From contig NZ_JAJAWG010000009.1 in the NCBI RefSeq assembly GCF_020531905.1, positions 1 to 64,000 of the forward strand: a stretch of DNA of 64,000 bases. Direction: 5' to 3'. The stretch is from Deefgea salmonis (lineage in GTDB: Bacteria > Pseudomonadota > Gammaproteobacteria > Burkholderiales > Chitinibacteraceae). The notes under the pieces were generated by a model. It saw nothing but the letters and a program-made list of their open reading frames with translations. It did not search any database and was not told the DNA's origin. Of this stretch, positions 1 through 64,000 are shown in pieces; position 1 is the first letter of the stretch, and each line of letters begins with the position of its first letter. Made by a program: the position numbers and the translations under genes.

Positions 1-116
1 AGCATCAATCCACCGTCCCATGGTGCGCTCCCAAAAATCAAAAGCGCAGCATGCCTGAATTAAAACGACAATTGAGGTGGAACGGCTGAGCCCTTACGTT
101 TTTTCTACATCCGGTG
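1..116. other. Window edge, no certain gene
   Basis: No long reading frame is present. On the minus strand an ATG at 21-19 is preceded by GGGAG at 32-28 with six bases between, so a minus-strand gene beginning M-G-R-W-I-D-A may start here and run out of the window. This rests only on the ribosome-binding site and seven codons. The plus strand from 22 to 116 must carry whatever transcript ends at the terminator that follows. Confidence 0.25.
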
Positions 117-147
117 AGCCCAAGCGATTCATGCTTGGGCTTTTTCT
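117..147 (+). terminator. Rho-independent terminator
   Basis: AGCCCAAGC (117-125) pairs perfectly with GCTTGGGCT (133-141) around a seven-base loop and is followed by a T-rich tract. Only the plus strand has the T tract, so it ends a rightward transcript that begins left of, or very near, the window edge. Confidence 0.8.
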
Positions 148-266
148 TATGTAAAGCGGCGTGCTATTTCAAAAAATGGTAATAAATAGGCTGTTGGCAT
201 ATTTTGTAACAAAACATTCATCTCCCACTGTTACCTTACAGCCTCACACGAAACCATTGAGTTTGT

Positions 267-2024
267 ATGATCCGCCACAGCAGCAATGAGCGCGCTTGCG
301 CCGAACTCGCCGATATCATTCAACAGCAGCAACTGAGCGCCGTCTTTCAACCGATTGCGGCACTCAATCAAGCCAGCGCCTATGGTTTTGAAGGTTTGAT
401 TCGTGGCCCTAGCGATCATCCTTTACACGCCCCACAGCAATTATTTCAAGCAGCCGCGCAGAACCAATGCCTTGCCCAATTAGATTGGGCCTGCCATCAA
501 GTGATTATTCAAGCGTTTATCGAACAGCAACTCCCCGGCAAATTGTTTCTCAATGTCTGCCCACTGAGCCTGATGCAAGACGCATTTCGCGCGCAAGCAA
601 TGCTCGATTTACTGCAAGCTGTGGGTTTAGATCCTCACCGAGTGGTTATCGAGCTGACTGAAACGCAAGCCACCAGCGATTACGCGCGCTTAGCCCAAGC
701 GTTGCAACACTATCGAGAAATGGGGTTTCAAATTGCGCTGGATGATTTGGGCGAAGGTTATTCGAGTTTACGGCTGTGGTCTGAACTCAAGCCAGACTTT
801 GTCAAGATTGATAAATACTTTATTCAAGGCATTAGCCAAGATCGACAAAAGCGCCAATTTGTACGCTCAATCCAACACATTGCCCTCAGCACCGGCTGCA
901 ATGTGATTGCAGAAGGCATTGAAAATCATGCTGAATTGGCAGTCATTGAGCGCTTAGGCATTCATTTAATCCAAGGATTTTTAATTGGCCGTCCCGAAAT
1001 ACAGCCCAATCCGTTGCTCGATATGCCCAAACACCGCACCGAACAGCCAGTCTACATCGGCCAAAGCAGTACTCACGCCGGTGCTTTGCTCCAAATCGTT
1101 CCTAGTGCCTGTCAAACCGATAGCAACGAAGCCGTTTGGCGACGTCTAACCCAGCAAGCCGATCTAAGCGCGATTCCGGTGGTCGACAACGAGCGTCCGA
1201 TTGGACTAATCAAACGCAATGATTTATTAGAGTTATTTTCACGGCCATTTAGCCGCGAACTCTTTGGCGCACGCAGTTGTAGCACCCAAATGGATCGCCA
1301 CCCCTTAATTATTGAGCAAGCCACCAGTCTGACTGAGCTGGCCCGTTTACTCACTTGTAGCGAGCGCAGTGATCTTAACGATGGTTTTATCATTACCGAG
1401 CAGGGACGTTATTTAGGGATGGGCACTGGCCGCGACTTGATCCGCGCAATGACTGAATTACAAATTAGTGCTGCGCGCCACGCCAACCCGTTAACCGGCT
1501 TACCCGGGAATGCCCCCATTCAAAACACCATCAGCCAATATCTACAAACTGAATGCAACTTCACCGTGGTGTACGTCGATCTGGATCACTTCAAGCCTTA
1601 TAACGACGTTTATGGCTACGCTCGAGGTGATGAGCTGCTGCAGCTGTGCGGGCAACTGTTACAAAGTAGCGTCGATTCTCAGCTGGATTTTGTCGGGCAC
1701 GTCGGTGGGGATGACTTTATTTTGTTATTGCGATCACCGAATTGGCGCTCGCATTGCGAGCAAATACTCAGTGATTTTCAACAACAATTAGCGCCATTTT
1801 TTAAACCCGCACACTGGCAAGCGCAAAGCTATTTGGCGCACAATCGCCACAATAAATTGCAATTACACCCGCTGGTTTCGATGTCTTTAGGCGCAGTAGA
1901 AATAGTCGCCAGCGAGTATCAAAGCCACCATGAAGTGGCGAACCATGCATCGAGCGCCAAACATATGGCCAAAATGCAAAGCGGGCATAGCCTATATATT
2001 GCCCCGCTAAGTAGGGGTATTTAA
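267..2024 (+). CDS. EAL-CBS-GGDEF cyclic-di-GMP turnover protein
   Basis: Cytoplasmic 585-residue protein with no membrane segment. An N-terminal EAL phosphodiesterase domain (about 15-255) keeps the catalytic set: EGLIR at 42-46, LNVCP, ELTET, DDLGEGYSSL, VKIDK, AEGIE and IQGFL. A middle region (about 270-400) looks like a CBS pair, a usual nucleotide-sensing module. A C-terminal GGDEF domain follows, with GGDDF at 480-484 in place of GGDEF and DLDHFKPYND upstream. The EAL half therefore looks active in c-di-GMP breakdown, while cyclase activity of the variant signature is uncertain. I see no RxxD inhibitory site just upstream of the GGDDF. The start has no strong ribosome-binding site; it is the first Met giving a full EAL domain. 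Confidence 0.9.
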   Translation: MIRHSSNERACAELADIIQQQQLSAVFQPIAALNQASAYGFEGLIRGPSDHPLHAPQQLFQAAAQNQCLAQLDWACHQVIIQAFIEQQLPGKLFLNVCPLSLMQDAFRAQAMLDLLQAVGLDPHRVVIELTETQATSDYARLAQALQHYREMGFQIALDDLGEGYSSLRLWSELKPDFVKIDKYFIQGISQDRQKRQFVRSIQHIALSTGCNVIAEGIENHAELAVIERLGIHLIQGFLIGRPEIQPNPLLDMPKHRTEQPVYIGQSSTHAGALLQIVPSACQTDSNEAVWRRLTQQADLSAIPVVDNERPIGLIKRNDLLELFSRPFSRELFGARSCSTQMDRHPLIIEQATSLTELARLLTCSERSDLNDGFIITEQGRYLGMGTGRDLIRAMTELQISAARHANPLTGLPGNAPIQNTISQYLQTECNFTVVYVDLDHFKPYNDVYGYARGDELLQLCGQLLQSSVDSQLDFVGHVGGDDFILLLRSPNWRSHCEQILSDFQQQLAPFFKPAHWQAQSYLAHNRHNKLQLHPLVSMSLGAVEIVASEYQSHHEVANHASSAKHMAKMQSGHSLYIAPLSRGI

Positions 2025-2061
2025 CTGAAGGCCTTGCTCCATAAGGGCTAGATTAAAATAC

Positions 2062-3189
2062 TCACGACGCGTTCAAATCATCGTTCGCTTCAATTTGCGA
2101 CAGATCCCAATCTAAAGCCAAATCTTGTTGAGCCAAGACCAATAAAGGCTGTAGATTTTTAAGTAAGGCGCGCAGATGTGGACGCAATTCGTCCGTCATC
2201 CCTTTATGCAGCATCACCAAGGCCTCGGCGATCAGCGGCGTGTGCGGCATACTCTGGCGTTCGGGCATAAACACTTGGTTTGCCATCGGCGTAGCGTATA
2301 AACGATCTTGCGCGATGTGTAATATGCGCTCGCATGAATGCGCCTCATCGTGCCAAGAATTGGCAACGGCAATACTCGCGGTCACTCGCAATAATTGTTC
2401 ACGATAATTAATGCGGGCATTGGCGACTCGATGTCGCAAACGCTCGGCGACAATTTTCGCTTCAGTCAATGGCGTGGCTGGGGAAATAATCGCAAACAGT
2501 GCCCCTGTTAAATGCGCCAAGGTGTCTTCTTTGCGCAAAGTGCTTTCGAGTAATTTGGCCAACATGCCTAACATTTGCCCGCACACGCGCTCGCCGAGTT
2601 TGTCGGTTAACATTTGAAAATGATTCACCTCCAATAACAATAAGCTCACTTGGCTATTGTGCCGAAGCGCAAAAGCTAAGGCTTGTTCCAATTGCAAATT
2701 CAATAAATAAGAACTGGCGACGCCGGTTAACTCATCACTCGTAGCGTGCACTTGCATCGCACGTGCGGCGGCCAATTCGCGCCGTGTCGCGGCCAATTCA
2801 AGATTGGCCTGAACCCGCGCCAGCATTTCGGTGCGATCCGTCGATTTGGTGATAAAGTCATTGGCGCCACATTCCACACAGCGCAGTTTGGTCGCCTCAT
2901 CTTCTTCGCCCGAGATAATGATCACCGGCAAATAATGCAAACGCGCATCACCCGAGCTGCGCACGCGCGCCAGTAAACCCAAGCCATCGAGCTCAGGCAT
3001 GGTTAAATCTGAAATCAACAAATTAATCATCGGCTCAGCCAGCAACAGCTTCCAGCCCGCCTCGCCATCGGCGGCCTCAAATAAATCAAAATGCACGCTT
3101 AAATGCTTACGCACCGTCGCACGAACGATACGAGAATCATCCACAATCAAGATTTGAGGTCGTGGATTTAATTCTTCACTTTCAATCAT
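2062..3189 (-). CDS. Response regulator with degenerate GGDEF output domain
   Basis: An N-terminal receiver domain has the acidic pair D17-D18, the phospho-acceptor D61 in LLISDLTMPE and the conserved lysine in FITKS. A linker helix leads to a GGDEF-fold domain starting at DELTG, but the catalytic signature reads LTGALF instead of GGDEF, so it cannot be a normal diguanylate cyclase. It may act as a phosphorylation-controlled protein interaction module. About 50 residues follow the domain. I start at the Met at 3189 because AGGTGG lies eight bases before it; an in-frame Met seven codons upstream (3210) has no such site. The gene converges on the EAL-CBS-GGDEF gene, and no histidine kinase is adjacent. 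Confidence 0.88.
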   Translation of the reverse strand: MIESEELNPRPQILIVDDSRIVRATVRKHLSVHFDLFEAADGEAGWKLLLAEPMINLLISDLTMPELDGLGLLARVRSSGDARLHYLPVIIISGEEDEATKLRCVECGANDFITKSTDRTEMLARVQANLELAATRRELAAARAMQVHATSDELTGVASSYLLNLQLEQALAFALRHNSQVSLLLLEVNHFQMLTDKLGERVCGQMLGMLAKLLESTLRKEDTLAHLTGALFAIISPATPLTEAKIVAERLRHRVANARINYREQLLRVTASIAVANSWHDEAHSCERILHIAQDRLYATPMANQVFMPERQSMPHTPLIAEALVMLHKGMTDELRPHLRALLKNLQPLLVLAQQDLALDWDLSQIEANDDLNAS

Positions 3190-3337
3190 TGTCAATTCCA
3201 CCTCATCCAACGCAGGCTTTAGCCTAGCACATGCAATTAAACGACGAGAGGCCGAAATAAGGCGGGATAAATCGGTCTACAACGATTCAATTGTCATGTA
3301 AGCTATCAGCTTACTCGCCTGCATCTAGGATGTGATC

Positions 3338-3703
3338 ATGTCCAAGACTTATCGTTTACAGCTCAGTGTCTCTCCTGTCACCCGCCGTGAAGCCGACTAT
3401 ACGCTTGGTGCGATTCAACGCGCTTGGTGCACGCCGTCATGGGCCAATAAGCAATCGCTAGGTAATGAGATTTTATTGCTAGAAGTACGTCACGAGGCAG
3501 AAATCAAGGTTGGAGAAAGTGCCGATTGGTTTATAGAGCGCATCGCTGCGGCCATTTGGCAAGAAACCGGCCGCTTTGTGCGAATAGCCATTGATCTGGT
3601 CGCTGATGAAGCCGCTGATGGGCAATTTATTATCTTAGATGAAGCCGCGTATTGGCGAATTATGCAAAATTTTCGCCTCTCATCGCCGCGCTTTCACGCT
3701 TGA
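3338..3703 (+). CDS. Small conserved-type protein of unknown function
   Basis: A 121-residue protein I do not recognise. It is soluble, mixed alpha/beta, with no signal peptide and no obvious metal or nucleotide motif. Trp residues recur (AWCTPSW, DWFIERI, AIWQETG, AYWRIM). AGGA seven bases upstream supports the ATG at 3338; an in-frame GTG at 3332 overlaps that site and is less likely. It stands alone between the response regulator and rpsT, and shares a bidirectional terminator with rpsT. Reading-frame length and the ribosome-binding site support a real gene; the function is open. Confidence 0.75.
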   Translation: MSKTYRLQLSVSPVTRREADYTLGAIQRAWCTPSWANKQSLGNEILLLEVRHEAEIKVGESADWFIERIAAAIWQETGRFVRIAIDLVADEAADGQFIILDEAAYWRIMQNFRLSSPRFHA

Positions 3704-3752
3704 AATAGCGCCGCGTCTCGCTTTAAAACCGACGCCTCGCCGATTGACAGGC

Positions 3753-3783
3753 ACAAAAAAACCCGTTTACACGGGTTTTTTGC
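3753..3783. terminator. Bidirectional terminator
   Basis: A-run, ACCCG, short loop, CGGGT, T-run around 3755-3781. The hairpin has T tracts on both strands and serves the rightward small gene and the leftward rpsT. Confidence 0.85.
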
Positions 3784-3807
3784 TTTAGAACCTGTTACTT
3801 ACAAAGC

Positions 3808-4077
3808 TTAGGCAGCAGCCATTGCTTTGATCGCAGCAGACAAACGGCTCTTATGACGAGCTGCTTTGTTCTTATGGTAGATCTTTTTGTCAGCCAAGCT
3901 GTCGATGGTGCTAACAGATGCTTGGTAAACAGCTGTAGCAGCCGCTTTGTCGCCAGCCGCGATCGCTTTCAATACTTTTTTAACTGCAGTACGGAATTCT
4001 GAACGTTGAGCGCCGTTGTGTAGACGTGCAACTTCAGCTTGACGAGCGCGTTTGCGTGCTTGTGCGGTATTTGCCAT
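3808..4077 (-). CDS. rpsT: 30S ribosomal protein S20
   Basis: An 89-residue, Lys/Ala-rich helical protein of the usual S20 length, beginning [15 protein letters not shown] and ending in an alanine-rich tail. It binds 16S rRNA in the 30S subunit body. GGAG precedes the ATG by six bases. It is transcribed alone, divergently from murJ, the common neighbour of rpsT in betaproteobacteria. The roughly 150-base gap to murJ must carry both promoters. Confidence 0.98.
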
Positions 4078-4233
4078 GGTAATTCTCCAAAGGTATAAAC
4101 GGGTCTACTGCTTCGCCGGAGACACGGACTTTCGGCAGCACACACACCCTAGAAAGGGGGCAATTTTATGCCTTCTTCACGGCAAGTGCAAGTAGGCGTT
4201 ATCATGCGCGCTATCAGGGACGGAAAAATAACA

Positions 4234-5769
4234 ATGAATCTACTCAAAGCACTGGCCGCGGTCAGCTCGATGACCTTGGTTTCACGCGTGCTCGGCTTTG
4301 CCCGTGACGCGATTATGGCGACTATTTTTGGCGCTGGCGCCATGATGGATGCGTGGGTGGTTGCCTTTCGCTTGCCGAATTTATTGCGACGTATCTTCGC
4401 CGAAGGCGCATTCTCACAAGCGTTTGTGCCAATACTGGCCGATAAAAAAACCCGCGAAGGCGATGAAGCGGCCAAAATCTTTATCGCGCATGTGGCCGGT
4501 TTGTTAACTTTAATTTTAGCGGTGATCACCTTAATCGGGATTTTGGCAGCGCCATGGATTATTTGGAGTACCGCCAATGGTTTAACCAATAATCCCAATC
4601 AATTTGCCGTTACCACCGATTTATTGCGCATTACTTTTCCTTATATCTTGCTGATTTCATTGTCATCACTCGCCGGCGCGGTGCTCAATACTTGGAATCA
4701 CTTTTCTGTGCCGGCCTTTACGCCAACGCTGCTCAATATTTCATTTATTATTTTTGCACTATTTTTAGCGCCCTATTTTAATCCGCCGATTATGGCGCTC
4801 GCTTGGGCCTTGTTGGTGGGCGGCGTTGCTCAGCTGGCGTATCAACTGCCTTATCTCAAAAAAATTGGCATGCTAGTTCGCCCGCGCTTGGATTTTAAAG
4901 ACCCCGGTGTTTGGCGCGTGGTTAAGCAAATGGGTCCGGCGATTTTGGGGGTTTCGGTCAGCCAGATTTCTCAAATTATCAATCAAAGTTTGGCGTCATT
5001 GCTGGTCGTGGGTTCGATGTCGTGGATTTACTACGCCGATCGCTTAATGGAGCTACCTACTGGCTTATTGGGCGTGGCGCTCGGGACGATTTTATTGCCG
5101 TCGCTGTCTAAAACCTTGGCCAATAACGACACCGTAGAATATTCCAAACTACTCGATTGGGGCTTGCGATTGGCGCTGTTGCTGGCGCTCCCCTCGGCGG
5201 TCGCCTTGGCGGTGATTGCCGAGCCGCTGACGATTTCATTATTTCAATACGGCAAATTTACGGCCCATGATGCGCAGATGACGCAATTGGCATTAATGGC
5301 TTACGCAGTGGGCATTCCTGGTTTGATTTTGATTAAGCCCTTAGCGCCGGCATTTTATGCGCGTAAAAATATTAAAACGCCAGTCAAGATTGCGGTGTTT
5401 TCTTTAATTGTGACCCAAGGCTTAAACCTGATTTTAGTGCCCTATTTGCAACACGCTGGCCTCGCGTTATCGATTAGTTTGGCGGCCATCGCCAACGCAG
5501 GTTTGCTGTATTACCAGTTAAGAAAACAAGATTTGTATCAGCCTGAAACGGGTTGGTTGGGCTTTTTGATTAAACTGATTGTTGCGGTCAGCTTAATGGC
5601 ATTGGCTTTATTTGGCGTGATGCAAATCATGCCGGAATGGGCGCAGGGCAATATGCCGTCGCGATTGCTACGCCTCTCAGGCTTAGTCATCGTTGGCATC
5701 GCGGTGTATTTTGCCGTGCTGGGTTTACTGGGATTTAGACCACGGCAATTCTCTCGCCGTAGCGTTTAA
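4234..5769 (+). CDS. murJ: Lipid II flippase MurJ
   Basis: A 511-residue inner membrane protein of the MVF/MurJ family with about 14 hydrophobic segments. It moves lipid II to the periplasmic face for peptidoglycan synthesis. The N-terminus reads [20 protein letters not shown] followed by [13 protein letters not shown], a hallmark of the family, with the conserved [21 protein letters not shown] segment shortly after. I start at 4234 because family members begin there. An in-frame Met at 4168 would add 22 charged residues that break the N-terminal membrane segment. The stop is followed directly by a hairpin repeat at 5781. Confidence 0.96.
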
Positions 5770-5780
5770 ACTGCAAGGTA

Positions 5781-5827
5781 GGTATTTGCTGCAAGGCTTT
5801 TATATTAAAGCGCTGCAAGCAAATACC
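5781..5827. repeat. Intergenic hairpin repeat, copy A
   Basis: Left arm 5781-5800 (GGTATTTGCTGCAAGGCTTT) and right arm 5807-5827 are almost perfect reverse complements around a six-base AT loop. It sits just past the murJ stop, between convergent genes. A related hairpin lies at 34197-34243. It lacks a long T tract, so it may stabilise or punctuate the murJ message rather than act as a classic terminator. Confidence 0.7.
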
Positions 5828-5923
5828 CTCTTGCTTATGCTGATATTCAGATTGAGTGCTGTGCCGCGCGCGTCGCTCTGGCACTTAAAACCGCCACACC
5901 GAATCCAAACAGCAGCGGACTGA

Positions 5924-8860
5924 TTACGCCGAACTCACTGGCGTCGATAAATAAGCCTCAATCGCCACCGCATCAATTTGCTCCGCTTGCATAAATTGTT
6001 TGGCGTATTTCAAATACACACCCGACGTTAAAAACAATTGAAATAGCTCACGATCAATATGCTGATTTTCCACCATGCTCTGCATAATGCGGATCGCTTC
6101 CGAGAGTAATTTACCTTTTTTATACGGTCGATCCACCGCCGTGAGCGCTTCAAAAATATCGGCAATCGCCATCATTCGCGCCAATGGGCTCATTTGCTGT
6201 TGTGTGAGTTTACGTGGATAACCGGTGCCATCCATTTTTTCATGATGACCACCGGCAATTTCGGGCACTTGCTGCAAATGCCGAGGGAAAGGCAGTTTTT
6301 CTAACATAATGATGGTTTGCACAATGTGCTCGTTGATTTTATAGCGTTCTTCTTCGCTTAAAGTGCCCCGCGCTACTGATAGATTATAAATTTCACCTCG
6401 GTTATATAAGAGCTCAGGCACCTTGAGCTGAAAGCCCCAAGGGTTAATCGCTGGCATTTGCTCGCGCGGCGAGCGGGTAAATTGATGCTCGACTTTATCG
6501 GCCAATAACGACTCAAAAACCGGCAGTTCCGCGGCTGGCTCACGCGCTTTACGGCTATTTTCTTCATGCGAAATACCGATTCTATCGTCCAAAGTACGTA
6601 GCCATTGGCGCTGGGCAATGGCATTTAATCGCACAATTTTATCCTCGGCCATAAACTCACCGCCCTGATTACACTGCGCGATAAAGGCAAAGTCATCGTC
6701 AAGCTGCGCCAATGCTTGGGCCAATTGCATGGCCGATTGCTGCGGATCTGCTCCCTCGATTTGGGCTTGTAGCGCCTGAATTTGCGCGTCGCGCTTTAAG
6801 ACTTCAAAGCGCATCCGCACTTCATGCAATCGATCGTAGAGCGTTTCTAATTTAGTGGCTTTATCCACCACGTATTCTGGCGTCGTCACTTTACCGCAAT
6901 CGTGCAGCCAGCACGCAATATGCAAAGCTTCGCGCTCGGTTTCAGTTAAATTGAAATCCGCATATGGACCGATCGTCGTTTGACATGCCGCATTCGCGAG
7001 CATTTTGGTCAGTTCAGGAACCCGCTGGCAATGACCGCCGGTATATGGACTTTTGGCATCAATGGCACCGGCGAGTAATTGAATAAAGGCTTCTAGTAAT
7101 ACTTTTTGCTCTTCAATTAAGCGCTGCGTATTGAGCGCCACTGCCGCAGTGCCCGACAAAGCCGTGACAAAAGACAAGCGCTTGGCCGTGATGGCTTCTT
7201 CGGCGGTGAGCAATAAAGCCAACACGCCCAGCAGTTGCCCCGATTTATCCTTTAAGGGCAGGCCGACGAGTTGATAGGCGGCGGGCTCAGCGATCACAAA
7301 ATTAAAATAAAGCTGCACCTGTTCAGGCGTCAGCAATATTGAACTGACTTGTTGCTGCAATAGTTGCAACACCGGATGCGTCTGATCGGCCTCCAGTTTA
7401 AGGGTGGCCAATTCGCCAAAGGCTTCACGAATTTGATCGTTATTTTGTGCTTGTACTACTTCGAGCGTGCCTTGCTTGGGCTCAGCTAAATATAAAATGC
7501 CACAAGGGGCTAAAGCCGCTTTTCGCATCTCGCTGACAATCAATACCAATAAACGCTGAAAGTTCGTTTCTGCCGCGAGCGCATTGGATAAATGTAAAAA
7601 GTCTTCAATCGTCCCCTTCATTTGATCCATCGATTTAGCCAGCGCAATAATTTCGGTAATTCGTGCTTCAACCTGAATGGGCTCACTAAAATCAAAGCGC
7701 GCAATTCTTTGAGCTTCGCTATTGAGTTGGATTAATGGTCGCGATGCCATTCGTGCCAGCCATAAAGCCAAACTCACCCCCAGCACTAAAAGCAGCGCAG
7801 AAATGACTAAAGCACGATTACGAATTTCAATCGCTGGCCCGAGTAATTCAGAATGCGGCGATGCCAACCATAATTGCAGTGATGCGCCACCGAGTACCGC
7901 AATGGATTTAGCCGACACCGCCCATTGCTCACCTTGAGTCGTCATCGTGATGCTTGTTCCGGCTGCAAGCGGTAAATCTTTTAATTGATTTAACCAATCT
8001 CCTTTTAATTCTGCCAGTAATGGCAGGCGCAATTGACCCTGTTCAGTGCGCTGCATATTGGGCAGACCATCTTGCATTAACATCACGCCCGTATCGGCCG
8101 TCATGAGTAAAAATTTTGATCCCGGTGTTTCTTGATAATAAGAAAGCACGGCTTCAATCGTTTCTAAACGAACATCAACGCCAACCACGGCCGATTGTTG
8201 ATTGGCCGCCATCGAAATGGTCACCCCAGCTTTATCGGTCGTATAAAAAACATAGGGCAAACTACTTTGTACACCAACGTGGGATTGCGCGGCTTTAAAC
8301 CAAGTGCGCGAACGCGGGTCAAATTGATAATCAGGTTTAATTCTATTTTCAATTAAATGCGCGTTTTGATCAAAAAATAGATAACGCCCAATTAAATGAC
8401 CATTAATCACTTCAATACTTTGAGCAATCCAAGCGGTATTTTTAGGCGGATTAAAACGTTGAATCAGCGCCGCCTCATTACGCCAAGGCCGCAATAAAAA
8501 AAAATCGCCATTGGGATAGCCCACATACACCGCAGCTAAAGTGGGCCGCGTGCGCAATGCGGTCAATAAATACGGCATACTGTCCAGCCGTTGCTCGAGC
8601 GTTGTTGCACGCACAATCCGTTGATCGGCCATCAGTTCTGCGGTCACTGCCGCATTGCGATAGAGATTATCCAAATGATCGGTGGCCACTTTCGCAAAAT
8701 TGTTCACTCGATTTTGCGCGTTCAACATTAATATTTTTTCTGTTGAATTTTGAAAAAACCAAGTTGTTACCCCAGCAAATAACACCATTAGTCCCACAAA
8801 AAAATAGCCCAGATGCAAATGAAATGGGATATGTTTCGATTTTTGTAACTGCGAGCGCAT
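5924..8860 (-). CDS. Membrane Cache-HAMP-GAF-HD-GYP phosphodiesterase
   Basis: A 978-residue inner membrane sensor. TM1 (about 17-37) and TM2 (about 349-370) flank a large periplasmic double-Cache-like domain. HAMP (about 370-425), GAF-like (about 440-590) and HD-GYP regions follow. HDCGK is at 653-657 and HHEKMDGTGYP at 872-882, so the metal ligands and GYP motif of a c-di-GMP phosphodiesterase are present. The two motifs are about 215 residues apart, far more than the roughly 60-70 of classic HD-GYP domains, so the catalytic domain carries a long charged insertion (about 680-830). Predicted role: extracellular ligand sensing coupled to c-di-GMP breakdown. It is transcribed alone. Confidence 0.9.
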   Translation of the reverse strand: MRSQLQKSKHIPFHLHLGYFFVGLMVLFAGVTTWFFQNSTEKILMLNAQNRVNNFAKVATDHLDNLYRNAAVTAELMADQRIVRATTLEQRLDSMPYLLTALRTRPTLAAVYVGYPNGDFFLLRPWRNEAALIQRFNPPKNTAWIAQSIEVINGHLIGRYLFFDQNAHLIENRIKPDYQFDPRSRTWFKAAQSHVGVQSSLPYVFYTTDKAGVTISMAANQQSAVVGVDVRLETIEAVLSYYQETPGSKFLLMTADTGVMLMQDGLPNMQRTEQGQLRLPLLAELKGDWLNQLKDLPLAAGTSITMTTQGEQWAVSAKSIAVLGGASLQLWLASPHSELLGPAIEIRNRALVISALLLVLGVSLALWLARMASRPLIQLNSEAQRIARFDFSEPIQVEARITEIIALAKSMDQMKGTIEDFLHLSNALAAETNFQRLLVLIVSEMRKAALAPCGILYLAEPKQGTLEVVQAQNNDQIREAFGELATLKLEADQTHPVLQLLQQQVSSILLTPEQVQLYFNFVIAEPAAYQLVGLPLKDKSGQLLGVLALLLTAEEAITAKRLSFVTALSGTAAVALNTQRLIEEQKVLLEAFIQLLAGAIDAKSPYTGGHCQRVPELTKMLANAACQTTIGPYADFNLTETEREALHIACWLHDCGKVTTPEYVVDKATKLETLYDRLHEVRMRFEVLKRDAQIQALQAQIEGADPQQSAMQLAQALAQLDDDFAFIAQCNQGGEFMAEDKIVRLNAIAQRQWLRTLDDRIGISHEENSRKAREPAAELPVFESLLADKVEHQFTRSPREQMPAINPWGFQLKVPELLYNRGEIYNLSVARGTLSEEERYKINEHIVQTIIMLEKLPFPRHLQQVPEIAGGHHEKMDGTGYPRKLTQQQMSPLARMMAIADIFEALTAVDRPYKKGKLLSEAIRIMQSMVENQHIDRELFQLFLTSGVYLKYAKQFMQAEQIDAVAIEAYLSTPVSSA

Positions 8861-9068
8861 ACCAGCAAGTCCTTTTGTTTTGTTCTTTCTACAAAATTAA
8901 AACGAATGAAATTATAAATATCATATTAATACTGATCTCGAAAGAAAATCGAAATTAATCCCGTAAAGCCTGCAGCGCCACTGGCCAGAGTCATGCTAAA
9001 ATCACTTTTAAATTGATAGTAATTTAAGGCAAAACTGGCCTTTTCTCTTTATTTGAATGGAGCACTGC

Positions 9069-10271
9069 ATGTCGTCCTCGATTTTTGCCGCCGTTGAAAT
9101 GGCGCCACGCGATCCGATTTTGGGTCTAAATGAATCTTTTAACGCCGATACCCGTGACTTTAAAGTCAACCTAGGGGTCGGCGTTTATTTTAATGACGAA
9201 GGCAAAATTCCTTTATTGGCGGCAGTAAAAGCGGCAGAGAAAGCGCGCCTTGAAACGCAACCACCACGCGGCTATCAGGCGATTGAAGGCAATCCAGCCT
9301 ACAACGCTGGCGTGCAAAATTTGTTGTTTGGCTTGGACAGCGAATTAACCGCTGCAGGCCGTGTTGTCACGGCACAAGCGCTCGGCGGCACCGGCGCACT
9401 GCGCATTGGTGGTGATTTCTTATATCGCCTCAATCCTAATGCCACCGTGTACATCAGTAATCCAAGCTGGGAAAACCACCGCGCCATTTTTGAAGCGGCC
9501 GGCTTTAAAGTGGCTGACTATCCTTACTATGATGCGGCAACGCGTGGCGTTGATTTTGTTGCAATGAAAGCCAATCTACTCACCTTGCAACCGGGCTCAG
9601 TCATTATCTTGCATGCTTGCTGCCACAACCCAACGGGCGCGGACTTGTCAGATGCGCAATGGGCAGAAGTGGTTGAGGTGTGTCGTGAACGCGGCTTAGT
9701 GCCCTTCTTGGATATGGCTTACCAAGGTTTTGCTGAAGGCATTGCTGAAGATTCAGTCGCAGTTAATGCATTTGCCGCATCGGGTCTGCAATTTTTGATT
9801 TCGAGCTCGTTCTCAAAAAGCTTCTCTTTGTATGGTGAACGTGTTGGCGCGCTGTCGGTTATCACCGCCAGCAAAGAAGAATCTAGCCGCGTGCTCTCGC
9901 AACTCAAACGCGTGATTCGCACCAACTATTCAAATCCACCGATCCACGGCGGTGCAGTGGTTGCTGCGGTATTGGCCAGTCCAGAGTTGCGGGCAATGTG
10001 GGAAGAAGAACTTGGCGGCATGCGCGTGCGTATTCGCAGCATGCGCTCAGGCTTGGTTGAAAAGCTCGCCGCTCGTGGTGTGGCGCAAGATTTTAGCTTT
10101 GTTACAGCGCAGCGCGGTATGTTTTCATATACCGGTTTAACGGCCGATCAAGTTGAAAAGCTCCAAACTGAATACGGTATCTATGCCGTATCGACGGGCC
10201 GGATCTGCTTGGCCGCATTGAATAATAAAAATATCGACTATGTTGCAGATGCAATTGCCAAAGTGCTCTAA
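9069..10271 (+). CDS. Aromatic/aspartate aminotransferase, PLP-dependent
   Basis: A 400-residue class I aminotransferase of the AspC/TyrB branch, cytoplasmic. FNADTRDFKVNLGVGVY at the N-terminus, HACCHNPTG in the cofactor domain, and SSSFSKSFSLYGERVG carrying the PLP-binding lysine are typical. It should interconvert aspartate or aromatic amino acids and their keto acids with glutamate/2-oxoglutarate. Aspartate versus tyrosine preference cannot be read from the sequence. The ATG at 9069 is preceded by GGAG with six bases between; the in-frame ATG at 9057 overlaps that site and is not used. Single gene ended by a strong terminator. Confidence 0.93.
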   Translation: MSSSIFAAVEMAPRDPILGLNESFNADTRDFKVNLGVGVYFNDEGKIPLLAAVKAAEKARLETQPPRGYQAIEGNPAYNAGVQNLLFGLDSELTAAGRVVTAQALGGTGALRIGGDFLYRLNPNATVYISNPSWENHRAIFEAAGFKVADYPYYDAATRGVDFVAMKANLLTLQPGSVIILHACCHNPTGADLSDAQWAEVVEVCRERGLVPFLDMAYQGFAEGIAEDSVAVNAFAASGLQFLISSSFSKSFSLYGERVGALSVITASKEESSRVLSQLKRVIRTNYSNPPIHGGAVVAAVLASPELRAMWEEELGGMRVRIRSMRSGLVEKLAARGVAQDFSFVTAQRGMFSYTGLTADQVEKLQTEYGIYAVSTGRICLAALNNKNIDYVADAIAKVL

Positions 10272-10286
10272 TAACTGCGCTTAGCC

Positions 10287-10320
10287 ATCAAAAAGCCCAC
10301 GCAACTGCGTGGGCTTTTTT
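10287..10320. terminator. Bidirectional terminator
   Basis: AGCCCACGCA and TGCGTGGGCT pair around a two-base loop, with A and T runs on either side. It serves the aminotransferase and the convergent coiled-coil gene. Confidence 0.88.
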
Positions 10321-10334
10321 GCTGCTCTGCTCAA

Positions 10335-10898
10335 TTAATGCGCTGCTGATGGCTGCTCTGCGGCGACTTTCTTACCTTTTTTCAAGCATTCCCGCCAATT
10401 GGCTGCCGTAGCGCCGGCACTTCCTTCGACCAAGCAATCACCTGCCTTGAGGCGTAAATAATTTTCACTTTGCTGATCGACGCTACTTTCAGCATGATTC
10501 GCTTCCGTTTTAACCGCCGTACTACCTTCGCCATTGGGTTTTAATTCCTGTCGACGCGTCGTGCGCTCTTGCTCGGCCAGTTTGTCTTCTAGCTCGGTAA
10601 TATGGTCTTTTTTAGCACGCAGCTCGACTTTGAGCTCGGTAATGTCGTGCTCTAATTCCGTACGTTTTTCCAGAGAACCCGATAGTGCATCTTTTAATTT
10701 TTCAATCTGGGTGAGATAAAAATTCTTTTCGAAGTTTTTTTTCGCCATCCCAAGGGCAATGCCAATCATTAAAAAGATCAGCACTAAAAAAAAACCACTC
10801 AAACCGAAAATAATTAAACGATAGCGCGAGAAAAAGCTGACAGGATGAGGTGGCGCTTCAGTCTCAGGTAAGTCAATGGCATGCTCTTCAGCAGACAT
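10335..10898 (-). CDS. Membrane-anchored coiled-coil protein, unknown function
   Basis: A 187-residue protein with a short acidic N-terminus and one hydrophobic span at about 28-51 (IIFGLSGFFLVLIFLMIGIA). A charged heptad-like coiled coil follows at about 60-115 (Glu/Lys/Leu-rich), then a Ser/Ala-rich linker and a C-terminal segment with two cysteines (AGDCLVEGS and WRECLKKGK). The layout suggests a bitopic inner membrane protein with a periplasmic coiled coil. AAGGA seven bases before the ATG at 10898 decides the start; the longer frame to 10955 runs toward the tRNA terminator. No family is recognised. Confidence 0.75.
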   Translation of the reverse strand: MSAEEHAIDLPETEAPPHPVSFFSRYRLIIFGLSGFFLVLIFLMIGIALGMAKKNFEKNFYLTQIEKLKDALSGSLEKRTELEHDITELKVELRAKKDHITELEDKLAEQERTTRRQELKPNGEGSTAVKTEANHAESSVDQQSENYLRLKAGDCLVEGSAGATAANWRECLKKGKKVAAEQPSAAH

Positions 10899-10978
10899 CT
10901 CTACATCCTTCTTGATATGAGGGGTAATAGAGACAGCATAATCGTGAAAAAGCACAAAGGGGAAGAAAATTAATGCAA

Positions 10979-11012
10979 TAAAAAAGGGCTAGCTTTTCAG
11001 CTAACCCTTTTA
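10979..11012 (-). terminator. Terminator of the tRNA-Asn transcript
   Basis: On the minus strand, AAGGGTTAGCT and AGCTAGCCCTT pair around GAAA, followed by a T run. It lies a few bases beyond the CCA end of the first tRNA-Asn gene. Confidence 0.85.
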
Positions 11013-11015
11013 ATT

Positions 11016-11091
11016 TGGCTCCTCGACCTGGGCTCGAACCAGGGACACACGGATTAACAGTCCGTTGCTCTACCAACTGAGCTATCGAGGA
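11016..11091 (-). tRNA. tRNA-Asn(GTT), copy 1
   Basis: A 76-base gene including encoded CCA. Acceptor TCCTCGA/TCGAGGA, D-arm GCTCAGTTGGTAGAGC, anticodon stem ACGGA/TCCGT around CTGTTAA with anticodon GTT, and T-arm CCTGG TTCGAGC CCAGG. It is identical in the gene body to the copy at 11150-11225 and lies 58 bases downstream of it in the same transcript. Confidence 0.98.
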
Positions 11092-11149
11092 ATTGATCGG
11101 TAAGATCAAAACTTGCAGTGCTATTTACAGGAAATAAACACAGAATTCT

Positions 11150-11225
11150 TGGCTCCTCGACCTGGGCTCGAACCAGGGACACACGGATTAACAGTCCGTT
11201 GCTCTACCAACTGAGCTATCGAGGA
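11150..11225 (-). tRNA. tRNA-Asn(GTT), copy 2
   Basis: A 76-base gene including CCA, with the same cloverleaf and GTT anticodon as its neighbour. It is the promoter-proximal member of a two-tRNA operon. The pair probably raises tRNA-Asn dosage. Confidence 0.98.
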
Positions 11226-11240
11226 ATTGGTATGGGGCGT

Positions 11241-11269
11241 ATAATAGACACTCTCGACTGTTTAGTCAA
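11241..11269 (-). promoter_or_regulatory. Promoter of the tRNA-Asn pair
   Basis: Minus strand TTGACT (11269-11264), 17-base spacer, TATTAT (11246-11241). The bases after the -10 are GC-rich (ACGCCCC), as in stringently controlled stable-RNA promoters. It lies about 15 bases before the first tRNA. Confidence 0.75.
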
Positions 11270-11296
11270 GAACATCCTAATAAAATAATCGATAAA

Positions 11297-12577
11297 ATGA
11301 TGACTAGCACCAAAAATTTCCTCATCGGCAGCACGATTTTGCTTAGCATTGCCGCGTCCTTACCGCTGATTATGCCCTACGGAGTTTTCAAAAACAGTTT
11401 AGAAACAAAGCTCTCCCAAATGAACGGCGGGAAGACGCAAATTGCACAGATCGAATTTAGTTATCAACCTAAGCCAGTCTTTATTTTACGCGATGTGGTG
11501 ATCGAGCGGCCTGAGACCGCCAAAATTGCAGAGATTATTATTCCAGTCACGAGCTACAATATTTTAAATTGGGGTCAGTCGATGCGAAATGTATTGATTC
11601 GCAACGCCGTTTTATCGCGCTCCTTTGCGCTTGATTTGCCAAATCGAATCAAAACGGACCAGCGCAATGGCTTTAAAATCGATCGACTGGCGCTAGAGAA
11701 CGTCTCGATCAAACTGGATCGCCGCACGGTAGGACCCATCGATGGTGAGTTACGCTTTAATGCCAATGGCAATATCGAAGACCTCGTTATTCGTGGCGAT
11801 CAAAACCGCGTAGAAATTCAAGTCCACCCCACAGAACCGGGGCAATTCAAAGTACAATTTAACGCCAGAAACTGGGAGCTGCCTTTAGGTCAACCAGTTA
11901 AATTTGAATTTCTTAAACTCATCGGCACCGCCGATGTCAATGGCTGGCGCATTTCAGATATTCGCGCGGATCTGTATGGCGGCCTTGTCACCGGCTCAGC
12001 ACAACTGAACTGGCAATCGAACTGGCAACTCACCGGACAAATTTTTGCCACGAATATCTCCGTCGAGCCACTAATGAGTTTATATAGTCCGATTACACGC
12101 AGCACCGGTCGCATGAATGCCGATGCCCGCTTTAAATATCAAGGTGCAACGGAACAACAATTGTTTAAACAAGCGCAAATCCAAGGCCGCTTTCTTATTC
12201 AAGATGGTACTTTGCATAACTTTGATTTGATCACGCCACTTAAATCGCAAAACCCAACGATATTACGGCGTGGCGGGCAAACCAGTTTTAGTAGTTTTTC
12301 AGGGGGTATTGCCCTCAACGACAATACTGTTGTGCTACACAACCTAATACTCCAGTCGGGTAAATTTCAGGCCCGTGGCGATTTACGCATTTCACAACAA
12401 AAAATGAGCGGATCGATCAACACTCAACTCGCAGCAGGCGCAATGATGGCCAATAATCAGCTCAGTATTTCCGGCCTATTGGCTGCGCCTGAATTGAATA
12501 GTCGTGGTGCGCTACGCCCCAATCATGAAGAACGAACGCCCATCATCGACACCGAAGCGCTTAAATCCGAAAACTAA
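11297..12577 (+). CDS. AsmA-like outer-membrane-biogenesis family protein
   Basis: A 426-residue protein with an N-terminal signal anchor (about 7-28) and a long beta-rich periplasmic part. The C-terminal third (about 290-405: GRFLIQDGTLHNFDLIT, then FSSFSGGIALNDNTV and GDLRISQQKMSG) resembles the AsmA C-terminal region of large repeating beta-groove proteins that span the periplasm and carry lipids. It is short for AsmA, so only a partial repeating groove would form. ATG-ATG occurs at the start, with no strong Shine-Dalgarno sequence. It lies divergent from the tRNA pair and 64 bases before ygfZ. The fold assignment is by pattern. Confidence 0.72.
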   Translation: MMTSTKNFLIGSTILLSIAASLPLIMPYGVFKNSLETKLSQMNGGKTQIAQIEFSYQPKPVFILRDVVIERPETAKIAEIIIPVTSYNILNWGQSMRNVLIRNAVLSRSFALDLPNRIKTDQRNGFKIDRLALENVSIKLDRRTVGPIDGELRFNANGNIEDLVIRGDQNRVEIQVHPTEPGQFKVQFNARNWELPLGQPVKFEFLKLIGTADVNGWRISDIRADLYGGLVTGSAQLNWQSNWQLTGQIFATNISVEPLMSLYSPITRSTGRMNADARFKYQGATEQQLFKQAQIQGRFLIQDGTLHNFDLITPLKSQNPTILRRGGQTSFSSFSGGIALNDNTVVLHNLILQSGKFQARGDLRISQQKMSGSINTQLAAGAMMANNQLSISGLLAAPELNSRGALRPNHEERTPIIDTEALKSEN

Positions 12578-12641
12578 TCACTCAATATCAATGGACGATA
12601 CGGCCTAGCAAGCCTGCCGCATCGCTAACAAGGAAAAACAC

Positions 12642-13661
12642 ATGACCTGGACCGCATTTTTACAGCAAGCTGGCGCCCAATTCGAGCAGCACCTCGTCAC
12701 CCACTTTACGCAGACCGACACAGAATTGGCCGCTCTAGAACAAAATTGGGTCATCTGCCCACTCAGCCAATACGGTTTAATTCGCTTTAGTGGCGAAGAC
12801 AGCCAAGCGTTTTTACAAGGCCAACTCTCGAGTGATGTGCGAGCGCTAGACGTGAATACCGCGCAATACTCAAGTTACTCAACGCCAAAAGGTCGCATGC
12901 TCGCGAGCTTTTTAGTATCGCGTCAGCAAGATGACTATGTATTGCAAATTGCCGCCGAGCTGCAAGCCAGCATTCAAAAACGCTTAAGCATGTTTATTAT
13001 GCGCAGCAAAACCAAGGCCAGCGATGCCAATGCTGACTGGGTGCAAATCGGTGTAGCAGGTCCTGCAGCCAGCGGACAAATTGCAGCATGCTTTGGCAGT
13101 GTACCGGCCGCAATGGCTGTTCAGCACCACGCCAATGCCAGCGTGATTGGACTGGCGGGCGAGCGCTTTCAAATTATGGCCTCACCCGAAGCGATGGCGA
13201 CTCTCTGGACTGAATTGATCAGTAAGGGCGCACAAGCAGCGGGAACACCCGTTTGGCAGCTCACCGAAATTCGCGCCGGTTGCCCATGGGTCACTGGGGC
13301 CACCCAAGAAGAATTTGTGCCACAAATGGCCAATATGGAATTAATTGGTGGGGTTAACTTTAAAAAAGGCTGCTACCCAGGCCAAGAAATCGTCGCCAGA
13401 ATGCAATATTTAGGCAAAACCAAACGCCGCACCTACCGGATGTATGTCGATAGCCGTGATGTGCTTGCGGGACAAGACGTGTATAGCTCGGATTCGGACG
13501 GCCAAGCCAGCGGCAAGATCATGCTGGCAGCGCCAAGTCCTCAAGGCGGTGCAGAAGTCTTAGTCGTTGCACAAATTGCCAGTTTGCCGCTGGGATTGCA
13601 TTTAATTGACGCCAATGGTCCGCAATTGACGCAATTAAATCTGCCCTATGCACTCAACTGA
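12642..13661 (+). CDS. ygfZ: Folate-binding Fe-S cluster protein YgfZ
   Basis: A 339-residue GcvT-fold protein that works with tetrahydrofolate in repair or assembly of some iron-sulfur enzymes. The family signature KGCYPGQEIVARMQYLGKTK, with its invariant Cys, is intact at about 244-263. AAGGA upstream of the ATG supports the start. It is followed at 60 bases by fabI, probably with its own start signals. The N-terminal part (SQYGLIRFSGEDSQAFLQGQ) is also typical. Confidence 0.93.
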   Translation: MTWTAFLQQAGAQFEQHLVTHFTQTDTELAALEQNWVICPLSQYGLIRFSGEDSQAFLQGQLSSDVRALDVNTAQYSSYSTPKGRMLASFLVSRQQDDYVLQIAAELQASIQKRLSMFIMRSKTKASDANADWVQIGVAGPAASGQIAACFGSVPAAMAVQHHANASVIGLAGERFQIMASPEAMATLWTELISKGAQAAGTPVWQLTEIRAGCPWVTGATQEEFVPQMANMELIGGVNFKKGCYPGQEIVARMQYLGKTKRRTYRMYVDSRDVLAGQDVYSSDSDGQASGKIMLAAPSPQGGAEVLVVAQIASLPLGLHLIDANGPQLTQLNLPYALN

Positions 13662-13721
13662 AGCCAAAACAGTAATTTCATCATATAATCGCGAAATTCG
13701 CACAAGCAAGGATGTCACCCC

Positions 13722-14507
13722 ATGGGGTTTCTCGCTAATAAAAAAATCTTAATTTGCGGTCTGCTTTCAGATCGCTCTATCGCCTACGGTATCGCCCAAG
13801 CCTGTCGCCGTGAAGGCGCTGAGTTGGCTTTCACTTACGTGGGTGAAGACCTAAAAGACCGTGTTGCTCGTTTAGCGGCCGATTTTGACTCAACCATCGT
13901 CTTGCCCTGTGATGTGGGTAGTGATGAGCAAATCGAAGCGCTATTTCCGGCATTGGCTGAATATTGGCCAACGTTTGATGGCCTCGTGCACTCAATTGGT
14001 TTTGCGCCACGCGATGCCTTAAAAGGCGACTATCTAGATGCCGTGACGCGTGAGAACTTTAAAATCGCTCACGATATCAGTTCGTACAGCTTTGCCGCAC
14101 TCGCTAAAGCCGCGCGTCCAATGCTCAATGAAAAAGCCTCATTAGTCACGATGTCGTATCTTGGCGCTGAACGTGCAATCCCCAATTACAATGTAATGGG
14201 ATTAGCCAAAGCCAGCCTCGAAGCCAATGTTCGCTATATGGCGGCGGCATTGGGCACCAGCAAAGAAATCCGTGTCAACGGCGTTTCTGCAGGCCCAATC
14301 AAAACTTTAGCAGCGGCGGGGATTTCCGACTTTGGTAAATTGCTCAGAGGCGCGGCAGAAGCAACGCCGTCAAAACGCAATGTCACCAAAGAAGAAGTGG
14401 GTAATGTCACCGCCTTCTTATTGTCTGACTTATGTTCAGGCATGACCGGTGAAATCTTGCACGTTGATGTGGGCTTTAGTATCGGCGCAGGCGCATTGGC
14501 AGGTTAA
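13722..14507 (+). CDS. fabI: Enoyl-ACP reductase (NADH) FabI
   Basis: A 261-residue short-chain dehydrogenase-type enoyl reductase, the last step of each fatty acid elongation cycle. The FabI features are present: modified nucleotide site [23 protein letters not shown], Tyr146 and the catalytic Y156-x6-K163 pair (YNVMGLAK), and [12 protein letters not shown] in the substrate loop. Length and start are normal. A terminator follows, so it is transcribed alone or with ygfZ. Confidence 0.97.
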
Positions 14508-14530
14508 TTCACCCGCAATTTCGCCCAAAA

Positions 14531-14556
14531 CAAAGCCCGCAATCGCGGGCTTTATT
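14531..14556 (+). terminator. fabI terminator
   Basis: AAAGCCCGC and GCGGGCTTT pair around AATC just after fabI, followed by ATTGTT. The downstream T tract is short. Confidence 0.7.
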
Positions 14557-14610
14557 GTTATTGACGACGGCGTAACTCAAGCAAGCCCCCAATTTAAAAG
14601 GTAGTAAGCA

Positions 14611-15390
14611 ATGTGCCAATTACTCGGAATGAACTGCAACACCCCAACCGATATTGTGTTTTCTTTTGAAGGATTTCGCCGCCGTGGCGGACTCACCGCC
14701 GAGCATGCCGATGGCTGGGGGATTGCATTTTTTGAAGAAAAGGGCTGTCGGCTGTTTCTGGACTATCTACCGTCGAGCCATAGCCCCGTCGCTGATTTGG
14801 TACGTAGCTATCCAATCAAAAGCAAAAATGTCATCTCGCATATCCGCAAAGCCACCCAAGGCGTGGTAAATCTTGCCAATACCCACCCTTTTCAGCGTGA
14901 ATTGTGGGGTGAATACTGGATCTTTGCCCATAATGGCAACCTCACCGAGCTACCCAAGCCTGAGCAATCGCGCTTTCAAGCCGTGGGCTACACCGACAGT
15001 GAGCAGGCTTTTTGCTGGTTGCTCGATCAATTGGCACAACAATTTAGCGTTATGCCCAGCCGCGCCGAGCTCCATCAGGCACTCAGCCGCATTGCGGCAC
15101 AATTAGCACAACATGGCTGCTGCAATTTTTTACTCTCCAATGGCGACACGCTATGGGCGCATTGCTCAACGGCGCTGCACTACATCGTGCGCCAAGCCCC
15201 ATTCACCGTCGCGCATTTATCGGATATGGATTTATCGGTCGATTTTTCCAATGAGACTCGGCCCAATGATCGCGTGGCCGTCATTGCCACCCAACCGCTC
15301 ACCGACAATGAAACTTGGACGGCTATGCAGGCCGGTGAGCTATTGATGTTTGTGGATGGTGAGATACAAAAAACAGAGGTATATTCGTAG
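14611..15390 (+). CDS. Class II glutamine amidotransferase, YafJ type
   Basis: A 259-residue N-terminal-nucleophile hydrolase. Cys2 directly after the initiator Met is the expected nucleophile (MCQLLGMNCN), followed by HADGWGIAFFE, the SHIRKATQG segment, NTHPFQRELWG and FAHNGNLTEL, all typical of the stand-alone glutaminase-like YafJ family. The family resembles the glutaminase half of amidotransferases but has no attached synthetase domain; its substrate is not known. Single gene following fabI. Confidence 0.9.
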   Translation: MCQLLGMNCNTPTDIVFSFEGFRRRGGLTAEHADGWGIAFFEEKGCRLFLDYLPSSHSPVADLVRSYPIKSKNVISHIRKATQGVVNLANTHPFQRELWGEYWIFAHNGNLTELPKPEQSRFQAVGYTDSEQAFCWLLDQLAQQFSVMPSRAELHQALSRIAAQLAQHGCCNFLLSNGDTLWAHCSTALHYIVRQAPFTVAHLSDMDLSVDFSNETRPNDRVAVIATQPLTDNETWTAMQAGELLMFVDGEIQKTEVYS

Positions 15391-15707
15391 AGGGATTATT
15401 TTATATATTCTTGCGGAATATACTACCGCACATTAACGTTTGGTTTTCCGCCGCTGCTTACGCACTTTTCGCAGCGAATCAAGGCGTAGTCAGCGATGCA
15501 TAGTCATTCTATGTGCACTTGCTACAACGTACGGTGCGCCGCGAAAAGCGCCCAGCCCGCAGGGTTTGGCGGCGGCCTTTTTAAAGAATGTCAGCCTGAT
15601 GCTGCGTTACCAAACACTCGCGTAGAATGACTACGCTGCGCGCCTCGTGCCTTGCCTCAGGCCAAAATCCGCACAAACGCGGCTGGCAAACCAAACGTCA
15701 ACAGACC
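15391..15707. repeat. Intergenic region with two mirrored palindromic elements
   Basis: No gene is seen in this 317-base gap. It holds two adjacent palindromic units. Unit 1 (about 15449-15577) has outer arms CCGCCGC/GCGGCGG and CTTTTCGC/GCGAAAAG and an inner hairpin CATAG-TCATT-CTATG (15499-15513). Unit 2 (about 15593-15662) has outer arms GCCTGA/TCAGGC and an inner hairpin GCGTAG-AATGA-CTACGC (15620-15636). The inner loops are reverse complements, so the units look like one repeat family in opposite orientations. The few-hundred-base palindrome pattern resembles REP-type elements. Confidence 0.6.
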
Positions 15708-16787
15708 CTAGGCCTCATGCTGATGCAGTCCAAGCAAGGCAAATACCGTATCATCAAAATATTCGCCCTGCTCATCGAGCTGGCGCAATTGAAACGACAG
15801 GCGCTCGAGACTGATTTGGTTGTGTGCAAAGCGGTCTCGCGTCATCTTCATGCTACTTGCGCGTGCGGCGAGTTGACTGCGCCGCGCTTCAATCTCTTTA
15901 CGCTCACGCTGATGCCCACCGACCGATAAATACAGCCATAAAATCAAGCCACCTGCAATCCACCATAATTCAAAAAATAAGCTTGCGATCGCAATCAAGG
16001 TGATCAGTAAATACCAAATTTGATCGGCTTGTTCAAATTGAGGCATCATCACCGATAAGGTCGGCCAGCGTCGCTTCATCATTGCGGCAATCCGTGCATC
16101 ATCCGTGGCATCGCGCTTTTTGCGCGCTAAAGCTCCATCCAAGGCCAAGCTAATATACCAATGGGTAATCACTTTTGAATGCAACCAATGGGCCGCTAAA
16201 TACTGCGCCATTTTTTCGTGCAATTGATCGCGAAATGAACTGCTCGACAAAGGTGGTACGCTGTCGTTATATGGATCTTTAAGTGCATTTTGCACTTGCA
16301 AGGGGTATCCAGCTACATCCATTAATAATCGCCGACGCTCATTCAATACCTCGGGATTAATCATGATATCAGGATGGTCTAGGTGCAAATAATGCTGCAG
16401 CAATTTATCTACATCATCAAACGCCGGATGCGTGCCGGGATGCTCCTTGAGCAAACCCCGCAAACGCGCAACTTCTTGACGAATCAAATCGGCAATTGGC
16501 CCTGCTTCAGGCACCCATGAGCGACGCAACAAACCGTCAATTTTCTCTAATGGCTCATCATAATGCCGATAATAAGCCTGATGGTAACGGCCAATTTCTT
16601 CATCATCACGCAGTTTATTGCCCGTCAGCAAAGGACGAGTTGGTGCCTCGCGCCGTAAATCCAAGCCAATACGATTGACCAAACTATCTAACTCTGGCGC
16701 AACCCCCGCCCGAGCAAAGACCGGATCTAATTCATGTCGCTTATTTCGCCATTCTTCGAGCGCCTGCCAAATACTCCAATCGGCCAT
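15708..16787 (-). CDS. Uncharacterised protein with a central membrane hairpin
   Basis: A 359-residue protein I do not recognise. Residues 1-245 are soluble and helical, rich in Arg/His/Asp (RNKRHELDPVFARAG, HYLHLDHPDIMINPEVL). Two close hydrophobic spans (about 255-290) follow, then a 70-residue charged helical tail. There is no signal peptide, so both ends are probably cytoplasmic with a membrane hairpin between. The gene lies downstream of pap on the same strand with a 157-base gap and may be co-transcribed. No enzymatic motif is visible. Confidence 0.7.
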   Translation of the reverse strand: MADWSIWQALEEWRNKRHELDPVFARAGVAPELDSLVNRIGLDLRREAPTRPLLTGNKLRDDEEIGRYHQAYYRHYDEPLEKIDGLLRRSWVPEAGPIADLIRQEVARLRGLLKEHPGTHPAFDDVDKLLQHYLHLDHPDIMINPEVLNERRRLLMDVAGYPLQVQNALKDPYNDSVPPLSSSSFRDQLHEKMAQYLAAHWLHSKVITHWYISLALDGALARKKRDATDDARIAAMMKRRWPTLSVMMPQFEQADQIWYLLITLIAIASLFFELWWIAGGLILWLYLSVGGHQRERKEIEARRSQLAARASSMKMTRDRFAHNQISLERLSFQLRQLDEQGEYFDDTVFALLGLHQHEA

Positions 16788-16944
16788 TATTTATTTTATT
16801 CCCTCAACCTTGACCACTGCGCTCACGCGCCTCATCTGCCCCCATGGCCTTACCGCACAACGACGACCGTAACTCTGCATGATCTGGGCGCAGCATAACA
16901 TCAATCCAAAGCCTGACTCTGCAGCAAAATCCTGTGCGCACGAC

Positions 16945-18444
16945 TCAAGCGGATTGTTCTTGTTGGCTTAACGCCGCTTCAATGCGCTCGCACAAATGGC
17001 GAAGCACTGCAATCCGTGCATAATATTTGTTATTTGCCCCTACCCTGAGCCACGGTGAATTCGGAGTACTGGTTCGCTCAATTAAATCACTGGCGGCAGT
17101 AATATAGTCATCCCATTTTTCTCGGTTACGCCAATCTTCTTCGGTAATTTTGAAACGTTTATATTCAATCGCTTCGCGCTCATGAAAGCGGTTTAATTGC
17201 TCTTCATTACTAATCGCCAGCCAAAATTTAACCACCAGCACATTCGCGGCAGCAATTTGTGCTTCAAAATCATTGATTTCGCCATACGCCCGCATCCAAT
17301 CTGCACGGCTAGCAAAGCCCTCTACGCGCTCGACCAAGACGCGACCATACCAAGAGCGATCAAACAGCGTGAGTTGCCCATGCGGTGGCAGATGCCGCCA
17401 AAAGCGCCATAGATACGGCTGAGCACGTTCTTCTTCGGTCGGAGCGGCAATTGGAATGGTTCGATATTGCCGCGCATCTAAGGCGGCAGTAATCCGGCGA
17501 ATCGCACCGCCCTTACCCGCAGCATCCATACCTTCAAACACACAAACAACCGATATATTTTTAAATTTAGGCTGTCGAACTAAGCCATTGAGTCGACCTT
17601 GCCATGCTTCGAGCTGAATTTTGTAATCTTCTTTGCTTAAAACATAATCTAAGGGCAGTGTATCGAGCAGGCGAACGCCATCAATGGACGGCATTAAAGG
17701 CGCGGCATCGATGCGATTTTGCCGAACGGAGGCCCGTGCCATATGATGGCGAATCGCCTCTTCAATATGCCGACCGACTGAGATGTTGCGATAATTACTG
17801 TCTGAGCTCTCAACCACACGCCACGGTGCATCGGCTAAATTGGTTCGCAATAATAAATCGCGATAACGATCAATCATCTGATCATAATTTTTTAAAAACC
17901 ACCGATCCGATTCTTCAACTCGCCAAGCCGTGCGTGAATCTGCGCCAAGTTTTTTGATTTGCTTTTTTAGCTGATCTTTAGGCAAATGCAGCCAAAATTT
18001 TAAAACCAATACGCCTTCATCCGACAGCATTTTTTCTAACCGTAAAATTTTGGCCAACTCATGCTCATAAGCGATCGGTTCAGCCGCATCTTGCATTTGA
18101 TCCCACATCGGGCCGCTATACCAGCCACCAAAAAGAAGGGCCATCTTGCCTTTGGGCGGCAAGATCCGCCAATAGCGCCAAAATGGCGGTCGCGCCGCTT
18201 CTTCATCACTGGGCTGAGCAAACGCATGCGTGGCAATTAAGCGCGGATCTAACCACTTCAATAACAGATTGGCCACCTCACTTTTACCTGCGGTCGGCAC
18301 GCCGCCAAGCAAAATAACCACCTGAAAATCAGCGCGTTGTTTTAAATCGTATTGAATCGACAACAAGCTCTGCCGTAATTCAGTTTCAAATTGCTGATAA
18401 GCCTGCTTATCCAATTGATGCCCTAACTCTGCCGATTCAAACAT
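16945..18444 (-). CDS. pap: Polyphosphate:AMP phosphotransferase (double PPK2)
   Basis: A 499-residue cytoplasmic kinase with two PPK2 domains. It transfers phosphate from polyphosphate to AMP, giving ADP. The N-terminal domain (about 30-230) has a Walker A-like LLGGVPTAGKSE; the C-terminal domain (about 270-480) has the better FEGMDAAGKGG, the lid arginines and FDRSWYGRVLVERVEGF. Tandem PPK2 domains are the mark of class II PPK2. I start at the Met at 18444, which begins MFESAELGHQLDK as other family members do and has GGAGT upstream; the frame opens six codons earlier at 18462. No ppk1 or ppx is nearby. Confidence 0.92.
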   Translation of the reverse strand: MFESAELGHQLDKQAYQQFETELRQSLLSIQYDLKQRADFQVVILLGGVPTAGKSEVANLLLKWLDPRLIATHAFAQPSDEEAARPPFWRYWRILPPKGKMALLFGGWYSGPMWDQMQDAAEPIAYEHELAKILRLEKMLSDEGVLVLKFWLHLPKDQLKKQIKKLGADSRTAWRVEESDRWFLKNYDQMIDRYRDLLLRTNLADAPWRVVESSDSNYRNISVGRHIEEAIRHHMARASVRQNRIDAAPLMPSIDGVRLLDTLPLDYVLSKEDYKIQLEAWQGRLNGLVRQPKFKNISVVCVFEGMDAAGKGGAIRRITAALDARQYRTIPIAAPTEEERAQPYLWRFWRHLPPHGQLTLFDRSWYGRVLVERVEGFASRADWMRAYGEINDFEAQIAAANVLVVKFWLAISNEEQLNRFHEREAIEYKRFKITEEDWRNREKWDDYITAASDLIERTSTPNSPWLRVGANNKYYARIAVLRHLCERIEAALSQQEQSA

Positions 18445-18592
18445 ACACTGACTCCAAGTCATGATGCGCCATTATTCAGCGTTAGCCGCATTTCGGAAAG
18501 TCTTTGCTGATCAGGACAACCAGAAAAGCCATATCGATCGATGCAACCGGCTTAAATCAGCAAACGGTTCATCCACCACAACAAGACAGACG

Positions 18593-18617
18593 AAAAAAAA
18601 GAGGCTGACGCCTCTTT
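18593..18617 (-). terminator. erpA operon terminator
   Basis: Minus-strand AAAGAGGC and GCCTCTTT pair around a four-base loop, followed by eight T. It ends the argC-DUF6776-bactofilin-erpA transcript. Confidence 0.88.
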
Positions 18618-18641
18618 GATTTTTGAATCATGCTTGGATAT

Positions 18642-18992
18642 TTAAACCGAAAATGACGATCCACAGCCGCAAGTAGATTGTGCATTCGGATTTTTAATCG
18701 TAAATTGCGAGCCTTCAAGGCTTTCAACGTAATCAATTTCAGCGCCGACCAAATATTGATAGCTCATTGGATCAACCAATAAGGTCACACCATTTTTAGT
18801 AATCGGCGTGTCGTCTTCATTGACGATTTCGTCAAAAGTAAAACCATATTGAAAGCCTGAGCAGCCACCGCCCGTCACGAAGACGCGCAATTTCAAATCT
18901 GGATTACCTTCTTCCAAAATCAATTCATTGACTTTACTGGCCGCATTATCGGTAAAGACAAAAGGAAGTGGCATCTCGGTTTCAGTGGTCAT
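18642..18992 (-). CDS. erpA: Iron-sulfur cluster insertion protein ErpA
   Basis: A 116-residue A-type carrier. The three cluster-binding cysteines are present: C44 in [11 protein letters not shown] and C108/C110 in TCGCGSSF at the C-terminus. It passes Fe-S clusters to targets such as the IspG/IspH isoprenoid enzymes. GGAG five bases before the ATG at 18992 decides the start over an in-frame codon at 19007. It is last in the argC-DUF6776-bactofilin-erpA series, an order common in betaproteobacteria. Confidence 0.96.
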
Positions 18993-19062
18993 AACAGCTC
19001 CGCCCATAATAGTTGACTAAATTGATAGGGTATATTATCCACGTCTGGCCCAGCAAGGTCAA

Positions 19063-19479
19063 TCACTCTGCCTTGCTGTCCGCTACACGTGGCAAATCAT
19101 CAATGGCCATCTCTTCACGCTGGCCATTGTGCACATGAATTAATCGCCCATCGACAATCGCACCGGGGTGCATTTCTAGCGTTTTATACGCTAAATCACC
19201 ACGAATTCGCGATTTACTCTGCAATTCAACATAGTGACTGACTTCGATTGGCCCACAAATTTCACCATTTAAAATCAAATGCGAGCACACCACTTTGCCT
19301 TCGATTTTGGCCTTATCACTCACCACCAAAGTGCCGTTTTTTTCATCGGTCATACTCACATCACCGATAATGGCACCGTCTAAACGCAGGCCACCAGCAA
19401 ACTTCACATGCCCAGTCACCGTCGTGCCTTGACCAATCAGGCTATCAATTTTGGTGCTGCCTTTTTTCTTATTAAACAC
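19063..19479 (-). CDS. Bactofilin family cytoskeletal protein
   Basis: A 138-residue protein with a short basic tail (MFNKKKGSTK) and a continuous right-handed beta-helix pattern of Gly/Val/Ile repeats (GTTVTGHVKFAGGLRLDGAI, KIEGKVVCSHLILNGEICG, SRIRGDLAYKTLEM). Bactofilins polymerise into filaments at the inner membrane and act in cell shape or polar organisation. The start codon is GTG, with AGGGG upstream. It lies ten bases from the DUF6776 stop, so the two are co-transcribed. Confidence 0.92.
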   Translation of the reverse strand: MFNKKKGSTKIDSLIGQGTTVTGHVKFAGGLRLDGAIIGDVSMTDEKNGTLVVSDKAKIEGKVVCSHLILNGEICGPIEVSHYVELQSKSRIRGDLAYKTLEMHPGAIVDGRLIHVHNGQREEMAIDDLPRVADSKAE

Positions 19480-19489
19480 ACACGTCCCC

Positions 19490-20209
19490 TTAGATTTTTT
19501 TTTGGCAACTGGCTAATACTTTACTGCCTTCTGGCTCTACAAAACGGACTTCCATCACCAATGGGCCCGTTGCACCGACGGGTAATTCAAACTCACCTTC
19601 GGCACGATGATAGTGCGCCACCGCAATCGATGCGCCTTGCGTATTGGCGGTCAATTGCTGTTTTTTTCCGGCAAGCTGATATTGCAAACTAACGAATAAA
19701 CGCCCAGCCAGTTCGGTTGTTTTGTCCGTCCCCTGTACCAATAACAAACGATAACGCAGTCGATCAACGCTACTGGTTTGCAATTCACAAGCCACAAAAC
19801 TGGCAGAGCGATTTCTATCATTGCTTTGTAATAAAGATTCAAAGAACGATAAAGTTTCTCGCGTAATGGCGAAATCTTGCTGCAAGGCAGTCAGTTCACG
19901 CTTGAGCGCATCTCGCTCAGCGCCCACAACAGTGAGCTGTTGCGAGACTAACGCTTGGCTTTTTTGCACAGCATCAACTTGTTGCTGCAAACTTTGTACT
20001 TGATTTTTCTGCCGAGCGAAATGGCTAGACTCCCATTTTTCTTTGCGGTATTCGCCCAGCTGCATGCCAGCATAAAGCGCGCCCAGCAATACCCCCATGA
20101 GTAGCGCAATACGAAAAAATTTTGCTTTGAGAGTAAGCTGAGGGCGTAGCGACAAAGGCGTCGCAGTCATGCGCGCCCTTTGTGAACGATAGAGGCGTTT
20201 AATTGGCAT
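19490..20209 (-). CDS. DUF6776-type membrane coiled-coil protein
   Basis: A 239-residue protein with a basic N-terminus, one membrane span (about 32-50), a coiled coil (about 55-120) and a C-terminal beta domain (about 128-235) with SFVACELQTSSVDRLRYRLLL and LVMEVRFVEPEG. It matches, by pattern and by position between argC and bactofilin, a betaproteobacterial family of unknown role. It may be a periplasmic partner of the bactofilin. The ATG at 20209 overlaps the argC end region (argC stop, GTG, ATG), indicating translational coupling. Confidence 0.8.
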   Translation of the reverse strand: MPIKRLYRSQRARMTATPLSLRPQLTLKAKFFRIALLMGVLLGALYAGMQLGEYRKEKWESSHFARQKNQVQSLQQQVDAVQKSQALVSQQLTVVGAERDALKRELTALQQDFAITRETLSFFESLLQSNDRNRSASFVACELQTSSVDRLRYRLLLVQGTDKTTELAGRLFVSLQYQLAGKKQQLTANTQGASIAVAHYHRAEGEFELPVGATGPLVMEVRFVEPEGSKVLASCQKKI

Positions 20210-20212
20210 CAC

Positions 20213-21256
20213 TTAAGGCAGCAATGGCACAACATCTAAACCATGCTGTTCAGGCAGACCAAACATCAAGTTCATCACCTGCACTGATTGCCCTGAAGCG
20301 CCTTTAACCAGATTGTCTTCTACCACCAGTATCACCAGCAAATCGCCATTCCCCGGGCGGTGCACGGCAATACGTGCGGTATTACTGCCGCGTACTGAGC
20401 GGGTTTCTGGGCAAGAACCCGCTGGCATTACATCAACAAACGGCTCAGCAGCGAAACGATCTTCAAAGAGTTTTTGCACATCCGCCGCTTTACCCGCGTC
20501 CGTTAAGCGCGCATAAATCGTCGAATGAATACCACGAATCATCGGCGTAAGATGCGGAACAAAGGTCAACTCAACGGGTGCGCCGTGAATTGCAGATAAC
20601 CCTTGCATGATTTCTGGCGAGTGGCGATGACCTTTTACGGCATAGGCTTTAAAGTTGTCGCTGCTTTCCGCAAACAAAGTACCCACTTCGGCTTTACGGC
20701 CAGCACCGGAAACACCCGATTTGCAATCGGCGATAATGCCGCTGGTTTCAATCAATTGCAGGCCATTTTCAATCAGCGGCAATAAACCGAGTTGTACCGA
20801 CGTTGGGTAGCAGCCTGCCATACCAATCAAACGTGCGTTTTGGATGGCCGCGCGATTCACTTCTGGCAAACCGTACACCGCTTCAGCGAGTAAATCGGTA
20901 CAGCTGTGCGCCATCGCGTACCATTTTTCAAATTCAACCGGATCTTTGAGGCGGAAATCAGCAGCCAAATCGATGACTTTAACGCCCGCATCAAGCAATT
21001 CACGCGCTTGCGCCATCGCCACACCATGTGGCGTGGCAAAAAATACGACATCGCACTCGGTCAGTTTGGCGTCTTCAGGGCTAGAAAAAGCAATCTCAAC
21101 GTGGCCACGTAGACTAGGAAACATCTCGGATACTTTCATGCCGGCTTCTTTACGCGAAGTGACCGCCTTGAGTTCCACATCAGGATGGCGCGACAATAAA
21201 CGCAGCAATTCAACCCCTGTGTACCCCGTACCACCCACAATCCCAACCTTGATCAT
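20213..21256 (-). CDS. argC: N-acetyl-gamma-glutamyl-phosphate reductase
   Basis: A 347-residue arginine biosynthesis enzyme that reduces N-acetylglutamyl phosphate to the semialdehyde with NADPH. It has the N-terminal Rossmann motif [15 protein letters not shown], the catalytic Cys in [13 protein letters not shown], and the conserved GHRHSPEI histidine segment. GGGAG before the ATG at 21256 sets the start; the frame extends upstream to 21355 through non-conserved residues. First gene of the argC-DUF6776-bactofilin-erpA operon, behind the rpsI terminator. Confidence 0.97.
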
Positions 21257-21299
21257 GCTCTTCTCCCTGTTCAAATTATCACCGCGATAATAAAACAAA

Positions 21300-21385
21300 A
21301 CACTAGAGCGTGGGGAATAGGGAAGAGGGAATAACAAAGAAAAACCATTCCCCAATCACGACTCCCAACCACTCGGTCGATAGAC
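21300..21385. repeat. GGGAATA-type low-complexity insert before argC
   Basis: This stretch between argC and the rpsI terminator is built of GGGAATAGGGAAGAGGGAAT and its mirror CATTCCCCAATCACGACTCCC, which can pair GGGGAAT with ATTCCCC. It contains no reading frame and looks like a degenerate intergenic repeat. Confidence 0.4.
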
Positions 21386-21387
21386 GT

Positions 21388-21412
21388 AAAAAAGCCACCC
21401 CGCAGGATGGCT
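21388..21412 (-). terminator. rplM-rpsI terminator
   Basis: Minus-strand AGCCATCC and GGGTGGCT pair around TGCG, followed by a T run. It lies just beyond rpsI. Confidence 0.8.
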
Positions 21413-21439
21413 CTTTGATCCAAACAATCTGTAAACGAA

Positions 21440-21832
21440 TTAACGTTTAGAGAATTGTTTACGACGACGTGCGCCGCGTAGACCGACTTTCTTACGTTCA
21501 ACTTCACGAGCGTCACGAGTAACCAGACCAGCCGATTTCAGAGTTGGTTTCAACGCTGCATCGTACTGAATCAAGGCACGAGTGATACCGTGACGAACCG
21601 CGCCAGCTTGGCCAGATTCGCCGCCGCCAACCACGTTTACCATGATGTCGAAAGCTTCAAGATTGCTAGTCAACACGAGTGGTTGACGAACGATCATACG
21701 GCCAGTTTCACGAGCAAAATATTGGTCCAATGCTTTGCCGTTAACGATGATTTGGCCAGTACCTTTTGCCAAGAACACACGAGCTACAGAGCTCTTGCGG
21801 CGGCCAGTACCATAATTATATTTACCTACCAT
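21440..21832 (-). CDS. rpsI: 30S ribosomal protein S9
   Basis: A 130-residue protein of normal length. The N-terminus has [17 protein letters not shown]; the C-terminus has [22 protein letters not shown], the basic tail that reaches the ribosomal P site, ending Lys-Arg. It is co-transcribed with rplM, 29 bases upstream. Confidence 0.98.
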
Positions 21833-21861
21833 GATGCAATTCCTTTAAGTTTTGCGATCGC

Positions 21862-22290
21862 TTAGAGAGCAAGAGTTTTAGGTTCTTGCGCAGTGTGCGG
21901 ATGTTCGCCACCGGCATAAACTTTCATTTTCTTGATCATTGCGTAGCCCAATGGGCCTTTTGGTAACATGCCTTTAACAGCAAATTCCAACGCACGGCCA
22001 GGAAATTTCGTTTGCATTTCAGTGAAGGTACGCTCGTAAATACCGCCTGGGTGACCAGTGTGACGGTAATAAATCTTAGCCGTTGCTTTATCGCCAGTAA
22101 CGCGGATCTTGTCTGCGTTTACCACAACGATGTAGTCGCCGGTATCGACGTGCGGAGTGTATTCAGCTTTATGTTTGCCACGCAGGCGTTTGGCGATCTC
22201 GGCAGCGAGACGGCCCAGCACTAAGTCTGTGGCGTCCACAACGAACCACTCGCGCTTCACCTCGTGCGGCTTGGCAGAAAAGGTTTTCAT
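21862..22290 (-). CDS. rplM: 50S ribosomal protein L13
   Basis: A 142-residue protein, normal length, early-assembling on 23S r[43 protein letters not shown] and the [20 protein letters not shown] region are typical. The start at 22290 matches the family; the open frame continues to 22407 across the promoter and is not coding. It leads the rplM-rpsI operon. Confidence 0.98.
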
Positions 22291-22329
22291 GACTGCTAGT
22301 CCACGTTTTTGAATTTGAGAAAGTCGCGG

Positions 22330-22359
22330 ATTGTAGCGGGTTAAATGCCACTCTGTCAA
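22330..22359 (-). promoter_or_regulatory. rplM-rpsI promoter
   Basis: Minus strand TTGACA (22359-22354), 18-base spacer, TACAAT (22335-22330), about 40 bases before the rplM start. The -35 is a perfect consensus. GC-rich bases follow the -10, as in ribosomal promoters. Confidence 0.8.
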
Positions 22360-22390
22360 ATGCATTTGCAAACAGATTCCAATCCAGGAC

Positions 22391-22484
22391 AAAAAAAACG
22401 CAATCAAGGCATGCCTAGATTGCGCGAAATCCTACCAAATAAATGGAGGATGGAGGAGACGACATCGAGCAAAGCCCAATGTCG
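22391..22484 (-). ncRNA. Candidate small RNA with CU-rich anti-SD motifs
   Basis: About 94 nt on the minus strand. The expected start is near 22484, seven bases after a GATAAT -10. The 5' end folds as CGACAT-GGGC-ttt-GCTC-ATGTCG (22484-22460). An unpaired stretch (22459-22444) reads TCTCCTCCATCCTCC, twice matching the anti-Shine-Dalgarno core CCTCC. The 3' end is an independent terminator: CGCAATC pairs with GATTGCG (22424-22399) and is followed by eight T (22398-22391). It lies ahead of rplM but is separated from the rplM promoter, so it is not simply a leader. No coding frame fits. This is a prediction from promoter, structure and terminator. Confidence 0.6.
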
Positions 22485-22490
22485 CCGTCG

Positions 22491-22519
22491 ATTATCACAG
22501 AAATTTAGGTGTAAGACAA
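22491..22519 (-). promoter_or_regulatory. Promoter of the small RNA candidate
   Basis: Minus strand TTGTCT (22519-22514), exact 17-base spacer, GATAAT (22496-22491). Four of six and five of six bases match the sigma-70 consensus. Confidence 0.6.
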
Positions 22520-22666
22520 CCAAGTTGTCAGCACTGCGACCAATGGTTACAAGCCAAATAGACTGGATCAATTTATACCATCGCGCCATCGCTTCGCCCG
22601 CCTTTCCCCGTTAGAATAGTGACCGATATTCCATCGTATTTCCTTAATACCAAGGACAAATGAACT

Positions 22667-23086
22667 ATGAAAGTACGCATTAAATGGGTCGAAGAAGTGA
22701 GCTTTTTGGCGCAGTCCGAATCTGGCCATGCGGTGCTAATGGATGGCCCGCCTGAAGGCGGAGGGCGTAACCTCGGGCCACGGCCGATGGAGATGCTCTT
22801 GATGGGGATGGCAGGCTGTTCTAGCTATGATGTCGTCCACATCCTTAAAAAAGGCCGTGCTGACATTAGAGACTGTGTGCTTGAGGTGGATGCCGAACGC
22901 GCTACAACCGATCCCAAGGTTTTCACCAAAATTCATTTACATTTTATTGTGACCGGCAAAGCACTAAAAACGGAAGCCGTTGAGCGGGCGATCAAATTAT
23001 CGGCCGAAAAATACTGCTCTGCGTCGATTATGCTCGGCCAAGTTGTCGCCATTACACATGATTTCAGCGTAATTGAAGCCGATTAA
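22667..23086 (+). CDS. OsmC family peroxiredoxin-like protein
   Basis: A 139-residue protein of the OsmC/Ohr fold, YhfA-like subgroup. The two redox cysteines are visible: MGMAGCSSYDVVHIL (about C51) and AEKYCSASIMLG (about C117). DGPPEGGGRNLGPRPMEMLL is the usual preceding loop. Members reduce organic peroxides; this subgroup's substrate is not established. It is transcribed alone and shares a terminator with the convergent channel gene. Confidence 0.9.
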   Translation: MKVRIKWVEEVSFLAQSESGHAVLMDGPPEGGGRNLGPRPMEMLLMGMAGCSSYDVVHILKKGRADIRDCVLEVDAERATTDPKVFTKIHLHFIVTGKALKTEAVERAIKLSAEKYCSASIMLGQVVAITHDFSVIEAD

Positions 23087-23104
23087 TTCGCAGGCTTGCC
23101 ACAA

Positions 23105-23140
23105 TAAAAAACGGCAAGAAAGCGATTCTTGCCGTTTTTA
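23105..23140. terminator. Bidirectional terminator
   Basis: AAAAACGGCAAGAA pairs with TTCTTGCCGTTTTT around a short loop, ending the osmC-like gene and the opposing channel gene. Confidence 0.9.
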
Positions 23141-23168
23141 ATTCAATGCTGATGAACGAGTCTAATGA

Positions 23169-23975
23169 TTACGAATGCGCGGCAACTGCTTGACGGCGAA
23201 AAATCCACGCATACGGCAAGCCAATAAATAAAGCCCCACCCACAATATTACCGAGTGTTGCGGGCAATAAATTATGCAGTAAAAAATCACCCCAGCTGGC
23301 ATCTAGCCCAAGCAACATTGCTGCAGGAATAAAGAACATATTTGCAATACTATGCTCCATGCCCAGCGCAACAAATGCCATAACTGGCAACCAAATCCCC
23401 ATCATGCGACCCAGCGTATCTTTCGCTGAATAGCCCTGCCAAGCGGCAACACAAACCAAAATATTGGCCAAAACACCTTTAAAGAAGGTAACCATAAATG
23501 GATTTTCTAATTTGTGATGTGCAATAGAGAGTAAATAGAGCGTTGCAGAATCATTGGGCTTAAAGATGCCCGTCATATAGGCAAAGGCCCAAGCCGTGAA
23601 TAATGCGCCCATAAAATTACCCAAATAAGAGAGCCCCCACACTCTGGCCACTGCTCGCTTGGCCAATAAATTGCGTTGCAATGGCACCATTTGTGTTGCG
23701 CAATTACTGGTAAATAGGTCTACCCCTGTCAACACCACCGCAATAAAACCCAAAGGAAAAACCGCGCCAAATAATAATTTGCCTAAGCCAGGATTGCCCT
23801 GCATTAACTCTGGCGACCCACCAGCGACATAAACCGCGAGCAAAGCTCCCAGAGAAATAAACATACCGCCGATAATGGCCATAACCGCTAATCGTGAACA
23901 AGGCAGCGCAGACTTTTCTAAAGCACTGTGTTCTACATAATCAACAATGGCAGAAGGAGCTAACATCCCATTCAT
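23169..23975 (-). CDS. Formate/nitrite transporter family channel
   Basis: A 268-residue inner membrane protein with six hydrophobic segments and the FNT features: VLTGVDLFTSNCA before TM3 and EHSIANMFFIPAAML in the fifth half-helix. FNT pentamers conduct formate, nitrite, hydrosulfide or acetate. Which one cannot be told here, since neither pfl nor nir genes are adjacent. It could be FocA- or NirC-like. It stands alone. The upstream gap carries a 126-base inverted-repeat element. Confidence 0.9.
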   Translation of the reverse strand: MNGMLAPSAIVDYVEHSALEKSALPCSRLAVMAIIGGMFISLGALLAVYVAGGSPELMQGNPGLGKLLFGAVFPLGFIAVVLTGVDLFTSNCATQMVPLQRNLLAKRAVARVWGLSYLGNFMGALFTAWAFAYMTGIFKPNDSATLYLLSIAHHKLENPFMVTFFKGVLANILVCVAAWQGYSAKDTLGRMMGIWLPVMAFVALGMEHSIANMFFIPAAMLLGLDASWGDFLLHNLLPATLGNIVGGALFIGLPYAWIFRRQAVAAHS

Positions 23976-23997
23976 ATCAAGGCCTGCACTTCTAATT

Positions 23998-24123
23998 ATT
24001 TAGATGGCGCTATTTTATAACGTGCATACCCATAACAAGCGGCAGTATTGCCATGACGTTGGTATTGAATACGACAAATCTGATCTGGCGCAAGTTCTAG
24101 CAGGGCTAGCTAGCCATCTAAAT
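23998..24123. repeat. 126-bp element with 11-bp perfect terminal inverted repeats
   Basis: ATTTAGATGGC (23998-24008) is mirrored exactly by GCCATCTAAAT (24113-24123). The interior has no reading frame but includes GGCAGTATTGCC and GGCTAGCTAGCC palindromes. It fills the gap between the channel gene and coq7. It resembles a small non-autonomous element or a large hairpin. No clear target duplication is seen. Confidence 0.5.
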
Positions 24124-24156
24124 CCTCACAATATGCTATTTAACTTTAAAAATTGA

Positions 24157-24795
24157 TCAAAAACGATAACTCAGCTGTGTCATTAACTTAGAAGTTAGCT
24201 GCATCAATTGCAGCACAGGTCGCGGCAAAGGGACTGCCCCCATTTGATCCGCCAATTCGGCATGACTCATTTCGTCTAGATACATTTGCGAAACAATGGC
24301 TCGGCTTTTTTCATCCTGTTGCGGTAGCTCAGAGAGGTGACTTTGCAAATGTGCCCCTACTTGTCGTTCAGTTTCGGCCAAAAACCCCAAATTCCATTTG
24401 TCACCGATCACCCCAGCGGCAACACCCATCGCCAATGAGCCAGCATACCACAATGGATTAAGCACACTGCGATGACTACCTAGCTCAGCCAAACGACGCT
24501 GAGTCCAAGCTAAATGCTCCACCTCCTCATCGGCGGCATGGCGTAATGCTTGCCGTGCTGCGGGGTCTCTCGCTGTCAACGCTTGCCCTTGATACAGCGC
24601 TTGCGCGCACACTTCGCCGCAGTGATTCACCCGCATCAATCCTGCTGCGTGCGCTTTTTCTGCGCTACTCATTTCTGCATCGTCAATTTTGGCATCAGGA
24701 TGCGCCCGAGCACTCACCGCAGGTGCAGCTAAAGTGCGCAACACCGTGTCAAATTCAGTAATAAATTGGTCCAAAGAAGGTAATTTCAGCATCAT
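24157..24795 (-). CDS. coq7: 3-demethoxyubiquinol 3-hydroxylase Coq7
   Basis: A 212-residue ferritin-like di-iron monooxygenase of ubiquinone synthesis, membrane-associated, hydroxylating the benzoquinol ring. Both metal-binding repeats are present: E61 in VNHCGEVCAQALYQGQAL with E91-V-E-H94 in ADEEVEHLAW, and FLAETERQVG with DEMSHAELA near the C-terminus. AAGGAG five bases before ATG-ATG supports the start. Transcribed alone, divergently from ppiA. Confidence 0.95.
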   Translation of the reverse strand: MMLKLPSLDQFITEFDTVLRTLAAPAVSARAHPDAKIDDAEMSSAEKAHAAGLMRVNHCGEVCAQALYQGQALTARDPAARQALRHAADEEVEHLAWTQRRLAELGSHRSVLNPLWYAGSLAMGVAAGVIGDKWNLGFLAETERQVGAHLQSHLSELPQQDEKSRAIVSQMYLDEMSHAELADQMGAVPLPRPVLQLMQLTSKLMTQLSYRF

Positions 24796-24881
24796 CAGTT
24801 CTCCTTAAGCTGGCAATTCTACACTGTGCACATGTTATGATTGCGAGATTGTATTTTTACCCCCAATTTGCAGGAATTTTC

Positions 24882-25481
24882 ATGAAACGCTTCGTTATCG
24901 CCGCCGCTTTAGCACTGTCAAGCTTGACCGCTATCGCCGCCAATCCGCAAGTCGAGCTCAACACCAGCAAAGGTAAAATCATCGTTGAACTCTACCCAGA
25001 GCAAGCGCCGATCTCGGTGGCTAATTTTTTGCAATATGTAAAAAGCAAACATTATGACGGCACGATTTTTCATCGTGTAGTGCCTGGATTTGTAGTGCAA
25101 GGTGGTGGTTACGATGCCAAACAAGAACAAAAACCAACTAAAGCATCAATTCAAAATGAAGCCAAAATCACGGCTGAAAAAGGCTTGAAAAATGACCGTG
25201 GGATGTTGGCCATGGCCAGAACCGGCCAGCCGCATTCGGCGACCAGCCAGTTTTATATCAATCTAAAAAACAATGACGCTTTAAATTACCCATCATTTGA
25301 TGGCTGGGGTTACGCGGTATTTGGTAAAGTATTAAGTGGTATGGACGTCGCGGATCAAATGGCAAAAGTAAATTTACTGCCTGGCGATACCCCAGCCGAG
25401 CCGATCATTTTAATCAGCGCCAAAGAATTAGCCGCCAAGCCAGAAAAAGCCAGTGCCAGCAAAAGTAGCACCAGCAAATAA
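24882..25481 (+). CDS. ppiA: Periplasmic peptidyl-prolyl isomerase (cyclophilin A type)
   Basis: A 199-residue cyclophilin with a cleavable signal peptide (MKRFVIAAALALSSLTAIAA). The catalytic core has FHRVVPGFVVQGGGY, ATSQFYINLKNN and [11 protein letters not shown] Lys/Ser-rich tail ends the protein. It speeds cis-trans proline isomerisation of exported proteins. AGGA before the ATG at 24882 supports this start; the open frame continues upstream to 24837. It lies 26 bases ahead of the cytoplasmic paralogue, probably one transcript. Confidence 0.93.
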   Translation: MKRFVIAAALALSSLTAIAANPQVELNTSKGKIIVELYPEQAPISVANFLQYVKSKHYDGTIFHRVVPGFVVQGGGYDAKQEQKPTKASIQNEAKITAEKGLKNDRGMLAMARTGQPHSATSQFYINLKNNDALNYPSFDGWGYAVFGKVLSGMDVADQMAKVNLLPGDTPAEPIILISAKELAAKPEKASASKSSTSK

Positions 25482-25507
25482 TTTATATTTTTTAAAGGAC
25501 AAAACAG

Positions 25508-26011
25508 ATGACTAAAGTAAAACTCACCACCAGCATGGGTGACATTGTTTTAGAACTAAACGAAGAAAAAGCGCCGATTACAGTGGCTAACTTTATTCAA
25601 TACGCCACTTCGGGTCACTACGATGGTACGATTTTTCATCGTGTTATCGATGGTTTTATGGTGCAAGGCGGTGGCTTTGAACCCGGTATGAAAGAAAAGA
25701 AAGACAAACATCCAACTATTCAAAATGAAGCGGATAATGGTTTAAAAAATGACATTTACACTGTCGCTATGGCCCGTACACCGGAACCCCATTCGGCCTC
25801 TTCGCAGTTTTTCATCAATGCCGCTGACAATGATTTTTTAAATCATCGCAATAAAACAGCCCAAGGCTGGGGCTACGCCGTATTTGGCAGCGTAATTGAA
25901 GGCCAAGACATCGTTGATAAAATCGAAAAAGTGAAAACTGGCAGCAATGGTTTCCACCAAGATGTGCCAAAAACCGATGTGGTCATTTTAAGTGCCGAAG
26001 TACTGGCCTAA
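25508..26011 (+). CDS. ppiB: Cytoplasmic peptidyl-prolyl isomerase (cyclophilin B type)
   Basis: A 167-residue cyclophilin without signal peptide. [28 protein letters not shown] and [10 protein letters not shown] give the active-site framework. It is clearly paralogous to the periplasmic enzyme just upstream, so the pair serves both compartments from one locus. A terminator follows. Confidence 0.95.
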
Positions 26012-26038
26012 TTACGTTGCTTCACGATCGATTTAATT

Positions 26039-26068
26039 TTAAGCGCAGCAAGTCTGCGCTTTTTTTAT
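26039..26068 (+). terminator. ppiA-ppiB terminator
   Basis: AAGCGCAG and CTGCGCTT pair around CAAGT, followed by seven T. Confidence 0.9.
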
Positions 26069-26091
26069 AATCAAACTACCAAGCCTATCGA

Positions 26092-26820
26092 ATGACTCAA
26101 GCCACTTACTTTATCTCTGATCTACATTTATCCCCTAGCGACGCGCCAACGGTGCAAGCGTATCAACAATTTATGCGCCACATCGTCGCCAGCAAAGCCG
26201 AATATTTATATATTTTGGGGGATTTATTTGAATACTGGTTGGGTGACGATCAACTCGACGAGCCTTTTTACGCTGAGCAAGTTGCTGAAATCGCAGCCGT
26301 GGCGCAAACCGGCGTCAAAGTTTTTTTTATGGCCGGTAATCGCGATTTACTCGTTGGCCGCCGATTTGCCAGCAGCGCTCAACTCACCGTGTTGCCAGAC
26401 CCCAGCTTGATATACCTACAAGGGCAAGCGATTTTATTGGGCCACGGCGACCGTTATTGCACTGATGATATTGCCTACCAGCGCTATCGCCGGCTAACTC
26501 ACAACCCGATTGTGCAATGGATTTGGCTGCATTTACCGAAAAAAATCCGCGATCAGCAAATTGCCAACTTACGTTTGAAATCACAAAAATCAAATAAAAA
26601 CAAAAACCGCATGATTATGGATGTCAATCTGGCCAGTATTGAAACTGAACTACAGCGCAGCCCTGCACGCGTGCTGATTCATGGACACACCCATAGACCA
26701 GCGCAACATCAACACCAGCACGGTATTCGCTGGGTCATTCCAGATTGGAAAAAAGGCCATGGTGGCTATTTATTAAGCCAACACGGTCAAATTAGCTTGC
26801 ATATGTATCCAGACTCCTGA
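26092..26820 (+). CDS. lpxH: UDP-2,3-diacylglucosamine diphosphatase LpxH
   Basis: A 242-residue calcineurin-fold phosphoesterase of lipid A synthesis, cutting UDP-diacylglucosamine to lipid X and UMP at the inner membrane. All metal motifs are present: DLH (about 10-12), GDLFEYW, AGNRD, LGHGDRYCTDD and HGHTHRP. Length is normal. It lies just after the cyclophilin terminator and has its own start. This conserved ppiB-lpxH order is also seen in Enterobacteria. Confidence 0.96.
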   Translation: MTQATYFISDLHLSPSDAPTVQAYQQFMRHIVASKAEYLYILGDLFEYWLGDDQLDEPFYAEQVAEIAAVAQTGVKVFFMAGNRDLLVGRRFASSAQLTVLPDPSLIYLQGQAILLGHGDRYCTDDIAYQRYRRLTHNPIVQWIWLHLPKKIRDQQIANLRLKSQKSNKNKNRMIMDVNLASIETELQRSPARVLIHGHTHRPAQHQHQHGIRWVIPDWKKGHGGYLLSQHGQISLHMYPDS

Positions 26821-26922
26821 TTTTTTAAGCAAAATATATCAGTGAAGCGCAGACATGCATTTGTTTTTACAACAAAACCCACTACTATTGGGGTTCGTTA
26901 ACTTACTTGTCGCAACATAAAA

Positions 26923-27963
26923 ATGAAGTTAATTAGTAAAGTAAAGACAATACTATTGTCATTAATATTGCTATCGCCAATGGCAAACGCTGAGAATACT
27001 TTACGTATTTTGACTTGGCACGGTTACGCCGACCCCGACTGGATTGCTGAATTTGAACAGAAGTACCATGCCAAAGTTGAGCTGACTTATATTTCAAGTG
27101 ATGATGAACTATGGGAAAAACTCAATCGAAAACAACAAAACACTTATGACGTTTTTGCCGTTAATACCGCTGAATTACAGCGCTACATTGATCATAACCT
27201 CGTCGCACCGATAAAAATAACTCAAATTCCTAATACCAAGAATCAATTACCTCGATTTCGTAAAACCGAGAAAATTTTAGGCCTAAATAGAAATGGAAAT
27301 TTATATGCAATTCCATTTACCTATTCAGAAATGGGGCTAATTTATGATAAAAAACAATTCAAAACGGCGCCGGTATCAATGAATGATCTATGGCAAACCC
27401 AATTCCGTGGAAAAATCGTTCTCTACGATGGCAGCAATCACAATTTCAGCTTAACGGCACTCACATTACAAGCCAATAATCCATTTAAACTCTCTGCCAA
27501 TGAGATGAAACAAACCGTCGATAAACTACTCCAATTACGCCAACAAAATCCTGTTTTTTATACCACCCCAGAACAAGGCACTCAAGCTTTTATTAAAAAC
27601 AAAGCCGCTTTAATGTATGCTAATTATGGTCAACAACAAGTTAAATTATTACAACAAACAGGCGCAGATATTGGTTATATTATTCCGCAAGAGGGTGTAC
27701 TGGCTTGGTTAGATTGCTGGGCCATCAGCAATACCACCAAAAACCGCAAGCTGGCTGAAAATTGGATTAATTACACATTAGAAAAAACCGTCAGCCAAGC
27801 TTTAAGCCAACGACAAGGATTATCTAACACTTTAAGCGGAAGTAATTTAAAAGACAGTGATAAAATTTTATGGCTAGAACCCTCTGAAAACTTTACCCTT
27901 CGCAGTCAATATTGGGATCGAATTCGGGCAGGAAAAGCACGAAAAAACAATCAACGACAATAA
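26923..27963 (+). CDS. Polyamine-type extracellular solute-binding protein
   Basis: A 346-residue periplasmic binding protein with signal peptide (cut near MANA/EN at 22-24). The fold resembles PotD/PotF: LRILTWHGYADPDWIAEFEQ, DVFAVNTAELQRYIDHNLV, YAIPFTYSEMGLIYDK and AWLDCWAISNTTKNRKLAENWINY. Probable ligands are polyamines or related compounds. No permease or ATPase gene lies nearby, so it either serves a distant transporter or works as a sensor subunit. The region is richer in A+T than its neighbours, including the flanks. I see no clear ribosome-binding site. Confidence 0.82.
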   Translation: MKLISKVKTILLSLILLSPMANAENTLRILTWHGYADPDWIAEFEQKYHAKVELTYISSDDELWEKLNRKQQNTYDVFAVNTAELQRYIDHNLVAPIKITQIPNTKNQLPRFRKTEKILGLNRNGNLYAIPFTYSEMGLIYDKKQFKTAPVSMNDLWQTQFRGKIVLYDGSNHNFSLTALTLQANNPFKLSANEMKQTVDKLLQLRQQNPVFYTTPEQGTQAFIKNKAALMYANYGQQQVKLLQQTGADIGYIIPQEGVLAWLDCWAISNTTKNRKLAENWINYTLEKTVSQALSQRQGLSNTLSGSNLKDSDKILWLEPSENFTLRSQYWDRIRAGKARKNNQRQ

Positions 27964-28079
27964 ATAAATCCAATAGTGATTTATCCTAAAATTCAACAAT
28001 ATCAAATTCACTCTAAAATTCAGACTATCTATTATTGAAAAAACGCATATCATTTTGCAATTGACTCACAAGCCACAAT

Positions 28080-28105
28080 AAAAAAGCCCACCATCGTGGT
28101 GGGCT
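28080..28105 (-). terminator. Terminator of the 28136 gene
   Basis: AGCCCACC pairs with GGTGGGCT around a short loop; the T run is on the minus strand only. Confidence 0.85.
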
Positions 28106-28135
28106 CAGCAGCAAACAGTGAATTTGAATTAGCGC

Positions 28136-28690
28136 TTAGTTCGCAAATGCCATCATTGAGGCGCGTGTCACCACCAGTAATTGATCACCCGCTGCCGCTT
28201 GTGTTAGCCATTCTTTGTTTGCAACAGGAACGGTAATGATTTTGCCTGCAAAATCTTTCACGCGCAGTGTCCCCGCGGCCACATTCACTCCGACAATATC
28301 ATTGTAAACCGTGTGCGTTAGCGTCATGCCTGCGCCATCAACAGATAAATCCTGTGTATTGGTATCAATCACTTTGCGAATGCCTGCAGTGCCTTTTTGC
28401 AAGACAAAAGCCATCGTTTCAGAGCCTGCCACCGTTGCGGTGTCATTGGGCTTTAAGGTATTCAGACGCGTGACCTTAGGATTAACATTTGTAAACTCTA
28501 GCATTTGCCCGTTTGGCATTTGGAGCACAACGCTGCGCGTTGCCAAATCGACAGAAACCACCCGTGCCTCATCAATCTTACGTTCAGAAGTCGCCACGAG
28601 TAATTCATCTTGCCCAGTTGCGGCAATCGACGCCGTTCCGGCCAATAAACCCGCAGTGAGAAAGATAGAAGCAAGTAATTTAGTGCGCAT
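28136..28690 (-). CDS. Secreted protein of unknown function
   Basis: A 184-residue protein with a signal peptide (MRTKLLASIFLTAGLLAGTA, cut near SIAA). The mature part is beta-rich, with RVVSVDLATRSVVLQMPNGQ, LKPNDTATVAG and LLVVTRASMMAFAN, a Val/Thr pattern suggesting a small beta-barrel in the periplasm. No catalytic motif is visible. AGGGG nine bases before the ATG supports the start. It is transcribed alone with its own terminator. Confidence 0.75.
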   Translation of the reverse strand: MRTKLLASIFLTAGLLAGTASIAATGQDELLVATSERKIDEARVVSVDLATRSVVLQMPNGQMLEFTNVNPKVTRLNTLKPNDTATVAGSETMAFVLQKGTAGIRKVIDTNTQDLSVDGAGMTLTHTVYNDIVGVNVAAGTLRVKDFAGKIITVPVANKEWLTQAAAGDQLLVVTRASMMAFAN

Positions 28691-28863
28691 AATTGATACC
28701 CCTAGATTTGTTTATTCAAACGATAAGCATAAAGCAAATTATCACCCATCGAGGCTAACACGCAGTGTCAGCAAAAAACCAGTCTAGCGCGAAATTGACA
28801 GGCTAGAAATAAATAATTTGCCTAATCAATATAATTGAAAAACCAGCAGAATCCAGCACAAAC

Positions 28864-29349
28864 TTACCTGATAGAGAGTAAGGCAACCGCCTGCGCTTCA
28901 ACCGCAGCGCCCTCTCCCACCGGTCCGAGCTTCTCATATGTCTTGGCTTTCACGTTAACCAAAGCCACATCTATTTGCAGATCTTCGGCAATATTTACCC
29001 TCATTGCGGGGATATGCGGCGCCATTTTCGGCTGCTGAATTAAGATCGACGCATCAATATTCGCCACTTGCCAGCCTAGCTCTGCCACTCGACGCACTGC
29101 TGCGCGCAATAAAACGCGACTATCTGCGCCTTTAAATTCGGCGGCCGTATCTGGAAAATGCCGACCAATATCGCCCAAGCCCGCCGCACCCAGAATTGCA
29201 TCGGTAATCGCATGCAACAAAGCATCGGCATCAGAATGCCCCAGCAAGCCTTTCTCATACGGGATATGTACGCCGCCCAAAATCAAAGGACGATCGGCCA
29301 CCATACGATGAACATCCCAGCCTTGGCCGATACGAAAAGGTAAAGTCAT
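28864..29349 (-). CDS. ispF: 2-C-methyl-D-erythritol 2,4-cyclodiphosphate synthase
   Basis: A 161-residue enzyme of the MEP isoprenoid pathway, forming the cyclodiphosphate. It has the zinc and substrate residues in [28 protein letters not shown] and GDIGRHFPD. The start at 29349 matches the family; the frame opens earlier at 29388. It lies downstream of ispD on the same strand with a 68-base gap, as the last gene of the dnaQ-TPR-ispD-ispF series. Confidence 0.97.
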
Positions 29350-29417
29350 GTTGAATTCTCCAGCGAAACGCTTGCCAACAAGCGCCATACAATAAGGTTT
29401 ACGTTACAGCAGCAAGA

Positions 29418-30182
29418 TCAACGGTTGGCCTGTAGCAACAACTTCGCCATCTCCAAATCCTGCGGATAAGTCACTTTCAGGTTCCATGGGCTGCCCATGA
29501 TGAGTTTGGGTGAATGGCCGAGGCGTTCGAGCGCGCTGGCTTCGTCGGTGATCTCTGCAACGTGTTCGGGCAGCGCGTCTTGTAGCGCGGCGAGTAATGG
29601 GCCACGGCGGAACATTTGCGGTGTTTGTGCTTGCCAAAGTCCCGCGCGCGGCGTGGTGTGAGCAATGCGTGGCTCGGCAGAATGATTGACGGCGACCTTG
29701 AGGGTATCGGCCACTGGAACAGCTAAAATGCCGCCTACAGCGTCATACTCCAACTGAACAATCATGGCATCCACTTGCTGACTGGTGATACAAGGGCGAG
29801 CGGCGTCATGCACCAGCACCCAAATGTCGTCAGACGTCGCAAAATCCTGCGCTTGTTGATCCGCTTGAGGACTTTCAATGGGAGCAGCGGCAAGTGCCGT
29901 CAAACCATTCATCACCGATTCAGCGCGGCTAACGCCACCCACGCGCAGCACCAGCAAGCGGGCCAACGACTCGCCCAGTAAAGCGGCCCAATCGTAGCTT
30001 GCCCACCATTCATCTGCTGGCGAAATCACCACCACCACTTGCGCGATGCCCGCAGCGCCCAGCAAGGCGCGCAGCGTATGCGCGATCAGGGGCTGGCCAA
30101 GTAAGTCTAAATATTGTTTCGGCGTCGCAGACGCCATCCGGCTGCCGCTTCCCGCGGCAGGAACTAAGGCAATGGCAGTCAT
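29418..30182 (-). CDS. ispD: 2-C-methyl-D-erythritol 4-phosphate cytidylyltransferase
   Basis: A 254-residue MEP pathway enzyme that joins CTP to methylerythritol phosphate. The nucleotide-binding start reads ALVPAAGSGSRMASATPKQY, followed by WVLVHDAARPC and VPVADTLK. It is slightly longer than E. coli IspD because of inserts around residues 50-110. Its ATG overlaps the stop of the TPR gene upstream (ATGA), so translation is coupled. Confidence 0.95.
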   Translation of the reverse strand: MTAIALVPAAGSGSRMASATPKQYLDLLGQPLIAHTLRALLGAAGIAQVVVVISPADEWWASYDWAALLGESLARLLVLRVGGVSRAESVMNGLTALAAAPIESPQADQQAQDFATSDDIWVLVHDAARPCITSQQVDAMIVQLEYDAVGGILAVPVADTLKVAVNHSAEPRIAHTTPRAGLWQAQTPQMFRRGPLLAALQDALPEHVAEITDEASALERLGHSPKLIMGSPWNLKVTYPQDLEMAKLLLQANR

Positions 30183-31114
30183 TGCGCAGCCTCATTCATA
30201 GCTTCTTTTTCCGCGTCATCTGCTTGTGCATCGAGCGCGTTATACACTTCGATGATCTCGACTTCAGGATGCGCGGTTTGCCAAGCGTCGAGCACGTCAG
30301 CCAAGGCTTGGTCGTTCAACGCCGCAACGCCCAGTTGGCGTTCAGGCTGCCAAGCGACTTTAGCTTCGCTCGCGGCATCTAGTGCATGCTGCGTTTCTTC
30401 GCCACCCGCTTGGTGCTGCATTGGCATAAGCCTCGACCAATCTTCCAGCGCCATCTGGCTGTCTGCAAGGAGTTTATCTAGGGTATTGACCGCTAGATCA
30501 TTAGATATATTGGCTTCGATCACATACGTCGAATAATTTGCGCGTTGCCAGAATTCTAGCCAATCAAAAACCGGAACGTCTTTGCCGTTGAGTTCACGCG
30601 TGCCGCGCGGTGCGCCGTCAATCAGTACGATATCGTGATAACGCACGCCGCAATCAGGCAGCGGGACGCTGACAATCTGCGCGCGCGCCGAATCAAGGCG
30701 ATTGGCCCACAACACTTCAACCTGATCGCCCTGCGTAATTCGCACTGGAATCAAGCCCAATTTTAAATCGGGCGCAGCATTTTCCACCGCATCCAACGGC
30801 AACGTAATGCCAAAGAATGCCCACGCTTTGGCCGCCGTTGCCCAATCAGCAATCGCCGTTGCCGCGATGCCCATATTCCACCACGCGGCGGCGTCTTCAG
30901 GATTGAGCTCGGCTGCGCGGCGGTTGTAGCGCAGCGATTCAGCCCAGCGGCTTTGATATTTATACAGCAGCGCCAAATCGTAATTGGTCACCGCGTCTTG
31001 CTCGTCAATCGCCAGCGCCGCCAAAAAATGCTGTTCGGCCAACGCTTCGTCGTGCTCTTCCCACGCCGCATGCGCGGCAGTTTTGAGTTCGGTGGTATTC
31101 ATGCAAACGCTCAT
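30179..31114 (-). CDS. Tetratricopeptide repeat protein
   Basis: A 311-residue soluble protein. The first 120 residues form about three TPR units (HFLAALAIDEQDAVTNYDLA, SLRYNRRAAELNPEDAAAWW, GIAATAIADWATAAKAWAFF). The middle domain (about 120-215) is beta-rich with VRITQGDQVEVLWANRLDSA, and an acidic tail ends the protein. The role is unknown; TPRs point to protein binding. It is wedged between dnaQ and ispD with four-base overlaps on both sides, so all three are translated from one message. Confidence 0.82.
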   Translation of the reverse strand: MSVCMNTTELKTAAHAAWEEHDEALAEQHFLAALAIDEQDAVTNYDLALLYKYQSRWAESLRYNRRAAELNPEDAAAWWNMGIAATAIADWATAAKAWAFFGITLPLDAVENAAPDLKLGLIPVRITQGDQVEVLWANRLDSARAQIVSVPLPDCGVRYHDIVLIDGAPRGTRELNGKDVPVFDWLEFWQRANYSTYVIEANISNDLAVNTLDKLLADSQMALEDWSRLMPMQHQAGGEETQHALDAASEAKVAWQPERQLGVAALNDQALADVLDAWQTAHPEVEIIEVYNALDAQADDAEKEAMNEAAQ

Positions 31115-31857
31115 TGTGGACTGCCCTCGCCATTGGGCAACGCGGCGAGCGGCTCAATTTGACGCCACACGCAGCTGCCCTTGACGGCTTTATCCAGCGC
31201 ATCAAGATACTTTTGATGTAATGCGAGTTCTTCACTGCTGGCTTGCGTCACGATCAGCGGCAAGCTATTGCTGCGGCGGGCTAAATTACTGGCGTTTTCT
31301 TCTGCAGTTGGCGCGTAGTCGATCAACAGACTATCTTGGCCGCGCGTCATCGCCATATACACTTCGGCCAGCAATTCGCAGTCAATCAACGCGCCGTGTA
31401 ATGTTCGGCCAGAACGATCGACGTCATAACGATCGCACAGCGCATCCAGGCTATTGCGTTTGCCCGGCCACAGATCTTTGGCCATTTTCAGCGTGTCGGT
31501 CACGCTCGCGACGTAATCATCTAACTTGCCACGGCCTAACTTGCCAAGCTCCATATTCAAATAGCCAACGTCAAATGGCGCGTTATGGATGATGATTTCG
31601 GCGTCTGTTACAAATTCCAGAAAGTCATCGACGATTTGCCCGAACTTGGCTTTATCCGACAAAAATTGGGTGGTTAAACCATGGACATTCAAAGCGCCCT
31701 CTTCAGAGTCGCGGCCCGGATTGATGTAGCGATGAAAATGGCGCTCGGCTTTGGATAATTTACGATCGATCATTTCAACCGCAGCGATTTCCAAAATTCG
31801 GTTACCGTCTTCAACCCGCAGACCTGTCGTCTCGGTATCGAGGAAAATTTGACGCAT
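31111..31857 (-). CDS. dnaQ: DNA polymerase III epsilon subunit (proofreading exonuclease)
   Basis: A 248-residue DEDDh exonuclease. Motifs: FLDTETTGLRVEDGNRILEI (Exo I), HNAPFDVGYLN (Exo II) and HGALIDCELLAEVYMAM (Exo III with the catalytic His and Asp). The C-terminal tail would bind the polymerase alpha subunit. The start at 31857 follows family alignment; the frame runs on to 31962 without conservation. In E. coli dnaQ is divergent from rnhA; here about 1.6 kb with tandem repeats and ygiD separates them. Confidence 0.95.
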   Translation of the reverse strand: MRQIFLDTETTGLRVEDGNRILEIAAVEMIDRKLSKAERHFHRYINPGRDSEEGALNVHGLTTQFLSDKAKFGQIVDDFLEFVTDAEIIIHNAPFDVGYLNMELGKLGRGKLDDYVASVTDTLKMAKDLWPGKRNSLDALCDRYDVDRSGRTLHGALIDCELLAEVYMAMTRGQDSLLIDYAPTAEENASNLARRSNSLPLIVTQASSEELALHQKYLDALDKAVKGSCVWRQIEPLAALPNGEGSPQ

Positions 31858-32627
31858 GATGATTCCCAACAAAACAATGGCGCTATTGTAACTGATGTTG
31901 ATCACTGGCAAAAAACCGTCCACCGCGTGAAAAACCACGCGTTCTGCTTTTATGTTTTTCACCTCAAAATCTTTTAACGCAGAGACACAGAGGCGCAGAG
32001 AAAACCAATTTAGGTCTCAAACCATCACCAACACGCTGATTTAAACTGCGATTGGCTGATGTTTTGTTCTGCGTCTCGGCGTTGGCTTTTCAATATTGAA
32101 CGCTGAAGTGAACCGCAGGCAATTGGCTTTGACGCTATTCACCTCAAAACCTTACAACGCAGAGACGCAAAGGCGCAGAGAACACCAATTTAGGTCTCAA
32201 ACCATCGCCAACACGCTGATTTAAACTGCGATTGGCGGATGTTTTGCTCTGCGTCTCGGCGTTGGCTTTTCAATATTGAACGCTGAAGTGCACCGCAGGC
32301 AATTGGCTTTGAGGCTATTCACCTCAAAACCTTACAACGCAGAGACGCAAAGGCGCAGAGAACACCAATTTAGGTCTCAAACCATCACCAACACGCTGAT
32401 TTAAACTGCGATTGGCTGATGTTTTGTTCTGCACCTCGGCGTTGGCTTGTCGTTTAACGCTAAAGTGAGCCGCACGCAATTGGCTTCGTTTTTTCTCACC
32501 AATTCGTTCAAATCATTTCGCCGCAGCGCCAACGGCAAACTCGTATGATAAAAAAATCGCGCCAGACCCACGGCAGCGCGAAGGCCAACACGGCCAATAT
32601 CACAATATCAATACACTCAGGAAGACC
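31858..32627. repeat. Three tandem 180-bp intergenic repeats
   Basis: Three near-identical copies with an exact 180-base period occupy 31959-32500. Each begins near TTCACCTCAAAA and has AACGCAGAGACGCAAAGGCG, then GGTCTCAAACCATC and GATTTAAACTGCGATTGG, and then GTTCTGCGTCTCGGCGTTGG. The first and last blocks are imperfect reverse complements, so each unit can fold back on itself. Copies 1 and 3 diverge slightly. No reading frame of useful length crosses them. The rest of this 770-base gap (31858-31958 and 32501-32627) holds only upstream DNA of dnaQ and ygiD. Confidence 0.88.
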
Positions 32628-33428
32628 ATGCCCCGCACTCTTTTTATTAGCCACGGTGCGCCATCGCTAGCGATTGAGCCCAGCCCAGCACATGATTTTT
32701 TGCTGTCACTGGGCCAAACCTTACCTCGCCCCAAGGCCATCGTGCTGATTTCGGCGCACAATATTCAAGCGCAGTTCACCGTTGGTGTCGCCCAGCAATG
32801 GCAGGAATTCCATGATTTTAGTGGCTTTTCGCCCGAGCTTGATCCACTGCAATATCGCCCACAGGGTGAACCCGAATGGGCCCAACGCCTGGCTTTACAA
32901 CTGGCCAACGATGGGCATTCGATCGCCATCAGCGCTCATCCGGCGATTGATCATGGCGCTTGGGTACCGTTAATGCTGATGTATCCCAAGGCCGATATTC
33001 CTTTGGTAACGATTTCATTGGCGGCATCGCTAGACAGCGCCGCGCATTTAGCGCTGGGCCAATCTCTGGCCAAATATCTACCCGATGAGGTGTTGCTGAT
33101 TGGCTCAGGCAGCATCACGCATAATTTAAACGACGCTTTTAGCCGAATGAAAACCGGGCAAACTGATTATCAAATTGAGCCGTATGCGGCGCAATTCATT
33201 GCTGCGACTTACTCAGCGCTCAATACCCAACCTTTATTAGATTGGGTTAATTGGCAACAAAACTTGCCGCATGCGCGGCAAGCGCACCCCACGATTGAAC
33301 ATTTTTTACCGCTACTGATTGCGCGCGCCGCCGCTGACGATCAAGCCGACGTGCTGGCGCTGCATCAAAGTATGTCGCTGGGGGTGCTGGGGATGGATGT
33401 GATTGGCTTTACGCCAAGCGCGCGTTAA
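32628..33428 (+). CDS. ygiD: DODA-type extradiol dioxygenase (YgiD family)
   Basis: A 266-residue class III extradiol ring-cleavage dioxygenase fold. Likely metal ligands: His9 in [13 protein letters not shown], His in ISAHNIQ and the later [13 protein letters not shown] and [11 protein letters not shown] segments. The family cleaves catechols such as L-DOPA at the 4,5 bond; the natural bacterial substrate is uncertain. Its end overlaps the rnhA end by four bases in convergent orientation. It faces away from the tandem repeats, which lie in its upstream region. Confidence 0.88.
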
Positions 33429-33853
33429 GTGAGTGATTCAACGCCGCGATTGGCCAATTGATCGGCGCGCTCATTGCCCGGATTACCGGCATGGCCTTTC
33501 ACCCAACGCCATGCCACAGTATGCCGCGCCACTTGCGCGTCGAGCTGCTGCCACAAGTCTTCATTTTTAACGGCTTGTTTGGCAGCGGTTTTCCAGCCGT
33601 TTTTTTTCCAGCCATGAATCCACGTTTCAATGCCATTTTTAACGTATTGTGAGTCGGTATGAATGGTGACTTCACAGGTTCGAGTTAACGCCGCTAAAGC
33701 GCTAATCACCGCCAGTAATTCCATGCGGTTATTGGTGGTATGTGCTTCACCACCGAATAATTCTTTTTCATGCTCGCCAAAGCGCAAAAAAGCGCCCCAG
33801 CCGCCAGGACCGGGATTGCCTTTACAAGCGCCGTCGGTATAGATTTCTACCAT
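33425..33853 (-). CDS. rnhA: Ribonuclease HI
   Basis: A 142-residue enzyme that cuts RNA in RNA-DNA hybrids. Catalytic acids: D7 in [18 protein letters not shown]45 in [12 protein letters not shown]67 in IHTDSQYV, and the Asp in [10 protein letters not shown]. The basic protrusion ([18 protein letters not shown]) is present, as in E. coli. The Met at 33853 is the family start; the frame opens four codons upstream. Confidence 0.97.
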
Positions 33854-33880
33854 GATGTTCTTCACTTTTGGAGTGCCGCA

Positions 33881-34174
33881 ATGCGTGTTTCTGCACTGGT
33901 TTTAAGTTGGATATTGCCGCTCAGTTTAACCGCTGTTCCGCTGTATGCCGCGACTTTTTGTCCGTGGAAAATTCCCAGCGACAGTAAAACCGAACGTTTA
34001 ATCAATCTCACCGTGGTGCAATTTATTGATGTAAATGATGAAGAAGTCAAAATCGCTTTTGGCGGCGGCAATTTGGGCAGCGGCCATGATATTCGTTTAG
34101 CGACTAAAAATCGCGACGACGGCAATAAATTGATTAAATCGATGCAAGACGCGGCGAAACAGTGTGACAAATAA
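33881..34174 (+). CDS. Small secreted protein of unknown function
   Basis: A 97-residue protein with a clear signal peptide ([20 protein letters not shown], cut at AA/TF) and a 75-residue mature part with two cysteines (FCPWKIPSD and AAKQCDK), which could form a disulfide. GGAG seven bases before the ATG at 33881 fixes the start; the frame opens at 33770 inside rnhA. It is divergent from rnhA. The function is not recognised. Confidence 0.75.
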
Positions 34175-34196
34175 ACCCGCCAATCAAAATCAAATA

Positions 34197-34243
34197 GGTA
34201 TGTACTTGTAGAGCATTAAATTTAAAGCCTACCAGCACATACC
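34197..34243. repeat. Intergenic hairpin repeat, copy B
   Basis: GGTATGTACTTGTAGAGCAT (from 34197) pairs with the arm ending CCAGCACATACC (34243). Stem sequence, length and position just past a stop codon match the hairpin after murJ (5781-5827). Confidence 0.65.
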
Positions 34244-34265
34244 CTTAATAATTATCAAACTTTCT

Positions 34266-35000
34266 CTATTTACAACGATCTTTGCGGGCTTGCTGGCGGA
34301 GTTTTTCTATGGCCATTGCTGAATTAGCGGTGGCGGTGGCTGTACGCCATTGCGGCTCAATCAAATGCATGCCGCGCACCCGCTTGACTGCTGCAATACA
34401 ATACACCCCACCACCAGCGGGCCATAAGCGATCACCGGCTTGATCGAGAAAACGACTTTTTTCTAGCCAGCCGGGGCGTTGCACCGGTGGCCGATAACAT
34501 AAATGCTCGTCTTGCAGCGTTTGAAAATCCAGCACACTTAACCAATCTTTTAATTTGGGCAGCGCCACAAAATTACCTTTCCACGGGATTTCTGAATTAG
34601 GCTTTAAACGGCGTAAACCCCATAAACTCCATGGATTGAACCCGGTAATCAACAAACGCCCCTCAGGGCGCAAGGCGCGCTGACATTCGCGCAGCACCGC
34701 ATGCGGGTCCTGACAAAAATCCAGCACATGCGGTAAAGCAATCAAATCCAAGCTTTGCTCATCAAATGGTAAAGCTTGTACCGAGCATTTTAACTGCGTC
34801 CCTGCCGCTTCACCCGCTTGCAAACGCCAAGGCATGCGATTACTGCGTAGACAATCAATTTGTGGCAATTCAAGCTGCACCGCTTTGTAGCCAAAAATAT
34901 CCACCACCGCGCGCTCAAACCAAGCTAACTCGCTCATGGCCACATAGCGCCCTAGCGGAGTGGCGAGCCACGTAGCAAAATGATCAAACTCAGCATTCAT
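34266..35000 (-). CDS. Class I SAM-dependent methyltransferase, YafS-like
   Basis: A 244-residue methyltransferase. The motif I region is weak (FGYKAVQLELPQIDC), but LPFDEQSLDLIALPHVLDFC, CQRALRPEGRLLITGFNPWS and WLSVLDFQTL are typical of the type 11 fold. The position between rnhA and gloB matches E. coli yafS, whose substrate is unknown. The missing glycine-rich loop casts doubt on normal SAM binding. Divergent from gloB, with a 32-base gap. Confidence 0.82.
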   Translation of the reverse strand: MNAEFDHFATWLATPLGRYVAMSELAWFERAVVDIFGYKAVQLELPQIDCLRSNRMPWRLQAGEAAGTQLKCSVQALPFDEQSLDLIALPHVLDFCQDPHAVLRECQRALRPEGRLLITGFNPWSLWGLRRLKPNSEIPWKGNFVALPKLKDWLSVLDFQTLQDEHLCYRPPVQRPGWLEKSRFLDQAGDRLWPAGGGVYCIAAVKRVRGMHLIEPQWRTATATANSAMAIEKLRQQARKDRCK

Positions 35001-35032
35001 TTTTTGATGCCCACAGGATTTAAATAAATAAA

Positions 35033-35782
35033 ATGTTCAAACTACACTGCCTACCGATTCTGGATGACAACTACATCTGGCTGATCGAACATCAGCACCA
35101 AGTCATTGCCGTTGATCCGGGTCTTGCCGCCCCATTACAAAGTTGGCTAGCTGCCCATCAAGCGCAATTAGCCGGCATTCTCATTACACACCATCACCAC
35201 GATCATATTGGCGGCTTAAGCGCATTCGCGGCCAGCGCGCTGCCCATTTACGGCCCCGCAGGCATCGCAGGGGTGAATCATCCTTGCCATGATGGCGATA
35301 CCCTCACTTTATTGGGAGAGCCGTTTCAAGTGATCGCCACGCCCGGCCACACCTTAGATCATTTAGCCTATTTTGGCGCTGGCCTACTGTTTTGTGGTGA
35401 TACTTTATTTGCTGCCGGCTGTGGCCGACTATTTGAAGGTCAACCGGCGCAATTATTTGATAGTTTACAACGACTGGCACAACTTCCTTTGCAAACCCAA
35501 GTTTGCTGTACCCACGAGTACACGCTGAGCAATCTACGCTTTGCACTGCATGTGCAGCCAGATAACAGCGCCTTGTTAGAGCGTCAGGCTATCGAAAGTG
35601 AAAAACGTTCCCAGCAACAAGCCACGTTACCCAGCACGATTGCGCTTGAATTGGCGACCAATCCTTATCTACGCTGCACAGATGCGGCGCTGTTTGCCCA
35701 AGTTAAAGCCCACCAGCCACAGATCACCACGCCATTAGATTGCTTTACCGCACTGCGCAGCTGGAAAGATTCTTTCCGTTAA
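35033..35782 (+). CDS. gloB: Hydroxyacylglutathione hydrolase (glyoxalase II)
   Basis: A 249-residue metallo-beta-lactamase-fold enzyme that hydrolyses S-lactoylglutathione in methylglyoxal detoxification. The di-metal motif THHHHDHIGG (52-61) is intact, with TPGHTLDHLAYF, FCGDTLFAAGCGRLFEG and CCTHEYTLSNLRFA. Length is normal. It is divergent from the methyltransferase and followed by mltD at about 80 bases, as in E. coli. Confidence 0.96.
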   Translation: MFKLHCLPILDDNYIWLIEHQHQVIAVDPGLAAPLQSWLAAHQAQLAGILITHHHHDHIGGLSAFAASALPIYGPAGIAGVNHPCHDGDTLTLLGEPFQVIATPGHTLDHLAYFGAGLLFCGDTLFAAGCGRLFEGQPAQLFDSLQRLAQLPLQTQVCCTHEYTLSNLRFALHVQPDNSALLERQAIESEKRSQQQATLPSTIALELATNPYLRCTDAALFAQVKAHQPQITTPLDCFTALRSWKDSFR

Positions 35783-35865
35783 TCCAATTTAAGCCGTTAA
35801 CTCGTTGACACAGCAGGAAAGCCGACATTAGTATCGGCAGATTCATTTACTTTGGGGCTCAGCTT

Positions 35866-37440
35866 ATGCTGCTGCGACTACCTGCGCTCATCCTGAGCGC
35901 TTTTTTAGCCACGCCGCTGCTTGCAGCCGATCCCAATACTCGCTTTGATTACGCACTTACCCAGCCAACAGCACCGATCAGCGCCGATACCCAACGCGTG
36001 ATGCAGGCTTTATTTAGCCATCAAGTGATCGCCCCAGCAGAGGCTGATATTTGGGCCCGTGTTCGCAAAGGCTTTGCCATCCCTGATATTGACAGCCCCT
36101 TAGTCAGTAAATGGGAAAACTACTACGCTAGCCGACCCGACTACCTCAATCGCATTATTAGCCGCAGCACCCCGTATTTATATTTTGTGGTCGAAGAAGT
36201 TGAAAAGCGCGGCATGCCGATGGAAATGGCGCTCTTGCCCATGATCGAGTCGGCCTACAACCCTAAAGCGCTGTCTTCGGCGCAAGCGGCCGGCATGTGG
36301 CAATTTATTCCCGCCACGGGCAAACGCTATGGTCTTGAGCGCACTTGGTGGTACGACGGCCGTCGTGACGTGGTCGCGGCAACTGGCGCGGCACTTTCTT
36401 ATTTACAAGAAATTCACGGCCTGTTTGACGATTGGCAACTGGCACTGGCATCGTATAACTGGGGTGAAAATGCCGTTCGCCGCGCAGTCGATCGCAATCA
36501 AGCTGCGGGCCTGAGTGCTGGCTATAGCGATTTAAGAATGCCCGATGAAACGCGTAACTACGTGCCTAAACTACTCGCCATCCGCAATATTATTGCCGAC
36601 CCAGCGGCCTATGGCGTTGAACTCAAGCCGATGGCCAATCAAGCCTATTTCACCACTTTGCAGCCGGGCAAACATATGGATGTATCCATTGCCGCGCAAT
36701 TGGCCGAAATTAGCGTAGATGAATTACTGCGCCTCAATCCTGGATTTATTCGCCCAGTGATTGCCCACAAAGACGACCGGCAATTAGTTTTACCCATTGC
36801 CAACAAAGCCATCTTTGAGCGTAATTTAGCGCAATACACCGAGCCACTGCTCAATTGGCAGCCTTACGTTACCAAAACCGGTGAACGCTTTGAAGATTTA
36901 GCCACCACCTTTGGCATTGCTGCGGCTGAATTGCGCGATATGAATGATATTGCCAGCAAAGAAAACATGGCGCGCGGTCAAACGATTTTAGTACCGCGTC
37001 TTGCTGGGCTGGATATTTCCGAGCGACAAACCTTGGCGGCGCTACATAAAAATCGCGAATCCGATACCATCGATACCGGCGCCAATGACCAGCCCAAAGC
37101 GCAACCGGTGTTAGCGAAAAACAGCAAAACCACCGAACATAAAGTCGGCAAAGGCGATACTTTATTTAATATCGCCAACCGCTATGGCTTAAGTCTGGCG
37201 CAGTTAAAATCGCTCAACGGACAAAATACCAACCATATTGCGATCGGCGATACCTTACTGGTGCAACGCCAACAAAACACGCTGGCGACCAAATCTCCGA
37301 GCAAATACGTCGCTCAGCGCGGCGATACCTATAGCTCGATTGCGCGTAAATTTGATGTTGAGCTGGCGGATCTCAAAAAATGGAATCGGCAAAATTTAGT
37401 CCCAGGCATGAAAGTCGTGCTGTCGCAAGCCAGCCGCTAA
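35866..37440 (+). CDS. mltD: Membrane-bound lytic transglycosylase D with LysM repeats
   Basis: A 524-residue periplasmic peptidoglycan lyase. An N-terminal signal peptide (about 1-20) lacks a lipobox Cys, so unlike E. coli MltD it may not be lipid-anchored. The SLT domain (about 100-230) has the catalytic Glu128 in LLPMIESAYNPKALSSAQAA and GMWQFIPATGKRYGL. Three LysM-like repeats follow, at about 325-375, 420-465 and 475-520 (the last two with the KGDTLFNIA and RGDTYSSIA cores), for glycan binding. A strong terminator follows. Confidence 0.94.
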   Translation: MLLRLPALILSAFLATPLLAADPNTRFDYALTQPTAPISADTQRVMQALFSHQVIAPAEADIWARVRKGFAIPDIDSPLVSKWENYYASRPDYLNRIISRSTPYLYFVVEEVEKRGMPMEMALLPMIESAYNPKALSSAQAAGMWQFIPATGKRYGLERTWWYDGRRDVVAATGAALSYLQEIHGLFDDWQLALASYNWGENAVRRAVDRNQAAGLSAGYSDLRMPDETRNYVPKLLAIRNIIADPAAYGVELKPMANQAYFTTLQPGKHMDVSIAAQLAEISVDELLRLNPGFIRPVIAHKDDRQLVLPIANKAIFERNLAQYTEPLLNWQPYVTKTGERFEDLATTFGIAAAELRDMNDIASKENMARGQTILVPRLAGLDISERQTLAALHKNRESDTIDTGANDQPKAQPVLAKNSKTTEHKVGKGDTLFNIANRYGLSLAQLKSLNGQNTNHIAIGDTLLVQRQQNTLATKSPSKYVAQRGDTYSSIARKFDVELADLKKWNRQNLVPGMKVVLSQASR

Positions 37441-37456
37441 ACCCCAAAGAAATGCA

Positions 37457-37495
37457 AAACACCTTCTGAGATGGATCCAGAAGGTGTTTTTTTTG
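37457..37495 (+). terminator. mltD terminator
   Basis: AACACCTTCTG and CAGAAGGTGTT pair around a nine-base loop, followed by eight T. Confidence 0.9.
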
Positions 37496-37569
37496 CACAT
37501 AAATCAGTGCAATCGTACCAAGAAAAGCTTAATCTATTTGGGTGATATCTCTTATTAAGAGGCTAGATC

Positions 37570-37968
37570 ATGTCCAAGCTACTCGAAGATTGCATTCAAC
37601 ACGACATTGTTTTTAATCCTAGCGCAATCGAGCAAGCCAGCGCTGCAGCGCACTTTTTGGCGCAGCTCAAAGGCATTCAAGCGCAAGCGTTCCCAGCAGA
37701 ACATAAAATCACCATTCGCTACTCGCTGCGCGACTATGCCCTGCTGGATATTGAGCAGCAACTGCAACATGCCGGATTTGAACTGGACACGCATTTTTGG
37801 CAAAAAGTAAAACGTGAATTGGTGCATTACAGCGAAACCGTCCAGCGCGATAATCTGGCCATGCCAGAACACAATTTAAAATCGCCACAAATTTATATCC
37901 ATGTTTGGGAAAAACACCCGCATGGTGATCATGACGATACGCCAGAAGAGCTGCGGCGTTACCTTTAA
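37570..37968 (+). CDS. Small cytosolic protein of unknown function
   Basis: A 132-residue protein. Residues 12-70 (IVFNPSAIEQASAAAHFLAQ through HKITIRYSLRDYALLDIEQQ) look like a small beta-alpha-beta fold similar in outline to heavy-metal-associated domains but without a CxxC. The C-terminal part is His-rich (IYIHVWEKHPHGDHDDTPEE), which could bind metal. No signal peptide. GAGG upstream of the ATG is reasonable. Unknown family. Confidence 0.7.
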   Translation: MSKLLEDCIQHDIVFNPSAIEQASAAAHFLAQLKGIQAQAFPAEHKITIRYSLRDYALLDIEQQLQHAGFELDTHFWQKVKRELVHYSETVQRDNLAMPEHNLKSPQIYIHVWEKHPHGDHDDTPEELRRYL

Positions 37969-38089
37969 AGATCTCTACACGTCATTTGGCTACGGACAGC
38001 CAGCTACAATCACGATACCAATATCGCAATAATCCCGAATACAACGCGACGCGCTATAATCGGCGCTTACTCTTCAATCCTCTGCTGCC

Positions 38090-38878
38090 ATGACTTTTTG
38101 CCCGACTCGTAGCGCCCAAATCGATCTCGACGACAACGCCCTGCTGCGCTATAGCCGCCATATTTTGCTCGACGAGATCGGCATTGAAGGACAAACCGCG
38201 CTCAGCCAAGCGCATGTCTTAGTCATTGGCGCTGGCGGTTTAGGCTCGCCGGTCACACTGTATCTGGCCAGCGCCGGCATAGGCACACTCACCATCGTCG
38301 ACGACGATCTGGTCGATTTGAGCAATTTACAACGGCAAATCGTTCATAGCGAAGATCGTGTTGGCCAAAATAAAGCCCTCTCGGCCAAGCAAACCCTCGA
38401 AGCGCTCAATAGCCAAATTCGCATTATTGCCCTCAATGAGCGCGCCAGCAGCGAGCGTTTGCTGGAATTAGTCGCTATCGCTGATATTGTCGTTGATTGC
38501 TGCGATAATTTTGCCACCCGCCATGCGATTAATCGCGCCTGCGTCGCCAGCAAAACGCCCTTGGTGTCGGGTGCGGCAGTGCGTTTTGATGGGCAGCTCA
38601 CGGTATTTGATGCGCGAATCGACGGCGCGCCGTGTTATCACTGCTTGTTTGGCGAAGCAGGCGAAGCCAATGATGGCCCTTGCGCCACCTTTGGCGTTTT
38701 TGCCCCGCTGGTGGGCATTATCGGCGCCGCACAAGCGGCCGAAACGCTTAAAGTCTTAATGGGTTTGGGTGAAACCTTGATGGGTCGCTTACAACTGTAT
38801 GACGCCCGCACCGCTCGCTGGCGCGAAATGAAATACAAACAAGATCCGCTCTGCCCAGTGTGCGGTACTCAAGCATGA
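38090..38878 (+). CDS. moeB: MoeB/ThiF-family adenylyltransferase
   Basis: A 262-residue E1-like enzyme that adenylates the C-terminal glycine of MoaD or ThiS for sulfur transfer to molybdopterin or thiamin. LVIGAGGLGSPVTLYLASAG binds ATP, VDDDLVDLSNLQRQIVH holds the conserved Arg, and zinc pairs CYHC and CPVC are intact. The usual CATSGVLGP reads CATFGVFAP. MoeB versus ThiF cannot be separated by sequence alone here. The stop overlaps the gntR start (ATGA). Confidence 0.9.
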   Translation: MTFCPTRSAQIDLDDNALLRYSRHILLDEIGIEGQTALSQAHVLVIGAGGLGSPVTLYLASAGIGTLTIVDDDLVDLSNLQRQIVHSEDRVGQNKALSAKQTLEALNSQIRIIALNERASSERLLELVAIADIVVDCCDNFATRHAINRACVASKTPLVSGAAVRFDGQLTVFDARIDGAPCYHCLFGEAGEANDGPCATFGVFAPLVGIIGAAQAAETLKVLMGLGETLMGRLQLYDARTARWREMKYKQDPLCPVCGTQA

Positions 38879-39900
38879 ACGACAAGCCACGCCGTCCTTC
38901 CTTGCAAGACGTTGCCGATTTAGTCAACACCTCGAAAATGACCATTAGCCGCTACTTGCGCTCTCCTGAGCAAGTGGCCCCACTGACGGCAGCGCGCATC
39001 GCGCAAGCCATGCAAACACTCGGCTATATTCCGAGCCGCGTTCCGGCGATGCTATCGAACTCGCGCAGCCGAGCGATTGGCGTGCTATTGCCTTCGATGT
39101 CCAATCAGGTGTTTTCTGCAGTTGCCCATGGCATTGAACAAGTCAGCACCCCGGCGGGCTATCACACTTTATACGGCCATTATGGTTACGAGCCCGAGCG
39201 TGAAGAACAACAAATCGAGCAATTACTGTCATTTCATATTGATGGCTTAATTTTATCGGAATCCAATCACACCGCGCGAACCCGAAAAATGCTGGAAGTG
39301 GCCGCGATTCCAGTGGTGGAAATCATGGATTTACCGGCTCAGCCCATTGATTTGGCCGTTGGCCTAGATCACGCGGCCGCCGCCAAAGCCATGACCGAAG
39401 CGATGCTGGCGCACGGTTACCGGCGTATCGTGTATTTAGCGGCGCGCATGGATACCCGCACTCAGCAGCGTAATGACGGTTATGGTCAAGCCATGACCGC
39501 GCAGCAATTACAGCCACACACCATCCAAACCAGCGAATCATCGAGTTTTACTTTAGGCGCCCGCTTAATTCGCCAAGCTTTACTCGAAGTGCCGGACTTA
39601 GACGGTGTTTTTTGTACCAATGATGACGTTGCCGCCGGCGCACTACTTGAATTGCAAAGCATGGGCCGGCGTATTCCAGAAGAGATTGGCATTGCGGGTG
39701 TGAACCATCTCGACATTGGCTTGGCACTCAAACCTCAGCTGGCCAGCATCGTGACACCGCGCGAAGCCATTGGTCGTCATGCGGCCGAACGCCTCATTGG
39801 CCGCATCAACGGCCAACACTATCCCGAACGCACTCTGGATCTTGGTTTTGATCTTTTTCTGGGTGCCAGCATTTTAAAACACGCCAAATCAAGCGTGTAG
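38875..39900 (+). CDS. gntR: LacI-family gluconate repressor GntR
   Basis: A 341-residue regulator. The N-terminal HTH reads SLQDVADLVNTSKMTISRYL with hinge QTLGYIPSRVPAMLSNSRS, and a sugar-binding domain follows (about 65-335). Immediately downstream are gluconate kinase and permease genes, preceded by two copies of the GntR operator sequence, so the regulon assignment is strong. By analogy with E. coli GntR, it should release DNA when gluconate is present. The start overlaps the moeB stop; the frame opens five codons earlier. Confidence 0.92.
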   Translation: MNDKPRRPSLQDVADLVNTSKMTISRYLRSPEQVAPLTAARIAQAMQTLGYIPSRVPAMLSNSRSRAIGVLLPSMSNQVFSAVAHGIEQVSTPAGYHTLYGHYGYEPEREEQQIEQLLSFHIDGLILSESNHTARTRKMLEVAAIPVVEIMDLPAQPIDLAVGLDHAAAAKAMTEAMLAHGYRRIVYLAARMDTRTQQRNDGYGQAMTAQQLQPHTIQTSESSSFTLGARLIRQALLEVPDLDGVFCTNDDVAAGALLELQSMGRRIPEEIGIAGVNHLDIGLALKPQLASIVTPREAIGRHAAERLIGRINGQHYPERTLDLGFDLFLGASILKHAKSSV

Positions 39901-39917
39901 CTCAAATACCCACCTAA

Positions 39918-39955
39918 CGTATTGACTTGTAAGCCTTTAGCTTACTAGCACCTAT
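39918..39955. repeat. Possible third hairpin repeat, downstream of gntR
   Basis: ACTTGTAAGC and GCTTACTAG pair around CTTTA. Its arms resemble those at 5781-5827 and 34197-34243, and it also sits just past a stop codon (gntR), but the outer GGTAT/ATACC arms are not preserved. Confidence 0.4.
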
Positions 39956-40066
39956 GCACATACATTGCGTAGTAAATATTCACTCGACTACGTAAGTGTA
40001 ATCCCTAGGTCAAAACAGCCCTTAAAGCCCCGTCAACACTTGAGCGAAGATAAAAATAAAGGCAAG

Positions 40067-40096
40067 ATGTTACCGAAAACATGTTACCAGTAACAT
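40067..40096. promoter_or_regulatory. Two overlapping GntR operators upstream of gntK
   Basis: ATGTTACCGAAAACAT (40067-40082) and ATGTTACCAGTAACAT (40081-40096) share two bases. Both match the known E. coli GntR site pattern ATGTTACC-N2-TAACAT, the second almost perfectly palindromic. They lie 29 bases before the gntK start, so repressor bound here would block initiation or elongation of gntK-gntT. Confidence 0.85.
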
Positions 40097-40124
40097 CTTC
40101 AAATATTTCGATTGGAGTCGAAAA

Positions 40125-40640
40125 ATGACAAGTACAAAAGTTTACGTTTTGATGGGTGTTTCAGGCTGTGGTAAAACGGCCGTCGCCAATCAACTCGCAA
40201 AAGATCTGAATGCCGCATTTTTAGACGGTGATTTTTTGCATCCACGCGCCAATATTGAAAAAATGGCGTCTGGCCAACCGCTCAACGACGACGATCGTGC
40301 GCCTTGGTTGGGCGCAATCAATGATGCCGCTTTTGCCATGCAACGCACCAACCCAGTGTCGCTGATTGTTTGTTCAGCACTCAAAAAATCTTACCGTGAT
40401 CGTTTGCGCCAAGGTAATCCCAATCTCTCTTTCGTTTTCTTGAAAGGCGATTACGAATTGATCGAGCAACGTCTAATCGCGCGCCAAGGTCACTTTCAAA
40501 AGAGCGGCATGTTAGCGTCGCAATTTGCCACGCTAGAAGTCCCGAGTACCGACGAAAGCGATGTCATCGTGATTGATATCGCGCCACCACTTGAAAGCGT
40601 GATTGCTGCGGCTCATCAAGCGATCTTGGCACAGGAGTAA
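40125..40640 (+). CDS. gntK: Gluconokinase
   Basis: A 171-residue P-loop kinase that phosphorylates gluconate to 6-phosphogluconate. GVSGCGKT (11-18) is the Walker A motif; DGDFLHPRANIEKMASGQPL binds gluconate; CSALKKSYRDRLR is the LID-adjacent segment. It sits six bases ahead of gntT. Expression is governed by the upstream GntR operators. GGAG precedes the ATG. Confidence 0.96.
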   Translation: MTSTKVYVLMGVSGCGKTAVANQLAKDLNAAFLDGDFLHPRANIEKMASGQPLNDDDRAPWLGAINDAAFAMQRTNPVSLIVCSALKKSYRDRLRQGNPNLSFVFLKGDYELIEQRLIARQGHFQKSGMLASQFATLEVPSTDESDVIVIDIAPPLESVIAAAHQAILAQE

Positions 40641-40646
40641 TCGAGC

Positions 40647-41990
40647 ATGGATACGTTTACACTCATATTTACCTCGCTGGGCTCAGTGCTACTTTTACTG
40701 TTCTTAGTGATGAAAGCCCGGATGCACGCCTTTGTTGCCTTGATGATTGTTTCTATCGGTGCCGGTATTTTCTCTGGTATGCCAGTGGATAAAATCGCCG
40801 ATACCATGCAAAAAGGGATGGGCGGCACGCTCGGGTTTTTGGCGATTGTGGTCGCCTTGGGCGCGATGTTCGGCAAGATCTTGCATGAAACCGGCGCTTT
40901 GGACCAAATCGCCGTCAAATTACTCGACAAATTTGGCCATAGCCGTGCCAACTATGCACTGGGTATTGCCGGTTTGATTTGTACTTTGCCGCTGTTTTTT
41001 GACGTGGCGATTGTGTTATTGATTGGTGTGGTATTTGCTGTGGCGCGCCGTACTGGCGGCAATGTGGTTCGTTTGGCGATTCCACTGTTTGCTGGGGTTG
41101 CCGGTTCTGCCGCCTTCTTATTGCCAGGCCCAACCGCAATGCTGTTGGCTTCGCAAATGAAGGCCGATTTTGGCTGGATGATTTTGCTCGGCTTGGCTGC
41201 TGCGATTCCTGGCATGCTGCTCGCCGGTCCCCTATTTGGTAACTTTATTAGCAAGCACGTGCATTTACCATTGCCCGATGATGTCAGTGAACCGAGCCTG
41301 GGTAAAAATCAAATGCCATCGTTTGGCTTTAGCTTGGCGCTGATTTTATTCCCACTGTTGTTGGTGGGTCTGAAAACCATCGTGGCGCGCTTTATTGATA
41401 CCAGCGGCACTTTGCACCAATGGCTGCAATTAATCGGTCATCCGTTTACTGCTATTTTATTGGCTTGTTTACTCGCGACCTACGGCTTAGCGTTACGCCG
41501 TGGCATGAGCAAAGAAAAAGTCATGGAAATCTGCAGTGCCGCCTTGCAACCTGCCGGTATCATTTTGCTGGTGACTGGCGCAGGTGGGGTATTTAAACAA
41601 GTCTTGGTTGATTCGGGTGTAGGCCCAGCGTTGGGCGACGCCTTAATTAGCGCCGGTTTACCGATTGCGATTGCTTGCTTTGTGCTCTCTGCAGCAGTCC
41701 GCGTGATTCAAGGCTCGGCCACGGTAGCTTGTTTAACCACGGTGGGTTTGGTATTGCCGGTGATTGAAGCGTCACAATTGGCCTATTCAGGCGCCCAATT
41801 GGCCGCCTTGTCGATCTGTATTGCGGGTGGTTCAATTGTCTTGAGCCATGTGAATGACTCAGGTTTCTGGCTCTATGGCAAGTTTACTGGCGCCAATGAA
41901 ATGCAAACGCTGAAAACTTGGTCGGTCATGGAAACCATCTTGGGAACAACAGGTGCCGTTGTCGGTATGGTGGCATTCTCAATGATGTAA
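40647..41990 (+). CDS. gntT: Gluconate permease, GntP family
   Basis: A 447-residue inner membrane proton symporter with about 12-14 hydrophobic segments. LPLFFDVAIVLLIGVVF, PLFAGVAGSAAFLLPGPTAML, IQGSATVACLTTVGL and SHVNDSGFWLYGKF are GntP-family hallmarks. It imports gluconate for the kinase encoded just upstream. High-affinity (GntT) versus low-affinity (GntU) type cannot be judged from the sequence; the symbol is by context. Confidence 0.92.
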   Translation: MDTFTLIFTSLGSVLLLLFLVMKARMHAFVALMIVSIGAGIFSGMPVDKIADTMQKGMGGTLGFLAIVVALGAMFGKILHETGALDQIAVKLLDKFGHSRANYALGIAGLICTLPLFFDVAIVLLIGVVFAVARRTGGNVVRLAIPLFAGVAGSAAFLLPGPTAMLLASQMKADFGWMILLGLAAAIPGMLLAGPLFGNFISKHVHLPLPDDVSEPSLGKNQMPSFGFSLALILFPLLLVGLKTIVARFIDTSGTLHQWLQLIGHPFTAILLACLLATYGLALRRGMSKEKVMEICSAALQPAGIILLVTGAGGVFKQVLVDSGVGPALGDALISAGLPIAIACFVLSAAVRVIQGSATVACLTTVGLVLPVIEASQLAYSGAQLAALSICIAGGSIVLSHVNDSGFWLYGKFTGANEMQTLKTWSVMETILGTTGAVVGMVAFSMM

Positions 41991-42013
41991 ACCCGCGACT
42001 CACATCGCTCATT

Positions 42014-42050
42014 CATGCCCAACCCAGCGCTAATGCGGGGTTGGGCATGA
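42014..42050. terminator. Hairpin after gntT, possible terminator
   Basis: ATGCCCAACCC pairs perfectly with GGGTTGGGCAT around a roughly 13-base loop just after the gntT stop. No T run follows on either strand, so it may be a factor-dependent terminator or a message-stabilising hairpin. Confidence 0.5.
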
Positions 42051-42171
42051 TGCTATTGGGCGAGTAATCGATAACCGATCATCATAAATCCCATTGACCA
42101 GCCCGGCAAAAAACGACATCCACAACGTATTCACGTTACAATTTGCGCAAATCAAATCAACGAGATGCCCA

Positions 42172-42645
42172 ATGCGATGGACACTATTTTTTGGCCTATT
42201 TTTATGCAGCACTTTAGCTTTTGCCCAAGCAATCAATTCGAATGTCATTCTGACCGTCACTGGAAAATCAACTAAGCCCGAGGTGCAGCTCACAGAAGCG
42301 ATGTTGGCGGCGATGCCACAACAAATTTTCACCATGCCAACCGCTTGGTATCCGACCGAACAAACCTTTGAAGGCCCTTTGCTCAGAGACGTTTTAAAAC
42401 TGGCGGGCATCCAATCGGGCAATATCAAATTGCGATCACTTAATGAGTACACGATCAGCATACCTGTGAGCGATGCACTGCAATACGACGTGATTATCGC
42501 CAGAAAGCGTAATGGGCAGCTAATGACAATTCGTGATAAAGGGCCGTTGTTTGTTATTTATCCATTTCATCAACATGAAAATCTGCGTCGAATTGAATAT
42601 TATCGACGCTGTAGTTGGCAATTACGCAGCATTGCTGCAGAGTAA
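42172..42645 (+). CDS. Secreted molybdopterin-oxidoreductase-fold sensor partner
   Basis: A 157-residue protein with a signal peptide (TLFFGLFLCSTLAFAQA). The mature domain (VILTVTGKSTKPEVQLTEAM, QTFEGPLLRDVLKLAGI, IRDKGPLFVIYPFHQHENL) matches, by pattern, a small sulfite-oxidase-like domain. It lacks the conserved Mo-ligating Cys, so it probably does not hold the cofactor. The stop is four bases before the histidine kinase start, pointing to a ligand-binding partner for that kinase. The ATG at 42172 gives the signal peptide; the frame opens at 42094. Confidence 0.78.
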   Translation: MRWTLFFGLFLCSTLAFAQAINSNVILTVTGKSTKPEVQLTEAMLAAMPQQIFTMPTAWYPTEQTFEGPLLRDVLKLAGIQSGNIKLRSLNEYTISIPVSDALQYDVIIARKRNGQLMTIRDKGPLFVIYPFHQHENLRRIEYYRRCSWQLRSIAAE

Positions 42646-42648
42646 TCA

Positions 42649-44781
42649 ATGACCCGATTTCGCATTATCTTAAGTTTAATTTGTCTCGTCTTACTGGCTA
42701 ATTTTAGCTTGATGGTGCACTTTGAATTAAAACAAAAGCAAGAGCTGAGTCGGACCAATCAATTGGGTTTAGACAATCAGCTCTGGCAGTTTTTCCAACT
42801 CAATAATGAATACCAACGTTTACGCGAGGCCGTAGAACATGGCCAAAAAAACCAATTAAATGATATTCGGCTACGTTTTGATATTTACTACAGCCGAATT
42901 GATAGCATCGATAAAAACGAAGTTGAAGACTCCGCTTTTTTTAAAAACTCGCCTTTGCAGCATCGCTATATCAGCCCGCTAAAAACCTATATTGATAACG
43001 GCGCGAAACTACTCGAGCAAAACACCATCAGTCAGAGCGCATGGAAAGCATTCCAAGCGCAAACCTTGGCCCAACATGATGCGGTGAATGACCTGATTCA
43101 AGAGGCGCGCACACAAGATGCGCGGGCCATGGCGAAATATCAGCAAAATATTGCGCATTGGAGTGAATTGCGCATTATTTTGGCGGCGATTCAAGTGTTA
43201 TTGCTGATTATTAGCGCTTCACTGGGCGTTTATGCGCTATGGCGCTCTGAGCAAAGCCGCAAACAACTGGCCGAAACGGCACATTCTTTACAAGAAGCGC
43301 GGCAACAAGCCGATGTGGCCAATGCGGCAAAAAGCCAATTTCTGGCGCACATTAGCCATGAAATTCGCACCCCACTGACCTCGATTCTTGGCTATACCGA
43401 CCGCCTTTCCCGCAAAAAAAATATTGCCGCAGAAGATCAAAAAGAAATCGGTTATATCGCCAATAGTGGCGCGCATTTATTAAGCCTATTAAATAATGTG
43501 CTGGATTTTTCAAAATCAGAACAAAATAAACTCAGCCTACTCAATGAAGCGCTCAATTTAAAACAGCTCAAACAAGAGTTAGAAACGATGTTTGAAATGA
43601 TGGCGAATGCCAAATCAATTCAATTTAACATCACCTTGGCCGATGACTTAGCCAGCAACGTCAGTCTAGATGCGGGTAAATTTCGGCAAATTTTAATTAA
43701 TCTAATTGGTAACTCACTTAAATTTACCGATTCAGGATCAATTACAGTTCATTTTTATGGGCAACAATTGCCGCAAGGCTACCAACTGAGTGCCGCAGTC
43801 AAAGACACCGGTTGCGGCATTAAGCTGGCCGATCAAACGCGGATTTTCTTACCTTTTGAGCAAAGTGAATCCGGGCAACTGGCGGGCGGAACAGGCCTCG
43901 GTCTGGCGCTTAGCCGTGATTTTGCCAGTTTGATGCAAGGCAATATTCGCTTTACCAGCCGAGTTGGCCAAGGTAGTGAGTTTATTGTTAGCGTGAAAGC
44001 GCAAATTATTGCCGCACTTTTAGCCCCTGCCCCTGAGCCAGTCCCCAGCAAAATCAGGCTAGATGGGCGCTCACTGGCCAATCGACTGATCTTAGTCGTC
44101 GAAGACCAAGCGGTTAACCGTGAAATGATCTGTGAAATCTTGCATGACTTTGGCGCTCGTACAGTGGAAGCGGCCAACGGCAAAGAAGGCTTACAACAGG
44201 CCAAACAGCACCCAGACATTGACGACATTATTATGGATTATCAAATGCCAGAAATGAATGGCATGACCGCCGCCCGCCTTTTACGCGAACAAGGCTGGCT
44301 CAAGCCGATTTATCTGGTCTCTGCCAGTCCATTGAGTGAACTGCAACAGTCGCCAGACTTTGCCGCTTTTAGTGGCCATCTTAGAAAACCATTCAAAATC
44401 GACGACATCATTGGCTTACTCAATTGCCATTTTATTGACGATCAAGCCCAACCCAGTGCCTTATGCCTACTTGATGCGCCCACTGCGATGCTGCGCCTTG
44501 GCTTTTCTGCGCAACGATTTTGGAGTCTGTGCAATAAAGGTCTACTGCGGCTCAAAGCACTCGAAACCGAATACCAAACAGCCATCGAGCAACACGCCAA
44601 ACACGATGCAATACGCCACGCCCACAGCGCCAAGGGCATTGCCCAGCAAATTGGTGCTAATTTATTGGGGCATTATTGGGGACAACTGGAGATCGAGCCA
44701 AACTCACATTCAATCCAAACGCTGATTGAATTACGTATTCGCACCCAACAAGCCGCACAAGAGCAAGCCCCTAAGATTTAA
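42649..44781 (+). CDS. Hybrid sensor histidine kinase with REC and Hpt domains
   Basis: A 710-residue inner membrane kinase. TM1 (about 5-23) and TM2 (about 180-200) flank a helical periplasmic region. HisKA holds the phospho-acceptor His237 in LAHISHEIRTPLTSILGY; HATPase contains NLIGNSLKFTDSGSI, KDTGCGIK and GGTGLGLALSRDFA. A receiver domain has Asp530 in IIMDYQMPEMNG. The Hpt-like C-terminus has His659 in RHAHSAKG. This is a full phosphorelay in one chain, lacking only a final response regulator, which is not adjacent. It is coupled to the secreted partner upstream. Confidence 0.92.
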   Translation: MTRFRIILSLICLVLLANFSLMVHFELKQKQELSRTNQLGLDNQLWQFFQLNNEYQRLREAVEHGQKNQLNDIRLRFDIYYSRIDSIDKNEVEDSAFFKNSPLQHRYISPLKTYIDNGAKLLEQNTISQSAWKAFQAQTLAQHDAVNDLIQEARTQDARAMAKYQQNIAHWSELRIILAAIQVLLLIISASLGVYALWRSEQSRKQLAETAHSLQEARQQADVANAAKSQFLAHISHEIRTPLTSILGYTDRLSRKKNIAAEDQKEIGYIANSGAHLLSLLNNVLDFSKSEQNKLSLLNEALNLKQLKQELETMFEMMANAKSIQFNITLADDLASNVSLDAGKFRQILINLIGNSLKFTDSGSITVHFYGQQLPQGYQLSAAVKDTGCGIKLADQTRIFLPFEQSESGQLAGGTGLGLALSRDFASLMQGNIRFTSRVGQGSEFIVSVKAQIIAALLAPAPEPVPSKIRLDGRSLANRLILVVEDQAVNREMICEILHDFGARTVEAANGKEGLQQAKQHPDIDDIIMDYQMPEMNGMTAARLLREQGWLKPIYLVSASPLSELQQSPDFAAFSGHLRKPFKIDDIIGLLNCHFIDDQAQPSALCLLDAPTAMLRLGFSAQRFWSLCNKGLLRLKALETEYQTAIEQHAKHDAIRHAHSAKGIAQQIGANLLGHYWGQLEIEPNSHSIQTLIELRIRTQQAAQEQAPKI

Positions 44782-45271
44782 TTTTTAAGCCCATAATCAG
44801 CAAATCACGCGCGATACCATCGAGTTCAGCGACTCCGGGTAAGTGGCCCCACACGGCAAAGCCATGCGCCTCAAATAAGCCAATACTCGGGGTATTGTGC
44901 CCAAAGATAAATCCAAGCAAGGTATGTAGACCAATACCTGCTGAATATTCAATTGCGGCCTGCAATAAAAATTGCCCCAAGCCTTGCCCACGAGCCGATT
45001 CCGCCAAATAGATACTCACCTCTGCCGTGCCTTGGTAAGCAGGTCGGCCATAAAAGCTTGAAAACGACAACCACGCAATAATCTGCCCAGCGTGCTCGAC
45101 CACCCATAGCGGACGATCGGCTTGCTGATGTGCCGCAAACCACGCTTGCCGACTGGCGACCGAGACAGGCTCGGTATCTGCCGTTACTTGCCGCGAAGCA
45201 ATGGTGGCATTATAAATGCCAACAATCTGCGCCAAGTCATCCCTCGTTGCGAGGCGATATTCCCAATTCAA
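44771..45271 (-). CDS. GNAT-family N-acetyltransferase, phosphinothricin type
   Basis: A 166-residue acetyltransferase. LYQIVGIYNATI-like N-terminus (AQIVGIYNATIASRQVTADT), AEVSIYLAESARGQGLGQFL (acetyl-CoA loop) and GFIFGHNTPSIGLFEAHGFA match the Pat/YncA branch that acetylates small amines. The substrate is not predictable. The start is TTG, with AGGAG seven bases upstream; no ATG lies near. The 3' end overlaps the histidine kinase by 11 bases, convergent. Confidence 0.85.
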   Translation of the reverse strand: MNWEYRLATRDDLAQIVGIYNATIASRQVTADTEPVSVASRQAWFAAHQQADRPLWVVEHAGQIIAWLSFSSFYGRPAYQGTAEVSIYLAESARGQGLGQFLLQAAIEYSAGIGLHTLLGFIFGHNTPSIGLFEAHGFAVWGHLPGVAELDGIARDLLIMGLKIKS

Positions 45272-45391
45272 AGCGACGCTCCTCTAACACTGACACTGCG
45301 CCAGTAAAGTAAGGCAAACCCAGCAAGACTTAAAGCTTGCTCAATTCAATCCACGTCGATTGTAACCGTAAGCTGGCATTGAACTGACGAT

Positions 45392-45868
45392 TTATAAACC
45401 TTTAGGCGCAATATTTTTAATCGTCGCCCATTCGCTAGTCGCCACTTTTAGATTGGATGACACATCCACCAGCCAGCTTTTTTGTACTTCTTTCGTTTGC
45501 AGTACAAATAAATAGCCATCAACAATCCGCCATGCCATTGGATCGCTATCCAGTTTTTTGCTTTTTGCCACGCCCATCGCGCAAAACCCGCCAAACTTAG
45601 GGGCAAATTGGCTGGCATTGGCTTTGAATTTGGCCATGTTTTCTTTGCTAGAAAAGTAATAAATTCCACCTTCAAAGCTCACGCTATAGTCTTTATCACC
45701 TAACACAGGTCGGCCGCTAAAGTAAGACACCGCATCGTAGCCCGCCAAAGCCACGCCTTTATCGTTGAGATTTACGGCGCGATTGGAACTGGCATCAAAC
45801 GCAGCCACAGAAAGCGATAAGCCCATCAAAATAGCCAAGGCAGTAGAACGGATAAAGACTGAAGCCAT
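45392..45868 (-). CDS. Exported YHS-domain protein
   Basis: A 158-residue protein with a signal peptide (STALAILMGLSLSVAAF). The YHS core reads NDKGVALAGYDAVSYFSGRP, YYFSSKENMAKFKANASQFA and FGGFCAMGVAKSKKLDSDP. YHS domains often occur in metal-related proteins; the ligand of this one is unknown. It is transcribed alone and seems unlinked to the ABC operon downstream on the same strand. Confidence 0.85.
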   Translation of the reverse strand: MASVFIRSTALAILMGLSLSVAAFDASSNRAVNLNDKGVALAGYDAVSYFSGRPVLGDKDYSVSFEGGIYYFSSKENMAKFKANASQFAPKFGGFCAMGVAKSKKLDSDPMAWRIVDGYLFVLQTKEVQKSWLVDVSSNLKVATSEWATIKNIAPKGL

Positions 45869-46009
45869 ATAGAATCCTTACGAATTACCGGTGCATGAAA
45901 CTGACGGCGGCAATTAGGCCAGAGTCATGTAGTCAGCGTCAATCGCAATACAAAATACACCATAGAAACCACACACTTCTTTACATTCTACCGCCAGCAG
46001 CTCAAACCC

Positions 46010-46801
46010 TTAGCCGCCAGCACCGGCATAACGGCGCATACCCAGCTTCCACATGCCATTTAATAAGCCAACGCAAATCACCGCCAAAACAGCCATGCCC
46101 AGCCAAGTGAGTGGCAAACTCGCGCCGCGTAGTAACGCTTGGCACGGCCACCACACCGTACCGGCCAGCGGCAAGGCCATAAAAATCATCGTCGCCAATT
46201 TAGGAAATAAATCCAGTGGATAGCGCGACATATCGGTGAGTTTTCCCGACATCGAAAACACCGGATCGGACTCGCCAATCCAAAAACACGTTGAAATCGC
46301 CGCCAAATTAATCACCCACAGCACCAACGCCGAGAGCGGCAGCAGCAACACAAATCCAAGGTAAAACAGCGGCTCTAGCAATAAAGGACTGCCCCACAGA
46401 CCAAATAGGCAATACGCCAAACCAATCGCCAGCACCACAAAGCCTTGCGGATGAAAACGCTCGAGCGCCAGCAGCAAGAGTGGATTGGCAGGACGAGTAT
46501 AAAAACGCAGAAACGCCCCCGTTTTGAGCCAATGCTCCAACCAGAACATGCCGTTGTAACACCCGCTTTGCGGCGCAAAAATGCAGAACATAAACCCCTG
46601 CATAAAAATCAACTCGCCACGATGCCAACCGGCAATCGTGCCCGTCGCGCCGAGCATAAAATACAGCGTGGCCGCCGTCGACAAGGACGTCGCCAGCACA
46701 CCTAAAATAATCAGCGCAAAATCCGCACGATGCGCCAACCGCGCCCGCGCCTCAGAACCAACCATGCGCCAATACGCACGCCAAAATGGACTCAGTTGCA
46801 T
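46010..46801 (-). CDS. ABC-2 type permease, subunit 2
   Basis: A 263-residue membrane protein with six hydrophobic segments (LIILGVLATSLSTAATLYFM, ALERFHPQGFVVLAIGLAYCL and others). It has the layout of the DUF990-type permeases that pair with a single ATPase for export of unknown or drug-like compounds. It is the last gene of the ATPase-permease-permease operon, but a 229-base gap with a nested palindrome separates it from the first permease. The ATG at 46801 has a GGA-rich site upstream; the frame opens six codons earlier. Confidence 0.84.
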   Translation of the reverse strand: MQLSPFWRAYWRMVGSEARARLAHRADFALIILGVLATSLSTAATLYFMLGATGTIAGWHRGELIFMQGFMFCIFAPQSGCYNGMFWLEHWLKTGAFLRFYTRPANPLLLLALERFHPQGFVVLAIGLAYCLFGLWGSPLLLEPLFYLGFVLLLPLSALVLWVINLAAISTCFWIGESDPVFSMSGKLTDMSRYPLDLFPKLATMIFMALPLAGTVWWPCQALLRGASLPLTWLGMAVLAVICVGLLNGMWKLGMRRYAGAGG

Positions 46802-46820
46802 TTTATTTCCTTTAATCAAA

Positions 46821-47013
46821 GTAGGTCGGATGAGCCGAAGGCGTTATCCGACTAAGGATCTGGTTCGTATTAACTTCCTTATTTTTACCTGTGCAGGTCG
46901 ACTAAAGTCGACCCTACGTAGGGTCGGCTTCAGCCGACTGATTTCAAATCGGGAAGTTATTTCGAGCCATATCCTAAGCAGGTGTCGGATAACGCTACGC
47001 TCATCCGACCTAC
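46821..47013. repeat. 193-bp nested palindromic element inside an ABC operon
   Basis: The outer arms GTAGGTCGGATGAGC (46821-46835) and GCTCATCCGACCTAC (46999-47013) are exact mirrors, each next to a GTCGGAT/ATCCGAC hairpin (46825-46852 and 46984-47009). Between them, AACTTCC/GGAAGTT flanks lead to a core of three mini-palindromes: GTCGACTAAAGTCGAC (46897-46912), CCCTACGTAGGG (46913-46924) and GTCGGCTTCAGCCGAC (46923-46938). Nearly the whole stretch folds back. It resembles paired REP elements and lies between the two permease genes. Confidence 0.82.
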
Positions 47014-47029
47014 GACTTCCTCATACCAA

Positions 47030-47818
47030 TTAAGCACCAAACACAATCAGTTTTCGCAGCACCACGCGCCCAGCCCAGGCTGCAGCAGCAACAAAGCTCA
47101 GCGCCCAAGCCGCTTGGATCAATAGCGGTTGCACACTCACGATCTCGCCGGTGATATAGCCGATGGGCGTATTAAAAAAGTGCCCAAAAGGCAGGTAGCC
47201 CAATACTTCGCGAAACCCAGCAGGGAAAAACGCCATCGGGATCAGTGCCCCGCCCAGAAACATCACCAAAGCGTCTTTGCTGGCGGTGATACCCCATAAA
47301 TCAGTGGCAATAAATCCCGCCAAAGCAACGACAAAGTCGATGCAAAACAGCAAGACAAACGACAAGCCAATCGAGGCTAACGCCAACGGAATCGTTTTCG
47401 GCATCAGGCTTAAATCGAAATACCATAAAAACAACGCAAACGCCGGCAAGATATAGATCGCCTGCGCCAAAGCACGCCCCACCGAAATGGCAAATTGTCG
47501 CAGCGGCAACGACATCGGCTGAATCAATTGCGTGGCCACTTCGCCCGAGCGAATTTCACGTGCCAGCCGCCAATCGGTGCCCGCGGGCAAAAAAGCCAAC
47601 AGCGTTTGCGCCACCAACACATGCAGCACCGCGCTATTAAACGTCATCCCCGCCCGCGTTGGACTATCGGCATATAGCGCCGCCCACAGGTAATACAGCA
47701 ACCACATCGCAATCAAATAACCAGTGGTCACCAACCAGCGGCCTTTGCGATCGGTCGCCACTAACCGCGCACTGCCCCATGCCAGCGCGGCACACCCCTT
47801 GAATGGAATACCTAACAT
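47030..47818 (-). CDS. ABC-2 type permease, subunit 1
   Basis: A 262-residue membrane protein with six hydrophobic segments (TTGYLIAMWLLYYLWAALYA; IYILPAFALFLWYFDLSLM; LVMFLGGALIPMAFFPAGF). A conserved RSGEVATQLIQPMSLPLRQF stretch is typical of these permeases. Its start overlaps the ATPase end by seven bases, so they are coupled. It is paired with the second permease after the palindrome. Confidence 0.86.
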   Translation of the reverse strand: MLGIPFKGCAALAWGSARLVATDRKGRWLVTTGYLIAMWLLYYLWAALYADSPTRAGMTFNSAVLHVLVAQTLLAFLPAGTDWRLAREIRSGEVATQLIQPMSLPLRQFAISVGRALAQAIYILPAFALFLWYFDLSLMPKTIPLALASIGLSFVLLFCIDFVVALAGFIATDLWGITASKDALVMFLGGALIPMAFFPAGFREVLGYLPFGHFFNTPIGYITGEIVSVQPLLIQAAWALSFVAAAAWAGRVVLRKLIVFGA

Positions 47819-48816
47819 ACTGCCTCCGCTTGGTTAGCCAGATAAAACCCATGCAGCAATTCTTCAAACTCTTGCTCCACCGGCTTCAATTCGCTCACTG
47901 AATACGGCGCGAGTAATTGCATCAATTCGGCAAACGGCAAGGTATCGTGGCGGGCAATTTCTAGCCATTCCCCGCGCAAGCGCACTGGCAAAGCGGAATG
48001 ATGCGCACGCAATCGCGACTGGGCGGCGGCGATCAAATCGGGCTGCAAACGCGCCGCCCACCAGCGACCATCGCCCGCGTGCAAACGAAAATCGGCCAAG
48101 CTGCCATCAAAGCGCAGCTCTCCTTTGTCAATCAACAGCAATCGCTGCGTCAGCCGCTCAATGTCGCCCACATCATGCGAAGTAATCAGCACCGTGGTGC
48201 CCGATTCTTGGTTTAGTTTACGAATCAAACCGCGCATTCTGGCTTTCATGTCCAGATCAAGCCCAATGGTTGGCTCATCCAAAAACACCACGTCGGGGCT
48301 GTGTAAAAAAGCGGCGGCGATTTCGCATAACATCCGCTGCCCGAGTGACAAGGTACGCACCGGGCGATGATAAAATTCATCCAGATTGGCTTCACGGCGA
48401 AATAAATCTAGCCGGGCCTTAAACGCCGCCTGTGGCACGTCGAACAAAGCCTGCAAAATTTCAAATGAATCTTTCACCGGCAAATCCCACCACAATTGGC
48501 TGCGCTGACCAAACACCACGCCAATTTTCTTGACGTATTTCACTCTATCCCTTTGTGGATGAAAGCCTGCGACCAATACCCTGCCTGAGCTTGGCTCTAA
48601 AATGCCGGTTAACATTTTGATCGTCGTAGATTTGCCTGCGCCGTTGGGGCCGACCAAACCCACGCACTCGCCAGCGGCAATATTAAAATTCACTTCGCTG
48701 ACCGAGAGTTTGTCCTCATAGTTGGCGCGCAGTAGATGCTTGAAACGCTCGCCCCAATTTTTTGGCGCAACCGGCGTGCGGTACACCCGACTTAGGTTTT
48801 CGACTTGAATCAGCAT
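47812..48816 (-). CDS. ABC-2 exporter ATP-binding protein
   Basis: A 334-residue ATPase. Walker A GPNGAGKST (56-64), signature LSLGQRM, Walker B VVFLDEPTIGLD and the switch TSHDVGDIE are intact. About 90 residues after the ATPase core form a C-terminal domain seen in this exporter group. First gene of the ATPase-permease-permease operon; the substrate is unknown. GGAG precedes the ATG. Confidence 0.92.
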   Translation of the reverse strand: MLIQVENLSRVYRTPVAPKNWGERFKHLLRANYEDKLSVSEVNFNIAAGECVGLVGPNGAGKSTTIKMLTGILEPSSGRVLVAGFHPQRDRVKYVKKIGVVFGQRSQLWWDLPVKDSFEILQALFDVPQAAFKARLDLFRREANLDEFYHRPVRTLSLGQRMLCEIAAAFLHSPDVVFLDEPTIGLDLDMKARMRGLIRKLNQESGTTVLITSHDVGDIERLTQRLLLIDKGELRFDGSLADFRLHAGDGRWWAARLQPDLIAAAQSRLRAHHSALPVRLRGEWLEIARHDTLPFAELMQLLAPYSVSELKPVEQEFEELLHGFYLANQAEAVC

Positions 48817-49220
48817 TTTTTTCTCCGGTAGATCGAGTTAGCGTTGCTTGACAAGACGTCACCGTCATCTGTCATGCGCGTAAGTGAGTTTCAGACAAAA
48901 CCAGAAGTGTCCGATAGTTCAGCGCGGCGTCATCCCCCTGCTGCGCGTTCACTTTCTCTGGGGATTGATCCGCCATCAATCCCTGATATGGCGCGTTGAG
49001 GCGTTGATTTCGACGACTGTGGGTTTATCTTTGCGTTGTTGACAGCAGATAGACAGCTAAATTACAGGCTTGTGGGATTAATGAACATGTTGCAATATGA
49101 CATATGACTTGTTGAAAACTCACATCGCGCTTAACCCTGACCCACTCACCTTTGGACGCACTTCGGACGCCACAGGATAAAGCGGGATAACACGCATCAA
49201 TGACGGATTAAATTCAAGCT
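48817..49220. other. 404-bp gap between ABC operon and AraC gene
   Basis: No convincing gene. It holds a perfect hairpin GGGATTGAT-CCGCC-ATCAATCCC (48961-48983) without a T run, and a TTGACA hexamer (49039-49044) with no good -10 partner. The divergent promoters of both neighbouring genes must lie here. Confidence 0.5.
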
Positions 49221-50120
49221 ATGGCACTCATTTACCGCGAAAGACTCGACATTGGTAGCGAATCTCCACAAATCATGGTCGGCACACATGTGTTCCATAA
49301 AGAACCCTATCCGCCGCTGCGCGACCGTGGGATTTTGCTTTGCGGCATTAGCGAAGGGCAGGCATTTTTTGAAGTCGAACGGGTTGATGCGCCGTGGCAT
49401 GTACTGGCTTTTTGCCTAACAGGCAGCGGTGAAGTGTTTACGCCCGATGGCAGCACGCACACTTTTGCTGCGGGGCAACTGGCGTTAATGCCGCAAGGCG
49501 TGCATAGCGGTTATCGCCGTAAGGGGGAGCAAGCGATGCAACACGTGTGGTTTTTGTTGTATTGCAGCTCGCGCTGGGATTATCTCAATCGCGCGCAACC
49601 TGCCATTTTTAATAGTCAAGACGGCGCAGCGCTGGCTGATGCGGTACGGCAATTTCATCGTGAAGTGCTGCGGTTTAATCTTGGCGACACCCACAGTTTA
49701 GCGGTGCCCGCTTTGGATTATTTATGTCTGCTGCTCGAGCGCGCCACCCAAGCACTCAATGCCAAGCGAGGCTGGGCTGAACAATTAGAGCAATTATTTG
49801 CCCACGTCCAAAAAAACTTACAGCAAGACTGGAGTAATGCCGCTTTGGCGGCGCAACTGCACATCACCACCACCCATTTACATCGGCTGTGCATCCAGCA
49901 TTTGGCTGAAACGCCAAATAAAATCGTTTTTCGGCTCATCATGAATCAAGCCAAACAATTACTAATGCACGGCGCCAGCGTTGGCGAAGTAGCTCGCATC
50001 AGTGGCTATCAAGAAATCGCCAGTTTTTCCCGCCGCTTTCGCCAACATTTTGGCTATAACCCCAGCCAAGTTTTAAGCAAGCACATTGCCAGCGCGGGAC
50101 ATCAGCAGATTTGGACATAA
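49221..50120 (+). CDS. AraC-family transcriptional regulator
   Basis: A 299-residue regulator. The N-terminal cupin-like sensing domain (about 15-160) includes FCLTGSGEVFTPDGSTHTFA and GQLALMPQGVHSGYRRKG. The two-helix-turn-helix C-terminus (about 200-290) has NAALAAQLHITTTHLHRLCI and VGEVARISGYQEIASFSRRF followed by FGYNPSQVL. The ligand is unknown. It is divergent from the ABC exporter operon, so control of that exporter is possible. The convergent tatD gene lies 53 bases beyond. Confidence 0.9.
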   Translation: MALIYRERLDIGSESPQIMVGTHVFHKEPYPPLRDRGILLCGISEGQAFFEVERVDAPWHVLAFCLTGSGEVFTPDGSTHTFAAGQLALMPQGVHSGYRRKGEQAMQHVWFLLYCSSRWDYLNRAQPAIFNSQDGAALADAVRQFHREVLRFNLGDTHSLAVPALDYLCLLLERATQALNAKRGWAEQLEQLFAHVQKNLQQDWSNAALAAQLHITTTHLHRLCIQHLAETPNKIVFRLIMNQAKQLLMHGASVGEVARISGYQEIASFSRRFRQHFGYNPSQVLSKHIASAGHQQIWT

Positions 50121-50173
50121 GAAGCGCGGGCAGACTCAACCCAACAAGGGTATATGGATACAGACTATATCTA

Positions 50174-50947
50174 TCAAGCCCCAAGCAGCAATACCCGCAG
50201 TGTATTTTGAGTACAGGCCACCGCCAAGTCGGCGATGTCCATCCCGCGCAGTGCGGCGAGTTCAATGGCGATTTGCGGCAACTGCGCTGGCTCATTGCGC
50301 TGTGGTGGATGGCCAGCTAACCAGCTCGGCGGCATGTCGGGGGCGTCGGTTTCCAGCACCAGCGACTCCAGCGGTAATTGCGCCGCCAAACGCCGAATCC
50401 GTTGCGAGCCACTGTAAGTGAGTGCGCCACCAAAGCCCAAACAAAACCCCAGCTTGATAAATTCAGCGGCTTGCTGCTCGCTGCCATTAAACGCGTGCGC
50501 AATCCCGCCTTTGACTCGCCATTTACGTAAGTATTTGAGCACCTGATCTTGGCTACGCCGGATATGCACAATCACCGGCAAATCATAATCGCGCGCTATT
50601 TTTAGCTGCGCCTCAAAAAAATAAATTTGCCGTTCACGATTGAGATCGGGTAAATGAAAATCCAAGCCAATTTCCCCGACAGCAATTACCCCGCCTTGAT
50701 CAAGCTCAGACCGTAGCAACGGCAAGTGGTCCTCACGATGCTCCGCCTCATAAATGGGATGTAAACCCAAGGCAATATGCGCGCCATATTGCTGATCCAT
50801 TGCGCGGGTTTTTGCCATCGTCGCCGCAGTAATTCCCGGCACAAGCCAAGCGGTAACGCCAGCGGCGAGCGATCGCGCCAGCACCGCGTCTCGATCCAGG
50901 TCGAATTGATCTGCGTCTAAATGACAATGGCTATCGATAAACTTCAC
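50174..50947 (-). CDS. TatD-family metal-dependent hydrolase
   Basis: A 257-residue TIM-barrel hydrolase. Metal ligands: DSHCHLD near the start, GEIGLDFH, VIVHIRRSQ, GIAHAFNGS and LETDAPDMPP. TatD proteins act as 3'-5' DNases and may also process D-aminoacyl products. The start codon is GTG, with GGAAG upstream. The gene stands alone between AraC and the chemotaxis receptor. Confidence 0.92.
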   Translation of the reverse strand: MKFIDSHCHLDADQFDLDRDAVLARSLAAGVTAWLVPGITAATMAKTRAMDQQYGAHIALGLHPIYEAEHREDHLPLLRSELDQGGVIAVGEIGLDFHLPDLNRERQIYFFEAQLKIARDYDLPVIVHIRRSQDQVLKYLRKWRVKGGIAHAFNGSEQQAAEFIKLGFCLGFGGALTYSGSQRIRRLAAQLPLESLVLETDAPDMPPSWLAGHPPQRNEPAQLPQIAIELAALRGMDIADLAVACTQNTLRVLLLGA

Positions 50948-51075
50948 TTTGCTTCCTTTTCTCGAATTAAAGCGCCAAAAAACCGCTAAGTCTTTCTAAA
51001 TAAATGCAAAAAACTTGCTACAAATTGACCAAGAGCTATCGTACAAGAAGATATTTTTCTCTGTGAGGCTTAAGA

Positions 51076-52692
51076 ATGAAAATCATACACAAACTGATCC
51101 TATTGACTGCCACCCCAGTGCTGGCACTCCTACTTATCACAGGGATAAATTATCAGCAGCTCAATAAAATCAACAACGCCAGCCATGAAGTAACCGATAA
51201 CATCGTACCTTCGATCAATCTACTGGCGAATATCACGGACCAATTTTCGAGCTTACGTCGAGATTATCTATTGCATATTTTGGAGGCGGATAGCCAAAAG
51301 AAAAATGAAATCGAGCAGTCGTTCAAAGCACAAGTCAGTGAAATTCAAAACGACCTACAAAAGTATGAAGCGCTGCTTTACGATGATACCGACCGAACCA
51401 ACTTCGCTAACATCAAAAATGAGTTCAATGCTTGGCTACCTGTCACTGGGCCTGTTTTTAAAAGCTCGCACGAGAATAACACGACCGCAGCGATGCTACT
51501 GATCACTCAAACCGCAGCACCGCAAGCCAAAAAGGTGGCAGCCGCATTGCAAAAAGCCGAGGATTACAATACTGAACTCACGCAAAAAATGCGCGCCGAC
51601 GTTAACAATGCAATTAGTAGCTCTGTCAGCATGGGCGTGACTTTAGGGCTACTGGCCATTGCCTTACTCTGTGTATTAAGTTTGATTATTGCTCGCAGCA
51701 TTAGCGGGCCCTTAAATAAAATGCAAAATTTTATTGTTGAGCTGAGTACCCGCTTTGATTTTACCAAACGGATTGATGTGCATAGCAATGATGAGATTGG
51801 GGTTTCTTTAGTTGCACTCAACGGCCTACTCGATACCTTGCAAGCAAGTTTAAAAAAACTAGCTCACGTTGGCAGTCAAGTTGGGGTCTGTGTGAATGGC
51901 TTATCGAGCTCAAGCTCAGAGCTGTCTAGCGCCTCACGCGGTGTGAGTGAATCAGCGTCGAGCATGGCCGCCGGTGTTGAGCAAGTGACGGTGAGTGTGA
52001 CGCATGTAGCCGATCGAGCGCAGCAATGCGATGTCACCGCACGCGAAGCGGGTCGTTTAGCAGGGACTGGCGGACAAGTGATTGACAATACCATTACCAG
52101 CATTAACCAAATCGCCGATCAAGTGCGCCAATCTGCCGAGCAAATTGAAAACTTAAAAGATCGTACCAACAGCATTACCTCCGTGGTGAATGTCATCAAA
52201 GACATTGCCGATCAAACCAATTTGCTAGCCTTAAATGCCGCAATCGAAGCGGCGCGTGCCGGTGAGCTTGGACGGGGTTTTGCGGTGGTGGCCGATGAAG
52301 TACGCAAATTGGCAGAACGCACCTCAAGCTCAACGCAAGAAATCACCACCATGGTCGCGGATATTCAAAACGAGGCCAATCACACCGTGCAAACCATGCA
52401 GCAAACCGTGCGCCAAGTGGATAATGGCGTCAGTATGGCGCATGAGGCCAGTACGGCGATTAGCAATATTCGCAAAAGCGCCGATGATGTTGTGGCGCAA
52501 GTAAGTGAAATCTCTAGCTCGATGCGTGAGCAAAGCACCGCCAGCGCAATGATGGCGCAGCAGGTCGAACGCGTGGCACAAATGAGTGAAGAAAGTAGCA
52601 GTGTGGCCGAACAAACAGCGTCTGAAGGTGGCCGTTTAAAACGCCTTGGCAACGAGCTGGATGAGGCGATTTCTCGCTATAAAGTGCAATAA
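51076..52692 (+). CDS. Methyl-accepting chemotaxis protein
   Basis: A 538-residue receptor. TM1 (about 7-27) and TM2 (about 184-206) flank a four-helix-bundle periplasmic domain (about 28-183), the usual sensor of small ligands. A HAMP domain (about 207-260) leads to the signalling coiled coil (about 290-535), with the hairpin tip [17 protein letters not shown] and [10 protein letters not shown]. No C-terminal CheR/CheB pentapeptide is present (the protein ends SRYKVQ). No che genes are adjacent, so it feeds a distant chemotaxis array. A terminator follows. Confidence 0.94.
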
Positions 52693-53039
52693 GCACTGCA
52701 ATCTTACAACGGCTGAGTTTGCAATGGCATACTCAGCCGTTTTCACGTTCTATTTTGGCAATTATTTGTTACTACTTAATCGCACAAGAAAGCACTCAAG
52801 CCGCAGACTCGACCTCGAGTACGGCGAGGTGAGCAGCCTTTTGCTGAACGACTATTACTGAACGACTAAAGTAATCCATTCAATTTAAAATGACGCAATT
52901 TGCTGCATTTTTGTCGCTCAATTGTGCTTGATCCTCACTTAGATTTATTTTTGTGATCTTGGCAAATGATGCAACTTATTTTGGATGTTTTAATCCAATA
53001 CCCATTAGAATTCACAAATTAATGACGACAGGTGCAGTG
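52693..53039. other. 347-bp gap between chemotaxis and terC genes
   Basis: After the terminator (52708-52744), the gap has a small CTCGACCTCGAG palindrome (52808-52819), a direct repeat TGAACGACTA (52845 and 52858) and AT-rich promoter-like DNA up to terC. I looked for a manganese yybP-ykoY riboswitch, common before terC-like genes, and saw no match to its core. Confidence 0.5.
52708..52744 (+). terminator. Chemotaxis receptor terminator
   Basis: AACGGCTGAGT and ACTCAGCCGTT pair perfectly around an 11-base loop, followed by T residues. Confidence 0.85.
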
Positions 53040-54032
53040 ATGGATATTTTAATGAATTTATGGGTCGGCTACCCCGTTTGGGTTTGGTTGATGTTTTTTG
53101 TGGTGGTAATTTCTTTATTGGCATTTGATTTAGGTGTATTGCAAAAAGACGATCACGAAATTAGTGTTAAAGAAAGTTTAAAACTTTCAGCAATGTATAT
53201 TGCAATGGGCTTATTGTTTGGCGCTTGGTTATGGTGGTATCGCGGCGCAACGTCTGGTATGGAATACATTACCGGCTACTTAATTGAAAAATCACTGTCA
53301 ATGGACAATGTTTTTGTCATTGCGTTGATTTTTACTAGCCTTGGCGTGCCACGAATTTACCAACATCGGGTGTTATTTTGGGGGATTCTCGGCGCCATCG
53401 TGATGCGCGGTGTGATGATTAGCGTCGGGGCGGTCTTGGTTTCTGAATACCAATGGATCTTAATGATCTTTGGTGCGTTCTTGATTGTGACCGGGATTAA
53501 AATGCTGTTTGCCGATGATGAACATGGCAAATTAGAAGACAATGGGTTTTATAAATGGCTACGTAAGCACATGCGCTTTACGTCTGCGATTCATGGCAAC
53601 CTGTTTTGGGTGCGCGGCGAGCAACATGGTTTGGCCAAAGGCTGGTGGGCAACACCGTTATTCTTGTGCTTGATCTTGGTCGAAACCGCGGACTTGGTGT
53701 TTGCTGTGGATAGTATTCCGGCGATTTTTGCCATTACGCAAGACCCGTTTATTGTCTACACCTCGAATATTTTTGCCATTTTAGGTCTGCGCGCATTGTA
53801 TTTTGCTTTGGCGGCAATGGTGCATCGCTTCCATTATCTAAAATATGCCTTGGCAGTGGTGCTGGTGTTTATCGGGATCAAAGTCGGTTTGGTGTATCTG
53901 AACGATATTCAATTGGTGGCGTTTAAGATTCCAACTTTGGTGTCTTTGGTGGTCACTTTTGGCTTATTGCTCTCTGGTGTCTTGTACTCGCTGTGGAAAA
54001 CCCGCGACGAGCCGAATGATTCAACAAAATAA
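53040..54032 (+). CDS. TerC-family membrane protein (Alx-like)
   Basis: A 330-residue inner membrane protein with about eight hydrophobic segments and the TerC hallmarks EKSLSMDNVFVIALIFTSLG and ETADLVFAVDSIPAIFAIT, whose acidic residues are likely metal-binding. The family exports manganese or supports metal loading of exported enzymes; some members are tied to tellurite resistance. AGGTG before the ATG at 53040 sets the start; upstream Mets (52953, 53022) lack a site. A DUF475 gene of the same superfamily lies two genes on. Confidence 0.9.
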   Translation: MDILMNLWVGYPVWVWLMFFVVVISLLAFDLGVLQKDDHEISVKESLKLSAMYIAMGLLFGAWLWWYRGATSGMEYITGYLIEKSLSMDNVFVIALIFTSLGVPRIYQHRVLFWGILGAIVMRGVMISVGAVLVSEYQWILMIFGAFLIVTGIKMLFADDEHGKLEDNGFYKWLRKHMRFTSAIHGNLFWVRGEQHGLAKGWWATPLFLCLILVETADLVFAVDSIPAIFAITQDPFIVYTSNIFAILGLRALYFALAAMVHRFHYLKYALAVVLVFIGIKVGLVYLNDIQLVAFKIPTLVSLVVTFGLLLSGVLYSLWKTRDEPNDSTK

Positions 54033-54052
54033 TTAACGCAGTACTTTATTCT

Positions 54053-54079
54053 CAACCCCGCTGATGCGGGGTTTTTTAT
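54053..54079 (+). terminator. terC terminator
   Basis: AACCCCGC and GCGGGGTT pair around TGAT, followed by T residues. Confidence 0.9.
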
Positions 54080-54162
54080 TATCCTGACAAAAACCATCGA
54101 TCAGCTTTCTAATTAATACAAGCATCAAGCAACTAAAGTAAAGCTTCCCAAAGGAACACGCC

Positions 54163-54573
54163 ATGTCATTGACCCCGAAACAGATTCATTTGGTACAAGA
54201 CAGCTTTGCCAAAGTGGAGCCCATTGCCGATCAAGCGGCGGTTATTTTCTATCAGCAGCTGTTTGCTATTGATCCTTCTTTGCAAAACATGTTTAAACAC
54301 GACATGAAAGCGCAAGGAAAAATGCTAATGAGTACACTCAAGCTCGCAGTGGGCAGCCTGAATAATTTACCTAAACTAATTCCAGTATTAGAAAAACTGG
54401 CGGTACGCCATCTTGACTATGGCGTTAAAAATGAGCATTACACCCTGGTTGGCAATGCCTTGTTAAGAACGCTCAAGATTGGTTTGGGCGATGCTTTTAA
54501 TGATGAAACGCGTGAAGCATGGTCGGCAACCTACCGTTTAATGGCTAAAGTCATGAAAACCGCCACGGTTTAA
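54163..54573 (+). CDS. Single-domain haemoglobin, Vitreoscilla type
   Basis: A 136-residue globin without a reductase domain. Key residues are in place: B10 Tyr30, CD1 Phe44, distal Gln51, proximal His83 in AVRHLDYGVKNEHY. Similar bacterial globins bind oxygen or NO and help under low oxygen or nitrosative stress. Its stop overlaps the convergent DUF475 gene by four bases. AAGGA precedes the ATG. Confidence 0.93.
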   Translation: MSLTPKQIHLVQDSFAKVEPIADQAAVIFYQQLFAIDPSLQNMFKHDMKAQGKMLMSTLKLAVGSLNNLPKLIPVLEKLAVRHLDYGVKNEHYTLVGNALLRTLKIGLGDAFNDETREAWSATYRLMAKVMKTATV

Positions 54574-55628
54574 TCTGGTTTCGCTGAGATTTGCAAGGCC
54601 GGGCGAATCAACCAAGAGTGAATCGCCGCCAATAAAATCAAACACGCCGCCACGCCGCCCGTCACAACCTCAGGAATATGAAACCGAGCCGCCAAGAGCA
54701 TGACCGCAGCCAGAGCACCAATGGCCCAAAATGCGCCATGCTCCAGATATTTAAACGCATTGAGCGTGCCCTTCTCCACCAATAGCAAAGTAAAACTACG
54801 CACAAACATGGCACCAATACCCAGCCCAATCGCAATCAAAAAGATATTGGTGGTTAATGCAAATGCACCTAAAACGCCATCAAATGAGAAAGAAGCATCG
54901 AGCACTTCCAGATAGATAAATCCAGCTAGGCCGGTTTTTGCTGCAGCGCCTTCATCACCGATCAGCGCTCCCAAACCATCGACCAACATAAAAATAATCA
55001 TTCCCCAAATACCAGCGACTAAAAACCGATAGGCTTCAGCCACGGGCAAGGATCCCGCCAATACAATCAGTAATAATAAGCACAATAATAATGCCGCCAA
55101 ATCTAACTTACCCAGCTTGGCTAAAAGTGGCTCTATCGGCCGCAGCCAATGAGTGTCTTTTTTTGAATCAATAAAAAAATTCAAAAATACCAGTAGTAAA
55201 AAAGTCCCTCCAAAAGCTGAGACCTCAATATGCGCTGAAGTTAAAATTTCAGCGTAGCGATGCGGTGCCGCAATGGCCATCGACAACACATCATTGGCCG
55301 GCCACAGCCCTGAGCTCAAATAATGCCATAGCGCCATTGGCCCCGGTAATGGTGGCATTTGGGCAATCACCGCCACAATCAGCAAGGGAAACAGCACCCT
55401 CATTCCAAATACCGCGATGAGCATACCCCACAGCAAAAAGCGTTTTCGCCACTTTTCGTCCCAATGCTGAAGTACCGAGGCATTCACCACGGCATTATCA
55501 AAGCTTAAACTGGTTTCTAATAGGGCCAAATTAAAAGCAATCCACAAGCCGCCCCAGCCCGCAATGAACCATGCGCCAATCAACCCAATCAGGGTCACGA
55601 TCAATGAACTGTGGAAATAGCGAATCAT
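54570..55628 (-). CDS. DUF475 (TerC-superfamily) membrane protein
   Basis: A 352-residue membrane protein with about nine hydrophobic segments. Two signatures, ALLETSLSFDNAVVNASVL and LEVLDASFSFDGVLGAFALT, mirror the TerC acidic motif E-x4-S-x-D-N. DUF475 members are often found in tellurite/stress operons; the transported species is unknown. It is convergent with the globin and two genes from terC, so three likely stress or metal genes lie together. Confidence 0.88.
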   Translation of the reverse strand: MIRYFHSSLIVTLIGLIGAWFIAGWGGLWIAFNLALLETSLSFDNAVVNASVLQHWDEKWRKRFLLWGMLIAVFGMRVLFPLLIVAVIAQMPPLPGPMALWHYLSSGLWPANDVLSMAIAAPHRYAEILTSAHIEVSAFGGTFLLLVFLNFFIDSKKDTHWLRPIEPLLAKLGKLDLAALLLCLLLLIVLAGSLPVAEAYRFLVAGIWGMIIFMLVDGLGALIGDEGAAAKTGLAGFIYLEVLDASFSFDGVLGAFALTTNIFLIAIGLGIGAMFVRSFTLLLVEKGTLNAFKYLEHGAFWAIGALAAVMLLAARFHIPEVVTGGVAACLILLAAIHSWLIRPALQISAKPD

Positions 55629-55771
55629 AAAATGCCTCGATTAGATTTGTCTTATTATGCCGCACTTTAGGCCGCACAATAAAATCACGGCGCCGGCGAT
55701 AAAAATCCAGCTTTTTTCCACAAAAAAACTGTGAAATATCAATTCAGCAGCCACTAGATAGCGACTGACTC

Positions 55772-55800
55772 TTGGTCTCAAGAGTGTGAAAGCCTATACT
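55772..55800 (+). promoter_or_regulatory. Promoter of the PIG-L gene
   Basis: TTGGTC (55772-55777), 17-base spacer, TATACT (55795-55800), 46 bases before the ATG. A CTCTTG/CAAGAG inverted repeat (55769-55784) overlaps the -35, a possible operator. Confidence 0.6.
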
Positions 55801-55846
55801 CTTACCTATTGATTTTGTCTTTGGCTCACTGCCCCGGAGTTTCCTA

Positions 55847-56707
55847 ATGAGCAATCCTTACCTCGCGCTGGTTGAAGCGCACAATGCTTTATTACAAAAA
55901 ACAGATGCCCCTTTATTCGCCAATTTAGATACCTTGGGACATAGCCCAAAAGCGGCATTGGCTGCCGATGCCCCTGTCGTGATGATTTTTGCGCCGCATC
56001 CTGACGATGAATGCATTATCGGCGCGCTGCCACTCCGCTTGGGCCGCGAAGCGGGCTTTCGCGTAATGAACGTAGCTGTTTCTCAAGGCTCTAGTCTAAA
56101 ACGTCAGCCTGAGCGCTGGGTTGAAGTTAAAAATGCCTGTGATTACCTCGGTTGGGATTTACTTGAGACCATTCCTGGTGGTTTGATGGATGTGAACTGC
56201 AAAACCCGCGACAACAACCCAAGTGCGTGGGCTGAAAAAGTCGCCGTGATTCGCCAATTGATCGAGCAATACCAGCCACAGGTCGTGGTGTTCCCACATA
56301 ATAACGATTACCACTCTGCGCATATCGGCACACATTACTTGCTGATGGATGCACTCAAAGCGGCTCAGCACGCTTGCACCGTGGTGCAAAGTGAATTTTG
56401 GCGTCAGATGGAAGCGCCAAACGCTTTAATCGCAAGCAGCCAGCAAGACACGGCCGATCTCATCGCCGCACTCGCTTGCCACGTAGAAGAAGTTCGTCGC
56501 AATCCATATCATTTACGTTTGACTGGCTGGATGGCCGATAACGTTCGCCGTGGCGCTGAAGTCTGTGGTGGTCAAGGTGCTGCTGCACCAACTTTCTCAT
56601 TTGGCACGATTTATCACATTAGTCGTTTTGATGGTCAGCAATTGCTCGCAACAGATCAAAAATTCACCCTGAGTGAGAGCGATGAGATCCAAGCGATTTT
56701 AGCTTAA
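55847..56707 (+). CDS. PIG-L/LmbE-family deacetylase
   Basis: A 286-residue zinc amidase-fold protein. The metal motif HPDDE is at 51-55 in MIFAPHPDDECIIGA, and the third ligand is in NNDYHSAHIGTHYLL. The family removes acetyl groups from N-acetylglucosaminyl or related amines; the substrate is unknown. It has its own promoter and terminator. Confidence 0.9.
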   Translation: MSNPYLALVEAHNALLQKTDAPLFANLDTLGHSPKAALAADAPVVMIFAPHPDDECIIGALPLRLGREAGFRVMNVAVSQGSSLKRQPERWVEVKNACDYLGWDLLETIPGGLMDVNCKTRDNNPSAWAEKVAVIRQLIEQYQPQVVVFPHNNDYHSAHIGTHYLLMDALKAAQHACTVVQSEFWRQMEAPNALIASSQQDTADLIAALACHVEEVRRNPYHLRLTGWMADNVRRGAEVCGGQGAAAPTFSFGTIYHISRFDGQQLLATDQKFTLSESDEIQAILA

Positions 56708-56715
56708 ACTCCCCG

Positions 56716-56748
56716 AAAAAGCCGCAGCCAAACACTGCGGTTTTTTTG
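56716..56748 (+). terminator. PIG-L gene terminator
   Basis: CCGCAG pairs with CTGCGG around CCAAACA, with A and T runs extending the stem. Confidence 0.85.
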
Positions 56749-56775
56749 GCATTTGATATGGATAAATAGATCGCC

Positions 56776-57120
56776 ATGGAACTCACATTACATACCCTAG
56801 CGACAGGCGTTGAATACCTAGGGATCGCTATTTTATTACTCTCAACCTTACTCGGTTTGGGCTTTTTTTTGCGTGATGTTTACCGGCGGAACACCATGGA
56901 TGTCGCTTACAATGCGCTGCGTGAACAACTGGGCAAGGGCATTTTATTAAGCTTAGAATTCCTTATTATCAGCGATATTATTTACACCATCGCGATTGAA
57001 TTGACGGTGAATAACTTACTCAAATTAGGCTTAGTTGTACTCATCCGCACCTTTCTGAGCTTCACAATGGAGCTTGAACTGTCTGGCCGCTGGCCGTGGC
57101 AAAAAAACAATAAAATGTAG
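56776..57120 (+). CDS. DUF1622 small membrane protein
   Basis: A 114-residue protein with three hydrophobic segments (about 12-31, 53-75 and 80-97) and the family-like TMDVAYNALREQLGKGILLSL and IRTFLSFTMELELSGRWPW. Inner membrane, function unknown. The start has only a weak upstream site. Confidence 0.85.
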   Translation: MELTLHTLATGVEYLGIAILLLSTLLGLGFFLRDVYRRNTMDVAYNALREQLGKGILLSLEFLIISDIIYTIAIELTVNNLLKLGLVVLIRTFLSFTMELELSGRWPWQKNNKM

Positions 57121-57143
57121 CTTAATCATCCCAAACTGAATGA

Positions 57144-57324
57144 TGCCCATACCAGCTGGCAGCGGGTCAATCACACGTTAGCGCCTCAGCCATCACCGCT
57201 CATTTTACCAAGCTAGACGCCCTCTCCCTAGATACGCCTGATACCCAAGCGGCAAAAGCGATTAATGGGCATTGACTACGCCAACATTTCTTTCTATAAA
57301 CGAAAGATTGAAATGGCGTTTTAA
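57144..57324 (+). pseudogene. Frameshifted gene remnant
   Basis: One frame reads a natural-looking C-terminal segment (SHVSASAITAHFTKLDALSL then DTPDTQAAKAIN) and stops at 57273-57275. The frame one base over continues with GIDYANISFYKRKIEMAF to a TAA at 57322-57324. A single-base shift near 57264-57272 would join the two. No start or upstream part is left. The family is not recognised. Confidence 0.45.
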
Positions 57325-57336
57325 ACAGGGAGTAAC

Positions 57337-57504
57337 ATGAAATCAGTGCTGGTTTTGATGCTTTGCTTCGCGGCAACCATCGGCAGTGCGGCGCTATTAA
57401 CGCCGCGGCCCCTATCGAGCAAGCCCAGTGCCTCACAGGCTTTATGCCAACCGAGCGACTCCGTCAAATGTTGCTGGCAGCATTTAGAGTATCGCAGCTA
57501 TTAG
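57337..57504 (+). CDS. Possible 55-residue secreted peptide or frameshifted remnant
   Basis: ATG with GGGAG four bases upstream, 12 bases after the preceding remnant's stop. It opens with a signal peptide (MKSVLVLMLCFAATIGSAAL) and then runs LTPRPLSSKPSASQ to CCWQHLEYRSY. The frame two bases over continues more naturally from the signal peptide (INAAAPIEQAQCLTGFMPTE), so a frameshift near 57393 is as likely as a real small protein. It ends five bases before the convergent exonuclease stop. Confidence 0.35.
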   Translation: MKSVLVLMLCFAATIGSAALLTPRPLSSKPSASQALCQPSDSVKCCWQHLEYRSY

Positions 57505-57508
57505 CCAA

Positions 57509-58948
57509 TCAGCTCGCCAAACTAGCCCAATCGAGTACGATGGTTTTGGTTTTTTTAAGCTCAGAGCGAATCAACTTCGCCATATCAACATCAAATGCAG
57601 GTCGTTCTGCCGCCAACAATGCCGTCAATTGATCAAGATGATCAATGGTTCCCAAATAACACCAATGATCCAATACATGCCAAACAGTCGACCACTCCGG
57701 TCCCTCGGCAATGGCCACTGCGCCGGCATAAGGCCATGCGGCTAATCGATGCTTGGCCAATGCCGCCAGTAAACGTCCATTGTGCAGCCCCATTGGTTCG
57801 CGGCCAATGCAAGCGCCACGACAATCGCCTTGCAAGTGCGCCTGACAGGGTGAGCCGTCTTTTTTAGCGGCTTCCAATCCTAAAGCTTGTCGGCATAAGC
57901 CTTGCGCTTTAATGATTCGATTCATGATATTTTGCGCTTCGCGGGCGCCGCGAAATGGGCCAAACAATTCTCCGCTGGCTTGACTTAATGCTGTCAAAGC
58001 AATCAATTGAGGTTGCAACGGCAATATGGCTTCGCCACGCACTGCTTTGGGCAACTCAATCTGCCATAGCGACTGAGTTTGATCTGTTTTATGCCGTATG
58101 GATGAGTTCATTCTTGGCCGCAAGGTTTGAATCAATTGCCGCTCAAGCAAGGTATTGCCTAGCTCTCCGGCGGTTTCAATCCAAGCAATTCGACGTAGAT
58201 CACGCGCCAGATAAGCTGCTGGGCCTTCATTGGCTTTTTTGCCAAAATGCTGCAAGACCCGACGGCGTAGATTCATACTGCTACCCACCCACAAGGCTTC
58301 GTCTTGCTCACCATAAAAAATATATACGCCTGCGATGTCGGGTAGATCGTCGATAACCGACTCAGGAATTTGACTGGGTAGCGCCGGTGGCCGAATCAGT
58401 TCATTAATCGCCGCCGTGACGCGCTCCGCGCCTAAATCTAGCACTGCCGCTTGCAAGAATTGATAAATCAACTGCGCATCGGTCAAAGCACGATGCCGCT
58501 CGCCGCTATATTGCAAATCATGCCGCGCAATTAAGGCGTCCAAACTGTGTTTGTATTCGTCTGGGTAAAGTTTGCGCGAAAGTTGCACAGTGCATAGCAC
58601 TTGACCACGAAATGCCCGCCCGCAACGCTTAAATTCATTACGCAAAAAGGTGTAATCAAATCGGGCATTGTGCGCGACAAAAATTCGATGATGCAGCTTA
58701 TCGAGCACCTCATCGGCTAAGTCTGCAAATACTGGCGCATCGGCCACCATCGCGTCATCAATGCCCGTTAAATGCTGAATAAATGGGGGTATTGCTTGGC
58801 AAGGATTAACCAATGTAGACCATGGAGATATACCCATTGAATCAACTTGAATTAAACCAATTTCAGTAATTCGATCACTCGAAGGGTTGGCACCCGTTGT
58901 TTCCAAATCAAGCAACACCAGCGGCGCGGGATAAAACGGATGCGTCAT
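57509..58948 (-). CDS. Fused DEDDh exonuclease and GIY-YIG nuclease
   Basis: A 479-residue protein. Residues about 8-170 are a DnaQ-like exonuclease: LLDLETTGANPSSDRITEIG, VAHNARFDYTFLRNEF and GERHRALTDAQLIY. Residues about 205-285 are a GIY-YIG domain as in UvrC/Cho: IAGVYIFYGEQDEALWVGSS and NLRRRVLQHFG with LLERQLIQTLRP. The remaining 190 residues contain CQAHLQGDCRGAC, a Cys cluster like those following UvrC/Cho nuclease domains. It probably acts in DNA repair. No neighbour suggests more. The start at 58948 has no clear site. Confidence 0.9.
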   Translation of the reverse strand: MTHPFYPAPLVLLDLETTGANPSSDRITEIGLIQVDSMGISPWSTLVNPCQAIPPFIQHLTGIDDAMVADAPVFADLADEVLDKLHHRIFVAHNARFDYTFLRNEFKRCGRAFRGQVLCTVQLSRKLYPDEYKHSLDALIARHDLQYSGERHRALTDAQLIYQFLQAAVLDLGAERVTAAINELIRPPALPSQIPESVIDDLPDIAGVYIFYGEQDEALWVGSSMNLRRRVLQHFGKKANEGPAAYLARDLRRIAWIETAGELGNTLLERQLIQTLRPRMNSSIRHKTDQTQSLWQIELPKAVRGEAILPLQPQLIALTALSQASGELFGPFRGAREAQNIMNRIIKAQGLCRQALGLEAAKKDGSPCQAHLQGDCRGACIGREPMGLHNGRLLAALAKHRLAAWPYAGAVAIAEGPEWSTVWHVLDHWCYLGTIDHLDQLTALLAAERPAFDVDMAKLIRSELKKTKTIVLDWASLAS

Positions 58949-59089
58949 ACGTCAGCTCAATAAATAAAATATCAATCAATGCCCGCAGCAAGATATTGCG
59001 CGAGCCATAAAACCAAAAAGCTTGGAATGCCTCAGCCCGGTAGGCCAAAGTCAATCCAAGCTAGGTGCATATTTTTACTGCGTTTACGG

Positions 59090-60028
59090 CTATTTCTTTA
59101 CGAATCGGAAGCACTGATGAATGCGCTTATTGCGAAAATCTTCAGGGATCGATGCTGCCGTTAGATTTTCGCTACGATCAACAAACATTGGATCTAATTC
59201 AAAGCTACGTAAATTATTCGAAAAATACAATACGCCGCCCGGTGCCAACATCGCCATACAAGATTCAATTAAATAAGCATGGTCACGTTGCACATCAAGC
59301 ACACCGAGCATTTTTTTTGAATTAGAAAAACTCGGCGGATCCATCACGATCAAATCATATTTTTGTGGGCTACACGTCGCTTCACGCAAAAACTCAAACA
59401 CATCAGCACGCACTCGCTGATGATTGATTTCATTCATGCCGTTCAGCGCAAAGTTGCGCCCAGCCCAATCCAAATAGGTATTAGACAAATCCACCGTTAA
59501 GGTCGACACCGCGCCACCCGCAGCGGCGTACACACTAAACGCGCCGGTATAGCTAAATAAATTAAGGAATCGTTTGCCCTTCGCTTCCATCATGACGCGT
59601 TTACGCGTATTGCGATGGTCTAAAAACAGGCCAGTATCGAGATAAGCCTCAAGGTTCACTTCAAATTTTAAGCCGTTCTCTTCAACAACAAAAAATTCGC
59701 CCGCGCCTTCGGCTTTTTCGTATTGAGTCAGCCCTTTCATTCGTTTGCGAATTTTGAGCGCCACTTGCTCAAGCGGAATGCCAAACACCTCGGCCGTTGC
59801 CGCATGGACTTCGTCGACCCAGGCTGAATACGCCTCGTCAGTTTCCATCCAGCCGGTATCGTATTCTTGTAAATGAACACGGTCGCCATACACATCAACA
59901 ATCATTGGAAATTCAGGCACATCACGATCATAAATGCGATAGCAAGTCAGCCCCTGACGGCGCGCCCATTTACCCCAATGGCGCATATTTTTAGTGAGAC
60001 GATTTTTATAACTGGAGAGATCAGACAT
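59090..60028 (-). CDS. Stand-alone RlmK-type 23S rRNA methyltransferase
   Basis: A 312-residue SAM methyltransferase matching the C-terminal half of RlmKL (the m7G2069 domain) by pattern: KNRLTKNMRHWGKWARRQGL, KGLTQYEKAEGAGEFFVVEE, LDTGLFLDHRNTRKR, FLNLFSYTGAFSVYAAAGGA and IVMDPPSFSNSKKM. The THUMP/RlmL half is absent, so the two activities are split or only one is present. The next gene leftward on the same strand begins past 60 bases of weak sequence. Confidence 0.88.
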   Translation of the reverse strand: MSDLSSYKNRLTKNMRHWGKWARRQGLTCYRIYDRDVPEFPMIVDVYGDRVHLQEYDTGWMETDEAYSAWVDEVHAATAEVFGIPLEQVALKIRKRMKGLTQYEKAEGAGEFFVVEENGLKFEVNLEAYLDTGLFLDHRNTRKRVMMEAKGKRFLNLFSYTGAFSVYAAAGGAVSTLTVDLSNTYLDWAGRNFALNGMNEINHQRVRADVFEFLREATCSPQKYDLIVMDPPSFSNSKKMLGVLDVQRDHAYLIESCMAMLAPGGVLYFSNNLRSFELDPMFVDRSENLTAASIPEDFRNKRIHQCFRFVKK

Positions 60029-60115
60029 AGCAGCAACTGAAAAGCAAAAGCGTAGTTTAACAGCTCAGACCGATCTCGATGAGCTTAGTGGTATTTATTT
60101 CCACAAAATCAAGGT

Positions 60116-60601
60116 TTAACGGCCTGCCAGCAAACGCAAAAAGACCGGGTCAGGAACATATTGCTTAACGACATTTTCCCAGCCGGTCGGGCCAACTAAA
60201 CCCTTCACCATCGTCGAGCTGATTTCGGCGATCTCACGCGGTGGCATCAAAAAGACCGTATCAATGTGTGGCGCTAGATCAGCATTCACATAGCGCATTT
60301 TACGTTCAAATTCATAATCAGCCGCTTCACGAATCCCGCGCAAAATAAATTGCGCGCCCTGCTCGCGCGCATAATCAACTAAAAAACGATTTTCAAAGGT
60401 TTCAACGCGTAAATTAGGCCATTGATTGGTGGTTTCGCGCAGCATCGCCACACGATCTTCAACGCTAAACGTGTAACGTTTATCGGGATTTTCACCAATG
60501 GCGACAATCATTTCGTCAAATAATTTAACGCCATGTTCGATCATCCATAAATGCCCCTTTGTTACCGGGTCAAAACTACCTGCGTAAACGGCACGCCGCA
60601 T
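60116..60601 (-). CDS. coaD: Phosphopantetheine adenylyltransferase
   Basis: A 161-residue nucleotidyltransferase of CoA synthesis, joining 4'-phosphopantetheine to AMP from [15 protein letters not shown] holds the T-x-x-H active motif (14-17), and [12 protein letters not shown] is the second signature. Start at 60601 follows the family; the frame opens 21 codons earlier. Confidence 0.97.
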
Positions 60602-60843
60602 GACAACACTCCAAAACAACGGGACGCTTAAGGAATGGCGCAACCCAAAAAATAAAAGATTCAAACTATCCGCGCACAGTGCACTGCACCATTAACGTTA
60701 TTCTAACTCAGTCACCGCCCCTAAAACGCTCAAATTGACGGTACTTCGTCGCATTACAACGCCGTATTCGCTGAATACTATACCATCAGCAAACAATAAT
60801 TTAAGATGCTCGATAAAGAATGACACTTGGAGGGGAATAGGAC

Positions 60844-61998
60844 GTGTTAAAAAAACTTATCATTAGCGCCAGTTTATCCATCGCGACTTTTGCAAATGCC
60901 GAAATTGTCATTGGGCAATCCGTGCCAACCACGGGTATTGCCGCCGAAACCGGCAAAGCGATTGCACTGGGTGCTTCGCTCTATTTTAATAGTATTAATG
61001 GCCGAGGCGGTATCAACGGCGAATTAATCAATCACATAGTGCGTGATGATGCCTACGATGCACAAAAAACACTAAAAAATACCCAAGACTTTATTGAAAA
61101 AGAAAATGCAGTGGCATTAATTTCTTATTTTGGCACTTCAGGCATTTCTGAACTCATCAAAACCAAAACATTAGAGCATTCAGGGATTCCTTTAGTTGGT
61201 GTTCATAGCGGAGCAGAATCGATTCGCAATCCCGGTAATTTATTTATCTTTAATACCCGTAGTAGTTACAATCAAGAAACCGATCGTTTAATCAAATTGC
61301 TCGTCGGTAACTTAGGTGTTACTAAAATTGCGGTCGTTGCCGAAAAAGGCGAATTTGGTGATGCCGGCGTAGCAGCATTAAAAGCTTCGCTCGAAAAGCA
61401 TCAGCTTAAATTAGCCGGAGAAGCTTGGTATGACAATAAATCAGGCGACACCAATAAAGCCGCCCAAGAGCTAGCCAAAATGAATCCGGAGGCCATTATT
61501 ATCGTTGCGCTCTCCAAACCAGCCGCTTCATTTGTACAGCAATATAAAGAGAAAGGTGGCACGTCACAGCTTTATTCTCTTTCGCCCGTCCAATTTGAAG
61601 AAGTCGCCAAAACAATTGGCAAGAAAGGGGCGCACGGTTTAGGAATCAGCCAAGCCTATCCTTATCCATATAATACGCGCAGCAAGTTGATTCAAGAATT
61701 TCAAGCCGCCGTATTTAATGAAATGGGAACCGGTTCAGGTAAAGAAGAATCAAAGTCAGCGATTGCCAATTACCCAAGTTATGCCATGCTCGAAGGCTAT
61801 ATTTCTGCTCGGCTTATTGTTGAAGCCATTAAAAGAGCAGGAAAAACCCCAACTCGTTCTAGTATTTACAACGCCTTAACTACAATGAAAAAATATGACT
61901 TAGGCGGATTTACCATTGATTACAGTGATAAAAATCGCAATGGCTCTAGCTTTGGCGAAATTACGATGATGTCACCAACAGGGGCATTATCCCGATAG
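60844..61998 (+). CDS. Liv-type ABC transporter substrate-binding protein
   Basis: A 384-residue periplasmic binding protein with signal peptide (cut near NA/EIV at about 20). IVIGQSVPTTGIAAETGKAI, GINGELINHIVRDDAYDAQK, LISYFGTSGISELIK and GEFGDAGVAALKASLEKH match the branched-chain amino acid (LivJ/K) fold. The start is GTG, with AGG seven bases upstream. No permease or ATPase lies nearby. The ligand may be an amide or amino acid; unlinked genes must complete the system. Confidence 0.85.
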   Translation: MLKKLIISASLSIATFANAEIVIGQSVPTTGIAAETGKAIALGASLYFNSINGRGGINGELINHIVRDDAYDAQKTLKNTQDFIEKENAVALISYFGTSGISELIKTKTLEHSGIPLVGVHSGAESIRNPGNLFIFNTRSSYNQETDRLIKLLVGNLGVTKIAVVAEKGEFGDAGVAALKASLEKHQLKLAGEAWYDNKSGDTNKAAQELAKMNPEAIIIVALSKPAASFVQQYKEKGGTSQLYSLSPVQFEEVAKTIGKKGAHGLGISQAYPYPYNTRSKLIQEFQAAVFNEMGTGSGKEESKSAIANYPSYAMLEGYISARLIVEAIKRAGKTPTRSSIYNALTTMKKYDLGGFTIDYSDKNRNGSSFGEITMMSPTGALSR

Positions 61999-62011
61999 TT
62001 GCTCTATGCAA

Positions 62012-62041
62012 TAAAAAAGAGCCGATTTCGGCTCTTTTTTA
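62012..62041. terminator. Bidirectional terminator
   Basis: AAAAAAGAGCCGA and TCGGCTCTTTTTT pair around a short loop, closing the binding-protein gene and the dnaK-dnaJ operon. Confidence 0.92.
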
Positions 62042-62064
62042 TTGTTAACACAAATTCAAACGCA

Positions 62065-63201
62065 TTAAGTTGCAAAAAAATCTTTCACTTTATCCATAAA
62101 TGATTTTGCACGAGGATTGTGCTTATCTGAATCACCTTGACTGATTTCTTCAAACTCTTTTAGCAATTCTTTTTGACGAGCAGTGAGCTTCACTGGCGTT
62201 TCCACCACAACATGGCACATTAAGTCGCCAGTCATTGCGCTACGCACGCCCTTAATTCCTTTGCTACGCAAACGAAATACCTGTCCGGTTTGCGTTTCTG
62301 GTGGAATCGTAATTCGTGCTTTACCCGATAAAGTTGGAATCTCTATTTCACCGCCCAATGCTGCACAACTAAAGCTAATTGGCATTTCACAGTGTAAATC
62401 ATTACCTTCACGATTAAATACGGCGTGCTCTTTTACATGAATCACAACGTATAAATCACCTGGAGGGCCACCATTCACGCCGGCTTCGCCCTCTCCGCTC
62501 AAGCGAATACGATCACCTTCATCCACACCAGCAGGGATTTTCACCGCCAATGTTTTATGCGTTTGCACACGACCAGTGCCTTTACAATTACGACATGGAT
62601 CAGGAATGTATTTCCCTGAACCATGACATGTCGGGCAAGTCTGCTGAACGCTAAAGAAACCTTGCGACACACGAACTTGACCATGACCACCACAGGTATG
62701 GCAGGTTGTTGCTTCGGTACCGGGCTTTGCGCCAGAACCATGGCAAACATCACATTCATCATGCGATGGAATTTTAATCTGCTTTTCTACGCCACGTGCT
62801 GCGTCTTCCAGTGTGATTTCCATGTTGTAACGCAAATCAGCACCGCGATAAACATTACTACGCCCACCACGGCTACTACCGCCGCCACCGCCAAAAATAT
62901 CACCAAAAATATCAGCGAAATCACCAAAACCGCCGCCACCACCAAAACCACCGCCGCCACCCATCCCAGCTTGCTGATCAACACCGGCATGCCCGTATTG
63001 GTCATAAGCTGCGCGTTTTTGCGAGTCCGATAGTATTTCGTAGGCTTCTTTGCCTTCTTTAAATTTATCTTCAGCTTCTTTGCTGTCTGGATTGCGGTCC
63101 GGGTGGTATTTCATCGCCAGTTTACGGTATGCTTTTTTAATTTCTTCGTCCGAAGCGTCGCGATTCACGCCTAAAACGTCATAAAAATCTTTCTTTGCCA
63201 T
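62065..63201 (-). CDS. dnaJ: Chaperone DnaJ (Hsp40)
   Basis: A 378-residue co-chaperone. The J domain holds HPD at 33-35 in [10 protein letters not shown], followed by a Gly/Phe-rich linker ([20 protein letters not shown]) and four CxxCxGxG zinc repeats ([40 protein letters not shown]). A C-terminal peptide-binding region ends the protein. It stimulates DnaK. A hairpin terminator separates it from dnaK. The start at 63201 is the family start. Confidence 0.98.
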
Positions 63202-63218
63202 GATGCATTTCCCCGAGA

Positions 63219-63255
63219 CAAAAAAGCACAGCCGCTTGCAATGCAAGCGCTGTGC
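63219..63255 (-). terminator. Intercistronic terminator between dnaK and dnaJ
   Basis: On the minus strand GCACAGCGCTTGCA and TGCAAGCGGCTGTGC pair almost perfectly and are followed by six T. It lies in the 71-base gap between dnaK stop and dnaJ start, so it should lower dnaJ relative to dnaK by partial termination. Confidence 0.75.
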
Positions 63256-63272
63256 CTAATTGAATATGCTGA

Positions 63273-64000
63273 TTACTTGTCTTTTACTTCGGTAAATTCA
63301 GCATCAACTACATTGCCGTCATCTTTATCATTGGCGCCCGCTTGCGGACCTGCAGCTTGAGCTCCGGCAGCATCGCCTTGCTCAGCATACATTTTCTCAG
63401 CCACTTTATGACTTGCTTGCATCAAAGCTTCTGTTTTCGCTTCGATCACTTCTTTGTCATCGCCACGAACGACTTCTTCCAAGTCTTTAATTGCCGCTTC
63501 AATGGCTACTTTTTCATCTTCAGTGACTTTATCTGCAGCATCGGTCAGCATTTTTTTCACTTGGTGAATCATTGCTTCACCCGAGTTACGTGCTGTCACC
63601 AACTCATGCAATTTTTTGTCTTCTTCTGCATTGAGCTCAGCGTCTTTAACCATTGCTTCGATTTCTGCTTCTGACAAACCAGATGACGCTTGAATCGTGA
63701 TTTTGGCTTCTTTACCTGATGCTTTGTCTTTCGCACCTACGTGCAAGATACCATTGGCATCGATGTCAAAAGTCACTTCAATTTGTGGCACACCGCGTGC
63801 TGCTGCCGGAATATCGCCCAAGTTGAATTGGCCCAAAGATTTATTGGCCGATGCTTTTTCGCGCTCACCTTGCAGCACATGAATCGTTACTGCACTTTGA
63901 TTATCATCCGCAGTCGAAAACGTTTGTGATGCTTTGGTTGGAATCGTTGTATTTTTTTGGATCAGCTTAGTCATAATGCCGCCCAAAGTTTCGATACCCA
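63273..64000 (-). CDS. dnaK: Chaperone DnaK (Hsp70), C-terminal part
   Basis: A 242-codon partial sequence that leaves the window at its 5' side. It opens within the substrate-binding domain ([18 protein letters not shown], then [30 protein letters not shown]), runs through the helical lid ([40 protein letters not shown]) and ends with the acidic [12 protein letters not shown] tail. The frame remains open to 64000. It is upstream of dnaJ in the usual order. Confidence 0.97.

What the first reader, a model, noticed from the sequence alone, without database searches (positions are those of the whole stretch)
22391..22519. Undescribed small RNA candidate with twin CCUCC motifs upstream of rplM
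A -35/-10 pair with an exact 17-base spacer, a start site that coincides with a 5' hairpin (22484-22460), an unpaired stretch holding two anti-Shine-Dalgarno CCUCC cores, and a 26-base terminator stem with eight T all fit one 94-nt minus-strand RNA. It lies behind its own terminator, separate from the rplM promoter. The architecture resembles CU-rich sRNAs (for example the 'cuckoo' type with CCUCCUCCC loops) that bind ribosome-binding sites or a CsrA-like protein. Identity with a named family is not shown.
Basis: partly seen in the sequence, partly recalled or inferred. Interest (0 to 1): 0.75.

Follow-up and report, generated by a model that had tools for sequence, protein, structure and literature searches.

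The report
Divergent betaproteobacterial anti-Shine-Dalgarno small RNA
The sequence very probably encodes a small RNA that silences other genes by covering their ribosome-binding sites; it is a diverged relative of an RNA already studied in Bordetella and Burkholderia, and the comparison suggests a link with carbon-storage control that is worth testing.

Summary
Window 22391-22484 (minus) folds far better than shuffled sequence (z -6.1), and 41 of 43 genomes of the same family carry the RNA between an OsmC gene and rplM, with compensatory changes in its 5' hairpin and a nearly invariant GUCUCCUCCAUCCUCC core. It is not an undescribed kind but a diverged homologue of the 'Betaproteobacteria toxic sRNA' (Rfam RF02278; B. 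cenocepacia ncS27, B. pertussis S17). The window copy scores only 28.3 bits (cut-off 50), but 8 of 43 family genomes pass the cut-off at the same locus, and parts of a coq7-OsmC-rplM neighbourhood recur across the order. Most likely it blocks translation by pairing with ribosome-binding sites; in its genus the best conserved predicted target is a secreted GH18 chitinase (7 of 7 genomes). Two further links are proposed: Neisseria NmsR and RF02278 models cross-match, below cut-off, at the same coordinates; and a PhaR-type site lies upstream of the RNA in most relatives examined (80 of 112 named loci upstream, 6 of 108 downstream), predicting control by the polyhydroxybutyrate regulator PhaR. In the window that site is degenerate, and it is absent in two genera of the family. 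No transcript was tested.

The parts
22391..22484 (-). small RNA, about 94-96 nt (start predicted at 22483-22486)
   Evidence: fold z -6.1; present in 41 of 43 family genomes; covariation
22514..22519 (-). -35 element TTGTCT
   Evidence: a TTG-type -35 at 17-base spacing is the best promoter in 36 of 41 family loci
22491..22496 (-). -10 element GATAAT, preceded by TGT
22460..22484 (-). 5' hairpin
   Evidence: 7 of 9 aligned pairs show changes on both sides across 32 distinct sequences
22451..22460 (-). site 1, GUCUCCUCCA, anti-Shine-Dalgarno core, mostly single-stranded in the predicted fold
   Evidence: nearly invariant in 32 distinct sequences; aligned to the first positions of the RF02278 model
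22429..22451 (-). middle hairpin holding the second CCUCC
   Evidence: predicted pairing of first or second CCUCC differs between genera
22391..22425 (-). terminator stem and eight T
   Evidence: 98.6% of aligned cells paired
22530..22538 (-). degenerate PhaR-type site CGCAGTGCT (1 mismatch to YGCRNYGCR)
   Evidence: at the same place in the family: 26 of 41 exact, 34 of 41 with at most 1 mismatch, 0.55 exact expected; a stricter weight model does not find it in the window
22330..22359 (-). separate promoter of rplM
   Evidence: TTGACA-18-TACAAT, 11 of 12
21862..22290 (-). rplM (ribosomal protein L13)
   Evidence: PF00572, E 6e-43
22667..23086 (+). OsmC-like protein gene, upstream neighbour
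   Evidence: PF02566, E 1e-19
24157..24795 (-). coq7, wider neighbour
   Evidence: PF03232, E 2e-43

Best explanation
The region encodes a trans-acting small RNA, a diverged homologue of the RF02278 RNAs, at what looks like their ancestral coq7-OsmC-rplM locus. Shown by sequence: own promoter and terminator, covarying 5' hairpin, nearly invariant GUCUCCUCC, middle hairpin with a second CCUCC, terminator with U-tail. Inferred from relatives: the RNA binds Hfq; it may be cut just before the CU-rich stretch (as S17L is, and as ncS27 is reported to be); the CU-rich sites pair with ribosome-binding sites and block translation of mRNAs for carbon uptake and breakdown. In this genus a secreted GH18 chitinase is the best conserved predicted target.
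For: RF02278 is the top Rfam match (28.3 bits; E 4.7e-4 in 221 bases). At the same locus in related genomes it reaches 52.3 bits (8 of 43 over the cut-off). A model from 32 distinct RNAs of this family alone (R1) hits 192 of 399 genomes of the order at E<=0.01; RF02278 hits 213 of 399 at E<=1e-4, 143 over cut-off, 0 of 14 controls; examples of places hit by both: G137:C65, G141:C2, G304:C7, G305:C158. Synteny: rplM beside it in 35 of 48 order loci; of 120 named loci rplM in 52, coq7 in 59, OsmC in 87, none of the four genes sought in 16 (stretches of at most 8 kb). Bordetella and Achromobacter loci have it next to coq7, where S17 lies (PMC11722255, section 5). Covariation: 45 double-change cells against 9.8 in shuffles, 0/500. 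Target: the start of a GH18 + CBM5/12 chitinase carries GGAGGAGAC in 7 of 7 genus genomes; duplex energy -19.5 against a mean of -8.2 (sd 3.2, best -16.8) for 53 ATG ORF starts of the window. Relatives: S17S represses BP2158 and co-purifies with Hfq (PMC11722255, passages and section 5); ncS27 overexpression slows growth (PMC5688073, passages).
Against: The window sequence is below the Rfam cut-off, and its match is marginal in larger searches (E 0.0016 in its own genome; E 0.12 in a 57-kb scan of all families; not found at E<=1e-4). No expression data. Target enrichment is small-sample and homologous chitinases are not independent. In the own genome only 1 of 5 GGAGGAGAY matches precedes a real ORF and neither of 2 TGGAGGAGA matches does. 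One genus lacks the RNA.
Confidence: 0.85

Rival explanations
1. A cis-acting leader or attenuator of rplM that couples L13 synthesis to ribosome demand.
For: In the 41 family genomes it lies just upstream of rplM on the same strand.
Against: A terminator with eight T lies between them, and TTGACA/G of a separate rplM promoter in 41 of 41 family loci; in Bordetella-type loci the RNA lies next to coq7 with no rplM match in the stretch held (up to 6.4 kb downstream in L161), and other copies have neither neighbour.
Confidence: 0.05
2. A sponge or decoy for a protein (CsrA/RsmA-like or cold-shock protein) bound by the CU-rich stretch.
For: CU-rich motifs are conserved beyond what structure needs.
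Against: CsrA prefers GGA motifs in loops (recalled), not CU-rich ones; characterised relatives act on ribosome-binding sites. Not tested here.
Confidence: 0.07
3. Only a terminator plus chance hairpins, no functional RNA.
For: The promoter match is not above chance by itself, and the simple terminator scan found none.
Against: Nearly invariant core and covarying hairpin in 32 distinct sequences, promoter spacing kept in 36 of 41 loci, matches across the order.
Confidence: 0.02

Closest known systems
Betaproteobacteria toxic small RNA, RF02278 (B. cenocepacia ncS03, ncS05, ncS27, ncS62)
   Same: Same core, double hairpin and terminator; a Burkholderia copy lies between OsmC and rplM (L186); ncS27 is 92 nt with a processing site (PMC5688073, passages).
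   Different: The window copy scores 28.3 bits (cut-off 50) and only one blastn match exists in its genome, against three to five copies in Burkholderia; that ncS27 is the rplM-locus copy was not verified.
Bordetella pertussis S17 (S17L/S17S)
   Same: Conserved CU-rich sites in front of a terminator; located beside coq7, part of the same neighbourhood.
   Different: S17L is 190 nt with a long leader and Bvg-dependent; the Bordetella loci seen read CUCCUCCACCCUCC instead of CUCCUCCAUCCUCC.
Neisseria NmsRA/NmsRB (RF02877; NgncR_162/163, RcoF)
   Same: Three stem-loops, two anti-Shine-Dalgarno motifs, attenuated growth of E. coli (PMC5362039, passages); RF02278 and RF02877 cross-match, below cut-off, at the same coordinates.
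   Different: Two copies, in tandem in 3 of 4 genomes examined; no rplM/OsmC/Coq7/RpsI match in those loci; the window RNA scores 15.1 bits.
Sinorhizobium MmgR (RF00519)
   Same: sRNA repressed by PhaR (PMC12542648, passages), parallel to the PhaR-type site found here.
   Different: Only weak model matches to two relatives (26.1 and 24.6 bits, cut-off 41); no homology claimed.
Rhodobacter CcsR 'cuckoo' RNAs
   Same: CCUCCUCCC-like loops (recalled).
   Different: Not among the Rfam matches of the window; similarity is the motif only.

Membership tests
RF02278 Betaproteobacteria toxic sRNA | Covariance-model score at or above the gathering cut-off of 50 bits | tested here: not met
   28.3 bits for the window (absent at gathering); orthologues at the same locus reach 52.3
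RF02278 Betaproteobacteria toxic sRNA | UGUCUCCUCC core, double hairpin, terminator with U-run | tested here: met
   model positions 1-64 aligned end to end, first base differs; fold
RF02278 Betaproteobacteria toxic sRNA | Shared genomic neighbourhood (coq7-OsmC-rplM); not part of the Rfam definition | tested here: met
RF02278 Betaproteobacteria toxic sRNA | Toxic to E. coli when cloned | not testable with these tools
   bench test; S17S is reported not to impair exponential growth of E. coli
NmsR (RF02877) | Covariance-model score at or above 52 bits | tested here: not met
   15.1 bits for the window; best rplM-locus relative L092 46.2 bits
NmsR (RF02877) | Three stem-loops with two anti-SD motifs | tested here: met
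   one search compared with PMC5362039 passages
NmsR (RF02877) | Sibling pair | tested here: not met
   single blastn match in own genome
PhaR-controlled sRNA | PhaR-type site YGCRNYGCR at the promoter | tested here: inconclusive
   window 1 mismatch; 26 of 41 family loci exact at the same position; weight model negative in the window
Hfq-dependent sRNA | Co-purification with Hfq | not testable with these tools
   reported for S17S

The most novel reading that the evidence does not exclude
RF02278 RNAs and Neisseria NmsR form one ancient betaproteobacterial sRNA superfamily, seated outside Neisseria at a coq7-OsmC-rplM locus where its promoter is an operator of PhaR, the regulator that senses polyhydroxybutyrate granules. 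When the cell begins to store carbon, PhaR is drawn to the granules, the RNA is released, and it shuts down extracellular polymer breakdown and nutrient uptake. It would be the betaproteobacterial counterpart of Sinorhizobium MmgR. (Odds lowered from 0.4 to 0.35 on checking: other CU-rich sRNA families also cross-match weakly, and two genera of the family lack the site.)
Probability: 0.35. Interest if true: 0.7.

Novelty: new member of a known kind. Interest (0 to 1): 0.45.

Why it matters
It extends a published regulatory RNA to a family where Rfam misses most copies: 33 of the 41 genomes that carry it, the window included, fall below the cut-off. It may join two Rfam families studied apart. 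It also offers a concrete answer to a stated gap: the ncS27 authors wrote that what regulates the accumulation of sRNAs in B. cenocepacia is yet unknown (PMC5688073, passages). A PhaR operator predicts that the RNA changes with carbon storage, testable in one deletion strain.

Tried and rejected
Off-locus RF02278 matches in family genomes (20-30 bits): 12 were read; none holds the twin core, though three (L062, L063, L065) have CUCCUCC before a terminator and may be other anti-SD RNAs. The relaxed RF02278 search (E<=1) is not discriminating: it rings in 43 of 43 family genomes but also in 8 of 14 controls, so presence was decided by reading the loci. A cis role for rplM was rejected (own terminator, separate rplM promoter). 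A 'cuckoo' or CsrA role found no support.

Targets: TGGAGGAGA before ATG gave 24 sites in 8 genomes (reversed pattern: 2), 15 of them with an ORF over 100 aa; 7 of 15 carry carbohydrate-active or carbohydrate-binding domains (GH18, GH5, LPMO10, CBM5/12, CBM56), against 2 of 16 such ORFs for a control Shine-Dalgarno pattern with 20 sites (L328 of the 16 was not scanned). Both sets also hold one solute-binding transport protein (L310, L333). Suggestive only; no test statistic was computed.

PhaR: a weight model trained outside the family gave no site in the window's subclade (L001-L004, scores -4.5 to 1.5) nor in genera g3 and g10 (L032, L038, L039, L042, L052, L058, scores -5.5 to 4.0), although these genomes have PhaR. 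In one search the ORF picker took other frames than the phasin or phaR frame in several misses, so 20 of 30 phasin and 8 of 12 phaR loci are probably minimum counts; these 42 are only the loci fetched, not every match. My first synteny and motif counts used 80 of the 120 named loci held; one search repeats them on 120. The 8 order loci identical upstream to a named locus show that the sets overlap. One search held one stray pair and was repeated without it.

Full report
Observation. The 94-nt minus-strand sequence folds at -38.5 kcal/mol, z -6.1 against 200 shuffles, into a 5' hairpin, a short single-stranded CU-rich stretch, a middle hairpin and a terminator. By itself the promoter match is not beyond chance and the simple terminator scan found none, so conservation had to decide.

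Conservation. A blastn search found it in 39 of 43 genomes of the family; adding the RF02278 search and reading the loci, 41 of 43 have it. The relaxed RF02278 search alone would not show this, since it also rings in 8 of 14 control genomes. The family loci with the core have OsmC upstream and rplM downstream. The two remaining genomes, both of genus g5, keep OsmC and rplM but lack the core. Across 32 distinct sequences the core GUCUCCUCCAUCCUCC is nearly invariant, while 7 of 9 pairs of the 5' hairpin show changes on both sides; 45 double-change cells against 9.8 in shuffles, 0 of 500, and slid controls reach at most 12. Fold z-scores of the 32 run from -3.1 to -9.1 (50 shuffles each). The best TTG-type promoter has a 17-base spacer in 36 of 41 loci.

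Identity. The best Rfam match is RF02278, Betaproteobacteria toxic small RNA: 28.3 bits, full length, below the cut-off of 50. Its E-value is 4.7e-4 for 221 bases, 0.0016 for the own genome and 0.12 in a 57-kb scan of all families, so the window sequence alone is marginal. Orthologues at the same locus pass the cut-off in 8 of 43 family genomes. A model made from this family alone (R1) finds matches in 192 of 399 genomes of the order (E<=0.01); RF02278 finds 213 of 399 (E<=1e-4), 143 over cut-off, none in 14 controls. Several listed places are the same (G137:C65, G141:C2, G304:C7, G305:C158). Bordetella and Achromobacter loci have the RNA beside coq7, where S17 was mapped (PMC11722255, section 5); a Burkholderia species has it upstream of rplM (L186). 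The window has coq7 1.1 kb beyond OsmC, with a formate/nitrite transporter between. I conclude that the window RNA is a diverged orthologue, although it fails the formal Rfam cut-off.

Mechanism. Relatives act on ribosome-binding sites: S17S represses the sigma-54 activator BP2158 and co-purifies with Hfq (PMC11722255, passages and section 5); ncS27 overexpression slows growth and its predicted targets are transport and carbon metabolism (PMC5688073, passages); NmsR represses TCA-cycle mRNAs through anti-SD motifs (PMC5362039, passages). Kimelman 2012 and Sass 2019 were seen only as references. In the window's genus the site 1 complement GGAGGAGAC sits before the start of a GH18 + CBM5/12 chitinase in 7 of 7 genomes (three of the seven proteins scanned with Pfam, a fourth, the other three share the N-terminus). 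Predicted duplex energy is -19.5 kcal/mol for the window's genome against a mean of -8.2 (sd 3.2, n 53, best -16.8) for ATG starts of ORFs of at least 150 codons in the window. This is prediction, not proof.

Possible bridge to NmsR. RF02278 hits two sites in each of 4 of 4 genomes of one genus (31.6-36.4 bits; 1 of 14 controls also rings at this threshold); the pair is about 200-260 bases apart in three genomes and 4 kb apart on opposite strands in the fourth. In Rfam these sites are NmsRb (77-107 bits). R1 also aligns to them over its full length (21-28 bits in 15 kb), but in the whole-genome search no genome of that genus reached E<=0.01. In reverse, among 19 loci scanned the NmsRb model matches six RF02278-type RNAs at the same coordinates, all below its cut-off of 52: L092 46.2 bits (E 4.7e-4), L101 41.3, L105 37.8, L117 35.5, L016 33.1, L033 30.6. 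Against: other CU-rich sRNA families cross-match too (ncS54 29.4 bits on L092; SorY 32.5 and anti-hemB 32.2 on L117), and the neighbours of the Neisseria-type RNAs differ, so convergence cannot be excluded. Sass and colleagues noted structural similarity to NmsR (PMC5688073). I found no statement of homology in term searches of PMC11722255, PMC5362039, PMC9973317 and PMC13104608 or among the papers listed (20 of 46; 12 of 118).

PhaR-type site. Upstream of the RNA lies TGCRNYGCA, the centre of the PhaR palindrome deduced for R. eutropha (PMC12849132, passages) and a special case of the centre of the S. meliloti PhaR motif (PMC12542648, passages). In 170 nt upstream against 170 nt downstream: named loci 80 of 112 against 6 of 108 (8 of 120 dropped for short upstream); order loci 27 of 47 against 3 of 47 (1 dropped, no core) and family loci 14 of 41 against 0 of 41. 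Shuffles predict 1.3-2.3 per set (80 named loci). The sets overlap in part and relatives are not independent. With YGCRNYGCR at 78-91 nt before the core, 26 of 41 family loci match, 0.55 expected. The same motif stands before at least 20 of 30 phasin and 8 of 12 phaR loci fetched from this family, the window organism's phasin included; all 43 genomes match the PhaR and phasin Pfam families. The reported -35 of S17L, TTGCAT, is the start of the motif TTGCATCGCACAAA in a Bordetella locus (L147). Against: in the window and three close relatives the site is degenerate, and six loci of genera g3 and g10 have none. PhaR represses the sRNA MmgR in Sinorhizobium, a precedent. I found no paper that links PhaR to RF02278 RNAs among those listed in searches (15 of 658; 15 of 68; 20 of 46); the words PhaR and polyhydroxy do not occur in the main texts of PMC5688073 and PMC11722255.

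Verdict. Very probably a functional small RNA of a known kind; the window copy itself is ordinary, while the comparison yields two testable links.

Noticed in passing
window 11019-11091 and 11153-11225, minus strand: Two tRNA genes with equal Rfam scores side by side.
   Followed up: no
L205 (record titled Klebsiella pneumoniae MAG): The contig carries a coq7-OsmC-sRNA-rplM locus of betaproteobacterial type, so the bin looks mislabelled or contaminated.
   Followed up: no
L062 about 980-1085 and L063 about 1035-1140: The genus without the rplM-locus RNA carries, in both genomes, another CUCCUCC element with a terminator (28.0 bits to RF02278); perhaps a relocated or different anti-SD RNA.
   Followed up: partly
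L065 (G038:C1:2554059-2554110): GUCUCCUCC before a terminator away from rplM (30.2 bits to RF02278); a possible paralogue.
   Followed up: no
own genome G000:C21:151414-151469 (L073): A second weak RF02278-like site (23.1 bits), with matches of the same score in two close relatives; possibly just a terminator.
   Followed up: no
window 23169-23975: A formate/nitrite transporter gene sits between OsmC and coq7.
   Followed up: no
L101, L117: Weak matches of the mmgR family RF00519 (26.1 and 24.6 bits, cut-off 41) over the RF02278-type RNA.
   Followed up: no
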